A stretch of 45,598 nt of DNA from Helicobacteraceae bacterium (lineage in GTDB: Bacteria; Campylobacterota; Campylobacteria; Campylobacterales; Sulfurimonadaceae), in contig WGDB01000037.1 in the NCBI GenBank assembly GCA_015493495.1, positions 1 through 45,598 of the forward strand. The letters are read 5' to 3'. Shown one piece after another: positions 1 through 45,598 of this stretch; position 1 is the first letter of the stretch; each line of letters opens with the position of its first letter. Both the position numbers and the translations under genes were made by a program. Below the pieces are notes generated by a model. It did no database searches and was not told where the DNA came from. It saw only the letters and a list, made by a program, of their open reading frames with translations.

Positions 1-461
1 GAGATGGCGAAGTAGAGCATCTCTAATGCGCCATGGTATTCTGTATGGCCAACTTTTTGGAAAAAACCAACCACTAAGACCATAACGATGACCTTAGAAA
101 TTTTGTCTTTGAGTTGGTCAAGTGAGTGAATGGCTAAGATCTTGTTGTCTTTACCTTCATCACACTTGGCAGCATCGATATCTGAGATGAAAAGCTCATA
201 CAGACCAAAAGAAAAGATCAACATCACAACACCAATAAGGTACAGGTCAACCGCACCGATGATGCCACCTACCACATCTTCATGAAAATGCTCAGGATGG
301 GCATGGTGTAGATAGGTTGTTATGGTAAAACTGGCAGTGTTAAAGACATCAACACTCGCCACTATAAAAAGAATGATTGCCCCAAGAAGACCAAAAATAA
401 CGGCCAAAAGAACCATGAAGCGCGTACCCCATAGGCTGTTTTCAAAAATTCTTTCTAACAC
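1..461 (-). CDS. UPF0114 (YqhA-type) membrane protein, 3' end cut off by window
   Basis: The reverse strand encodes at least 153 residues beginning MLERIFENSLWGTR, followed by a membrane segment (about residues 16-37), a His-rich loop (HHAHPEHFHED) and a second membrane segment (GAVDLYLIGVVMLIFSFGLY). This order and the N-terminal ENS/R motif match the UPF0114/YqhA inner-membrane family, whose function is unknown. The start is a GTG whose G is also the last base of the asd stop codon (TAGTG), so the two genes are translationally coupled. The C-terminus lies beyond position 1. The family call is from recalled sequence features and is fairly secure; no function is claimed. Confidence 0.8.
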   Translation of the reverse strand, partial: MLERIFENSLWGTRFMVLLAVIFGLLGAIILFIVASVDVFNTASFTITTYLHHAHPEHFHEDVVGGIIGAVDLYLIGVVMLIFSFGLYELFISDIDAAKCDEGKDNKILAIHSLDQLKDKISKVIVMVLVVGFFQKVGHTEYHGALEMLYFAI

Positions 462-1492
462 TACTGAGCCTCTTCTAGTTCTACCCATTTTTGGGCGATG
501 CGTACTGCGTTAGTTGCAGCACCAACACGAAGGTTATCTGCAACAACAAACATATGAAGCATGTTGTCACGGTAGAGGTCATTTCTAATACGACCGACAA
601 AGGTCTCATTTTGGTCAATGCACTCTGCTGGCATTGGGTACTCTGAAGCTTCAGGATTATCAATAACAACAATGTTAGGTGCTTTTTCTAAAAGTGTTCT
701 TGCCTCTGAGGCTTCTACCGCGCTGTCAAAAGTCAGTGTTAAGGCTTCTGAGTGGCCGCGAAGAACAGGAACACGGACACAAGTTGCACTAAGTTCTACA
801 TTTTTATGCAAGATCTTAGTTGTCTCGTTGACCATTTTGATCTCTTCTTTAGTGTAGCCACTCTCTTGAAATACATCGATCTGAGGGATAACGTTCAGTG
901 CGATCTGGTGTGCAAAAGCTTTGTGCTCTGCTTCGTCAAGTTTGAAGGCAAAAAAAGCCTGCATCTGAGTGACCAACTCTTCCATCGCGAACTTACCGGC
1001 ACCTGATGTCGCTTGGTAAGTACTGACATCGACACGCTTTAGGTCATAGGCATCATCAAGTGGTTTCAGTGCTTGTACCATCTGAATGGTAGAACAGTTA
1101 GGGTTGGCGATGATCCCTTTGGTCTGCCACTTGGCGATATCTTCAGGATTGACTTCAGGAACCACCAAAGGTACCTCTTCGTCCATGCGGTAGTGACTAG
1201 TGTTATCAATAACAACAGCACCTGCTTCAGCAGCAAATGGTGCGAATTTAGCAGAGACAGAACCACCTGCTGAAAAGAGTGCGATATGGATCTCTTCTTC
1301 ATCAAAAACAGTCTCTGTCAACTCTTTAATAACAAGGTCTTTACCGTTAAATGTTACTGTATTACCTGCGCTACGACTACTCGCTAAGGGTACCAGCTTA
1401 TTTAGAGGAAAATCGATCTCCTCCAAAACTCTTAAGATCTCTTCGCCGACAGCGCCACTTGCGCCAACGACTGCTACATTATAGTTTGCCAT
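461..1492 (-). CDS. asd: aspartate-semialdehyde dehydrogenase
   Basis: This 343-residue protein reduces aspartyl phosphate to aspartate semialdehyde with NADPH in the cytoplasm, the branch point to lysine/diaminopimelate, threonine and methionine. The N-terminal Rossmann motif GASGAVGEE lies at residues 10-18. The catalytic cysteine is Cys133 in ANPNCSTIQ, and the active-site His is His247 in RVPVLRGHSEA. Length is normal for the family. An AGGA ribosome site sits upstream of the ATG. It lies between gyrA (33-bp gap upstream) and a UPF0114 gene that overlaps its stop codon by one base, so the three probably share a transcript. Confidence 0.97.
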   Translation of the reverse strand: MANYNVAVVGASGAVGEEILRVLEEIDFPLNKLVPLASSRSAGNTVTFNGKDLVIKELTETVFDEEEIHIALFSAGGSVSAKFAPFAAEAGAVVIDNTSHYRMDEEVPLVVPEVNPEDIAKWQTKGIIANPNCSTIQMVQALKPLDDAYDLKRVDVSTYQATSGAGKFAMEELVTQMQAFFAFKLDEAEHKAFAHQIALNVIPQIDVFQESGYTKEEIKMVNETTKILHKNVELSATCVRVPVLRGHSEALTLTFDSAVEASEARTLLEKAPNIVVIDNPEASEYPMPAECIDQNETFVGRIRNDLYRDNMLHMFVVADNLRVGAATNAVRIAQKWVELEEAQ

Positions 1493-1524
1493 TAAAATTG
1501 TTCCTTTTATCTATATTTTATGAA

Positions 1525-4053
1525 TTAAAAAAGTGTATCGTTACCATCTTCATCGATCTTTGGCGCTGCCTGATCTGTCTCTGGTTTCAAATCACCGGTG
1601 TCTGAACGGTCACTCTCATCTTCTTCTATCTTCGGACAACGTGCGATGTTGACCACATCATCACCCTTAACGATGTAAACACCAGAGGTGTTACGACTAG
1701 ACTTAGAGATGCTCTGCATGTCGACACGGATCATTTTGCCCTCTTTGGTGAGTGCCATCATGTCCATCTTTTCGTCTACCATTACGGCTCCAACAACTTT
1801 GTGACCCGTCTTCTGGTTAAGCTTCATAGCAATAACACCAGAACCTGCACGGTTGGTCAAACGGTACTCAGCAGCAGTGGTACGCTTACCAATACCTTTT
1901 TCACTGACGGTTAAGATCTCTTGTTCATCAGAGTCTATGACATTGGCATCAATAACACGATCATCATCATGTTTGAACTTAATACCGCGAACACCACGAG
2001 TGGTACGTCCCTGGTCACGGGTCTTTTCGATCTCGAACTTGATACACTGTGCCTGTTCTGTCAAGATAAAGAGATACTTGGTATCAACAGTCGCGATTTT
2101 CGCTGTAATCAGTGCGTCATCATCATCAAGAACAATAGCGCGAACACCGTTGCTTCTGATGTTAGAGAACTCAGAAAGTTTGGTACGCTTCACCACACCG
2201 TTTTGGGTAAAGAAGACCAAAGACTTCTCATCACTGAAGTCTGTAGTAGGTAAAATAGAACGGATCTTCTCATCTGGAAGCAGGTTGATAAGGTTAACGA
2301 CTGCTTTACCTTTCGCTGTACGAGAACCTTCAGGAATACGGTAAACCTTCAACCAGTGTAACTGACCACGGTCTGTAATAAACAGCAGTGTGTCATGGGT
2401 CATACAGGTAAAGAAGTTCTCGATGAAGTCATCATCATAAGTGGTTACGGCTGTTTTACCCTTACCACCACGGCGTTGCTTCTCATAGTTAGCTAAAGGT
2501 ACACGTTTGATGTAACCACGGTGTGTAATCGTCACAACCATAGGCTCATTAGGGATCAGGTCTTCAATGTCGATATCGTCATAGTTGTCTTCTAGTGAAG
2601 TACGACGTTTACCATCATAAAGTTCATGGACTTCAGCAAGTTCATCACCGATGATACCTTTTAGTACCTCTTCGCTTTTAAGAATAGACTCAAGGTATTC
2701 GATGACTGCCAAGATCTCACGAAGCTCGTTTTCGATCTTCTCACGCTCAAGACCGGTTAGCTTTTGAAGACGCATGTCCAAAATAGCTTGTGCCTGAATC
2801 GTAGAAAAGTCAAACTCACTGATAAGACCTTCGCGTGCCTCTTCTGTGTTTTGAGACGCACGGATCAGTTTAATGATCTCATCGATATGGTCAAGAGCTT
2901 TTTTAAGACCCTCTAAGATATGTGCTTTGGCTTTGGCTTTTTCAAGATCAAAGATCGTACGACGAATGATAACCGTCTTGCGGTGGTTCAAGAAGTGCTG
3001 TAACATCTCTTTAAGTGCAAAAACACGTGGTTCTTGGTTAAAGATAGAGAGCATGATAATACCAAAGGTCGTCTGCATGTTGGTCGATTTGAACAGGTTG
3101 TTAAGTACGATCTCACTCATCGCGTCACGCTTAAGCTCGATAACCACACGGATACCTTCACGGTCAGACTCGTCACGAATATCAGAGATACCTTCTACCT
3201 GCTTGTCTTTAACCAAGTTGGCGATGCTCTCAATAAGGCGCGACTTGTTAACCATATAAGGAAGTTCATCAATAACGATGATGTCTTTTTTACCCTTGAT
3301 CTCAGTGTGTGTCTTGGCACGTACTTTAATACGGCCACGACCTGTCTCATAAGCATCCATGATCCCTTTTTTACCATAAATGGTACCACCCGTTGGGAAG
3401 TCAGGACCTTGGATATGTTCCATAAGTTCAGGTAGTGTTGCTTCTGGGTTCTCAAGCATCATACGAAGTGCTGAGATGATCTCATGCGGGTTGTGTGGTG
3501 GGATGTTTGTTGCCATACCAACCGCAATACCTGATGAACCATTAATAAGCAGGTTTGGAACACGTGTAGGAAGAACATCTGGTTCTTGCGTAGTGCCATC
3601 GTAGTTATCAAGCATGTTAACGGTCTCTTTTTCAAGATCCTTTAACATCTCTCCAGCATACTTGGTCATACGTGCTTCCGTATAACGCATGGCTGCTGCG
3701 TTGTCACCGTCAACTGAACCGAAGTTACCTTGACCGTCTACAAGTTCCATACGCATCGAAAAAGGCTGTGCCATACGAACCAATGCGTCATAAACTGCCG
3801 TGTCACCGTGTGGGTGGTACTGACCAATAACGTCACCGACGATACGTGCCGACTTTTTGTACTTGGCACCTGCTGAAAGGTTCAGCTTGTCCATTGCGTA
3901 TAAAATACGACGGTGAACAGGCTTGAGTCCATCACGAACATCAGGAAGCGCACGACCGATGATGACACTCATAGAGTAGTCAAGATAACTCGCCTTTAGC
4001 GTGTCCTCAATATTAATGTTTTCTATATCACTGTTTTCTAACAAATCGCTCAT
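1525..4053 (-). CDS. gyrA: DNA gyrase subunit A
   Basis: This 842-residue protein is the breakage-reunion subunit of gyrase, which introduces negative supercoils with GyrB. The catalytic tyrosine is Tyr124 in [11 protein letters not shown]. The GyrA box, needed for DNA wrapping, is seen as QRRGGKG, followed by the C-terminal beta-propeller repeats. In the quinolone-resistance region ([11 protein letters not shown]) the residue equivalent to E. coli Ser83 is Thr85, as in wild-type Campylobacter (Thr86), and Asp89 is intact, so no resistance substitution is apparent. The C-terminal tail is strongly acidic. An AAGG ribosome site precedes the ATG. Its promoter must lie in the 285-bp gap shared divergently with amt. 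Confidence 0.98.
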
Positions 4054-4200
4054 ATACGAACCTTAGTAATAAATTGGGCTAATAATACAAGAAAATGGCT
4101 TACAACCACCTCAAAAGGCCTTATATGAGACTTCAGTGTTGACATTAATATAATCTTAAACAGTAAAAAAGCCATATTTTACAAATATAGGTCATTTGAG

Positions 4201-4272
4201 CTGTCTAAAAATAGTACATGAAAAATTTAAAAATATTACATAATAAAAAGAAACTGTCTAAAAAATAGACAG
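4201..4272. repeat. two CTGTCTAAAAAtag copies, the second forming a perfect hairpin
   Basis: The motif CTGTCTAAAA(A)ATAG occurs at 4201-4214 and again at 4254-4268. The second copy continues into TAGACAG, giving a perfect 7-bp inverted repeat (CTGTCTA 4254-4260, loop AAAAA, TAGACAG 4266-4272). It lies in the gyrA/amt divergent intergenic region about 30 bp upstream of the amt -10. It could be an operator or a short structured leader; nothing in the sequence decides which. Confidence 0.5.
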
Positions 4273-4303
4273 AAAGTGTATCGCAAAATCGTGTCAAATA
4301 GTT

Positions 4304-4309
4304 TATACT
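4304..4309 (+). promoter_or_regulatory. candidate -10 element of amt promoter (TATACT)
   Basis: TATACT lies 30 bp before the amt ATG and 14 bp before an AAGGAG ribosome site. No convincing -35 box is seen, which is common in Campylobacterota. No sigma-54 (TGGCAC-N5-TTGCA) motif was found although amt-glnK genes often use one elsewhere. Confidence 0.4.
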
Positions 4310-4338
4310 GAGGGTGAAAATAATTCCAAGGAGAAAGA

Positions 4339-5640
4339 ATGAAAAAATTCTTACTAGCCCTTCTTCTTTTGCCAACATTCGTGTTCGCTGAAGATACTTT
4401 AAACACAGGTGACACTGCATGGATGATGGTCTCGACTGCATTTGTACTGTTGATGACACCTGCAGGTCTTGCACTTTTCTATGGTGGTATGACACGTACT
4501 AAAAATATCTTGAATACGTTTGCAATGGTACTCGGTGCCTTTGTTGTGGCATTTGTTGTATGGATTATTGCAGGTTATTCTATCGCATTTGGTACCTCTG
4601 ACAATGCTATGATCCAAAATGTATTTGGTGGTCTTGGCAATGTGATGCTAAACGGTATCGCATGGAATGACTTAAGCGGAACATACCCTGCTTATGTGTT
4701 TATTGTCTTCCAAGGAACATTTGCAGCGATCACTGTAGCTATTGCGGCAGGTTCTGTGATAGAGCGTATTAAGTTTTCGACTTGGCTTGTGTTTGTTGCG
4801 ATCTGGGGACTGGTAGTCTATGCTCCGATCACACACATGGTCTGGGGTGGAGACGGTGCACTTCTTTTCGACCTGGGAGCACTTGACTTTGCTGGTGGTA
4901 CTGTTGTTCACATGAATGGTGGTCTTGCAGGTCTTGTTCTTGCATACTTGGTTGGTAAGCGTAACGGTTACCCAACAACAGCTATGAAACCTGCAAGTGT
5001 TATCTTGACAGCAGTGGGTGCAGCACTCCTATGGTTCGGTTGGTATGGATTTAACGGTGGTTCTGCATTTGGTGCAAATGAGATCGCCGGTCTTGCTTAT
5101 ATGACAACAACGATCTCTGCTTCTATTGCAGCGATCACTTGGATCTTGCTAGAGTGGTTCGTCTTTAAAAAGCCGACACTTCTTGGTGCTGCTACTGGTG
5201 TTATCGCCGGTTTGGTAGCGATCACGCCTGCCGCTGGTTTTGTAAGTGTAGGTGGTGCATTTGTAATCGGTATCGTAGGTACGATCATCGCTTTCTATGG
5301 TGTGGTCTACATGAAAAAAGCATTGGGTTATGATGACTCTCTTGATGCATTTGGTGTTCACTTCTTGGCTGGTCTATGGGGTGCTATCGCAACGGGTATC
5401 TTCGCTCTTAATGACCAAGACCTTTTATGGGATGGTCCACTTAAAGAGACGGGTGACCGTATGGGACAGATCCTGGTTCAGTTTGAGTCTGTGATCATTG
5501 TTGGTCTCTTTACAGCTATGGGTACGGCTCTTGTTTATTACATTGCAGTACTTATTACAGGTGGTAAACGTGTTGATGAAGAGCAGGAAGCTATGGGTCT
5601 TGATGAGTCAGTACACGGTGAGCGTGGGTTTAATCTTTAG
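4339..5640 (+). CDS. amt: ammonium transporter (Amt family)
   Basis: This 433-residue inner-membrane channel brings ammonium into the cell. A cleavable signal peptide ends at about Ala17 (FVFA/ED), followed by about eleven hydrophobic segments, as for AmtB trimers. Family marks include TPAGLALFYGGM, GWYGFNGGSAF and the twin pore histidines His191 (TVVHMNGG) and His341 (FGVHFLAGLWG). Codons are consistent with high expression. The ribosome site is AAGGAG. The gene is directly followed by a PII protein gene, the usual pairing in which GlnK plugs the channel when nitrogen is plentiful. Confidence 0.96.
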   Translation: MKKFLLALLLLPTFVFAEDTLNTGDTAWMMVSTAFVLLMTPAGLALFYGGMTRTKNILNTFAMVLGAFVVAFVVWIIAGYSIAFGTSDNAMIQNVFGGLGNVMLNGIAWNDLSGTYPAYVFIVFQGTFAAITVAIAAGSVIERIKFSTWLVFVAIWGLVVYAPITHMVWGGDGALLFDLGALDFAGGTVVHMNGGLAGLVLAYLVGKRNGYPTTAMKPASVILTAVGAALLWFGWYGFNGGSAFGANEIAGLAYMTTTISASIAAITWILLEWFVFKKPTLLGAATGVIAGLVAITPAAGFVSVGGAFVIGIVGTIIAFYGVVYMKKALGYDDSLDAFGVHFLAGLWGAIATGIFALNDQDLLWDGPLKETGDRMGQILVQFESVIIVGLFTAMGTALVYYIAVLITGGKRVDEEQEAMGLDESVHGERGFNL

Positions 5641-5665
5641 GATTAACTCTTTAGTCAAATACTAA

Positions 5666-6058
<393 letters not shown>

Positions 6059-6194
6059 TTTAGTTTCAACACACCTTGCACCGAAATCTGACTCTCGACG
6101 CACAGCAACACGACTCACGATTTAGTCGTTCGCTGTAGTGCGCTGTTGGCTCTTCTGCACTTTCGGTCAGATGTTTGGCACAATCTGCACTAAA
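6059..6194. repeat. imperfect palindromic element of about 136 bp after glnK
   Basis: Nested inverted pairs span the region: TTTAGT (6059-6064) with ACTAAA (6189-6194), ATCTGAC (6086-6092) with GTCAGAT (6166-6172), and a central hairpin ACGACT (6110-6115) with AGTCGT (6124-6129) flanked by CAGC (6103-6106) and GCTG (6132-6135). ACCGAAA (6080-6086) and TTTCGGT (6161-6167) offer an alternative stem. No T-run follows, so it is not a standard terminator. It may be a structured 3' UTR or RNA, or a dispersed repeat. No open reading frame was seen in it. Confidence 0.5.
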
Positions 6195-6270
6195 CCTAAA
6201 ATAAATATATTTAAAATACTTTTACTTTGACATAAACACCAACCTTACGCTTCTGTAACACTAGAGTCAG

Positions 6271-6276
6271 TATAAT
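6271..6276 (+). promoter_or_regulatory. TATAAT box immediately before tonB
   Basis: A consensus TATAAT ends seven bases before the tonB ATG and there is no Shine-Dalgarno-like sequence between them. If this hexamer is the -10 element, transcription would begin at or next to the ATG, giving a leaderless mRNA. Confidence 0.45.
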
Positions 6277-6283
6277 CCTATTT

Positions 6284-7075
6284 ATGAAAAGCCATAAGAC
6301 ACGATCACTCTTTTACTCTGTTATCGTGCATGCACTGGTTTTGTTGTTACTGTTTGGCTTGGGATGGATGGTTACAGAGAAGGTAGAGAAGGTCTCTGCT
6401 GTGAAACCTACGGTGGTGATGCTCTCTCAAGTACGCTCTTCTTCTGAGCTCCCTACAGCTAAAGTACCCCCTGAAAAAGTTGTGAAACCTCCAAAAAAAA
6501 GATTACAAAAACCTAAAAAGATAAAACCAAAGCCTGTAAAGAAGAAGGCTCGCAAGCCGAAAAAAAAGCCTATGGTTAAAAAGAGGGTACCTCTGCAAAA
6601 AGCACCTAAGATAAAAGAGAAGGTAGTTGAAGCTAAAGTGGTACCAAAAGAGGTGGTTGAAAAAGTATCCGAGGTGGCGAAGAGACTTCCAAAAGAGGAT
6701 AGTGAACTTATTGTCACACCAGATGAGCGTGTTTCACTCTCAAAAGTGGCCAAAGAAGCGATCGCAAAACCGACGACGCCCCAAAGTACACCAGAAGATA
6801 TCTATGTCAAAGCACATATTTCAGAGATCATGGCGCTGCTTCGCAAGCACTTGTATTATCCTCGAATGGCACGTAAACGCCATATGCAGGGGAAGGTAAT
6901 GGTGCGGTTTGAACTGCTCACGGATGGGTCGATACGCAATATTACGATAATAGAAGCAAAACGAGAGTTGTTGGGTAAGGCTGCTGTCACAACGATAGAG
7001 AGACTTGAGGGAAAGTTCCCTTTGCCTAGTGAGACATTAGTGCTGCATGTACCTATTATGTATCAGTTGAAATAG
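6284..7075 (+). CDS. tonB: energy transducer TonB
   Basis: This 263-residue protein transmits the proton-motive force from ExbB/ExbD to outer-membrane receptors. It has one N-terminal membrane anchor (about residues 9-29, following a basic stretch). A long Pro/Lys-rich periplasmic linker occupies roughly residues 58-110. The C-terminal TonB domain contains YPRMARKRHMQGKVMVRFEL and ends at the protein C-terminus, with normal spacing. The gene stands alone, about 4.4 kb before the exbB-exbD pair at 11435-12273, its likely partners. The start is fixed by the anchor; it has no ribosome site and a TATAAT box just upstream. Confidence 0.9.
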   Translation: MKSHKTRSLFYSVIVHALVLLLLFGLGWMVTEKVEKVSAVKPTVVMLSQVRSSSELPTAKVPPEKVVKPPKKRLQKPKKIKPKPVKKKARKPKKKPMVKKRVPLQKAPKIKEKVVEAKVVPKEVVEKVSEVAKRLPKEDSELIVTPDERVSLSKVAKEAIAKPTTPQSTPEDIYVKAHISEIMALLRKHLYYPRMARKRHMQGKVMVRFELLTDGSIRNITIIEAKRELLGKAAVTTIERLEGKFPLPSETLVLHVPIMYQLK

Positions 7076-7174
7076 TGCTTACCCTAGTGGATTTAATCTT
7101 GCGACTCCATCGTCTTTAACGGGGTATAAATCATTTTTTACCTATAATGTCGCCACTAATATATAAGGGTAAAC

Positions 7175-8533
7175 ATGAGCATCTATAGAGAATACGACAT
7201 ACGTGGAATTTTTGAAAAAGAGTTAAACGAAGATACAGTGACAAAGATTGGTTTTGGTCTTGCTCAGAAGATCAAAGGCGACTATGTAGCTGTTGGTTAT
7301 GATGCCCGTTCTCACTCACCGGTACTTTTTGAATATCTGGTTGCAGGTCTTAATGCTGGTGGAAAAACTGTTTTAGGCATGGGACTGGTTCCAACACCGG
7401 TGAACTACTTTACGAACTATCAGGAGTGGGACGGTATTACACCGACAGCTTCCATCATGATCACAGGTTCCCACAATCCTCCTGAGTACAATGGTCTTAA
7501 GATCACCGTAGACAAAGCTCCATTTTTCAGTGAAGCGATTTATGCTCTTGGTCGTGAGATCGATGGTATGGAGTTTCCTCAAACTGCTGAGCGCAAGGTG
7601 ATCGAGATCGATGCTTTGACACGTTATAAAAAGTTTATGCTCAAAGAGTTCGCCCATCTTAAAGGGATGAAAGAACGTATTGTCTATGACTGTGGAAACG
7701 GTGTGGCTGGTGTCTCTATCGTCGATATCTTTGAAGGTCTTGGTCTCAATGCCAAAGGGATCTATGTCGATCCTGATGGAACCTTCCCCAACCATCACCC
7801 CGATCCTTCTGATGAACACAACCTTGTAGATGTTAAAAAGCTTTTAGAGGTGGAAGGCGATATCGCTTTTGCTTACGATGGAGATGCTGACCGTATTGCT
7901 GTTTTGACTCATAAAAACAACATCAAGGGTGACCAGATGGCCCTGTTGTACTCTATGAAGATGGACAAACCAACCGTTATTGGTGAGGTGAAATGTTCTC
8001 AAGTGATGTATGACGAACTTGAAAAACGCGGTGCAACGGCTATTATGTATAAAACAGGGCACTCTAACCTCAAAGTGAAGATGAAAGAGACCAATGCTGA
8101 CCTCGCGTGTGAAGTGAGTGGTCACATCTTTTTTAAGCATCGCTACTTCGGTTATGATGATGCTATCTATGCAACCTTTAGAATGTTAGAGTTGATTCAA
8201 GATGGAATTGACTTAGATGCTGAACTGGCAAAACTGCCGCAAGTGTTTTCAACGGAAGAGATCAAGGTCGAGACAACGGAACAGGAGAAGTTCGCATTGA
8301 TGGATGCCATCAAAGAAGCGCTTAAAACACCGCCGGCAGACTTTCCACACATCAAAGAGATCATTGATGTAGATGGTGTTCGTGTGATCTTTGACAAAGG
8401 GTGGGGACTGGTTCGTGCGAGTAATACAACACCGGTACTGGTGACCCGTTTTGAGTCTACAGACCTTGAAGAAGCCAAGCGTTATGAACACGCGCTTAAC
8501 ACCGTTATCGCTGCAGCGAAAGCAGGTCTCTGA
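7175..8533 (+). CDS. phosphomannomutase/phosphoglucomutase
   Basis: This 452-residue alpha-D-phosphohexomutase interconverts hexose 1- and 6-phosphates for nucleotide-sugar synthesis (LPS, glycans). Family motifs occur in order: N-terminal YDIRGIF, phosphoserine loop with Ser99 in TGSHNPPEYNG, metal-binding DGDADR (Asp235-Asp239), sugar-binding EVSGHIFF (Glu313) and the C-terminal phosphate-binding SNTTP. It resembles AlgC/ManB dual-specificity enzymes, and the substrate preference cannot be read from sequence. TATAAT (7143-7148) and a weak AAGG ribosome site precede it. It opens a tight operon that runs to 14255. Confidence 0.93.
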   Translation: MSIYREYDIRGIFEKELNEDTVTKIGFGLAQKIKGDYVAVGYDARSHSPVLFEYLVAGLNAGGKTVLGMGLVPTPVNYFTNYQEWDGITPTASIMITGSHNPPEYNGLKITVDKAPFFSEAIYALGREIDGMEFPQTAERKVIEIDALTRYKKFMLKEFAHLKGMKERIVYDCGNGVAGVSIVDIFEGLGLNAKGIYVDPDGTFPNHHPDPSDEHNLVDVKKLLEVEGDIAFAYDGDADRIAVLTHKNNIKGDQMALLYSMKMDKPTVIGEVKCSQVMYDELEKRGATAIMYKTGHSNLKVKMKETNADLACEVSGHIFFKHRYFGYDDAIYATFRMLELIQDGIDLDAELAKLPQVFSTEEIKVETTEQEKFALMDAIKEALKTPPADFPHIKEIIDVDGVRVIFDKGWGLVRASNTTPVLVTRFESTDLEEAKRYEHALNTVIAAAKAGL

Positions 8534-8536
8534 TAG

Positions 8537-8890
8537 ATGTTGTTCTATGTGACACTGTTTGTAGCTATACTCTATTTTAAGATCTTTCGTGTTCGCCGAC
8601 AGCAGGAGAAGCTGGGTCTGTGGAGTATGATAGAAGGCACTGTAACGATCTTTATACTCTTGGCCCTTGTCATCTTTGGTTTTATGGTACAAAGTTGGTA
8701 TGAAGTTTTGATCGCGATCGTTATCAGCGCCGTTATGGCGAGTCTTATGATCACCACGGTACAATTAGGGATCTTTATTGACGGCAAACCACTGTTCAAA
8801 CTTTCTGCGATCTACCGGTTGATGCCTCTGATGGCACTCTTTAGTATCGCGGGTACGATGATGACTTTAACACAATATTATTTAGGATAA
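8537..8890 (+). CDS. small membrane protein of unknown function
   Basis: A 117-residue protein with about three or four hydrophobic segments (residues 1-15, 33-52, 58-78 and 93-113). A basic patch (FRVRRQQEK) after the first segment suggests that loop is cytoplasmic. I do not recognise a family. It starts three bases after the stop of the phosphohexomutase and ends three bases before pyrC, so it is firmly inside the operon, which supports it being a real gene. Confidence 0.75.
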   Translation: MLFYVTLFVAILYFKIFRVRRQQEKLGLWSMIEGTVTIFILLALVIFGFMVQSWYEVLIAIVISAVMASLMITTVQLGIFIDGKPLFKLSAIYRLMPLMALFSIAGTMMTLTQYYLG

Positions 8891-8893
8891 ACA

Positions 8894-9955
8894 ATGAAAA
8901 CACATTCACTACTGATGCCCCTGGACATGCACCTACACCTTCGTGATGGTGAAATGCTTCAAAATGTTGCAAAACTTACGTCATATACTTTTTCAGGTGC
9001 AGTGATCATGCCAAATCTTGTTCCACCGGTAAAGACTAAAGAGCAGGTCTTAGCTTATAAAGAGCGCATTATGTCCGCATGTGGCATGGAGATACAAGAA
9101 GATGAGTTTGATGAGATCTTTGAAGAAGAGGGGCTTAGTGGCGGTGACTTTGAGCCATTGATGACGATCTTTTATGATAATTATGATGAAGATTACCTAG
9201 ATGATATCCGTGATGAGATCTTTGGTATCAAACTTTATCCTGCAGGAATCACAACAAACTCAGAGGGTGGTGTTGCCTCTTTTGATGTTGAGACAATGCG
9301 TCCTACCTTAGAAGCAATGGCCCGTATGGATATTCCACTTTTGGTGCACGGAGAGACGGATGGTTTTGTGATGGATAGAGAAGCAGAGTTTATGAGTGTT
9401 TATGAACTACTTGCTATGAACTTCCCTGATCTAAAGATCGTCATGGAACATATCACGACCAAGGCAGCGGTAGATATGTTGGATAAATATCCAAATCTTT
9501 ATGCAACGATCACGGTGCAACACCTTTTGATCACACTCGACGAAGTTGCCGGTGGAATGCTACAGCCTCATCTCTTTTGTAAGCCCATCGCTAAACGTCC
9601 GGAAGATAGAGAAGCGTTGCTGAATGTCGCGCTTAATGCCCACCCAAAAGTGATGTTTGGTTCAGACTCTGCTCCACATCCTCAGCATGCTAAAGAGTCC
9701 TGCGGTTGTGCTGCCGGTGTATTTACTGCACCAATCGCACTGCAAGTACTTTGTGAACTTTTTGATAAACACGGTAGACTTGATAACCTGCAGAGTTTTG
9801 TCTCTGACAATGCCCAGAGCATCTATGGTATCTGTCCAGAATTTAAAGAGGTCACTTTGGTAGAACAACCTTTTAAAGTACCTGCCAAGTATGGTGAAGT
9901 GGTACCGATGTATGCCGGTGAGACTATTGGCTGGAGTATCGAAGACGTATTGTAG
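8894..9955 (+). CDS. pyrC: dihydroorotase
   Basis: This 353-residue zinc amidohydrolase forms dihydroorotate from carbamoyl aspartate in pyrimidine synthesis. Metal ligands are seen in DMHLHLRDG near the N-terminus. The bridging lysine lies in [13 protein letters not shown], further histidines in LLVHGETD and [10 protein letters not shown], and the catalytic aspartate in FGSDSAPHP. These match the monofunctional class II PyrC type. The protein has an internal acidic insertion (about residues 72-110, rich in Asp/Glu) compared with E. coli PyrC as I recall it. Operon position between a membrane protein and a two-component system is unusual but the gaps are only a few bases. Confidence 0.94.
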
Positions 9956-9966
9956 AGGCGGCTGCT

Positions 9967-10620
9967 TTGGCTAAGATACTGTTGCTTGAAGATGATCTGC
10001 TTTTAGGTGAGACGCTAGAGGACCTTCTTGATGAAGAGGGTTATAGTGTTCACTGGTGCAAAAACGGTCAAGAAGCATTGGATGCCTCATTTGAAAACAA
10101 GTTTTCCCTTTATATATTTGACATCAATGTTCCGCTTATAAACGGACTGACCCTTCTCAGTGAGCTGCGCAGTGCAGATGATATGACCCCCGCAATCTAT
10201 CTTACTTCCCATCAGGAAAAGTCTGTATTGCAAGAGGGCTTTGCAAGCGGTGCGGACGATTACATCAAAAAACCTTTTGACAGTGATGAACTGCTGCTGC
10301 GTATCCAGGCACTTTTACGACGGAGCAGTAGAGATGAAGCGCAGTGTGAGGGAAGTCTCTGTGTCGATCACAAACGTTCTGTTATCCTCGAAGATGGGAT
10401 AGAGCTATCTCTCTCGAAAAAAGAGTTTACCCTGCTGTCGCTGCTGATCGCCAACGAAGGCAAGACAGTCTCTAAAGAGATGATCATCGACGCACTCTGG
10501 AGTCATAACAGCAGCGTAAGTGACGGCTCTATTCGGGTACTGATTACACGGCTTAAACAAGAACTTCAATCTGCTGAAATCGAGAATATTCGTGGGATCG
10601 GGTACCGTCTTGTTCCGTAA
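9967..10620 (+). CDS. OmpR-family response regulator
   Basis: A 217-residue two-domain regulator. The receiver domain has the acidic pocket LLLEDD, phosphoacceptor Asp52 (IFDINVPL) and the conserved Lys102 (DDYIKKPF). The C-terminal winged-helix DNA-binding domain ends in GIGYRLVP, the usual OmpR-family ending. Translation starts at a TTG preceded by AGAGG eight bases upstream; no better start is available. The gene overlaps the histidine kinase that follows, so the two form a cognate pair. Its target genes are unknown; the downstream exbB/exbD genes are candidates because they share the transcript. Confidence 0.92.
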   Translation: MAKILLLEDDLLLGETLEDLLDEEGYSVHWCKNGQEALDASFENKFSLYIFDINVPLINGLTLLSELRSADDMTPAIYLTSHQEKSVLQEGFASGADDYIKKPFDSDELLLRIQALLRRSSRDEAQCEGSLCVDHKRSVILEDGIELSLSKKEFTLLSLLIANEGKTVSKEMIIDALWSHNSSVSDGSIRVLITRLKQELQSAEIENIRGIGYRLVP

Positions 10621-11434
10621 TGTTCAGCTTACCATCTTCTTCTTTTTTGTTGTCACAACACTGCTGATCGTCACACTCTTTTACTATCTGCAAACGCGTA
10701 TTGCTTTGGAATACCTTGTCTTGATGGTTCTTTTTTTGGTGCTGGTTATAGGTTATGCCATCGCCAAACTTTCCATAGAGCCGCTGCGTGAACACTTCAC
10801 ACAGCTCGAACACTTCTCTAAAGAGATCCTGCATGAGCTGAACCTGCCCATAAACACCATCATGACCAATACCTCCATGTTGAAGCGCAAGATTGAGGAC
10901 GAGAAGTCTCTGAAGCGTTTCTCACGGATCGAAGCATCTTGCGCTATGTTGCAGGAACGTTATAAAGAGCTGGACTATCTCATTAAAAAACAGATGCAGC
11001 ATGAACAGGTCGAGAGCTTCGATGTGGCACTGCTGGTGCAAGAACGTCTGAAGTTACTCAAACCTCTATATTCCAAGGCGCACTTCCATGAAGATTTAGA
11101 AACCATTAGTGTAAATATAGATAGAATAGGGCTTGCAAAAGTGATAGACAATATTATTGATAACGGCGTGAAGTACTCTCCAGACGATGCTGAGATCGAG
11201 ATCAAAACAAAAGATAAAAAATTAACGATCAGTGACAAGGGTCAGGGGATGGATGAGGTCGAACTCTTCCAGATCTTTGACAGATATTACCAAAGTGATG
11301 AGAGTACTTTGGGCTTTGGTATCGGGCTTGGTCTGGTCAAGACTTATTGTGACAAATACAAGATAAAACTGCATGTAGACTCCACCAAAGGTGGGGGAAC
11401 AATCATGCAATTAGACTTTTCAGGGGTAATATAA
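10592..11434 (+). CDS. membrane histidine kinase
   Basis: A 280-residue sensor kinase with two closely spaced membrane segments at the N-terminus and hardly any periplasmic part, so it may sense a membrane or partner-protein signal. The H-box is EILHELNLPINTI. The ATPase domain has N-box IIDNGVKYSP, G1 SDKGQGM and G2 GFGIGLGL. It overlaps the response-regulator gene. The GTG at 10592 and a TTG at 10610 (MFRNVQLTI) are both possible starts, and I cannot decide between them. The stop codon directly abuts the exbB ATG. The compact sensor next to ExbB/ExbD is a feature worth noting. Confidence 0.88.
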   Translation: MGSGTVLFRNVQLTIFFFFVVTTLLIVTLFYYLQTRIALEYLVLMVLFLVLVIGYAIAKLSIEPLREHFTQLEHFSKEILHELNLPINTIMTNTSMLKRKIEDEKSLKRFSRIEASCAMLQERYKELDYLIKKQMQHEQVESFDVALLVQERLKLLKPLYSKAHFHEDLETISVNIDRIGLAKVIDNIIDNGVKYSPDDAEIEIKTKDKKLTISDKGQGMDEVELFQIFDRYYQSDESTLGFGIGLGLVKTYCDKYKIKLHVDSTKGGGTIMQLDFSGVI

Positions 11435-11893
11435 ATGGACGTAGCAGGTTGGCTGAAGATAGCCGAAGAAGTCTTGGATTATGGGATCATGGGAACACTT
11501 GGGGTGATGAGCGTCGTCGCTTTATGGATGTTTATAGAGCGTCTGATGTTTTATAAAAGCATTAAACTTGATGAATATGATAACAAAGACCTTTTGGAGA
11601 TCGACCTGACAGACAACCTCTCTGTTCTCTCAGCCATAGGTGCCAATGCCCCTTATGTTGGATTGATCGGTACGATCCTCGGTATTATGATCACATTCTA
11701 CGGGATGGGTGATGCTGGGGCGGTCGATACAAAAGCGGTGATGAATGGTCTTGCACTGGCTTTGAAAGCAACTGCCTTTGGTATCATTGTGGCCATTCCC
11801 GGTATCGTCTTTTATACCATCTGTATCCGTAAGGTTGAGCGTCTCAGTGCGATCTGGGAAGCCAATCGTGCAGGACAGGGAAGTCAAAAGTAA
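11435..11893 (+). CDS. exbB: ExbB/TolQ/MotA-type proton channel protein
   Basis: A 152-residue inner-membrane protein with three hydrophobic segments. It matches the short Helicobacter/Campylobacter ExbB type, which lacks the longer extension of E. coli ExbB. Conserved channel motifs are NAPYVGLIGTILGIM in the second segment and LALKATAFGIIVAIPGI in the third. Together with ExbD it converts proton flow into movement of TonB. The start codon follows the kinase stop without a gap, and the stop overlaps the exbD start, so translation is coupled. Confidence 0.9.
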   Translation: MDVAGWLKIAEEVLDYGIMGTLGVMSVVALWMFIERLMFYKSIKLDEYDNKDLLEIDLTDNLSVLSAIGANAPYVGLIGTILGIMITFYGMGDAGAVDTKAVMNGLALALKATAFGIIVAIPGIVFYTICIRKVERLSAIWEANRAGQGSQK

Positions 11894-12273
11894 TGAGACA
11901 TCGCAAAAAGTTTGACCAGGTCAATGTCATCCCTCTGATCGACATCCTTCTGGTCCTTTTGGTGATGGTCATCACAACAGCTACCTTTATTAAGCAGGGT
12001 ATTTTGCCGATAGAGCTTCCTGAAGCCAAAGCTTCTGAGAAAAAAGAGGATAAAAAAGAGTTTGACATTTATATCACTAAAGATGGAAAATACCATTTGG
12101 ATAAAAAAGAGATCTCTATTGGAGATCTTGAAAGCAAACTCTCCGAGATCGATAAAGATCAGACGGTTGTTTTGCGTTCGGATAAAGATGCGAGTTTTCA
12201 ACACTTCGTCTCTGTAATGGATATCTTGAAAAAACTTGAACATAAACAACTCTACATCGTTACCAAAGAATAA
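11893..12273 (+). CDS. exbD: ExbD/TolR biopolymer transport protein
   Basis: A 126-residue protein with one membrane segment near the N-terminus that carries the essential proton-carrying aspartate, Asp17 in VIPLIDILLVLLV. A periplasmic domain rich in Lys/Asp follows (KEFDIYITKDGKYHLDKKE). It pairs with the preceding ExbB, whose stop codon overlaps its ATG (TAATG). ExbD and TolR are hard to separate by sequence. A tonB in the same neighbourhood favours ExbD, as does the absence of tolA, tolB or pal in this window. Confidence 0.9.
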   Translation: MRHRKKFDQVNVIPLIDILLVLLVMVITTATFIKQGILPIELPEAKASEKKEDKKEFDIYITKDGKYHLDKKEISIGDLESKLSEIDKDQTVVLRSDKDASFQHFVSVMDILKKLEHKQLYIVTKE

Positions 12274-12275
12274 GG

Positions 12276-14255
12276 ATGTTAGCACGGCTTTTTGAACCTG
12301 TACGCAAAGTGTTTCAAAGGGTCTCTCCCGGATATAAAAATGGCCTCTTTATTTTAGGCGCACTCTCATTGATGGTGGGATTTGGCCTGGAAGGTTACCA
12401 TTTTGAAAGTCAAAATCTTCTACTCCTTTATCTACTGATCTTTCTACTACTTTTATGGGTCTATCTCTACAGTGCAAACATCTATCATCTTCAGAGGAGT
12501 CTCTCCTTACTGAAAAAGAGTCTTTTAGAAGTCTCAAGAGGACGTTACAGTAGACGTATCGAAGCTCTGTCTATACCAGAGTGTGCATTTATTCATGAAG
12601 ATATTAATAACATCTTATGTACTTTGGACAAAAAAAATACCTTTTTACAAGAGTATAAAAAAGTGGTTGATGCCAGTGCCCTTTTAGTCAAGACTGATGT
12701 CCATGGGAAGATCACCTATGTCAACAAAGCTTATGAGCATCTGAGCGGGTACAGCTTGGTTGAACTCACAGGGAACTCCCATGCTTTGGTCCGTTCTCAA
12801 GCCACTACAAATGTCTACTTGGAAGCGTTCTGGAATACAATTTTAAATAAAGAGGTCTTTACCGGTGAGTTTGAGAACCAAGCTAAAAATGGCGAGACCT
12901 TCTTTGTGGAGTCAACAGTAGTTCCCATTGTCGATGAAGCAGGAGAGATCTTTGAGTTTATCTCTATTATGTTTGATATTACTGAACATAAAAAACAGGC
13001 CTTGGCACTAGAAGAACAACTCTACATCGATACCTTGACGGGGTTGCCTAACCGTAAAGCACTGCATGATGCTATAGAGATGCATTATTCACACAAACTG
13101 ATGTTGATCAACATAGACAGCTTTAGTACGATCAACACGATCTATGGAGAAGCGGTAGGTGATGGCGTGATCGTTGCCTTGGGCGAAAAGCTAAAAAAGT
13201 TGGTGCATAGAGAGAGTTTGACACTCTATTATCATGGGGGTGATGAGTTTGCTGTTTTGGCAGATGAGAAAACGCCTTCTGACTTTTTTAAAGAGGACAC
13301 CATCTTAATAGCCCATCAACTCAACCCCATAGAGTTAGTGAGTCATTCACATAACATCAACGTACGGGTTCGTATTGGGGTAGCTCAAGGAACAAAAAGT
13401 GGTAACCATCGTTCACTGATATCCATGGCCTCACTCGCTATGAGAGAGGCCCAAAAATCTAAGCAAGCCTATGCCTTTTACTCTGAGGTGGATGATGATG
13501 TCTTGCATTTGGAACAGAACCTTTTGACTTTAGAAATAGTAGAAGAGGCCTTGAAGTATCAAGGGGTTAAGTTACATTTTCAAGCGATTGCTAACACTAA
13601 AAAGCACGAGGTCGAGAAGTTTGAGGCCTTGGTCCGTATTGTGGACAGAGAGGGTGTGATGCACTACCCTAACAGTTTTATAGAGATCGCCAAAGGGGCG
13701 CGACTCTATAGCAAACTTTCCAGAGAGGTCTTTCGACAGACCTTGGAAGCGGCACAGAAAAATCCTCTTTATGAGTTCTCGTTTAACATAGAGATGTCTG
13801 ATATCTTGGATGCAAGGACTCGACGCTATATCTTGGAAAGCCTGCGGGCATCTCACTGTGCTGAGCGTATTGTGTTTGAGTTGGTGGAGTCAGAGGCTTT
13901 GGAGAACAATGATGTGGTCTTCCACTTTTTTCAACTTATTAAAGCAGAGGGTTCGAAGATCGCAATAGATGATTTTGGAAGTGGCTACTCTAATTACGCG
14001 TACCTTATGAAACTGGGTGTCGATATAGTCAAGATAGATGGCTCTTTAGTTGCTGATATCACGACGAACCTTGACACCAAGAGGATCGTGATGTCTATTA
14101 TCAACATCATTCATGAACTGGGGATGCAAGTCGTGACAGAGTATATAGAGAACAAAGAGACCTATCAGATGGTACTGCTTCTGGGCGCTGATTATGCTCA
14201 AGGTCATTTTATAGAGAAGGCTACGGGTATTGATGCCACTACACTGCTTGAGTAG
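12276..14255 (+). CDS. PAS-GGDEF-EAL c-di-GMP turnover protein
   Basis: A 659-residue membrane protein. Two hydrophobic segments lie near residues 24-40 and 48-66. A linker and a PAS domain follow (about 125-245, with DVHGKITYVNKAYEHLSGYS), then a GGDEF domain with an intact GGDEF at 321-325 and LPNRKAL. The EAL domain has Glu450-Ala-Leu in FEALVRIV, DDFGSGYSNY and KIDGSL. Both catalytic halves look intact, so it could make or degrade c-di-GMP, with direction set by the PAS input. It is the last gene of the operon, two bases after exbD. Confidence 0.93.
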   Translation: MLARLFEPVRKVFQRVSPGYKNGLFILGALSLMVGFGLEGYHFESQNLLLLYLLIFLLLLWVYLYSANIYHLQRSLSLLKKSLLEVSRGRYSRRIEALSIPECAFIHEDINNILCTLDKKNTFLQEYKKVVDASALLVKTDVHGKITYVNKAYEHLSGYSLVELTGNSHALVRSQATTNVYLEAFWNTILNKEVFTGEFENQAKNGETFFVESTVVPIVDEAGEIFEFISIMFDITEHKKQALALEEQLYIDTLTGLPNRKALHDAIEMHYSHKLMLINIDSFSTINTIYGEAVGDGVIVALGEKLKKLVHRESLTLYYHGGDEFAVLADEKTPSDFFKEDTILIAHQLNPIELVSHSHNINVRVRIGVAQGTKSGNHRSLISMASLAMREAQKSKQAYAFYSEVDDDVLHLEQNLLTLEIVEEALKYQGVKLHFQAIANTKKHEVEKFEALVRIVDREGVMHYPNSFIEIAKGARLYSKLSREVFRQTLEAAQKNPLYEFSFNIEMSDILDARTRRYILESLRASHCAERIVFELVESEALENNDVVFHFFQLIKAEGSKIAIDDFGSGYSNYAYLMKLGVDIVKIDGSLVADITTNLDTKRIVMSIINIIHELGMQVVTEYIENKETYQMVLLLGADYAQGHFIEKATGIDATTLLE

Positions 14256-14265
14256 TTCAATAGAT

Positions 14266-14287
14266 GAGCGACTACTTGTAGATGCTC
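14266..14287. terminator. hairpin between convergent genes
   Basis: GAGC-GA-CTAC-TT-GTAG-AT-GCTC forms an eight-pair stem with one internal mismatch pair, placed between the stop codons of the converging GGDEF-EAL and outer-membrane protein genes. There is no clear T-run, so it is a candidate bidirectional terminator only. Confidence 0.4.
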
Positions 14288-14302
14288 GGGTAAGGGTGTT
14301 GC

Positions 14303-15091
14303 TTAGTTAAATGTACCCATAACACCCACATAGATCCCTCTGTAACTCATGTTTGCTTTGAAGGTCTCTACATCACTTCCTCGCAGGTCGTAATAACTCT
14401 CTCGGTATCCCATCTCCAAGCCAAGTTTGGTGTTATGATCAACTTGAAACAGCAGGTCCATCTTTGCCCGTACATCATAAAGACGTGAGTCACCAAAGAT
14501 ATAGACCTCATTTTCTACTTCAAATCCAAGTTGGGCAGCGGGTACTTCATAGCGTGTTGTCAGAAAAAGCATTGGGATAGACTTTCCACCACGATCGCCT
14601 ATGTGTAAGGGTAAGATGAGTTCTGCATTGTAGGTGTAGTCAAATGACTTCAAACCACCGCCTATACCGATGCTGGGGTAAGTCTTATGTTCAAAAAACT
14701 CATAGTAGAGATAAAGGTCATAGATGTTGTGTGAGAGACCCGATGGCCACTCTTTGTCATTAAACAGTGCTATTGCGAGTTGAAACTCTGGTGGAAAGTC
14801 ACTGGTGTCTGTCTCTAAGTGTAGTTTAGAGTCACCTTGGGTGTTGATCTTCAGATATTGCAGTCGCAGTTTTGGAAGATACTCAATGTTACTTTTGAAG
14901 TCGCCCCAAATATAAAACTGTCCACTTGTACGCATGTCAATATCTGAATATGACCCAGCAAATCCCTCATCTGTATACTCTATATGCCCTTGTGCACCGG
15001 TATAGAAAAGACCCGTGCCCATTTCAATATCAAGATCGATAGCACTTAGTGTTTGTGATAGAAGTAAAAGGGTGAAGGGAAGAAGCTTGAT
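14303..15091 (-). CDS. outer-membrane beta-barrel protein (TIGR04219-like) with apparent ATC start codon
   Basis: From 15022 to 14303 the reading frame matches the next gene upstream along its length (MGTGLFYTGAQGHIEY versus MGTGLFYTGAKGKIDY), with alternating beta strands and a C-terminal VGVMGTFN. The signal peptide (KLLPFTLLLLSQTLSA) lies upstream of 15022 and begins at codon ATC (15089-15091), where the paralogue has ATG. AAGGAG sits seven bases upstream of the ATC. Between it and an upstream in-frame TAA there is no ATG, GTG or TTG. So either an ATC start is used, or the start has been lost and the gene is decaying. An internal ATG start at 15022 would remove the signal peptide. The function, as for the family, is unknown. 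Confidence 0.75.
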   Translation of the reverse strand: MKLLPFTLLLLSQTLSAIDLDIEMGTGLFYTGAQGHIEYTDEGFAGSYSDIDMRTSGQFYIWGDFKSNIEYLPKLRLQYLKINTQGDSKLHLETDTSDFPPEFQLAIALFNDKEWPSGLSHNIYDLYLYYEFFEHKTYPSIGIGGGLKSFDYTYNAELILPLHIGDRGGKSIPMLFLTTRYEVPAAQLGFEVENEVYIFGDSRLYDVRAKMDLLFQVDHNTKLGLEMGYRESYYDLRGSDVETFKANMSYRGIYVGVMGTFN

Positions 15092-15166
15092 GGGAACTCT
15101 CCTTGTAGGGCTTCGAAATATTAATCTATATTAGAATTAATTATAGCAGTGTTGGCTTAATCGAAG

Positions 15167-15967
15167 TTATTTGAAGGTGATGACCGCTCCGACAAAGAGA
15201 CCTTTATAGCGCATATTACCAGTCACTTTTTCTACATCATCACCTTGAAGGTGGAAAAACTGGTCCCGATAACCAAACTCCAGACCGGCAGTGGTCTTCT
15301 CATCGAGTGGAAACATCAAGTCCATCTTAACTTGCCAATCATACATCTCAGAGTCACCAAAAACATAGACTTTTCCATCAGCTTGAAAGCCCATGTTCAT
15401 AGAAGTTGCCTCGTAGCGAGAGGTGAAAAAGAGCAGGGGTGCACCAGAGTCATCGCGGTCACCAAACTGTAATCCAGGGACAAGGTCAATGTCCATAATA
15501 TAAATATAATTGAAGTATTTGTATCCCAGTCCCAGACCTAATGAAGGCCAGGCACTCTTTTCAAAATATTCATAATAGAGTGTAAAATCAAAAATATTGT
15601 GTTGTAGATGACTGTTCCAGGTTTTGTCATTTAAACCCAGTGGTGCCAATTTTTCTATGAGCTCTTGTATCTCTTGTATAGAACTTTCCAGGTGGGCAGT
15701 AGAGTCTCCATCTGCAGAAATATGTAAGTATTCAAAACGCATTTTAGGCCAATATTCTATATGGGTGTCGAGATCTCCCCAGATATAGAACTGTCCACTG
15801 GTTTGTAGTGCAGTGTTGGCATAGGAACCTTGAAAACTCTCTTCAACATAGTCTATTTTTCCTTTTGCCCCTGTATAAAAGAGCCCCGTCCCCATCTCAA
15901 GATCAAAGTCTAAAGCATAAAGAGAGTGACTTAGTATCGTCATCAGTAATATAAATCTTAATTTCAT
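15167..15967 (-). CDS. outer-membrane beta-barrel protein (TIGR04219-like)
   Basis: A 266-residue exported protein. A signal peptide (MKLRFILLMTILSHSLYA) is followed by GTGLFYTGAKGKIDY, many alternating aromatic beta strands and an aromatic/hydrophobic C-terminus (GLFVGAVITFK), the pattern of an 8- to 12-stranded barrel. I chose the ATG at 15967, which begins the signal peptide. The frame stays open further upstream to 16078, but that extension is not signal-like and would overlap the divergent gene. It is a tandem duplicate of the gene that follows at 14303-15091. It resembles the TIGR04219 outer-membrane family of Campylobacterota; no substrate is known to me. Confidence 0.8.
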   Translation of the reverse strand: MKLRFILLMTILSHSLYALDFDLEMGTGLFYTGAKGKIDYVEESFQGSYANTALQTSGQFYIWGDLDTHIEYWPKMRFEYLHISADGDSTAHLESSIQEIQELIEKLAPLGLNDKTWNSHLQHNIFDFTLYYEYFEKSAWPSLGLGLGYKYFNYIYIMDIDLVPGLQFGDRDDSGAPLLFFTSRYEATSMNMGFQADGKVYVFGDSEMYDWQVKMDLMFPLDEKTTAGLEFGYRDQFFHLQGDDVEKVTGNMRYKGLFVGAVITFK

Positions 15968-16080
15968 AAAGTATCCGAGTGTTTGATTAGAGAAATTATA
16001 TCGCTTCATTATGAAAGGAGATGTAAAACGGCGATGATCAAGATATATAAAGGAGGAGACAAGGCCAAAAAGTGTCATGC

Positions 16081-16086
16081 TATAAT
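16081..16086 (+). promoter_or_regulatory. extended -10 box (TGCTATAAT) before the START-domain gene
   Basis: TGC-TATAAT ends six bases before the ATG at 16093 and no ribosome site lies between, which would give a leaderless transcript. Against this, an in-frame GTG at 16072 has AAGG seven bases upstream, and would place this box within the coding region. Confidence 0.4.
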
Positions 16087-16092
16087 TGCAGT

Positions 16093-16776
16093 ATGAAAAC
16101 AGTACTGTGGATGATATTGATCAGCTTAGAACTCATGGCTGCACCTTGGCAGCTAGAAAAAGAGGATGATGGTATCACTGTTTATACTCGAGAAGTTACT
16201 GGTTCGGAATTTTTAGAGTTTAAGGGGATCGTTGAGGTCGATGCTTCGGTAGATGCCGTGGTGGCTTTTCTTTATGATACGGAGCGTACAGCAGAGTGGA
16301 TCCATGATTGTGATTTTGGTATGACATTGGAAGAGGTAGATTTTAGAGACAACTACATCTACCAGACATTTAATCTGCCTTTTCCTGCCAGTGACCGTGC
16401 ACTTATACTACACTCTACCTTGAGCTATACACTAAAAGGTGCACGTCTGGACTCTATAGCCGCAAGTGATTTTTGTAAGGAGCGGGAGACAGAGCGGTGT
16501 CAAAGGGTAATCCAAAATAAGATGTTAATGATCACAAAGTCCAAGGGAAGCTATACTATGATCAAAACGGGTGCCTCTAAAACAAAGATCATCTGGCAGC
16601 TGCATACAGAACCTGGAGGTTATATCCCCACTTGGTTGGCCAATGCCCTTGTTGTGGACCTTCCACTTTATTCCCTTGCAAAACTTAGAGAGATGGTCTT
16701 AGAGCCTAGATATTATAAGATGACGCGAAGAGAACTCGAGCGGTTATGGTCACAAGAGTATAAAGCATTTCATTAA
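16093..16776 (+). CDS. START-domain (StAR-related lipid-binding fold) exported protein
   Basis: A 227-residue protein from ATG 16093. A signal peptide (MKTVLWMILISLELMAA) precedes a START/polyketide-cyclase-like fold with WQLEKEDDGITVYTREV, a VDASVDAVVAFLYDTERTAEW helix pair, and NLPFPASDRALIL. This arrangement is typical of bacterial START-domain proteins, which bind hydrophobic ligands in a pocket; the ligand here is unknown. A GTG at 16072 would add seven residues (MSCYNCS) and has a modest ribosome site, so the exact start is unsettled. It is divergent from the outer-membrane barrel genes, consistent with a cell-envelope role. Confidence 0.8.
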   Translation: MKTVLWMILISLELMAAPWQLEKEDDGITVYTREVTGSEFLEFKGIVEVDASVDAVVAFLYDTERTAEWIHDCDFGMTLEEVDFRDNYIYQTFNLPFPASDRALILHSTLSYTLKGARLDSIAASDFCKERETERCQRVIQNKMLMITKSKGSYTMIKTGASKTKIIWQLHTEPGGYIPTWLANALVVDLPLYSLAKLREMVLEPRYYKMTRRELERLWSQEYKAFH

Positions 16777-16872
16777 TGAAGAGAGGATCAGGTTCTTTAG
16801 AGGTATGTTTAAGTCATATCCGTAAAAATATGACATTTAGTACGTATGATAGTTACTTAAAAAAGGAAAAAA

Positions 16873-17043
16873 ATGCAGTGGCGAATGACCTATAACAATA
16901 TTGGTGGTGCGGCCTGTTCGGTGCGTGGTATTGCACACAGAACAACAAAAGAGGAACTTGAAGCCTTAGCCATAGCACTAAAAGGTAAAATAGAAAATAT
17001 TAAAATAGAAGAGGTTCAAAGTTCTCTGCAAAAGGATAGTTGA
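16873..17043 (+). CDS. small protein of 56 residues, unknown
   Basis: An ATG preceded by AAGGA opens a 56-residue frame beginning MQWRMTYNNIGGAACSVRGI and continuing with a Lys/Glu-rich helix (TTKEELEALAIALKGKIENI), ending at TGA 17041-17043. The good ribosome site, the mix of amino acids and the amphipathic helix support a real gene. I do not recognise it. A further 27-residue frame overlaps its stop (TGATG), but that frame has no independent support. Confidence 0.55.
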   Translation: MQWRMTYNNIGGAACSVRGIAHRTTKEELEALAIALKGKIENIKIEEVQSSLQKDS

Positions 17044-17128
17044 TGCAAAGTCTGAAAGTAGTAATTAAAAAGGTCTGTCTTATTGCTTTTCAAGATAGAG
17101 GGTATGCTTACCTTTGGGTGTATTAGAG

Positions 17129-17563
17129 ATGGCTATAGAGACTCCTTTTATTACAGCAGATGGAATCGTAGAGATCTATTGGGAAGATCAGTTTCAGGGT
17201 ATTGTTCTTATTGATAGGTTGAACCCTCCGCATGGTACTGCACTGCCCGGTGGGTTTATGGACAGAGGTGAGACCATAGAGCGGTGTCTTCAACGTGAGA
17301 TGAAAGAGGAGATCGGACTTGATGTTGAGATCATCACACTTTTGGGACTCTATTCAGACCCCAGTCGTGATCCACGTTTTCATACGGTCTCTGCGGTTTA
17401 CATCTGTCGTGCAGATGCTTATCCTAGGGCAGGAGATGATGCTAAGAGTACTAAGGTGGTATCTTTAGATGCTTTAAGTCAAGAGCAGTTTGTTTTTGAC
17501 CATGCCAAGATCATAGACGATTATCTACAGTATAGAGTTTTCCAAAATGATCAACACAGGTGA
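17129..17563 (+). CDS. Nudix hydrolase
   Basis: A 144-residue protein from ATG 17129. The Nudix box G-x5-E-x7-REUxEExGU is complete in GGFMDRGETIERCLQREMKE followed by EIGL, so a metal-dependent pyrophosphohydrolase is expected. The segment LIDRLNPPHGTALPGGF resembles ADP-ribose pyrophosphatase-type Nudix proteins. The substrate is not determined. An in-frame TTG at 17114 would add five residues, but family members begin near the chosen ATG. Its last 53 bases overlap the 3' end of the converging YgjP-like gene, so both genes share that DNA on opposite strands. Confidence 0.88.
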   Translation: MAIETPFITADGIVEIYWEDQFQGIVLIDRLNPPHGTALPGGFMDRGETIERCLQREMKEEIGLDVEIITLLGLYSDPSRDPRFHTVSAVYICRADAYPRAGDDAKSTKVVSLDALSQEQFVFDHAKIIDDYLQYRVFQNDQHR

Positions 17564-18062
17564 GATAGAGACGGGTGTCGAACTCTAGTTGATGGTAGTG
17601 TGGTTCCATATGCTCGCAGAGTTTGTAAAAGGCTTTGTTGTGTGCTTTTTCTTTAAGGTGTGCCAGCTCATGCACCACGATCATCCGTAAAAAGGCTTCA
17701 GGGACATTTTTAAACATCGAAGCGACACGGATCTCATTTTTACTTTTGAGTCTATTACCTTGGACTCTTGAGGTAAAGGTGTGCATGCCTAAGGCGTTGT
17801 TGATGACGTGTATCTTCCCATCGTAAAGTACTTTACTGAGCGGTTGGCTCTTTTTGATAAAGGTATTTTTGATCTCTTGTGTATAGTCATAGAGCTTTTT
17901 GTCTGTTTTGTAACTGTGGGAGGCCGGGTACTTCTCTAAGATAAAGTCAGAGAGACGTTTTTGTTCTATTAAGGTACGGACGTCTGCTTTGACTTTAGGG
18001 CTGTAGTGCTCTATATATTTGAGGTCTATCAATACTTCGTAAGCCCTTTTACTGATGGGCAT
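17511..18062 (-). CDS. YgjP-like (DUF45, M48-type) metallopeptidase-fold protein
   Basis: A 183-residue protein with the zinc motif HELAHLKEKAHNKAFYKLCE, the HExxH-plus-distal-His arrangement of the YgjP/WLM-like group (DUF45). Members carry a peptidase fold, and E. coli YgjP has been reported as a nucleotide pyrophosphatase, so proteolysis should not be assumed. I chose ATG 18062; a TTG codon sits immediately before it. The 5' end overlaps the EAL-HDOD gene by 14 bases, and the 3' end overlaps the opposing Nudix gene by 53 bases. Confidence 0.8.
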   Translation of the reverse strand: MPISKRAYEVLIDLKYIEHYSPKVKADVRTLIEQKRLSDFILEKYPASHSYKTDKKLYDYTQEIKNTFIKKSQPLSKVLYDGKIHVINNALGMHTFTSRVQGNRLKSKNEIRVASMFKNVPEAFLRMIVVHELAHLKEKAHNKAFYKLCEHMEPHYHQLEFDTRLYLTCVDHFGKLYTVDNRL

Positions 18063-19269
18063 CAAGTGATTTGTTAAGAATGTCTTCTATATCTTCGACC
18101 TCTAATTCAAGTGTTGACAACAACTCCTGCATCGTGGCAAAATTACCTTCTTCTATGGCAATAGCGATGCGGAGTAGGTTCCCAAGCATACCTTCTTTTT
18201 GGAGCAGGGCATCTTCTACTTCCGGATCCAGGTCAAATGATTTTAAGGTCTGTTCCACTTCAACATCAAAGACATTGTCAAGTAGCGACAAGAGGGCAAC
18301 AAGATGTGCCTGTTCTAAAATCTTACTTCCTCCCACCGCGTCAAGTTTACTTAAAATACCCATCATTGTATCAATACGGTTTTGGATCATAATAGAATAA
18401 CTGCTTTTTTCTGTCTCGATTTTTTTACTGGAGCGAGAGTAGATGATCATCATCAACCACTGCATCAGTTTGACTTCACCAACACGGGTGATGATCTCTT
18501 GGATAGAAGGTGAACCACTAAGATCAAAGTCTGGTATGGATTTTACATACTGAAGGAGTTGGAGGGTTAATTCATTGTGCTTTTCAAACTCTTTTGCAAT
18601 ATCGTCTATCTGATAGTCAGACTGTAACATGTTGAAAATACGAATCACACCCAAGTGCTTTGGGTCGAGTCTGTTCTGTTCAGTAGTATGGATTTCAGCA
18701 ATAAAGTAGCCTTGAAAATAGTCAAAATCGAGTCTTTTGTACTCATCAAAAACCTCTTGAAACTCAATCTTTTGGGCAATAAGTTTTTTATCTTTATAGA
18801 TTGAGATGTTGTTTTGTAAGGTCTCAATGTCAGTTTGAACCGTATCAAACTTTACATAGTCTACGTAGGCAAGAACAGGGCCAAAGTTCCCAATATAGTT
18901 CTCTTCAAAGCGGGCATTGTCCAAGGCAAAGACATACCCCTTCTTGTGGAGTTGTTCCAAGTTGGCGATCTCTTTTTTCCCCATGTGAATATCAGCAGCA
19001 AGTTCAAAGACAAATATGTCTTTAGGAAGGTTGTAGAGGATATCCGTAAGAAGGATGTCTCCACTTATATTGATAAAGGCTTTAGCATCACCAATGCTGT
19101 TGTCAACACCGACTTGGTTTAAAATGTTAACGAGGACAGAAGAGGTCGCAAACCGGGGGTCTGTGAAGCTTCTATTGCCTTCATCATCTCTATAGAAAAA
19201 TTCATAACCAATAGTAGTATTGTTAAGATCAACGATAGGCTGTTTGGCCATGGTTAGTTTGTTAGACAT
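18049..19269 (-). CDS. EAL-HDOD signalling protein (YuxH-like)
   Basis: A 406-residue cytoplasmic protein. Its N-terminal EAL-like domain begins AKQPIVDLNNTTIGYEFFYR. The catalytic ExLxR motif is replaced by YEFFYR and the DDFG motif by LDNARF, so it cannot be an active c-di-GMP phosphodiesterase. A C-terminal HDOD domain (about residues 200-390) contains LLQYVKSIPDFDLSGSPSIQ. Such proteins are thought to act as binding or scaffolding hubs in signalling. It heads a two-gene minus-strand unit with the YgjP-like gene. Confidence 0.87.
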   Translation of the reverse strand: MSNKLTMAKQPIVDLNNTTIGYEFFYRDDEGNRSFTDPRFATSSVLVNILNQVGVDNSIGDAKAFINISGDILLTDILYNLPKDIFVFELAADIHMGKKEIANLEQLHKKGYVFALDNARFEENYIGNFGPVLAYVDYVKFDTVQTDIETLQNNISIYKDKKLIAQKIEFQEVFDEYKRLDFDYFQGYFIAEIHTTEQNRLDPKHLGVIRIFNMLQSDYQIDDIAKEFEKHNELTLQLLQYVKSIPDFDLSGSPSIQEIITRVGEVKLMQWLMMIIYSRSSKKIETEKSSYSIMIQNRIDTMMGILSKLDAVGGSKILEQAHLVALLSLLDNVFDVEVEQTLKSFDLDPEVEDALLQKEGMLGNLLRIAIAIEEGNFATMQELLSTLELEVEDIEDILNKSLDAHQ

Positions 19270-19499
19270 TGCAAACCTTTATGTATGAGTCTGGGATAGT
19301 AACAGATACCTAGACTCTGTATGTATACCTTTATACTACAAAAGATATTCTAAGAAAGAACATAAAACATTCTTTGATAGTGGTATTTTTGAGGCGCAAG
19401 GTGATTTTGGGTCTTTTTAAACGTGATCATACGCTTATAGACGCTCTAGAGGTGCCTGCCAATAATATGTTATGATTTCCCAAAAATTATGGATCCTTT

Positions 19500-22100
19500 A
19501 TGAGCGAAAACCCTACCATCTCTTTAGCAGACTATAAAAGCCCCTCTCACCATATTGTACATACCGATCTGACATTTGAGATCTTTGATGAACATACCCT
19601 CGTAATCAACCGCATGCAGATCAAACGTCTTGAGAATAGTTGCGATACTCTTTATCTGCAAGGTGAAGGTCTGAAACTGCTCTGTGTCAAGATCGATGAT
19701 GTCAAAGCAGAAGGTGCTTTTAGCACAGATGCCAGTGGTATGCACCTCTCATGTGACAAAGAGGTATTTATGTTGCAGGTGGTGACAAAGATCTATCCTG
19801 ATGAAAATACTACATTAGAGGGACTGTACCGTTCTGGTGAGATACTCTGTACACAAAACGAGCCGGAGGGTTTTAGACATATAACCTATTTTATAGACCG
19901 ACCTGACAATATGTCAACTTTTACAACGACGATTATCGCAGAGAGCAAACGCTATCCCGTGCTCCTTGGCAATGGAAACTTGGTAGAGACAGAGGTCTAC
20001 GCGGAAGGTCGTCATATGGCCAAATGGGAAGACCCTTTTGCCAAACCCTCTTACCTCTTCGCTCTGGTAGCAGGAGACCTTGGTGTGGTGCGCGATACTT
20101 TTACAACAATGGGTGGTCGTGATATCGCCTTGAACATCTATGTGGACAGAGGCAATGAAAGCAAGTGTGACCATGCTATGCACTCTCTTCAGAAGTCTAT
20201 GCAGTGGGATGAAGAGCGTTACGGACGTGAGTATGACTTGGAGATCTATAACATTGTGGCGGTTGACAGTTTCAACATGGGTGCTATGGAGAACAAGGGT
20301 CTTAACATCTTTAACTCGCACTATGTTTTAGCTGATGAAGATTCTGCCACTGATCAGAACTTTATGGGGATAGAGAGTGTGATCGCTCATGAGTATTTTC
20401 ATAACTGGACGGGTAACCGTATTACCTGTAGAGACTGGTTCCAGTTGACGTTGAAAGAGGGTCTGACAGTTTTTAGAGACCAGAGCTTCAGTGCGGAGAT
20501 GAATGATACTGTGGTGCAGCGTATCAGTGACGTCAAAGCACTCAGAGAGCGTCAGTTTGTAGAAGATGCAGGGCCCACAGCACATCCTATTAAACCCCAG
20601 CAGTATATAGAGATCAATAACTTTTATACTGCGACGGTTTATGAAAAAGGTGCTGAGGTGATCCGAATGATCCATACTCTTTTGGGGGCAGAAAAATTCC
20701 GTGCAGGGATGGACCTCTATTTTGAGACCTTTGATGGGCAAGCGGTACGTACAGAGGACTTTTTATGGGCTATGGATCACCAGGGTGGTTTTGACTTGGA
20801 ACAATTTTCAAGATGGTATGTCCAGGAGCGTACACCGACCTTGGTTGTTAGAGAACACTATGATCCTAACCATAAGACGTTTACCTTAGAGCTACAGCAA
20901 AAGATCCCACAGAGTGTTGCAGGTAAAAGGCAAGAAGCGTACTATTTTCCTTTAGCCTTTAATCTTTTAGATACTAAGGGAAATGTTTTGAGCTATATTC
21001 TAGATGACAAAATGCAGACGCTTTTAGGACGTGATATTTTAATCGTCTCACAAATGCAAGAGTGCTTTGTTTTTGAAAACGTTCAAGAGGCACCTAGACT
21101 CTCTATTAACAACAACTTCAGCGCCCCTTTTAAAGTGGTTCATGAGCAGGCAGACTACACCTTTTTGATGCGGTATGCTAAAGATGGATTCATCCGTTAT
21201 GAAGCGACACAAAAAGCAGCGATCAATGCCATAGAGATGTTTACGGAAAATGGAGAGCTCGATACCCGCTATGTGGAGAACTTTGAGGCGATCTTGGAAG
21301 ATAGAAATTTAGGTTTGCAGTCAAAAGCCTTGATGTTAGAACTGCCATCACTCTCTGTTTTGATGCAAGAGCAAAAAGAGATCGATGTGCCACCGCTTTC
21401 TAAAGCCTTAACCATTATAAAACATGCCATAGCAACCCGTTACAAAGAGAGACTTTTAAGCCTCTACCGTGAATATCATAAATCCAAAAACAGTGCTTTA
21501 GATGCCCAAAGTATGGGTGAACGCGCGTTAAAAAATGCGGCGCTTGATTACTTGATGGTCTTGGAAGATGAGAGTGTGATGCAGATGTGTGTCACACAGT
21601 ATGAAGAGAGTGTGACGATGACAGACCGTATTGTCGCCTTGGATCTACTGGAAAATTATGCGCCAGAGTTAGCGGGAACAAGATTACGTCATTTTTATGA
21701 GCATTATAAAAACGATACTCTAGTAATGAACAAGTACCTTTCTGTGCTTTCAGCCTCTGAGCGGATGGGGACCATAGAACGAGTACAGGCCTTGCAAAGT
21801 GATCCGGTGTATGATGTGAAAGTACCTAATCTGGTCCGTGCACTTATTGGTGTCTTTGCCCGCAATGCTGTGGCTTTTCATGCCCCTACCGGTCATGGTT
21901 ATGCCTTTTTGGCAGAGAAAGTTATCGAACTTGATGCTATCAACCCTCAGATCGCTTCGGGACTGACTACAGCATTTAGAAGTTATAGTAGACTCAACCC
22001 TGAAAATAAGTTGTTGATGAAAGAGGCTTTAGAAATGATACTAAACGAAAAAGAGATCTCCTCTAATGTAATGGAACTGGTTCAAAAGATCTTGGAGTAA
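19500..22100 (+). CDS. pepN: aminopeptidase N (M1 family)
   Basis: An 866-residue zinc aminopeptidase of the E. coli PepN type that removes N-terminal residues from peptides in the cytoplasm. The exopeptidase signature is seen as GAMENKGLNIF. The zinc site is HEYFHNW with the distal Glu in LKEGLTVFRDQ, and the C-terminal ARM-like helical domain (about residues 540-866) is complete. Length is close to the 870 residues of E. coli PepN. No strong ribosome site is seen before the ATG (GGATCCTTT). A T-rich hairpin after the stop probably ends the transcript. Confidence 0.96.
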   Translation: MSENPTISLADYKSPSHHIVHTDLTFEIFDEHTLVINRMQIKRLENSCDTLYLQGEGLKLLCVKIDDVKAEGAFSTDASGMHLSCDKEVFMLQVVTKIYPDENTTLEGLYRSGEILCTQNEPEGFRHITYFIDRPDNMSTFTTTIIAESKRYPVLLGNGNLVETEVYAEGRHMAKWEDPFAKPSYLFALVAGDLGVVRDTFTTMGGRDIALNIYVDRGNESKCDHAMHSLQKSMQWDEERYGREYDLEIYNIVAVDSFNMGAMENKGLNIFNSHYVLADEDSATDQNFMGIESVIAHEYFHNWTGNRITCRDWFQLTLKEGLTVFRDQSFSAEMNDTVVQRISDVKALRERQFVEDAGPTAHPIKPQQYIEINNFYTATVYEKGAEVIRMIHTLLGAEKFRAGMDLYFETFDGQAVRTEDFLWAMDHQGGFDLEQFSRWYVQERTPTLVVREHYDPNHKTFTLELQQKIPQSVAGKRQEAYYFPLAFNLLDTKGNVLSYILDDKMQTLLGRDILIVSQMQECFVFENVQEAPRLSINNNFSAPFKVVHEQADYTFLMRYAKDGFIRYEATQKAAINAIEMFTENGELDTRYVENFEAILEDRNLGLQSKALMLELPSLSVLMQEQKEIDVPPLSKALTIIKHAIATRYKERLLSLYREYHKSKNSALDAQSMGERALKNAALDYLMVLEDESVMQMCVTQYEESVTMTDRIVALDLLENYAPELAGTRLRHFYEHYKNDTLVMNKYLSVLSASERMGTIERVQALQSDPVYDVKVPNLVRALIGVFARNAVAFHAPTGHGYAFLAEKVIELDAINPQIASGLTTAFRSYSRLNPENKLLMKEALEMILNEKEISSNVMELVQKILE

Positions 22101-22141
22101 AAGAGTAAAGATATACTCCTTTTATCAATATAAGATTTGCT

Positions 22142-22163
22142 AAAGAGATTCCCCTCTCTTTTT
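22142..22163 (+). terminator. rho-independent terminator after pepN
   Basis: AAAGAGA (22142-22148), loop TTCCCC, TCTCTTT (22155-22161), with the T-run extending from the stem to 22163. It lies 42 bp after the pepN stop. Confidence 0.6.
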
Positions 22164-22345
22164 CTAAAACAATAAGTGTATCTTATAATTACAGATGTGT
22201 TTATCTACTATGATCACAAATATAAGTTTGATTTTATAAACACACTGCACATATTTTTTAAAATATATTCCTTTTTTCCACACTGTTATCCAAATATGAC
22301 TACACTTAGATAGAGTTATGGAGAATTATTAGCTTCGTTTATAGC

Positions 22346-22363
22346 TTGTGATATTTTTGTGAT
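22346..22363 (+). promoter_or_regulatory. TTGTGAT-N4-TTGTGAT direct repeat upstream of the sulfide oxidoreductase
   Basis: Two identical TTGTGAT heptamers (22346-22352 and 22357-22363) are spaced by ATTT, giving an 11-bp period. This is the geometry bound by dimers of OmpR/PhoB-family regulators. It lies about 37 bp upstream of a possible -10 box and about 100 bp upstream of the start codon. The regulator is unknown. Confidence 0.4.
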
Positions 22364-22465
22364 GCTTTTGCGTTAAAGTTACCTGACGTAAAAAATATTT
22401 ATTATCCCGAATGAGATGTTTTAACCCATCTGTTTTTGAGGTAGATGCAATTTAAAGGAGAGAAG

Positions 22466-23935
22466 ATGGCTAGAGTTGTGATTTTAGGTGGTGGTGTTTC
22501 AGGACATACTGCTGCAACATTTGCTGCCAAGTGGCTAGGAAATGGACATGAAGTGGTTGTAGTGACACCTAATGCAAAGTGGAATTGGATTCCTTCTAAC
22601 ATTTGGGTTGGTGTTGGTCAGATGAAAAAGGAAGAAGTGACCTTTGATCTGGCACCTGTCTATAAAAAAGCGGGTATCACGTACAAGCAGGCAAAAGCGG
22701 TTTCATTGAACCCTGAGGGAAGTGAGACAGAGACAAAACCTTTTGTCACGATCGAGTATACAGGTCAGAGCAAGACGGGTGAGACTGAAGATGTTACGTA
22801 TGACTATGTCATCAATGCAACAGGTCCAAAACTCAACTTCGGTGCGACACCGGGTCTGGGTGAAGGCTCTCAACTGGGTGATCATACGGTCTCAGTCTGT
22901 ACAGCAGACCACGCAGAACATGCTAACCATAAACTGCTGGAGTCTATCGAGAAGATGAAAAAAGGAGAGCGTCAAAAGTTCCTTGTAGGTACAGGTCACG
23001 GTATGTGTACTTGTCAAGGTGCAGCTTTCGAGTACATCTTTAACATTGAGCATGAGCTGAAAAAAGCGGGTGTTCGTGACATGGCAGACATCAAGTGGAT
23101 CTCTAATGAGTCTTTCCTTGGTGACTTTGGTATGGGTGGTCTTCATATGAAGGTCGGCGGTTATGTTGTGAGCTCAAAGATCTTCTCTGAGTCTCTCTAT
23201 GCAGAGCGTGGTGTTGACTGGATGATCGGTGCACATGTCTCTAAAGTAGAAGCCGGAAGCATTGACTATGAACTCCTTGATGGAACAACAGGTAAAGAGA
23301 ACTTTGACTTTGCAATGCTGATTCCACCATTTGCTGGTGTAGGTCTTAAAGCTTATGGCAAAGATGGCAGTGACATTACAGATACTGTGTTTGCTCCAAA
23401 CGGCTTTATGAAAGTCGATGCGAAGTATGATGCGGGCGCTTATGAGAACTGGAAAGCTTCTGACTGGCCACGTACTTACCAAAACCCGACCTATAACAAC
23501 ATGTTCGCTTGTGGTATTGCCTTCGCTCCGCCACATATCATCTCTAAGCCGATGAGTTCACCAAATGGTACACCGATCAACCCAACACCTCCACGTACGG
23601 GTATGCCTTCTGGTATCATTGGTAAAGCGGTCGCTCACTCGGTTTGTGATCTGATCACTAAGGGTGAAAGTGCACACCTACATGAAGCTTCGATGGCAGA
23701 GATGGGTGCAGCGTGTGTGGCATCTGCAGGTAAGGGTCTCACAACAGGTACCGCAGCAGCGATGACGGTTTATCCTGTTGTTCCTGACTTTGAAAAGTAT
23801 CCGGGAACAGGTCGTGACACGGATTATACCTTTGGTGAGATCGGTCTTGCCGGTCACTGGATCAAACATGTGCTTCACCACCTGTTTATCTATAAAGCAA
23901 AACTCAAGCCAGGCTGGACTCTGATCCCTGAGTAG
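22466..23935 (+). CDS. sulfide:quinone oxidoreductase-like FAD flavoprotein
   Basis: A 489-residue membrane-associated flavoprotein expected to oxidise sulfide and pass electrons to quinone. The FAD dinucleotide motif is ILGGGVSGHTAATFAAKW at the N-terminus. Cys145, Cys181/Cys183 (GHGMCTCQGAAFEY) and Cys349 (NMFACGIAFAPP) occupy positions close to the three redox cysteines of SQR. The C-terminus (GHWIKHVLHHLFIYK) is amphipathic and could dip into the membrane. I chose ATG 22466, which has AAAGGAGAG upstream; an in-frame ATG at 22445 would add seven residues and destroy that spacing. The exact SQR type (I-VI) is not assigned. Confidence 0.85.
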   Translation: MARVVILGGGVSGHTAATFAAKWLGNGHEVVVVTPNAKWNWIPSNIWVGVGQMKKEEVTFDLAPVYKKAGITYKQAKAVSLNPEGSETETKPFVTIEYTGQSKTGETEDVTYDYVINATGPKLNFGATPGLGEGSQLGDHTVSVCTADHAEHANHKLLESIEKMKKGERQKFLVGTGHGMCTCQGAAFEYIFNIEHELKKAGVRDMADIKWISNESFLGDFGMGGLHMKVGGYVVSSKIFSESLYAERGVDWMIGAHVSKVEAGSIDYELLDGTTGKENFDFAMLIPPFAGVGLKAYGKDGSDITDTVFAPNGFMKVDAKYDAGAYENWKASDWPRTYQNPTYNNMFACGIAFAPPHIISKPMSSPNGTPINPTPPRTGMPSGIIGKAVAHSVCDLITKGESAHLHEASMAEMGAACVASAGKGLTTGTAAAMTVYPVVPDFEKYPGTGRDTDYTFGEIGLAGHWIKHVLHHLFIYKAKLKPGWTLIPE

Positions 23936-23956
23936 ACAAAAGCTAAGCGTAAAGTC

Positions 23957-23982
23957 AACAAAGGAGTCGGAACTCCTTTGTT
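23957..23982 (+). other. strong intercistronic hairpin
   Basis: AACAAAGGAGT (23957-23967), loop CGGA, ACTCCTTTGTT (23972-23982) form an 11-bp perfect stem between the flavoprotein stop and the 55-residue gene. It hides an AAGGAG sequence and has no T-run, so it looks more like an mRNA-stability or attenuation element than a full terminator. Confidence 0.55.
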
Positions 23983-24007
23983 GTAAAAATATATAAAAGG
24001 AAATACA

Positions 24008-24175
24008 ATGGCAGTAAAACAAGAAGAACTCAATTTTTCAAGAAATGAACAGTCAGAGACAACAATGTTACCTGGTTCTTTCGCAAAAGCAATGCGTACG
24101 AATGTCATCTGGCAATTTATTCGTTTTGTAGTGATCAATCTTAAAATGTTGGTAGTCGTCAGTAAAAGTCACTAA
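24008..24175 (+). CDS. 55-residue protein linked to the sulfide oxidoreductase
   Basis: A small frame preceded by AAAAGGA begins MAVKQEELNFSRNEQSETT and ends with a basic, strongly hydrophobic helix (IWQFIRFVVINLKMLVVV). The polar N-terminal half and membrane-inserting C-terminal half suggest a small membrane tether or subunit. It starts 73 bp after the flavoprotein stop and ends just before a hairpin terminator, so it is probably co-transcribed. I do not recognise the family, and a role with the flavoprotein is inferred from position only. Confidence 0.65.
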   Translation: MAVKQEELNFSRNEQSETTMLPGSFAKAMRTNVIWQFIRFVVINLKMLVVVSKSH

Positions 24176-24177
24176 GC

Positions 24178-24195
24178 TAAGGGCTTTTGCCCTTA
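24178..24195 (+). terminator. hairpin after the sulfide oxidoreductase unit
   Basis: TAAGGGC (24178-24184), loop TTTT, GCCCTTA (24189-24195) is a perfect 7-bp stem starting three bases after the stop codon. The T-run is absent (CACAATT follows), so termination may be partial. Confidence 0.5.
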
Positions 24196-24281
24196 CACAA
24201 TTAAAGCATTTTGATAGTTGTTATGTGTAACATTTTTCAAAGTACTTTTAGAAGTGCCCTTTATACTAAAAGGTCTCATAT

Positions 24282-25094
24282 ATGGTCTTAAATCTTCTCA
24301 AGTATCCTGATGAACGTATCCGTCTTATCTCTGGAAACATTCGCTTTTTTGATGATTCTCTTAACAACATCATTACTGATCTCATAGATACAATGAAAGC
24401 TAATGACCTTGAAGCTTTAAGCGCTATACAGATCGGTATACAGTATGCAGTGATTGTGCTCAAAGAAGATGGCACATACAATCCCTATATCAATTTACGT
24501 ATCATTGGTCATGAAGGTACAAATACTGAGACTGAACGGACTCCCTATTATGAAGGCATCAGTGTTGATGTCCCCCGTCATATAAAGATCAAGATCTTTT
24601 ATGAAGATAAAAAAGGTGTGGCACATTATGATGATGTCGAAGGTGATAAAGCACGTATATTGCAACATCATATCGACTATAATTATGGGAGTACCTTTGT
24701 AGACAGGGTTGACAAAGAGACCAAACAACGTATTGGTGAACATCTCTCTGAAGGTTTGGTTGAGAGCAGTAACAGCAGTTGTCCTACGGTCTTTGTTCGT
24801 GATTACATCAAACAAGCTTACAAATATGTCATGCTTTTGGTCTGGGTTGGTTTTTTAGTCCCTTTTTTTACAGAGAGTATTAGTATCTTAGATGGCCTTT
24901 TTCTTTTTGATAAAATAGCATTGGCATTGGTTGTTCCTATTGTCATACTCTATGCTGCTTATGCCTATTATGAGTCGGTGAAGTTCAAACAGTGCACCAG
25001 TTGCCAGTTTGGTAATGTGATGGGTACTATAGCTCTTGCAGGTGTACAATGGATAATACTTAACGTTATCACCTATTTTTGGATAGCAACTTAA
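24282..25094 (+). CDS. degenerate peptide-deformylase homologue fused to a membrane domain
   Basis: Residues 1-155 follow the peptide deformylase fold: LLKYPDERIR at the N-terminus, a helix ending LSAIQIGI with Gln50 kept, EGISVDV at 91-97 in place of EGCLS, and LQHHIDYNYG at 127-136 in place of QHExDHxxG. The metal-binding cysteine is Ile93, the catalytic Glu is His130 and the second His is Tyr133, so metal-dependent deformylation is very unlikely. Residues 178-270 add three or four membrane segments and a CTSCQFG motif. The result looks like a membrane-tethered pseudoenzyme. A true deformylase would be encoded elsewhere. No ribosome site is obvious beyond AAGG 16 bases upstream. Confidence 0.8.
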   Translation: MVLNLLKYPDERIRLISGNIRFFDDSLNNIITDLIDTMKANDLEALSAIQIGIQYAVIVLKEDGTYNPYINLRIIGHEGTNTETERTPYYEGISVDVPRHIKIKIFYEDKKGVAHYDDVEGDKARILQHHIDYNYGSTFVDRVDKETKQRIGEHLSEGLVESSNSSCPTVFVRDYIKQAYKYVMLLVWVGFLVPFFTESISILDGLFLFDKIALALVVPIVILYAAYAYYESVKFKQCTSCQFGNVMGTIALAGVQWIILNVITYFWIAT

Positions 25095-25171
25095 ATAAGA
25101 CTAAATGTATAACACTATATTTTAGCTCTTCAATAATTGTAGTATTATTGCACATCATTTTAGGAGTATTT

Positions 25172-25660
25172 ATGAAAAATATTATGTTAGCGTTACTGTT
25201 GTCTCTCTCGTTTTTAGGTTGTTCAGATGAGGTCACTGCCCCTGTCGATCCTCAAGTTGTGGTTGGAAAATCTTTAGAGTCATTAACACTTAATGATCAA
25301 TTTGAAAAACCGCACACCTTGAGTGCTGACACTAAAAAAGTGATCTTTGCATTTTCAAAAGATATGGGACATATGAGTAATGAGTTTTTTGAGAAGCAGG
25401 GTTCAGACTATTTGAGTAAGCACAATGCTGTATTTGTTGCCGATGTAAGTGGTGCGCCGTCAGTGATCCGTTCAATGTTCATTATACCAGGTCTTAAAGA
25501 CTTTAAACATACGGTTTTAGTGATAGATGACAAGGCAAAAGCTGCGAACTACCGTAATGAAGCACATAAAGAAGAGATCATGATCGTGGATCTTAATAAC
25601 TTTGTTATAGAAAAGATTGAGTTCGTTACTACTGCTGAAGCACTAGACAAAGCACTCTAA
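25172..25660 (+). CDS. lipoprotein of unknown function, thioredoxin-like fold suspected
   Basis: A 162-residue protein from ATG 25172, preceded by TAGGAG. It has a lipoprotein signal with lipobox LGC at Cys17 (LSLSFLGCSDE), followed by GKSLESLTLNDQFEKPHTL and a later strand-helix pattern ending EKIEFVTTAEALDKAL. The order (a DQFEKP-type entry strand, then a conserved DVSGAPSVIRSMFIIPGL segment) recalls a thioredoxin-like family seen across Campylobacterota, sometimes mislabelled FAD/FMN-containing dehydrogenase. No CxxC is present. Mature protein should be anchored to a membrane facing the periplasm. Confidence 0.7.
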   Translation: MKNIMLALLLSLSFLGCSDEVTAPVDPQVVVGKSLESLTLNDQFEKPHTLSADTKKVIFAFSKDMGHMSNEFFEKQGSDYLSKHNAVFVADVSGAPSVIRSMFIIPGLKDFKHTVLVIDDKAKAANYRNEAHKEEIMIVDLNNFVIEKIEFVTTAEALDKAL

Positions 25661-25664
25661 CCAA

Positions 25665-25681
25665 CCTGGCTTCGGCCAAGG
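25665..25681 (+). terminator. TTCG-tetraloop hairpin between lipoprotein and WD40 gene
   Basis: CCTGGC-TTCG-GCCAAGG gives six pairs with one bulged A closed by a stable TTCG loop, followed by a pyrimidine-rich stretch ending TTTT. It could end the lipoprotein transcript or attenuate read-through into the WD40 gene, whose AAGGG ribosome site overlaps the right arm. Confidence 0.45.
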
Positions 25682-25690
25682 GTCTCTCTT

Positions 25691-26638
25691 TTGAAACGTT
25701 TACTCACCTTCCTCTTTTTTTTCTCTTTACTTTTACAAGCAGAAAACATCTCACCTCTTTACAAACTTCACACCTCCGGCTTTATTACAGATTTTGTTTT
25801 AGATGAAGATAAAATATATGTTGCTACAGATGCTGGAAATGTGGACATTTTCCTTTTGGGAAGTGAAAAGATGATCAGACAGATCTCTCTAGAAGCTATA
25901 CGTTCAGGACGAGGTGAACTGATGCCAGCACGTATTAATCGTGTGGACCGTCTCAATGGTAAGACCTTAATCGTCAGTATCTCTCATGATAACTTTAGAG
26001 ATGTCTGGATAGAAGAGGATGGTAAACTCACTAGAATCATCAATGCTAAAGAGAAGCTCCTGATCAGTGAAGCCCATTTTATCGATGACAACAGCGTCAT
26101 GTTTGCGACCTTTGACTCTGACCTTATACTTTATAATCTCTCAGAAGGGTATAAAACTTATAGTAACTCCAACTCTCAAAGTACCTTGTGTGATCTCAGT
26201 ATAAGCAGTGACCATAAAAAGATGGTGAGTGCTGATGAAAGTGGCCGTGTCAAACTCTATGATGTCCGTAGTGGTAATAACGAAGCTGTTTTCGAGTCGG
26301 AAAATGTCGACAAGGTCTACAGTGTTGCTTACCACAAGGGGGTTATTATTACAGGTGGTGAAGACAGACGGGTGGCTGTTTATCAAAGCAACAAAAAGCC
26401 TTATCATCTTAAAACCAGCTTTTTAGTCTATGCCGTAGGCTTGAGTCCAGATGCTCAAACAGGAATCTATGCTGATGGTGAAGAGCAGGTCTTACAACTA
26501 TTCAACACACAGACCAAAAAAAAGGGAGACCGTCTTGTTGGGCATAAAGAGATCGTGAGTAAAATCCTTTTTGTAAGTGAAAAAGCATTGATAAGTTCAG
26601 GTGAGGGTAGCGAGCTTTTTTTATGGAGACTTCACTAA
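25691..26638 (+). CDS. exported WD40-repeat protein, NapL-like
   Basis: A 315-residue protein starting at TTG 25691, with AAGGG upstream. A signal peptide (MKRLLTFLFFFSLLLQA) precedes a beta-propeller of repeated strand motifs such as IYVATDAGNVDIFLL, VSADESGRVKLYDVRSG, ITGGEDRRVAVY and GEGSELFLWRLH. The overall sequence pattern resembles NapL, the WD40 accessory protein of the periplasmic nitrate reductase in Campylobacterota. No nap genes lie in this window, so the NapL label is tentative; the propeller assignment is firm. Confidence 0.75.
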   Translation: MKRLLTFLFFFSLLLQAENISPLYKLHTSGFITDFVLDEDKIYVATDAGNVDIFLLGSEKMIRQISLEAIRSGRGELMPARINRVDRLNGKTLIVSISHDNFRDVWIEEDGKLTRIINAKEKLLISEAHFIDDNSVMFATFDSDLILYNLSEGYKTYSNSNSQSTLCDLSISSDHKKMVSADESGRVKLYDVRSGNNEAVFESENVDKVYSVAYHKGVIITGGEDRRVAVYQSNKKPYHLKTSFLVYAVGLSPDAQTGIYADGEEQVLQLFNTQTKKKGDRLVGHKEIVSKILFVSEKALISSGEGSELFLWRLH

Positions 26639-26764
26639 GTAGATATTACAGAGAAGGAAAACAGCATAATAAGAAGTTTCTTCATGTTGTTTCCTTGGAT
26701 TTAATTGTAAAATCATAACAGATGATTGTGAAGAAAAGGTATATGCAACCGTTGCTATAAGTTG

Positions 26765-26783
26765 AAAAGGTATAATACCTTTT
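26765..26783 (+). promoter_or_regulatory. 19-bp perfect palindrome around a TATAAT box, upstream of the DUF4395 gene
   Basis: AAAAGGTAT-A-ATACCTTTT is perfectly symmetric and its centre contains TATAAT (26771-26776). A further half-copy AAAAGGTAT lies at 26734-26742, 31 bp upstream, or about three helical turns. The position 26 bp before the start codon fits a promoter with an overlapping operator. The T-run after it could also let it act as a weak terminator. Confidence 0.5.
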
Positions 26784-26808
26784 TTAGAACTGGTGGAAGA
26801 GGTGAAAT

Positions 26809-27555
26809 ATGAGCATAAAAGAGTTTTTTGCATATGGTGAGCAGGTAGAAGGATATGATGTTCGTGTCATTAATGAACGCGAAGCCCGAGCAGCTGCAGG
26901 TATCTTGTTTGCAGTAGGTCTTTTGAGTCTGAGTAATGCTGTGATGTTGAGTCATGGTGTTGTAACCCGTTTCTTCATCTCTTTTTTTACTTTGGACTTT
27001 CTGATCAGGGTGATCAACCCCAGTTTTTCTCCAAGTATGTTGCTCGGTCGTGTTTTTGTACAAAACCAAGAACCCGAATATGTCGGTGCCGCGCAGAAGC
27101 GTTTTGCATGGAGTCTAGGTCTTCTCTTAGCACTTCCTATGTTCTATCTGCTGGTGATCCACTGGCAACCCAACCCTTTAAAAGTCTTTATCTGTATTGT
27201 CTGTCTGGTACTACTGTTTATGGAGTCAGCTTTCTCCATCTGTCTGGGATGCAAGATCTACAATTGGGTCATGCCTCAAAAAGCGACACACTGCCCTGGC
27301 GGGGTGTGCGAGATCCGCAGTAAAGATAAAATCCAGACCTTCTCTTTCGCTCAAAAACTTATAGTCTCATTGACCTTAGTCACTATAGTCGCTGCAAGTT
27401 ATGGCTATATCTATAAGATTGATACCAAGACCCATATAGGTAGGATCGTAGCAGAAGAGTTTATGAGTGAAGCAGACTTTAAAGCGCAACAAGAGGCAGA
27501 GTATCAAAAAGCACTGGCTGAATTTGAAGACGATGATGATGACGATGATGAATAG
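26809..27555 (+). CDS. DUF4395 membrane protein with poly-acidic tail
   Basis: A 248-residue membrane protein. VRVINEREARAAAGILFAVGL, LDFLIRVINPSFSPS, PEYVGAAQKRFAWSLGL and FSICLGCKIYN are the landmarks of the DUF4395 family as I recall it. Five or so membrane segments are visible, including one after a CPGGVCEI loop, and a C-terminal coil ends in EFEDDDDDDDE. Cysteine pairs (CLGC, CPGGVC) suggest metal or thiol chemistry but no function is known to me. The ribosome site AGAGGTG precedes the ATG. It is followed by a terminator and then by the permease operon. Confidence 0.8.
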   Translation: MSIKEFFAYGEQVEGYDVRVINEREARAAAGILFAVGLLSLSNAVMLSHGVVTRFFISFFTLDFLIRVINPSFSPSMLLGRVFVQNQEPEYVGAAQKRFAWSLGLLLALPMFYLLVIHWQPNPLKVFICIVCLVLLFMESAFSICLGCKIYNWVMPQKATHCPGGVCEIRSKDKIQTFSFAQKLIVSLTLVTIVAASYGYIYKIDTKTHIGRIVAEEFMSEADFKAQQEAEYQKALAEFEDDDDDDDE

Positions 27556-27573
27556 CGCCGATTTCCGGCGTTT
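27556..27573 (+). terminator. GC-rich hairpin terminator after the DUF4395 gene
   Basis: CGCCG (27556-27560), loop ATTTC, CGGCG (27566-27570), then TTT. It begins at the base after the TAG stop codon (27553-27555, counting the stop as part of the gene). Confidence 0.6.
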
Positions 27574-27595
27574 AAAGCCTAGCTTGCTCCTATAT

Positions 27596-27611
27596 ATCAA
27601 GATATCTTGAT
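27596..27611. promoter_or_regulatory. perfect 16-bp palindrome ATCAAGAT/ATCTTGAT before the permease operon
   Basis: The core is TCAA-N6-TTGA, resembling the operators of ArsR/SmtB-family metal sensors. It lies 49 bp upstream of the permease start, over or just before a possible promoter (TATAGT near 27633). No ArsR-family gene is present in the window, so the regulator would act in trans. The operator idea is inferred; the palindrome is seen directly. Confidence 0.55.
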
Positions 27612-27659
27612 TTATTGCTTTTATTCTGATATAGTATTGAAATAAATTGAGGGGTATGT

Positions 27660-28604
27660 ATGTGGAAAGAATCAGTCGATTATCTAACTGTTGATCTCTT
27701 GGGCCTGAGTGGCCGTGTCAACGATACGATTAACTTCTTCATCTATGACAGTGCAAAGATCATGTTCTTACTGCTGACTATCATCTTTGTTGTCTCCTAC
27801 CTAAGAACTCATTTCAACACCGAGTATGTACGTGCTCATCTACAGGGTAAGTCGCAGCTTTATGGTAATGTTTTGGCAGCGCTTTTTGGGATTATCACAC
27901 CATTTTGCTCATGCAGTGCTATTCCTCTTTTCTTAGGGTTTATTCAGGCACGTATTCCTCTAGGTGTCACCTTCTCTTTTCTTATCAGCTCACCGATGAA
28001 CAATGAAGTGGCCATCGCTCTTTTGTTTGGTCTGTTTGGTTGGAAAGTCACGATCATATATATAGGATTTGGCCTTTTAGTAGCGATTTTAGGAGGTTTT
28101 TTCATAGGAAAACTGAATATGGAAAAATACATTTTGCTGGATGTTACGCCGATGGAGGGTGAGCTTGACGAGGTAAAGATCAAACTCACCTTCAAACAGC
28201 GTGTTGCAGAGTCTTGGGACTACACCTACGACATCTTGAAAAAAGTATGGCTTTATGTTCTCATCGGTGTGGGTGTGGGTGCTTTTATACATGGATACGT
28301 GCCTGCTGAGTTCATCGCGACTTATGCTGGTGGAGACAAGTGGTACGGTGTGCCATTGGCAGTACTTATGGGGATCCCGATGTATTCTAATGCAGCAGGT
28401 GTCATGCCTCTGGTCGAAGTATTGACAGAAAAAGGGATGCTTCTGGGAACGGCACTGAGTTTTATGATGGCCATCACGGCCCTCAGCCTTCCGGAGGCGA
28501 TGATCTTGAAAAAGATCATCCACATAAGACTGATCGGTCTCTTCTTTGGGATCGTCGGTCTGGGTATCATCTCGGTAGGATACCTCTTTAACTTTATATT
28601 ATAG
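27660..28604 (+). CDS. DUF318/UPF0718 permease (ArsP-like)
   Basis: A 314-residue inner-membrane permease with eight or so membrane segments. The family core is ITPFCSCSAIPLFLGFIQA followed by FSFLISSPMNNEVAIALLFG, and a second half with GVPLAVLMGIPMYSNAAG. Members include ArsP, an exporter of trivalent organoarsenicals, and Cu/Zn-efflux relatives of this superfamily. The CSC cysteines suit a soft-metal or thiol-bound substrate. It is the first gene of the 11-gene run and is preceded by a palindrome and GAGGGG. The specific substrate is unknown. Confidence 0.88.
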   Translation: MWKESVDYLTVDLLGLSGRVNDTINFFIYDSAKIMFLLLTIIFVVSYLRTHFNTEYVRAHLQGKSQLYGNVLAALFGIITPFCSCSAIPLFLGFIQARIPLGVTFSFLISSPMNNEVAIALLFGLFGWKVTIIYIGFGLLVAILGGFFIGKLNMEKYILLDVTPMEGELDEVKIKLTFKQRVAESWDYTYDILKKVWLYVLIGVGVGAFIHGYVPAEFIATYAGGDKWYGVPLAVLMGIPMYSNAAGVMPLVEVLTEKGMLLGTALSFMMAITALSLPEAMILKKIIHIRLIGLFFGIVGLGIISVGYLFNFIL

Positions 28605-28612
28605 GAGCCAAA

Positions 28613-28870
28613 ATGATAAAAATAAATGCAACACAGACAGGTATAAAAGCGACACTCAGCGGTTTTAACATGAGCAGTGTCTCAGATCGTATCGCGGCGT
28701 GTCAAGAGGGCAGTTGTGAATGTGCCTGTGACCCAGAGGTGATGAAGAAGATCGATGACATCAAAATAACAGGTGATGCAGACAACACGATTATTGAAGT
28801 TGTGGGTGACATTGATGCCAAGACAGTGGCACCGATGATGCAAGAGTGTCTGATGCCTAAAGGCTCATGA
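28613..28870 (+). CDS. small Cys-rich protein of 85 residues
   Basis: A cytoplasmic-looking protein with the cluster IAACQEGSCECACDPEVMKK (Cys29, 34, 36 and 38) and a lone cysteine near the end (MQECLMPKGS). The remainder looks like a small alpha/beta fold of alternating strands (IKITGDADNTIIEVVG). Four closely spaced cysteines suggest metal binding or thiol exchange. I do not recognise the family. GGAG precedes the ATG, and it lies eight bases after the permease and overlaps the rhodanese gene (ATGA), so it is co-translated. Confidence 0.75.
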   Translation: MIKINATQTGIKATLSGFNMSSVSDRIAACQEGSCECACDPEVMKKIDDIKITGDADNTIIEVVGDIDAKTVAPMMQECLMPKGS

Positions 28871-29316
28871 TGCGTGTATTTTTACTGGGGCTCTTTTTAC
28901 TTCAGGCCTCTTTGATGGCGCAGGAGCTTAAACCTGTCACCTTTGATGCTTATCTCAAAGGTTTTGATTATCAGGCCCGTAAAGATATGAAGATCAAGAG
29001 TGACAAGATGTTACGCTTAGTCGCACAAGGTCGGGCGCAACTGGTGGACATACGTTTTCGTGAAGAGTATGCGGCGTGGCACTTGGCAGGATCGATCAAT
29101 ATCCCCTTAAATGAACTGCCTGCACGTCTAAATGAGCTGGACAAAAACAAGCTTATCATTACGGCGTGTCCTCATAATGACAGAGCCAATATGGGTAGAA
29201 TGTTCCTACAGCTTAAAGGCTATAATGTAAAGTATTTGAGTGATGGTCTTTTAACGGCTATAGAACAGTTGCGTGGTGATAACGCTAAAGAATATATAGA
29301 AAATAAAGGAAAATAG
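28867..29316 (+). CDS. exported rhodanese-domain protein
   Basis: A 149-residue protein with an N-terminal signal peptide (MMRVFLLGLFLLQASLMAQ) and a rhodanese domain: LVDIRFREEYAAWHLAGSIN, the active-site cysteine in IITACPHNDRANMG, and YLSDGLLTA. The loop after the cysteine (CPHNDRA) differs from the usual CxxGxR, so sulfurtransferase activity is possible but not certain. It should work in the periplasm on sulfane sulfur or bound thiols. Its ATG overlaps the preceding stop, and the next gene begins one base after its stop region. Confidence 0.85.
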   Translation: MMRVFLLGLFLLQASLMAQELKPVTFDAYLKGFDYQARKDMKIKSDKMLRLVAQGRAQLVDIRFREEYAAWHLAGSINIPLNELPARLNELDKNKLIITACPHNDRANMGRMFLQLKGYNVKYLSDGLLTAIEQLRGDNAKEYIENKGK

Positions 29317-29317
29317 T

Positions 29318-29563
29318 ATGAAAATAGAGATCTTAGGCACAGGATGTGCAAAATGTATAGCACTTCAAAAAATAGTAGAAGAGGCTGTGAGTAAAGTTGG
29401 TGGATTCCATCAGGTAGTAAAAGTCGATGATATTATGGAGATCATGAAGTATAACGTTATCTCTACACCAGGTCTGGTGATTGATGGTGAGGTCAAGTCG
29501 ACAGGAAAAGCACTCAGTCTTGGCGAAGTGACAGCACTTTTAGAAGAGGCGATGCAGAAGTAG
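29318..29563 (+). CDS. TM0996/MTH895-type mini-thioredoxin
   Basis: An 81-residue thioredoxin-fold protein with the redox motif GCAKC at residues 8-12 and the family ending VISTPGLVIDGEVKSTGKA. This family (redox-active disulfide protein 2) very often sits beside DUF318 permeases, as here. It is expected to be cytoplasmic, since it has no signal peptide. GGAAAATAGT provides a modest ribosome site. Confidence 0.92.
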   Translation: MKIEILGTGCAKCIALQKIVEEAVSKVGGFHQVVKVDDIMEIMKYNVISTPGLVIDGEVKSTGKALSLGEVTALLEEAMQK

Positions 29564-29586
29564 CCTTGGCTTCTTTTGTAAAGACT

Positions 29587-30303
29587 ATGAAAAAAGTATT
29601 ATTTGCTTCAGCGCTACTCGGAACGTCTCTGCTTATGGCAGAAACTTTGAACAGTGATGATCAGTTTTATCAAGATGTTGTTCAAAAAGCACCTAATGCC
29701 AAGCCTATTTTGGTGAAAGATACCGACAGTGCAATGGGGCGTTATAACTTGCATGCCAAAAAACTTGACATCCATACCTTGGCCCGTGCTCATGGACATC
29801 TGTGTGACGGACTGGTCTTGGCGTATGTCGAACTTTCAAACACCTTGCCCAAACTCTTTAAAGATGGGGTTGTGGATAGAACAGACCTTAGGGTCGTCGC
29901 TAAAAACAGCCCTTGTCTTGTAGACACTTCCGCTCTGATGAGTGGGGCGCGGATCAACCATAAGCGACTCTCTTTGGACAATACGCTTGGCGGTAGTTTT
30001 ATTGTGCAGCGTATCTCAACGGGAGAAACTTATAAAGTCGCGTTAGCAGACAGCAGTTTTCTGAGACCTCTTAAGGCACAAGAGAAGCTTATAAAAGAGA
30101 AACGAGCCCAAGGTAAAAAGATCACAGCCGCAGACATAGATAAGGTTGAAGCACTCGCCTTTGAAGTGATGAAAACGATGCTGTATGCTGATCCAAACAA
30201 ACTACTTAAGATCACAAAATTGCCAAACTATGTGTACACCTTCAGTATCGAAGACCTTGGTCCGCGAAGTGACATCGTTAACAGAGATGTTCCTAGAAAG
30301 TAG
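29587..30303 (+). CDS. exported FmdE-like metal-binding protein
   Basis: A 238-residue protein from ATG 29587 with a signal peptide (MKKVLFASALLGTSLLMA). The FmdE signature is LARAHGHLCDGLVLAYVEL, followed by VAKNSPCLVDTSALMSGARI, which supplies the His and Cys ligands of the family zinc site. FmdE takes its name from a subunit of formylmethanofuran dehydrogenase, but stand-alone secreted members have no settled role. A TTG at 29566 is an alternative start that would extend the N-terminus by seven residues. Position between thioredoxin genes suggests a periplasmic metal or thiol partner. Confidence 0.8.
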   Translation: MKKVLFASALLGTSLLMAETLNSDDQFYQDVVQKAPNAKPILVKDTDSAMGRYNLHAKKLDIHTLARAHGHLCDGLVLAYVELSNTLPKLFKDGVVDRTDLRVVAKNSPCLVDTSALMSGARINHKRLSLDNTLGGSFIVQRISTGETYKVALADSSFLRPLKAQEKLIKEKRAQGKKITAADIDKVEALAFEVMKTMLYADPNKLLKITKLPNYVYTFSIEDLGPRSDIVNRDVPRK

Positions 30304-30311
30304 GTGGTAAA

Positions 30312-31013
30312 ATGCAAGAGACGCTTTTAGCCCTTTTAGAGTCACACTCTTTTATGGCCTTTTTGGGTGCTTTCTTTGCAGGCAGTATTACTGCAATGGC
30401 CCCGTGTTCATTAGTGGCAGTACCCCTCTTGGTGGGAAGCTCTTTAGCATTGAACAAAGATCTAAGTGGGAAAAAAAAGGTACTTTATACCTATTTTTTT
30501 ACGGGACTGTTTGCTTTAGGGGTCGCGATCAGCTTCTCCATACTTGGATTTATAGTGGCAAAGTTTGGAGGCTTCTTCTCTATCGCACCGATGTGGGCCT
30601 ACTTGACAGCAGGTATGTTCAGCATACTTATCGCACTGTACGCGCTTGGTTTTTTAGGTGCTGTGGATAAGTCAGTGATTATGCAAAAACTGCTGAAGTT
30701 CCGTCTCTTTGGCGGACTTTTGATCGGACTGGTCTTTGGTCTGGTCAGTACACCCTGTGCTTCCGCGCCGCTCTTTGCCATCATTACAGTAGCGAGCGGC
30801 AGCGGTTATCTGTATGCTTACAGTCTGATCCTGGTCTTTGCTTTGGGGCATTCACTTCTTCTGCTGCTTGCAGGGGTCTCGGTCGGTTTTGCTCAGAGTA
30901 TCACCTCCAGTGGCTGGATCACCCGCTTTTCTGACTATCTCAATAGAGCTTTTGCCCTCTTGTTGGTCGGTTTTGGGCTATACTTTTTTTATGAAGCCTA
31001 TCTACAACTTTAA
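30312..31013 (+). CDS. CcdA/DsbD-like transmembrane electron carrier
   Basis: A 233-residue membrane protein with six segments. It carries the two single cysteines typical of CcdA/DsbD-beta: AMAPCSLVAVPLLVG in the first segment and STPCASAPLFAI in the fourth. Such proteins pass electrons from cytoplasmic thioredoxin to periplasmic acceptors. The neighbours suit this: a cytoplasmic mini-thioredoxin upstream and a periplasmic thioredoxin directly downstream. Confidence 0.88.
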   Translation: MQETLLALLESHSFMAFLGAFFAGSITAMAPCSLVAVPLLVGSSLALNKDLSGKKKVLYTYFFTGLFALGVAISFSILGFIVAKFGGFFSIAPMWAYLTAGMFSILIALYALGFLGAVDKSVIMQKLLKFRLFGGLLIGLVFGLVSTPCASAPLFAIITVASGSGYLYAYSLILVFALGHSLLLLLAGVSVGFAQSITSSGWITRFSDYLNRAFALLLVGFGLYFFYEAYLQL

Positions 31014-31021
31014 GGATTAAA

Positions 31022-31408
31022 ATGAAATACCTGCTTTCAACATTGTTACTTTTTCTAGCGCTCAACCTTTTTGCCGATGAACCGATGTTGCGTGAGACGC
31101 AGTATCAATATGTAGCCTCTAGTATTGGCAAGGGTAAACCCTACTTTTTAGAGGTGGGTTCAGACAGCTGTCACAGTTGCCAGATCATGGGAAAGCTGCT
31201 TTACAAAGTGCATAAAAAGTATCCTCACTATGAGATACACTTTATCAACGTCAAAAAAGAGCGTGAAGCCGCTTATACACTGAAGATCCAGATGATCCCA
31301 ACCCAACTCATCTTCGATGCACAGGGTCGTGAAGTCTACCGTCATGTGGGACTGTTGACCACTGAAGATCTTATGAAGACACTGCACCAATATTTGGATC
31401 AGGAGTAA
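31022..31408 (+). CDS. periplasmic thioredoxin-fold protein
   Basis: A 128-residue protein with signal peptide MKYLLSTLLLFLALNLFA, the redox motif SDSCHSCQ (CHSC), and the cis-proline segment MIPTQLIFDAQGREVYRH. The fold resembles thioredoxins paired with CcdA-like carriers (SoxW/TlpA-type or DsbD-gamma). It begins eight bases after the CcdA-like gene, which is therefore its likely electron donor. The physiological acceptor may be the rhodanese or the FmdE-like protein of the same operon; that is inferred. Confidence 0.9.
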   Translation: MKYLLSTLLLFLALNLFADEPMLRETQYQYVASSIGKGKPYFLEVGSDSCHSCQIMGKLLYKVHKKYPHYEIHFINVKKEREAAYTLKIQMIPTQLIFDAQGREVYRHVGLLTTEDLMKTLHQYLDQE

Positions 31409-31411
31409 GTC

Positions 31412-32305
31412 ATGAGCGAACACCACCATCACCATGATGTAAGTGGTAAGAATCTCTTTATAACCATCATACTCAACGTCATCATCACGGTCTCTCAGAT
31501 CGTCGGGGGGATCATGTCCGGTTCCCTGGCACTGCTCAGTGACGCGATGCACAATTTCAGTGATGTCCTGGCTCTGGTCATCGCTTATGCAGCAAACCGT
31601 CTCTCAGCGCGTCCCAACACTTTGGACAAGACCTTTGGTTACAAACGTGCTGAGATCTTGGCAGCACTTTTTAACGCTTCTGTACTGATCGGTATCGCTG
31701 TTTTCCTGATCGTCGAGGCCTTTCACAAGTTCTACCATCCTGAGGCCGTCAACTCTGTCTGGGTCATAGGACTGGGACTGTTGAGTATCGTCCTCAACGC
31801 GGCGAGTGTACTGCTGGTAAAGGACGATGCGCATGAGAACATGAACATCAAAGCGGCCTACCTGCATCTTCTGACCGATGTGATGACGAGTGTCGCTGTC
31901 GTGGGTGGTGGTCTGTTGATGTACTATTTCGGACTCTTCTGGATCGATCCTCTGATCTCTGTGATCATCGCCCTTTATCTTATCTGGGCATCTATAGGTC
32001 TCATCAAGGAGAGCAGTGCTATCTTGATGCAGTTTACCCCTGCTGATATCGACATGGATACGTTGATCCAAGCGATAGAGTCAGAACCGACCATCGAAAA
32101 CGTACACCATATTCATCTATGGAAACTGGATGACCACCGTATTCATTTGGAAGCCCATCTGGACTTTAAAGAGGATCTGCCACTCTCCGCTTCCAACGCA
32201 GTTACCGAGACCCTGGAAAAAAAGCTGCATGACACTTTTGACATAGAACATACCACCTTCCAGTGTGAGTTTGAGAGAGACGACAATAAAGAAGTAATTG
32301 CCTAA
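31412..32305 (+). CDS. cation diffusion facilitator (CzcD-like metal exporter)
   Basis: A 297-residue protein with six membrane segments and a cytoplasmic C-terminal domain. Metal sites are HNFSD in segment 2 and HLLTD in segment 5, the HxxxD pairs of Zn/Cd/Co-transporting CDFs. The N-terminus is His-rich (MSEHHHHHD) and would help deliver metal. The C-terminal domain has VHHIHLWKLDDHRIHLEAHL. GC content looks higher here than in flanking housekeeping genes. It starts three bases after the thioredoxin gene. Confidence 0.93.
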   Translation: MSEHHHHHDVSGKNLFITIILNVIITVSQIVGGIMSGSLALLSDAMHNFSDVLALVIAYAANRLSARPNTLDKTFGYKRAEILAALFNASVLIGIAVFLIVEAFHKFYHPEAVNSVWVIGLGLLSIVLNAASVLLVKDDAHENMNIKAAYLHLLTDVMTSVAVVGGGLLMYYFGLFWIDPLISVIIALYLIWASIGLIKESSAILMQFTPADIDMDTLIQAIESEPTIENVHHIHLWKLDDHRIHLEAHLDFKEDLPLSASNAVTETLEKKLHDTFDIEHTTFQCEFERDDNKEVIA

Positions 32306-32342
32306 AAAAAGAATATACTATGAACTAAACAGAGGAGTCGCA

Positions 32343-33512
32343 GTGCAGAAGATCGACAAAAACATCGTTGCTATGGGCTGGGTCAGTTTCTTTACCGACA
32401 TGGCTTCATCCATGGTCACGACACTCTTGCCTATCTTCGTGGTCTATGTTCTTCATGAAGGGGTCGACAAACTTGGGATCATCATCGCCATCGCGACCTT
32501 TGTCTCTTATGCGCTGCGCATACTTTTTGGTTACCTGAGTGATCGGTTCGGGATTGTCAAACCTTTTGTTGTTACGGGTTATCTTATCAGCGCACTGAGT
32601 AAACCTTTTTTGATGTACGCGCACAGTTTCACTGCAGTAGCAGGTCTGCGAGCATTTGAGCGCATGGGCAAGGCCGTACGCAGTGCTTCCAAAGATGCCT
32701 TGATCAGCAGTTATGCCAAAAAGGGTGCTTCGGGAAAGAGTTTTGGTTTTCACAAGATGATGGATGTCTCGGGCGAGATGAGCGGCGCGTTGATCATCGT
32801 CCTTTTTTTCTTTTTTACCGCTCAAAACGAGGCCCTGATCAGAGCGATCTTTGGTTACACCCTCATCCCTGGTCTTATCGGTGTTCTCATCGTTGCTTTT
32901 TTTGTCAAAGATGCTCCTGCCAAGCCTAAAACCAAAGAGGCCGTGGTTAACCATAAGGACTATAGACTCTTTTGGGTCTTGGGCAGTTATTTCATCTTTC
33001 TCTTTTTCTTTTTGAGTGACCAGTTCTTCATCGTCGAAGCGAGAGCTACAGGGATGACACTTGCGCAGATACCGCTTTTGGTGATCGCTTCGACCTTGAC
33101 TCAGGCGTTGGTGAGTTATTACAGCGGTACGCTGATAGACAGGGTAGGAACCCATGTGATGTTGTTAACGGCGTATCTCTTTGGTGTGCTCTCCATCATC
33201 GCACTCGACTTTCATCAGTTTTGGCTCACCTTCATCTTCTTTGGTCTCTTCACTGTGGTCTCTTTGAACACCCTGCGTGCCTACATCTCAGCACATGCGC
33301 TCAGCAAAGGCTTTGTTTATGGTGTGCTGTATGGTGGCATCGCCCTCTCTGGTGCTTTGGGCGCCCTGACGGCAGGCTACATTTGGAAGCTGTACGGTTT
33401 TGAGATGATGATAGATTTCAGTCTGATCGGAACAGGGAGTATGAGTATGTTGATGCTGGTACTGCTTATTAAACACTATATAAAGGATAAAAATGTCAGA
33501 AGCATGTCATGA
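32343..33512 (+). CDS. major facilitator superfamily transporter
   Basis: A 389-residue transporter with about twelve membrane segments in two halves. The MFS loop motif is RILFGYLSDRFG between segments 2 and 3. The next loop is basic and Ser-rich (GKAVRSASKDALISSYAKKG). I chose GTG 32343, which has an excellent AGAGGAG five bases upstream. The frame is open back to a TTG at 32298 that would overlap the CDF gene and has no ribosome site. The substrate is not known; the context favours a metal complex, metalloid or thiol compound. Confidence 0.87.
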   Translation: MQKIDKNIVAMGWVSFFTDMASSMVTTLLPIFVVYVLHEGVDKLGIIIAIATFVSYALRILFGYLSDRFGIVKPFVVTGYLISALSKPFLMYAHSFTAVAGLRAFERMGKAVRSASKDALISSYAKKGASGKSFGFHKMMDVSGEMSGALIIVLFFFFTAQNEALIRAIFGYTLIPGLIGVLIVAFFVKDAPAKPKTKEAVVNHKDYRLFWVLGSYFIFLFFFLSDQFFIVEARATGMTLAQIPLLVIASTLTQALVSYYSGTLIDRVGTHVMLLTAYLFGVLSIIALDFHQFWLTFIFFGLFTVVSLNTLRAYISAHALSKGFVYGVLYGGIALSGALGALTAGYIWKLYGFEMMIDFSLIGTGSMSMLMLVLLIKHYIKDKNVRSMS

Positions 33513-33801
33513 AATGGCCAACGGTGAAGTCTTGAACGCTGCACACAGCGAGTATCCGCTTTACAAGGCGGTGTTATACGGAGACAGAGTCCTGACCGCC
33601 AAGTTCTCAAAACGGCTCAGTTGTGCCATCAAGCATCTGCCGCTGCGTCTGGCATTTTCCTATGAGTATGACGTGGTTAAAGCTCTGGAGCAGGGGGTAC
33701 AAAAAGATCCTACGCTCCTGGTCGACGGCAAGATCTTCTTAGAGGGACTGGTACAGGCTGAAGAGATCACAGATGCTTTTGAAAAGATGCTGGAGCAGTA
33801 G
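33493..33801 (+). CDS. thioredoxin-fold protein lacking a clear CxxC
   Basis: A 102-residue protein that overlaps the transporter by 20 bases. The C-terminal part (KDPTLLVDGKIFLEGLVQAE) matches the end of the TM0996/MTH895 mini-thioredoxins, but the usual CxxC position is not evident. Cysteines lie instead at SEACHE and RLSCAIK. It may be a binding rather than a redox member. AAGGATAAAA provides a ribosome site. Assignment to the thioredoxin fold is by motif only. Confidence 0.7.
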   Translation: MSEACHEMANGEVLNAAHSEYPLYKAVLYGDRVLTAKFSKRLSCAIKHLPLRLAFSYEYDVVKALEQGVQKDPTLLVDGKIFLEGLVQAEEITDAFEKMLEQ

Positions 33802-33803
33802 AG

Positions 33804-34352
33804 ATGATCTATACCTTTTTGGAACATTACTTCAACTATTACATCCTCTTTGGCTGGAGTGTTCTTGAAGGAGAAATCGGTTTGGTACTTGCTGGTGCCT
33901 TTACACAGGAGGGAAAATTTATTTATGAGTATGTTCTGCTGACAGCTATAAGCGGGGCATATTTGGGTGACACCTTTGTCTTTTTTCTGGGACGCCACTA
34001 TAAACTCAAAGCAGAGCAGTGGCTACAGCATCATGAGCAAAAGGTCAAAAAAACTGAAGATATCTTTAGTCGTTATGGCTCATGAATCCTCTTTTTTGAG
34101 CGCTATATCTATGGTGCACATATCCCCTCTCTGCTGATCATCGGTGCATCAGAGTATTCTGTAGCAAAGTTCCTTATCATCGATCTTTTGGCCGTAAGTC
34201 TCTGGGCAACGACATTTACTGCTTTGGGATATTTTTTTGGTAGTGAGGTGATCCAACTTTTAAATCTTGTTTCAAGATATTTGAGTGTCATCATTATCCT
34301 ACTGGTGTTAATGCTCTTTTTAAAAAATGTGAATGCAGAGCGAAAAGAGTGA
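33804..34352 (+). pseudogene. DedA-family membrane protein interrupted by in-frame TGA
   Basis: The frame from ATG 33804 reads as a DedA protein (YILFGWSVLEGEIGLVLAGAF, then GAYLGDTFVFFLGRHY) up to SRYGS, then meets TGA at 34083-34085. The same frame continues without another stop: ILFFERYIYGAHIPSLLIIG, more membrane segments, and an end at TGA 34352, for 182 codons in all. Homologues have tryptophan at this point (YG-x-W-x-LF), so TGG to TGA is the simplest explanation. It is either a recent nonsense mutation, a sequencing error, or UGA read-through. A selenocysteine is unlikely because the expected residue is Trp, and only a weak stem follows. Confidence 0.75.
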
Positions 34353-34383
34353 TTGTGTGTGCAAGATTAATGTTGTTAACTAA

Positions 34384-34408
34384 GCGGTGAGTTTTGATAC
34401 CGTTTTTG
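34384..34408 (+). terminator. weak terminator-like hairpin after the DedA gene
   Basis: CGGT...ACCG with a ten-base loop is followed by TTTTT. The stem is only four pairs, so it is a poor candidate, but it is the only one between the long operon and the next gene. Confidence 0.3.
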
Positions 34409-34458
34409 GAGTAGAATAATAAAAGAGTTATAAAAGTCTATAAAAACAAGGAGAAAAG

Positions 34459-35388
34459 ATGCAAGATGTTATGGAGTCTATATTTTTTGGCTTTAAAGAG
34501 ATCCTCAATTACAAGACGATGAAGTTGGCACTGTTGATCGGTGTAGGTGTGACCTTGGTATGGTCAGTGATAGGTTATTTTATGTGGGATGGGTTAGTAG
34601 CTTTCAGTGCTTATTTTATAGACCTTGTACCTTTCTCGATGATTCGTTCCAATGGGGCTTGGATGTTAGCTACTTTTACGTGGTTTATAGTGGTCTTGGT
34701 TACATTTGCCTTGGTCCTGGCTTTTTTTGGAAACATGATCTTGGAGGAGGTATCTAAAGAGAAATACAGTTCATTTTCTCTGATTATTGTTCTGGCCAGT
34801 GCCCTTTTTTGGGGCGCTGTCTGGTTTTTTAATTTTAGTTATATTCATGGGCAGTTTCTAAAGTTGTTGAACTGGTTGCCTTTTGAGACGGTGGAATCAA
34901 GTATTTCGTATATGTTAGGCTTTTATTTTATATATGGTGCCATCATCGTCAGTATGCTTTTTGCTACCAGCTTTTTCAGTGAGACGCTCTTAAGCGATCT
35001 TAGTAAAAAGCATTTTCCTTATGAAAATCTTTTAGTAGAAGATGAGATCGAAACAAGTGGAAACCGCTTGATGGATATTGGTATCTATATGGTGGTCTCC
35101 GTAGCTGTCTTCCCGCTTCTTTTTGTGCCAGTATTAAATTTTATCATACAGATCGGATTATGGACATGGCTGATCAAAGATACCTTTGTAGTTGACAGTG
35201 CTGCACTTATTCTTAGAAGTAATGAGCAGAGAAAACTTAAAAATCACAAAGGTGGATTGGTGACTATCAGTATAGTGACGACACTTTTTAACTTTGTTCC
35301 CTTCTTTAACATTTTTGGACCGTTTTTCGGAGAGATCACGATGTTTTACTATATCAGGTTATTGAAACGTAACACATCAGAGGAATAG
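34459..35388 (+). CDS. EI24-domain (CysZ-like) membrane protein
   Basis: A 309-residue membrane protein with six to eight hydrophobic segments arranged in pairs. Landmarks are the N-terminal IFFGFKEILNYKTMKLALL and the C-terminal TTLFNFVPFFNIFGPFFG, both typical of the EI24/CysZ group. CysZ is a sulfate permease in E. coli, but this larger form is usually annotated only by domain, so sulfate transport is a possibility and not a call. AAGGAG precedes the ATG. It is separated from the preceding operon by about 100 bp. Confidence 0.75.
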   Translation: MQDVMESIFFGFKEILNYKTMKLALLIGVGVTLVWSVIGYFMWDGLVAFSAYFIDLVPFSMIRSNGAWMLATFTWFIVVLVTFALVLAFFGNMILEEVSKEKYSSFSLIIVLASALFWGAVWFFNFSYIHGQFLKLLNWLPFETVESSISYMLGFYFIYGAIIVSMLFATSFFSETLLSDLSKKHFPYENLLVEDEIETSGNRLMDIGIYMVVSVAVFPLLFVPVLNFIIQIGLWTWLIKDTFVVDSAALILRSNEQRKLKNHKGGLVTISIVTTLFNFVPFFNIFGPFFGEITMFYYIRLLKRNTSEE

Positions 35389-35495
35389 ATATGAGTTTAC
35401 TGAGAAGAGAAGGTTTTTGAGGTGTAATTATCAAAATTGTTAAGTGATAAGTGAAGATGAAGTATGTATATATTAAAAATAAAGAGGTGGATATA

Positions 35496-36047
35496 ATGTG
35501 GAAACAACCAAAAGAAGTTAATATGCTTCAAAAATTTGGAAAGTATGCAAAAACAGCAGGTGCGATCTTTATCGTTTTGGGACTGGTAGGGATACTCTTT
35601 CCTATCTTTACCTCTTATGCCGTAGTGATCTTTGTCGCCTGGCTGATGCTTCTGGCAGGTCTGATGGCAGGGTACTTTACCTTCATGACAGACAAAGAAG
35701 ACTGGGGAGGATGGCTTAAAAGTGTTGCGCTTGTAGGTGTCGCGCTTTATATGTTGTTCTCACCACTGGGAGGCATCGCTACTTTGGGCCTGCTGCTTTC
35801 CATCTACTTCTTTATGGATGCTTTTGGCGGTTTTATGCTGGCCTCATCGCTCTATCCGAACAAAGGCTGGATATTGTGGTCCATCAACGCGATGCTTTCC
35901 ATAGCGATCGCGCTGGTCTTTGTGCTGGGATGGCCATTTACCTCGGTCTATCTTATCGGCCTTTTGGTCGGGTTCAGTCTCTTTTTTGACGGTCTGGCCC
36001 TGCTTATGGGTGGAAGTTTTTTCCAGAAGATCGACAAAGATCTGTGA
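35496..36047 (+). CDS. HdeD-like (DUF308) membrane protein
   Basis: A 183-residue membrane protein with six short hydrophobic segments and the repeating pattern of HdeD proteins (GAIFIVLGLVGILFPIFTS, then FVAWLMLLAGLMAGYFTF). In E. coli, HdeD is linked to acid resistance; in other bacteria its role is unclear. I chose ATG 35496, preceded by AGAGGTGG. Upstream in-frame GTG 35451 and ATG 35457 are less well supported. It stands alone before the histone-like gene. Confidence 0.8.
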   Translation: MWKQPKEVNMLQKFGKYAKTAGAIFIVLGLVGILFPIFTSYAVVIFVAWLMLLAGLMAGYFTFMTDKEDWGGWLKSVALVGVALYMLFSPLGGIATLGLLLSIYFFMDAFGGFMLASSLYPNKGWILWSINAMLSIAIALVFVLGWPFTSVYLIGLLVGFSLFFDGLALLMGGSFFQKIDKDL

Positions 36048-36109
36048 AACTTTTTGGTTACAAAAATGACAAAGTACCATCGTCATAAGCAGGTATTTTG
36101 TCTATAGGT

Positions 36110-36126
36110 CCTATAATAATTATAGG
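36110..36126 (+). promoter_or_regulatory. palindromic -10 region of the histone-like gene
   Basis: CCTATAAT-A-ATTATAGG is a perfect 17-bp palindrome containing TATAAT (36112-36117). It overlaps a second palindrome, TATAGG-T-CCTATA (36103-36115). Together they lie 35-58 bp before the start codon, so this is likely a promoter with overlapping operator sites. Confidence 0.5.
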
Positions 36127-36160
36127 TACCAGATAGGTATAAAACAAAGGAGACCATAAT

Positions 36161-36448
36161 ATGGCAAAAGTTCTAAAGAAAAAAGCAGTCAAAGCAGTTG
36201 CTAAAAAAGCAGCAAAAAAAGTAGCACCAAAAGGTACAGCAAAAGCAGTTGCTAAAAAAGTGACTAAAAAAGTACTCAAGAAAAAGGTCACTACTACTAA
36301 AGCAGCAACGAAGGTAGCTAAGAAAACGGCTAAAAAAGTGGTCAAAAAAGCAGCAGCAAAGCCGGCAGCTAAAAAGAGCACTAAAAAAGTAGCACCTAAA
36401 AAAACAACTGCAAAAAAAGTTGTTAAAAAAGAAGCCAAAAAGAAGTAG
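36161..36448 (+). CDS. Lys/Ala-rich histone H1-like protein
   Basis: A 95-residue protein built almost only of Lys, Ala, Val, Thr and Pro in repeats such as KAVAKKAAKKVAPK. This is the composition of bacterial histone H1-like or AlgP-type DNA-binding tails, so nucleoid binding through charge is likely. There is no globular domain. A strong AAAGGAG ribosome site and a palindromic promoter suggest high, regulated expression. The opposite strand of this stretch is also open, but only as a by-product of its repetitive composition. Confidence 0.85.
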   Translation: MAKVLKKKAVKAVAKKAAKKVAPKGTAKAVAKKVTKKVLKKKVTTTKAATKVAKKTAKKVVKKAAAKPAAKKSTKKVAPKKTTAKKVVKKEAKKK

Positions 36449-36464
36449 TCATATGCTGTATTGT

Positions 36465-36485
36465 TCTGCCAACTATACTGGCAGA
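36465..36485. terminator. hairpin between convergent genes
   Basis: TCTGCCA, loop ACTATAC, TGGCAGA is a perfect 7-bp stem 16 bp after the histone-like gene, between it and the converging EAL gene. No T-run follows on the plus strand, so it is a candidate terminator only. Confidence 0.45.
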
Positions 36486-36541
36486 GCACCCCTCCATCCC
36501 CGTTTTATATCACAGTAACGCTATCGTTTATAAATTATAGA

Positions 36542-37309
36542 TCAAGCTACCTTTTGTACTACACTGTAGATACTTTTAATATCATTGATGTCACGACTTG
36601 GTTTTTGAACAAGATATCCCTGAACAAATTCACAGCCCATCTCCCTGCATACTGTCAGTTCACTTTCAAGTTCGATCCCTTCGGCAATGACCTTTGCACC
36701 GAGCTCTTTTGCCAGCTGAATGATGGTGGTCACGATAATCTTCTTTTTTGGGTTGTTGCAGATGCCTGAGAGAAAAAAACGGTCGATCTTGATCACATCG
36801 GGTGTAAAATCATAGAGTAGTTTAAATCCGGCAAATCCTGTACCAAAATCATCTATAGCAAGACAAAAACCTTGATCTTGATAGTGTTGAAGGGTCTGTT
36901 TCATTCGTTTCATCTCATGTCTAATCTCATGGCGTTCTGAGATCTCAAAGCAGAGATTATTTCGATGGAGCCCATGCTTTTTGATCAGGTCATCTGTTGT
37001 ACCAGTACGGTAATCGGACATCTCCAACAGACGATTGTCGAGGTTGTAAAAGAGTTTGAGCTCCCGATGATCGGGCAGTTTTGTGAACTTGTTAAGCGCT
37101 TTGTCACGTAGAAGGATGTCTACTTTGTAGAGCAGGCCCTTTTCATACATGGCATCAAAGAAATGATGGATATCTCGATATCCCAGTTTTTCAGTATTTC
37201 GAAGAAGTGCTTCAACAGCGATGGTCTTTTTTGTATCGATATCAACGATTGGCTGAAAAGCAAAGTCAAGCAAGTCAAGGTTCTTAATATATGTTGTCAA
37301 TTTGTTCAT
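36542..37309 (-). CDS. stand-alone EAL-domain c-di-GMP phosphodiesterase
   Basis: A 255-residue protein that is almost entirely an EAL domain. Catalytic motifs appear intact: EALLR at residues 33-37, YNLDNRL, FEISER, DDFGTGF, VIKIDRFF and AEGIE. It would therefore hydrolyse c-di-GMP to pGpG. There is no sensory or membrane domain. No ribosome site is obvious before its ATG. It is divergent from the lipoprotein gene at 37435, and the two share a 125-bp promoter region that contains a Pho-box-like repeat. Confidence 0.9.
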   Translation of the reverse strand: MNKLTTYIKNLDLLDFAFQPIVDIDTKKTIAVEALLRNTEKLGYRDIHHFFDAMYEKGLLYKVDILLRDKALNKFTKLPDHRELKLFYNLDNRLLEMSDYRTGTTDDLIKKHGLHRNNLCFEISERHEIRHEMKRMKQTLQHYQDQGFCLAIDDFGTGFAGFKLLYDFTPDVIKIDRFFLSGICNNPKKKIIVTTIIQLAKELGAKVIAEGIELESELTVCREMGCEFVQGYLVQKPSRDINDIKSIYSVVQKVA

Positions 37310-37331
37310 AGTACAGATACTACAGAGCTGT

Positions 37332-37349
37332 TGTTACAGAGCTGTTACA
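37332..37349 (+). promoter_or_regulatory. Pho-box-like direct repeat TGTTACA-N4-TGTTACA
   Basis: Two perfect TGTTACA heptamers (37332-37338 and 37343-37349) are separated by GAGC, an 11-bp period, between the divergent EAL gene and the lipoprotein. The layout equals the 7-4-7 E. coli Pho box (CTGTCAT repeats), and the same repeat occurs twice upstream of the paralogous lipoprotein near 43308. Confidence 0.6.
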
Positions 37350-37434
37350 GCCAAATGATTGTAACCATTGATTGACATTTTTGTAATGAAGATGCAACAG
37401 AAGCACTCTAGAATTTTGAAATTAAAGGAAAATA

Positions 37435-38700
37435 ATGAAACATAAGAAGAGCCTGCTGTTTGGATTGAGTGCGGTAATATTGGTGACAATGAGTGGATGT
37501 TTTGAAAAACAAAATGCGTTACACGAGAGTATGGTAGTCTGTCCGGAAAATACGCAACTAATCAGTGATGATTTTGAAGGGAAACCTGTATGTCAACTTC
37601 GTGGTACCTATACTGAAGACCTGCATTTAACAGTAGACAAGTTTTGGGCACTAAAGGGTGAAGTCCATATAGGTATTGACGGGACTCAAAAATCTGTGCT
37701 TGAAGTCGATCCGGGTACGACTGTCTTTGGCAAAACAGGAGCAGACTTTCTCGTGGTAACACGTGGCTCAAAGATCATAGCAGAAGGAAGTGCTAAAGCG
37801 CCTATACTCTTTACCTCTATGAAAGATGCAGCAGGACTGCTCTCGGTCGCAGGTGACTGGGGTGGTATCGCTATTGCAGGTTATGCACCCACCAATGTGG
37901 GCAAAGAAGAGCGTTTTGAGTTTTCAAACACCGATGTACGTTTCGGCGGAACAGACCCTGAAGACAACTCCGGGGTACTTAAGTATGTACAAGTGCGTTA
38001 CGCGGGTAATGAAGTGCGTCCGGGTGAAGAGCTTAATGGCTTGAGCTTTGGTGGTGTTGGTCGAGGTACTACAGTGGACTATGTTGAGGTCTATCATGGT
38101 AAAGATGATGGTATTGAAGCGTGGGGCGGTAATGTCAATATGAATCATATTGTGCTTATAGGCAATGGAGACGACAACCTCGACTTCGATCATGGTTATC
38201 AGGGGTATGTTCAGTATGTTTACATCGAACAGGGTGAGGTAGCGTCCATTCATGCCAGAGGTATAGAGACGGACAACAATAAAAAGCATCCTAATGCACT
38301 CCCACGAACGATGGCAAAGGTATCGAATTTCGAGATTGTAGGTTCTCCTACAGGTTCTGAGGGTGTCTACTCTCGTAGAGGCTCAGGCTTAGAGCTCAAC
38401 AACGGTTTTATTCACAACATGGGAGGCGTCGGTATCTATGTTAAGTCAGAAGGGCCACAGCGTTTTGCCAATAACAAGTTCAATGCAGTACAGGTAGCAT
38501 CGTGTAAGAAGGGAAGTGTTACAGACAAGGTAGGACGTATTCATGACCTTAATCATTTTAATCATCGCTATAGTGCCTCTGTCTCTACTCATAATCCCGC
38601 TGTCGCTAAACTTGATCAATCGATTTATGGTTATGGTGACTTTATGGGTGCTTACGAAACAGGAAGTGACTGGAGAAAAGGATGGTCGCTGTTAGACTGA
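37435..38700 (+). CDS. beta-helix-like lipoprotein (single repeat unit)
   Basis: A 421-residue lipoprotein with lipobox MSGC at Cys22. The mature part has short, regularly repeating strands that suggest a right-handed beta-helix: VDPGTTVFGKTGADFLVV, KAPILFTSMKD, GDWGGIAIAGYAP, LKYVQVRYAG, ELNGLSFGGVGRGTTVDYV and HGKDDGIEAWGG. The whole pattern is shared with each repeat unit of the large lipoprotein at 43308. Such proteins lie on or leave the cell surface. The substrate is unknown. A GGAAAATA ribosome site and a Pho-box-like repeat are upstream. Confidence 0.8.
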   Translation: MKHKKSLLFGLSAVILVTMSGCFEKQNALHESMVVCPENTQLISDDFEGKPVCQLRGTYTEDLHLTVDKFWALKGEVHIGIDGTQKSVLEVDPGTTVFGKTGADFLVVTRGSKIIAEGSAKAPILFTSMKDAAGLLSVAGDWGGIAIAGYAPTNVGKEERFEFSNTDVRFGGTDPEDNSGVLKYVQVRYAGNEVRPGEELNGLSFGGVGRGTTVDYVEVYHGKDDGIEAWGGNVNMNHIVLIGNGDDNLDFDHGYQGYVQYVYIEQGEVASIHARGIETDNNKKHPNALPRTMAKVSNFEIVGSPTGSEGVYSRRGSGLELNNGFIHNMGGVGIYVKSEGPQRFANNKFNAVQVASCKKGSVTDKVGRIHDLNHFNHRYSASVSTHNPAVAKLDQSIYGYGDFMGAYETGSDWRKGWSLLD

Positions 38701-38773
38701 AGGTAGCATTGTAAATATCGACTTCGTATAATATGTGGTACTATACTATATACGCCACCAATTTGGAGTCACC

Positions 38774-41452
38774 ATGATCAATGAAAAAGTACCTAACCTC
38801 TATAAGGCACTCCCACTTTTAGAAGAGGCCAAAGGCCATATCCTAAAAGAGTGGCTTTACTTTGATGAGGCTATTAAGATCCTAGAACTTCATAGTATCA
38901 AAAGCGACTATTTTTTGCAACACTATGCTGCTGGTGTCTTTGATTACTTTATGGAAGTCATACGTGGTTATAAAGAGATAGGCGACTGTCCTGTTATTGC
39001 TGATCTTTTAGAATACCTTAAAGACCGGGATGTCTCTGCTGATGAACTCTTTATCCTCTGTAGTCACTTTAGACGCGCAATGCTTGATTTCTCTTATGAC
39101 TCCTCACTCAACAATCGTGCGATATTTGATGAGATATCTTACGTATTTGATTTGAACTTCTCGGGTGTGTTGCGCCGTTATACCGGTACGATCTACCAAA
39201 AAGAGTTGGAGATCGAACGTAATGTCAAACTTCTTAATGAGTATAAAAAAGCGATCGATGCCAGTGCTATTGTCTCTAAAATGGATCCAGATGGCAAAAT
39301 CGTTTTAGTCAATGATAACTTCTGTAAAGTAAGTGGATATGCAAGAACAGACCTTTTAGGGCATCAACATAATATTATCATTGCTGAGGGAGAAGAGAAC
39401 CCCTACACCCAAGAGTTTTTAGGAAAGATCGCTCCGGGATCAGTGTATAACAAAACCTTGAAAAAGGTCAAAAAAGATGCTACATTTTTCTATGTTGATA
39501 CCACCATCGTTCCGATTTTAGATACTGATGGCGATGTGGCGGAGTACATTGTTATTGGTTACGAGGTGACGACATTGATCAAGGCAGAACAGGAGGCTAT
39601 AGAAGCAGGGATCTCTAAAGAGTACTTTCTCTCCAACATGTCTCATGAAATCCGAACCCCTCTCAATGCTATCTTGGGCTTTGTCTCGATCCTTCAAGAT
39701 GAAGTAGAGAGTCCTACCCATAAAAAATATCTTGAGATCGTACTTAATAGTGGTGAAAACCTCCTAACCATCATTAATGACATTTTAGACTTCTCTAAAC
39801 TCAGAAGCGGTGAGTTTACTATTGAAAAGAGCTGTTTTAACCTTCATGAAGAGCTGACCCATACTTTAGAACTTTTTGTAGCGAGTGCCAATGAAAAAGA
39901 GATCACTATGCTCGCTTACTTAGACCCTTATATCCCTTATGAGTTAGAGGCAGATCCGTTGCGTATTAAACAGATCATTGCAAACTTCATCAGCAATGCC
40001 ATAAAATTCACACCGCCAGAAGGTGTGGTGGAGTTAGAAGCCTTTTGTGATAAGGGTCTTTTGCGTGTAAGCATTAAAGACACCGGTATTGGGTTGACTG
40101 AGGAGGATCAAAAACGTATTTTTAACGCCTTTACTCAGGCTAAAAATGCAGAAGGTTTTAAAGGTGGAAGTGGTCTTGGTCTTGCTATCTGTAAAAAATT
40201 GGCAGAGCATATGGGTGGTGATGTCTTTGTTGAGTCTACCATAGGTAAGGGGAGTGTCTTTACTTTAGAGGTGCCAGTAGCGTCTCATGATGTGAAAACA
40301 TTTGAGATGTTTAACATAGAACCCTTTAAAAAGTTAACTATGGCACTTTTACAGCAAAACGGAGTACTCTCAAAGAGTATGATGTCACTGCAAAGATACC
40401 TTAAGATCTTTGATCTTGATGTCATTTTGATCGATGATCTGGATGCTTTGGAATTTGACCTGCTCTTCTTCTCTGATGCAGATGTCAATGAAATATTGCG
40501 CTCAACGATTGCCAAGTTGATGCTCCCTTCGATCGCTATTATGGACTATTTCGACAACCGTTATGAACATACAGAAAACATTACACCGATCTATTTTCCG
40601 ATCTACTGTTCTAAACTCTATCACACATTTTTAGAAGCGCTCCACCTCTCAAAAGAGAATGATGCCACACTTCTTCCTGATGAACCGGCAAAGCAGTTGT
40701 TTAAAGGTAATGTTCTTGTTGCTGAAGACAACAGTGCAAATCAGGAACTTATTCGGATTATCTTGGAGAGTTATGGCCTGCACTACCTGATCGCAGGAGA
40801 TGGACAAGAAGTTGTGATGCGTTACAAGTCAGGTACTTTTGATCTGGTCTTGATGGATGAGCAAATGCCTAAAAAAAGTGGTACTGAAGCGACACAGGAG
40901 ATCCGACGCTTTGAGAAAAAACATGAACGACGACAAACACCAATAGTGGCACTGACAGCCAATGTCCTTAAAGGTGAAAAGGAGAAAAGTGCGGCTAAAG
41001 GCTTTGATGCCTTTTTAGGAAAGCCTATTGTCTTAAAAGAGATGGAGACGGTCTTAAAACAGTTTTTAGAACCTCGTGACGGAGAGGAGAACATTACAAG
41101 CTTTGAGGTGGTGACAGATACCTCTACTCAAAGTGTCAATATCAACACCCAAAAGTTGGCAGAGGAGTTGATGTTGGATGTCGAGCAGGTGACTCGTTTG
41201 ATGGGTATTTATGTTAAAAAGATGCATGAGAGTCTGCAAGCGTTAGAAGAGGCGATCTCTGAGCGTGATTTCAAACGCATCTCACATATTGCACACTCTA
41301 TAAAAGGCTCTAGCAGTAACTTTAGAATAGAAGCTATTGTTGCACTTGCCTATGCACTGGAAAAAGCGTCTCATGATGAAGATGCAGTGTTTAAATACGA
41401 AGAGACTTTTGAAACTTTGATGCAGGAGTTTCAAAAAATAGAGGCGGTGTAG
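38774..41452 (+). CDS. hybrid histidine kinase with PAS, receiver and Hpt domains
   Basis: An 892-residue cytoplasmic-looking kinase starting at ATG 38774 after GGAG. An N-terminal domain (about 1-140) of unknown type is followed by PAS (DASAIVSKMDPDGKIVLVND) and HisKA with His291 in NMSHEIRTPLNAIL. The ATPase comes next (NFISNAIKFTPPEG, KGGSGLGLAICKK), then a degenerate second receiver-like stretch, a receiver with Asp695 (LVLMDEQMPKKSG) and an Hpt domain with His841 (HSIKGSSSNF). This is a complete internal phosphorelay. No membrane segments are seen. Its stop lies three bases from the stop of an opposing response-regulator gene. Confidence 0.9.
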   Translation: MINEKVPNLYKALPLLEEAKGHILKEWLYFDEAIKILELHSIKSDYFLQHYAAGVFDYFMEVIRGYKEIGDCPVIADLLEYLKDRDVSADELFILCSHFRRAMLDFSYDSSLNNRAIFDEISYVFDLNFSGVLRRYTGTIYQKELEIERNVKLLNEYKKAIDASAIVSKMDPDGKIVLVNDNFCKVSGYARTDLLGHQHNIIIAEGEENPYTQEFLGKIAPGSVYNKTLKKVKKDATFFYVDTTIVPILDTDGDVAEYIVIGYEVTTLIKAEQEAIEAGISKEYFLSNMSHEIRTPLNAILGFVSILQDEVESPTHKKYLEIVLNSGENLLTIINDILDFSKLRSGEFTIEKSCFNLHEELTHTLELFVASANEKEITMLAYLDPYIPYELEADPLRIKQIIANFISNAIKFTPPEGVVELEAFCDKGLLRVSIKDTGIGLTEEDQKRIFNAFTQAKNAEGFKGGSGLGLAICKKLAEHMGGDVFVESTIGKGSVFTLEVPVASHDVKTFEMFNIEPFKKLTMALLQQNGVLSKSMMSLQRYLKIFDLDVILIDDLDALEFDLLFFSDADVNEILRSTIAKLMLPSIAIMDYFDNRYEHTENITPIYFPIYCSKLYHTFLEALHLSKENDATLLPDEPAKQLFKGNVLVAEDNSANQELIRIILESYGLHYLIAGDGQEVVMRYKSGTFDLVLMDEQMPKKSGTEATQEIRRFEKKHERRQTPIVALTANVLKGEKEKSAAKGFDAFLGKPIVLKEMETVLKQFLEPRDGEENITSFEVVTDTSTQSVNINTQKLAEELMLDVEQVTRLMGIYVKKMHESLQALEEAISERDFKRISHIAHSIKGSSSNFRIEAIVALAYALEKASHDEDAVFKYEETFETLMQEFQKIEAV

Positions 41453-41455
41453 GCA

Positions 41456-42202
41456 CTACCCTTCTATGTAGTAACCGATCCCTGAAGCATTTTTGATAAT
41501 AGGGGTGGGTAGAAGTTTACGCAGTCTCCATACAAGGGTCCGTACATTGTTCTCTGTTGCCCCCTCATCTTCCCAGACATAGTTGACAGCCTGATCAAAA
41601 CTGACGATCACACCAAGTTGGGCGACCAGCAGACGTATAAAAGTGTTCTCTTTTTTGGTGAGTTTAAGCATTTTATCTTGGTAAAAGACCTTGTCCAAAT
41701 CGATATCAAGATGATAACCCTCACCAAATGGGATAATAGGTTTGTCTGAGACCTTTTTAGCAAAGAGTAGCTTTTCCAAATGGTCTTTGTCCGAGCGAAG
41801 AGCATTGAGACTCTCATCACGTTTTTTTTCCTCTTCATATTTGTAGAGTGCCATCTGGATCGTACCATGTAGAGACTGTGGGTCAAAGGGCTTGACAATA
41901 TAACCGTAGGGTTCACACTTTTTGGCCTCTTCAATGATCTCGTTCTCAAAATGAGAGGTTAAAAAGATAAAAGGCAGACCATGCTTTTCATGGATAAAGT
42001 GGGCCAATTCTATGCCATCGTTGACATCTTGCAGTGAGATGTCCAACAAGATGAGGTCAGGTTCATAGATCTTGATCTTGTTTCGTGCCTGGATTACAGT
42101 GTCAGCTGTCGAAACGACCTCATATCCCAACTTCTCCAAGGACATTTTTAAGTTAAGAGAAGTGACCTCGTCATCTTCTACAATTAATATCTTGTAACTC
42201 AT
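41456..42202 (-). CDS. OmpR-family response regulator with linker
   Basis: A 248-residue regulator: receiver domain with DD pair, Asp54 (LILLDISLQD) and Lys in YGYIVKPFD, then a Lys/Glu-rich linker (YKYEEEKKRDESLNAL), then a winged-helix DNA-binding domain ending GIGYYIEG. I chose ATG 42202 (MSYKILIVEDD); an upstream TTG at 42208 would add two residues. It converges on the hybrid kinase gene with only three bases between the stops, so a functional pairing is possible but unproven. Confidence 0.88.
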   Translation of the reverse strand: MSYKILIVEDDEVTSLNLKMSLEKLGYEVVSTADTVIQARNKIKIYEPDLILLDISLQDVNDGIELAHFIHEKHGLPFIFLTSHFENEIIEEAKKCEPYGYIVKPFDPQSLHGTIQMALYKYEEEKKRDESLNALRSDKDHLEKLLFAKKVSDKPIIPFGEGYHLDIDLDKVFYQDKMLKLTKKENTFIRLLVAQLGVIVSFDQAVNYVWEDEGATENNVRTLVWRLRKLLPTPIIKNASGIGYYIEG

Positions 42203-42358
42203 AAGCAACCTTGAATAAGATTTGATAATATTAATAAAATATTTAAAACCATTTAATATATAGTTTTAACACAAGTTAGATAAATGGTGTATTATTACTT
42301 TTTAGAAAGTACTTACTGGAGGTAAAAGGGGTAGAAGCGAAGCATATAAACAGGTGAC

Positions 42359-43033
42359 TTAGTGCATGGTGTAGCCGATGCCCCTGACGGTCTTGATGTA
42401 ATCTTTACTTTTGTCCGGGTCTATCTTCTCTTTGAGACGGTTGATGGCAACGTTGACGGTACGCCCCTGATAGTTCTCGTTTTTGCCCCAAACATGTTTA
42501 AGGAGGTATTCACGTTTTAAGACCGTGTTTTTACTCTCTATAAAGATATGCAGCAGGTCAAACTCGAGTTTGGTGAGTTCGACAAGTCTCTCTTCTATGT
42601 AGACTTCACGTGAACGCAAGTCGAGCTCGACGTCTCTGAACTTGACCTTGTGACTCTGCTGGGAGGCTTGGGTACGACGCAGGACAGCTTGAACGCGGTA
42701 AAAAAGCTCCTGCATATCAAAAGGCTTGGTGATGTAGTCATCTGCACCACGTAAAAACCCCTCTTCTATATGATATTTTGTCGCCTTGGCAGAGAGATAG
42801 ATAACAGGGATCTGCATCCCCTGGTCACGTAGCATCGCAATAAACTCACTTCCCTCGATGTCCGGAAGGTTACGGTCCATGATGATAAGGTCGATGTTCT
42901 CTTCCGAGATGGCCTGACGGACATTTTTTGTACTTAAAAAGCCCAGAGTCTCATAACCCTCTTTATTCAGGCGATGCTCCAAGACCTCTAAGAGATCCTC
43001 TTCATCTTCTACGATCAATATTTGTGCTGGCAT
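42359..43033 (-). CDS. PhoB-like OmpR-family response regulator
   Basis: A 224-residue regulator. The receiver has Asp53 (LIIMDRNLPDIEGSEF) and Lys103 (DDYITKPFD). The DNA-binding domain contains HVWGKNENYQGRTVNVAINR and ends VRGIGYTMH, close to PhoB-type recognition helices (RTVDVHIRRL). An AAAGGATGG ribosome site and a TATAAA box (minus strand, near 43062-43067) precede it. It is divergent from the large lipoprotein, and the intervening 274 bp holds two Pho-box-like repeats, so it probably controls itself and that gene. No cognate kinase is adjacent. Confidence 0.88.
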   Translation of the reverse strand: MPAQILIVEDEEDLLEVLEHRLNKEGYETLGFLSTKNVRQAISEENIDLIIMDRNLPDIEGSEFIAMLRDQGMQIPVIYLSAKATKYHIEEGFLRGADDYITKPFDMQELFYRVQAVLRRTQASQQSHKVKFRDVELDLRSREVYIEERLVELTKLEFDLLHIFIESKNTVLKREYLLKHVWGKNENYQGRTVNVAINRLKEKIDPDKSKDYIKTVRGIGYTMH

Positions 43034-43106
43034 ACGCTATCCATCCTTTTTGATGATGGTACTTTATAGTGTTTGTATAACACTCAGGTTACAAGGGCAT
43101 GTTGGA

Positions 43107-43124
43107 ATGTAACTAAAATGTTAC
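43107..43124. promoter_or_regulatory. Pho-box-like direct repeat ATGTAAC-N4-ATGTTAC
   Basis: Heptamers at 43107-43113 and 43118-43124 with spacer TAAA give the same 11-bp period as at 37332 and 43223. It lies closer to the PhoB-like regulator than to the lipoprotein, so it may serve autoregulation. Confidence 0.55.
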
Positions 43125-43222
43125 ATAAGAGAAGGGGTATTGTAATTAAGAATTTTGATAAATTTTTAGAATAAACGTTATGGTGAAAATTATCTTACAC
43201 TACTATAGGAATAAAACTTAAG

Positions 43223-43240
43223 CTGTAACCTTTCTGTTAC
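43223..43240 (+). promoter_or_regulatory. Pho-box-like direct repeat CTGTAAC-N4-CTGTTAC
   Basis: Heptamers at 43223-43229 and 43234-43240, spacer CTTT, 11-bp period. It lies 33 bp upstream of the TATAAT box and 68 bp upstream of the lipoprotein start, in the right place for an activator site. Confidence 0.6.
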
Positions 43241-43272
43241 ACAATGGTAGTTTCGATGTAATAGAAAGCTTT

Positions 43273-43278
43273 TATAAT
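43273..43278 (+). promoter_or_regulatory. -10 box (TATAAT) of the large lipoprotein gene
   Basis: Consensus TATAAT 30 bp before the ATG, followed by AAGGAG. No good -35 box is seen at the expected place, which fits activator-dependent transcription through the Pho-box-like repeat. Confidence 0.55.
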
Positions 43279-43307
43279 TTGCTCAATTTAATTAAGGAGC
43301 CTTCCCA

Positions 43308-45598
43308 ATGGCAATGAACGAAAAATTAGTATCAAAGATCGCTATTAGTGCACTTGCAGCAGCAATGCTGACAATGACTGGTTGTAGCAAAAACGATGAA
43401 GAGACGACACCGTCTCCATCAACATCAGCTTGTGATAGTTCGGTTATCAATGAAACTCTTCCTTCATCTATCGATGCAGATACGACACTTGATGCCTCTA
43501 AAGTATATGGTCTTTCAGGTAAAGTCAATGTTAAAAACAATGCCAAACTTACCATACCTGCGGGTACAACTATTGCTGGTTGTAGCGCTTCTTCTTTTAT
43601 GGTAATTGAGCCTGGATCTCAGCTTATTGCTAAAGGAACACAAGCAAAGCCTATTGTCTTTACCTCACAAAAAGATGTCCTTGGCGATTCTAACGCAAAC
43701 GCTGCAGGTGAGTGGGGTGGACTTGTTCTTGCCGGTAATGCTTATACACATTACGAAAACAACACTTATGAAGCAGATGAAAGTGTCTCTTTTGGTAGTT
43801 CAGACCATACACATGATGGTGAGTCTTCTGGAGATCTTGAGTACGTTGTTATCAAGCACTCGGGTTATGAGGTAGAAAAAGATAAAGAGCTTAACGGTCT
43901 TTCTCTTGCAGGTGTTGGCTCAGGGACGATACTGAAAAATATTGCGATCATTGGTGGTCTTGATGATGGTATAGAGATCTGGGGTGGTAGAGCCGACATC
44001 GATGGCCTCTTTATCTATAATGCTCATGATGATTCTGTTGATACAGACCTTGGTTACCGTGGTACGATCAAAAATGTTCTTGTACAGCAGATTAATGTTG
44101 ATAAGACTAACAACCACGATTCATCAGGTATGGAATTTGGTAACGACCACAATACTATCGTTACTGACGATAGCAATGCAACGCAGCCGACGATCATTAA
44201 CTATACAGGTTACATCAAAGGTGGCGGTTACTATAATAAGTTCGATGCAGGTTTCAAATGGGATAATGTCAAGTTTATCAGCGCAAAAGACACTGATGAA
44301 CAGCTGGTTCACTTTAGAGGAACAGACTCTTATGATACAGGTGCAAAACATCTACTCGGCGATGTCTGTTTTAAAGATACAGCACTTACATTGACTGAAG
44401 ATAACAGCTATTCTAAATCTAACTCAAAAGCGCCTAAAACAGAAAAAACTGCCTATGATTACTTTGTAGCAGATCACAAAATCGATCTTGGTGGTAATGT
44501 GATTTATATTGATGATAGTGGTTCATGTGCCGGTGCTGATGAAACGACTATTTGGAAAGGTAAAGCGGGTAGCAACGATCCACTAGAGACACCTGCAGCA
44601 GCATTGTCATCTACAATCACAACTGATATGACTCTGACAGCAGATAAAGTCTGGTCAATTAGTGGTAAGGTTAATGTCAAAGCTCCAGCTAAACTGACTA
44701 TTGAACCAGGTACAACACTTGCCGGTGCAACACCATCTTCTTATCTGGTTATTGAGCCGGGTGCACAGATCATTGCTAACGGTACAATGGCAAAACCGAT
44801 TGTCTTTACATCACAAAAAGACGTTGACAACGCTTCACACGATAACGCTGCAGGTGAGTGGGGTGGACTGGTTCTTGCCGGTAATGCTTATACGCACTAC
44901 AGTAACAACAAGTATGAAGCGGATGAGACTGTGACATTCGGTAGCACAGACCATACACACGATGGCGAATCGTCAGGTACCCTAAACTATGTGGTTGTTA
45001 AGCACACCGGTTTCGAAGTTGAAAAAGACAAAGAGCTTAACGGTCTGTCGTTAGCTGGTGTTGGTTCAGGGACGACATTGACAAACATTGCAATTATTGG
45101 TGGTCTTGATGATGGTATCGAGATCTGGGGTGGTACAGCTAATATTACGGGTCTTTATATTTACAATGCTCACGATGACTCAGTTGATACAGACCTTGGT
45201 TACCGTGGTACGATCAAGAACGTTGTTGTTACTCAGGTCAATGTTGATAAAACGAACAATCACGATTCTTCAGGTATGGAGTTTGGTAACGACCACAATA
45301 CTATTGTTACTGACGATACTAATGCAACGCAGCCGACGATCATTAACTATACAGGTTACATCAAAGGCGGTGGTTTTTATAACAAGTTCGATGCAGGATT
45401 CAAATGGGAGAATATCACATTTGTTAGCGATAAGACAGCAGATACAGAGATGATTCATTTCAGAGGAACAGACTCATACACAACAGGTGCCAAGCATGTT
45501 AATGGTGCGGTCTGTTTCAAAGACAATGCTGAGACGTTGACAGATGCCTTGACATACAGCAATGCAAACTCCAAACCAGATACAAATCCGGCGGGACA
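43308..45598 (+). CDS. large repeat-built beta-helix-like lipoprotein, 3' end cut off by window
   Basis: An open frame of at least 763 codons from ATG 43308, preceded by AAGGAG, runs off the right edge. It begins with a lipoprotein signal whose lipobox is MTGC at Cys26, then a Thr/Ser/Pro linker. Two tandem copies of a roughly 382-residue unit follow (LSGKVNVKNNAKLTIPAGTT, GEWGGLVLAGNAYTHY, GLDDGIEIWGG, then a SSGMEFGNDHNTIVTDD stretch absent from the short paralogue). Each unit matches the lipoprotein at 37435 over much of its length. It is probably surface-exposed; binding of a polymer or metal is possible but not shown. Confidence 0.85.
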   Translation, partial: MAMNEKLVSKIAISALAAAMLTMTGCSKNDEETTPSPSTSACDSSVINETLPSSIDADTTLDASKVYGLSGKVNVKNNAKLTIPAGTTIAGCSASSFMVIEPGSQLIAKGTQAKPIVFTSQKDVLGDSNANAAGEWGGLVLAGNAYTHYENNTYEADESVSFGSSDHTHDGESSGDLEYVVIKHSGYEVEKDKELNGLSLAGVGSGTILKNIAIIGGLDDGIEIWGGRADIDGLFIYNAHDDSVDTDLGYRGTIKNVLVQQINVDKTNNHDSSGMEFGNDHNTIVTDDSNATQPTIINYTGYIKGGGYYNKFDAGFKWDNVKFISAKDTDEQLVHFRGTDSYDTGAKHLLGDVCFKDTALTLTEDNSYSKSNSKAPKTEKTAYDYFVADHKIDLGGNVIYIDDSGSCAGADETTIWKGKAGSNDPLETPAAALSSTITTDMTLTADKVWSISGKVNVKAPAKLTIEPGTTLAGATPSSYLVIEPGAQIIANGTMAKPIVFTSQKDVDNASHDNAAGEWGGLVLAGNAYTHYSNNKYEADETVTFGSTDHTHDGESSGTLNYVVVKHTGFEVEKDKELNGLSLAGVGSGTTLTNIAIIGGLDDGIEIWGGTANITGLYIYNAHDDSVDTDLGYRGTIKNVVVTQVNVDKTNNHDSSGMEFGNDHNTIVTDDTNATQPTIINYTGYIKGGGFYNKFDAGFKWENITFVSDKTADTEMIHFRGTDSYTTGAKHVNGAVCFKDNAETLTDALTYSNANSKPDTNPAG
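43437..45598 (+). repeat. tandem DNA repeat, period 1146 bp, inside the large lipoprotein gene
   Basis: Unit 1 (about 43437-44582) and unit 2 (from about 44583, cut off by the window end) align with a constant offset of 1146 bp, checked at 43518/44664, 43701/44847 and 44051/45197. Long stretches are nearly identical at the DNA level, including around 44030-44250 and 45176-45396, while other parts have drifted. The offset is a multiple of three, so copies can be gained or lost in frame. Confidence 0.85.

Follow-up and report, generated by a model that had tools for sequence, protein, structure and literature searches.

Arsenic resistance (ars) operons are known in which genes for CcdA, thioredoxin and redox-active disulfide protein 2 occur together, usually with arsC. 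For ArsP, the organoarsenical permease known from Campylobacter jejuni (PF03773, about 300 amino acids), a C(S/T)C motif and a cluster of TPF type have been described, and MFS and, rarely, CDF transporters have been listed in ars operons (Yang et al. 2015; PMC4435449). Arsenate reductases are known in Sulfurovum from vents (PMC7159903). Plasmids from Comamonas, NT-25 and Rhodobacter have a permease gene and, after it, genes for a small thioredoxin and for a rhodanese; this module is located among annotated ars genes or next to them. Plasmid pSCD of Sulfuricella harbours a single 20-kb row of arsR, arsC, acr3, permease, arsM, thioredoxins, RND, CcdA, TauE, FmdE and CDF genes. The arsenic reading of the locus described here draws on prior literature (PMC2963123, PMC4435449).

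The window analysed is a stretch of 45,598 nucleotides (contig WGDB01000037.1, assembly GCA_015493495.1) from a Helicobacteraceae bacterium. It harbours eleven ORFs, all on the plus strand, that span positions 27660-34352 and meet at junctions of -20 to +23 bases according to their ORF coordinates. The features of the locus are:

26809-27555, plus strand: DUF4395 membrane protein, a conserved upstream neighbour that is not part of the unit under operator control
27596-27611, no strand assigned: perfect palindrome ATCAAGATATCTTGAT, overlapping the -35 hexamer TTGATT; putative ArsR operator
27607-27635, plus strand: sigma-70-like promoter (TTGATT, 17 nt, TATAGT) just ahead of the permease gene
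27660-28604, plus strand: ArsP_1 (DUF318) permease, 314 aa; PF03773, 230 bits; TPF-CSC motif
28613-28870, plus strand: ORF2, Cys-rich small protein of 85 aa without known family; conserved CxxGxCxC; homologues adjoin arsR, arsC or permease genes
28867-29316, plus strand: exported rhodanese; PF00581; signal-like N-terminus; active-site CPHNDR
29318-29563, plus strand: mini-thioredoxin of the MTH895/ArsE family (redox-active disulfide protein 2); CxxC
29587-30303, plus strand: exported FmdE-like protein, 238 aa; PF02663, assigned also by alignment and by fold matches to 2glz, 2gvi and 3d00
30312-31013, plus strand: CcdA-like transmembrane electron carrier; PF02683 (DsbD_TM)
31022-31408, plus strand: periplasmic thioredoxin; PF13098; signal-like N-terminus; CHSC
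31412-32305, plus strand: CDF cation exporter; TIGR01297, 257 bits; His-rich N-terminus
32298-33512, plus strand: MFS transporter, not ArsJ; PF07690
33493-33801, plus strand: thioredoxin-fold protein without CxxC; weak PF13192 (Thioredoxin_3)/TIGR00412 matches
33804-34352, plus strand: DedA (VTT) membrane protein; reading frame broken at 34083-34085 (in-frame TGA)

The preliminary description of this DNA had presented the row as eleven tightly packed genes of named protein families. All eleven were found as described, except for the interrupted DedA frame, where the alternatives are a pseudogene, a recent nonsense mutation and an error of sequencing; its homologue at L098:4227-4931 has a glycine where the TGA aligns. 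Family scans likewise agreed with the names given earlier, with the qualification that the tenth protein, of the thioredoxin fold, lacks CxxC, and they left ORF2 as the sole protein without a family match. The mini-thioredoxin scored 95.4 bits with TIGR00412 (cut-off 62), and homologues of the tenth protein are present in loci L025, L028, L029 and L031. No solved structure similar to the permease was found by sequence comparison. Separate internal promoters had been named as an argument against a single unit; within the row, sites resembling promoters or terminators are no commoner than in shuffled sequences. In vent relatives the DUF4395 gene separates that of the permease from those of an HAE-type RND pump and its fusion protein. 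It recurs in the window, L015, L016, L025 and L028-L030, and in the window the RND pump is not next to it. Elsewhere in the window a 95-aa Lys/Ala-rich histone H1-like protein is encoded at 36161-36448 (plus strand), and two similar open frames at 43984-45453, close to where the window ends, resemble readings of a coding repeat.

No arsR, arsC, arsB or acr3 gene is present in the ORF list of the window operon. With at most one mismatch, the palindrome ATCAAGATATCTTGAT occurs at two sites in the 2.57-Mb genome, one being that of the window. The other lies on contig C113, directly upstream of a gene for an ArsR-family protein with an SCVCDL motif. A thioredoxin-type arsenate reductase gene (arsC) is located downstream of this arsR, and an ArsB-type pump gene is divergent from arsR-arsC. 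From its gene position we infer that the ArsR of C113 binds the window palindrome. The genome encodes two ArsR proteins with As-type CVC motifs (C113 and C51) and a third with a similar CVCDL (C100). A second ArsP_1 permease (L019:2195-4354, contig C51; 382 aa, VCSCG motif) is encoded beside a divergent ArsR with ELCVCEICD, and no palindrome copy is present at that locus. In addition, a 177-aa frame (L020, contig C32:4101-4460) matches the ArsP_1 profile only at its two ends (12-80 and 232-293), as though the middle part had been lost.

The palindrome pattern was found in 89 of the 249 genomes of the order and in 2 with a reversed control. Among 30 sampled sites, 26 adjoin arsR, arsC, arsB or an ArsP-type permease gene, and three of the four that do not are near a contig end. 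ATCAAGATATCTTGAT would serve as a compact operator tag for arsenic regulons throughout the order.

The FmdE-like protein was assigned to PF02663 with 49.6 bits (cut-off 22.9). The ATG at 29587 is probably its start rather than the TTG at 29566, giving a clean signal-like N-terminus. An alignment showed that HGHxC and a second cysteine (C110) are invariant in FmdE-like proteins, distant members included, and such a site fits binding of a metal or metalloid. The same alignment showed that the C-terminal zinc ribbon of some members is absent here and that the Citrobacter protein has a CxxC-type C-terminal extension. A fold search with a predicted model ranked three solved FmdE-like proteins first (2glz, 2gvi and 3d00); the model, of moderate confidence (mean pLDDT 67, below 50 in the region of the second cysteine), supports the fold only.

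Exported FmdE-like proteins are rare, occurring in 4 of the 249 genomes of the order, the window genome included. An alignment search added ten full-length relatives from Sulfurimonas, Sulfurovum and other Campylobacterota MAGs. Since L023 and L017 are the same contig, 12 independent FmdE loci besides the window were available; some are short contigs, so that the lower gene counts are minima. The mini-thioredoxin is encoded in all 12, plain or as a DUF2892-Cys-thioredoxin fusion, the permease in 11, CDF in nine (about 80% identity or more) and CcdA in seven. The periplasmic thioredoxin was found in four of these loci, the rhodanese and the thioredoxin-fold protein in three each, and ORF2, MFS and DedA in none of the 12. 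The conserved core is permease - mini-thioredoxin - FmdE - (CcdA) - CDF. The recurrence in related loci shows that the eleven-gene row is not due to chance. All 12 loci also carry the palindrome, located ahead of either the permease gene or the gene that opens the row, and in nearly all the -35/-10 layout is the same as in the window. The palindrome-headed row of L022 starts with an arsenate reductase gene, so that arsC heads an FmdE operon there, while L024 has a second palindrome ahead of an arsenate reductase gene upstream of the permease. As a negative control, 26 loci of other PF02663 proteins of the order were sampled; neither the operator nor ars genes were found nearby.

Further genes adjoin some of these operons. 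In vent loci L027, L029, L023 and L033 the FmdE operon has two recurrent neighbours, which encode a carboxymuconolactone-decarboxylase/AhpD-like protein and an SQR-like FAD oxidoreductase, and the ars operon of Alicyclobacillus also has an FAD oxidoreductase and a member of the same small family; these two may form a further arsenic-linked pair. In two Sulfurovum loci (L028:9002-9703 and L029:9032-9688) a rubrerythrin/desulfoferrodoxin-like protein, recognized by eye, is inserted in the FmdE operon.

Homologues of ORF2 were found in 30 of the 249 genomes, and nine of the ten best adjoin arsC, arsR, arsB or a permease gene. Selenocysteine was looked for in these homologues and none was found; the TGA codons flagged in G221 and G148 are a terminal stop or lie beyond the protein end. 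In a sister genome (L094) one row consists of arsR-arsC-permease-ORF2-mini-thioredoxin-CcdA-periplasmic thioredoxin, and in L095 the order is arsC-permease-ORF2-mini-thioredoxin-CcdA-thioredoxin-rhodanese. L093 and L098 harbour related gene sets. The window operon resembles a row of the L094 type that lacks arsR-arsC, these two being on another contig under the same operator. Outside the order, an FmdE-family gene adjoins permease-thioredoxin-rhodanese in Citrobacter Y19, and the Alicyclobacillus ars operon (arsD, arsA, arsR, arsB, arsC) holds a distant FmdE sharing 32% identity with that of the window.

The observed gene content and order, their conservation, the operator sharing and the recurrence with ars genes indicate that the row is very probably an ArsR-controlled arsenic resistance operon, with arsR, arsC and arsB at another locus of the same genome. 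We infer the arsenic connection from gene linkage and each transport and redox step from family knowledge. It is proposed that ArsR on the palindrome blocks the -35 element until its CVC site is occupied by As(III), or by MAs(III) or Sb(III); the repressor would then leave the DNA, and the window operon and arsR-arsC would be expressed jointly. Trivalent arsenicals would then be exported by the ArsP-type permease via its CSC motif, with thiols on the cytoplasmic side supplied by the mini-thioredoxin. Electrons would pass from CcdA to the periplasmic thioredoxin, which may maintain reduced cysteines in the exported FmdE-like protein and in the rhodanese; outside the membrane these two could then bind arsenic or modify it with sulfur. 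Accompanying toxicants would be exported by CDF and MFS. The substrates may be inorganic, methylated or thiolated arsenic, or antimony. Against the arsenic reading count the absence of arsR, arsC, arsB and acr3 from the window operon itself, the lack of conservation of MFS and DedA in FmdE-bearing loci, the divalent metals that the CDF family normally moves, and some plasmid FmdE loci (Kosakonia, Halorubrum), which have TauE or CDF and, in their vicinity, no genes for ars efflux or reduction.

Part of this evidence could also be accommodated by an operon for export of divalent or soft metals (Zn, Cd, Cu) with a thiol-repair branch, controlled by a metal sensor of the ArsR/SmtB family and not by an arsenic sensor. 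The CDF protein with its His-rich N-terminus, conserved in nine of the 12 related loci, would suit such a function, as would the distant likeness of the permease to the SO_0444 Cu/Zn efflux family and the Halorubrum FmdE gene found with CDF, TauE and ZIP and without nearby arsC or arsB. However, the operator partner is arsR-arsC beside arsB, arsR-arsC is located inside sister operons, and the permease scored 99 with SO_0444, far under the cut-off of 300 bits, which makes metal export improbable. An operon for sulfane-sulfur or persulfide stress, in which rhodanese, thioredoxins and CcdA act under a BigR/SqrR-type sensor of the ArsR family, is judged more improbable still. It would explain the exported rhodanese, the three thioredoxin-like proteins and the TauE and cytochrome c added in vent relatives, but the ArsR sharing the operator has SCVCDL and scored far under the BigR (27 of 155 bits) and TsoR (37 of 115 bits) cut-offs, and its regulon contains an arsenate reductase and adjoins an arsenite pump.

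Quite possible, although we lean slightly against it, is one transcript with two functions: an arsenic core from permease to periplasmic thioredoxin, followed by CDF, MFS, thioredoxin-fold protein and DedA as unrelated passengers. This would be compatible with the main arsenic reading. It agrees with the restriction of MFS and DedA to the window among the FmdE loci and with the interruption of DedA, whereas the recurrence of CDF and thioredoxin-fold protein beside FmdE in several vent loci, and of an MFS 33% identical to that of the window near the ars row of G137, speaks for these genes being part of the set.

An ArsR-controlled arsenic operon is in line with the earlier suggestion of metalloid detoxification with a thiol relay from cytoplasm to periplasm, which is supported. 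The earlier guess of a soft metal, a metalloid or sulfane sulfur holds for the metalloid, which the shared ArsR-type operator and the gene linkage allow to be specified as arsenic or a related element such as antimony; the sulfur and soft-metal parts are disfavoured. This proposes a substrate class and a regulator for an otherwise unlabelled eleven-gene row and ties the rare exported FmdE-like protein and the unnamed Cys-rich ORF2 to arsenic. The role of the FmdE-like protein is a guess. Tentatively, and with some doubt, it might be a so far unrecognised arsenic-handling protein of the periplasm. Its HGHxC/Cys site, for which CcdA and the periplasmic thioredoxin would provide reduction and the exported rhodanese sulfur, would capture arsenic that leaves through the permease, or thiolate it. 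If true, the FmdE step would represent periplasmic arsenic resistance in vent Campylobacterota outside the known ars repertoire, and this step is directly testable. A full-text literature search for FmdE and arsenic returned one unrelated mat survey and no published link between the two; a search on DUF318 gave nothing useful.

The initial proposal of an undescribed system was not borne out: the operon is most likely a large variant of the known ars gene set, in which MFS and CDF had already been listed. Its permease, likened to ArsP by family and motif, is of the TPF type (cluster 2; TPFCSCSA). SaoE and SO_0444 (NCBIfam) are related permease families of which it is not a member, SaoE of the SAO organometal system reaching 111 of 325 bits. 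The MFS has no meaningful similarity to ArsJ (E 0.03 over 50 aa), and no GAPDH gene of an ArsJ/GAPDH system is present in the operon. The modules of Comamonas C11, Rhodobacter pRCB133 and the NT-25 plasmid share the permease (45-50% identity) and the thioredoxin and rhodanese that follow it, but are without exported FmdE or CcdA and have arsA, acr3 or arsJ adjacent. The super-cluster of Sulfuricella denitrificans pSCD combines most of the same families in another order, with acr3, arsM and two arsC genes in line and an FmdE of a different type. As in the ars operons with CcdA, thioredoxin and redox-active disulfide protein 2, all three redox genes are present in one operon here. Unlike those operons, the window operon is without arsC, which its sister operons have (with arsR in L094), and adds exported FmdE, rhodanese, CDF and MFS. 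What appears uncharted in the set is the exported FmdE-like protein alone, together with its link to the ArsR operator.
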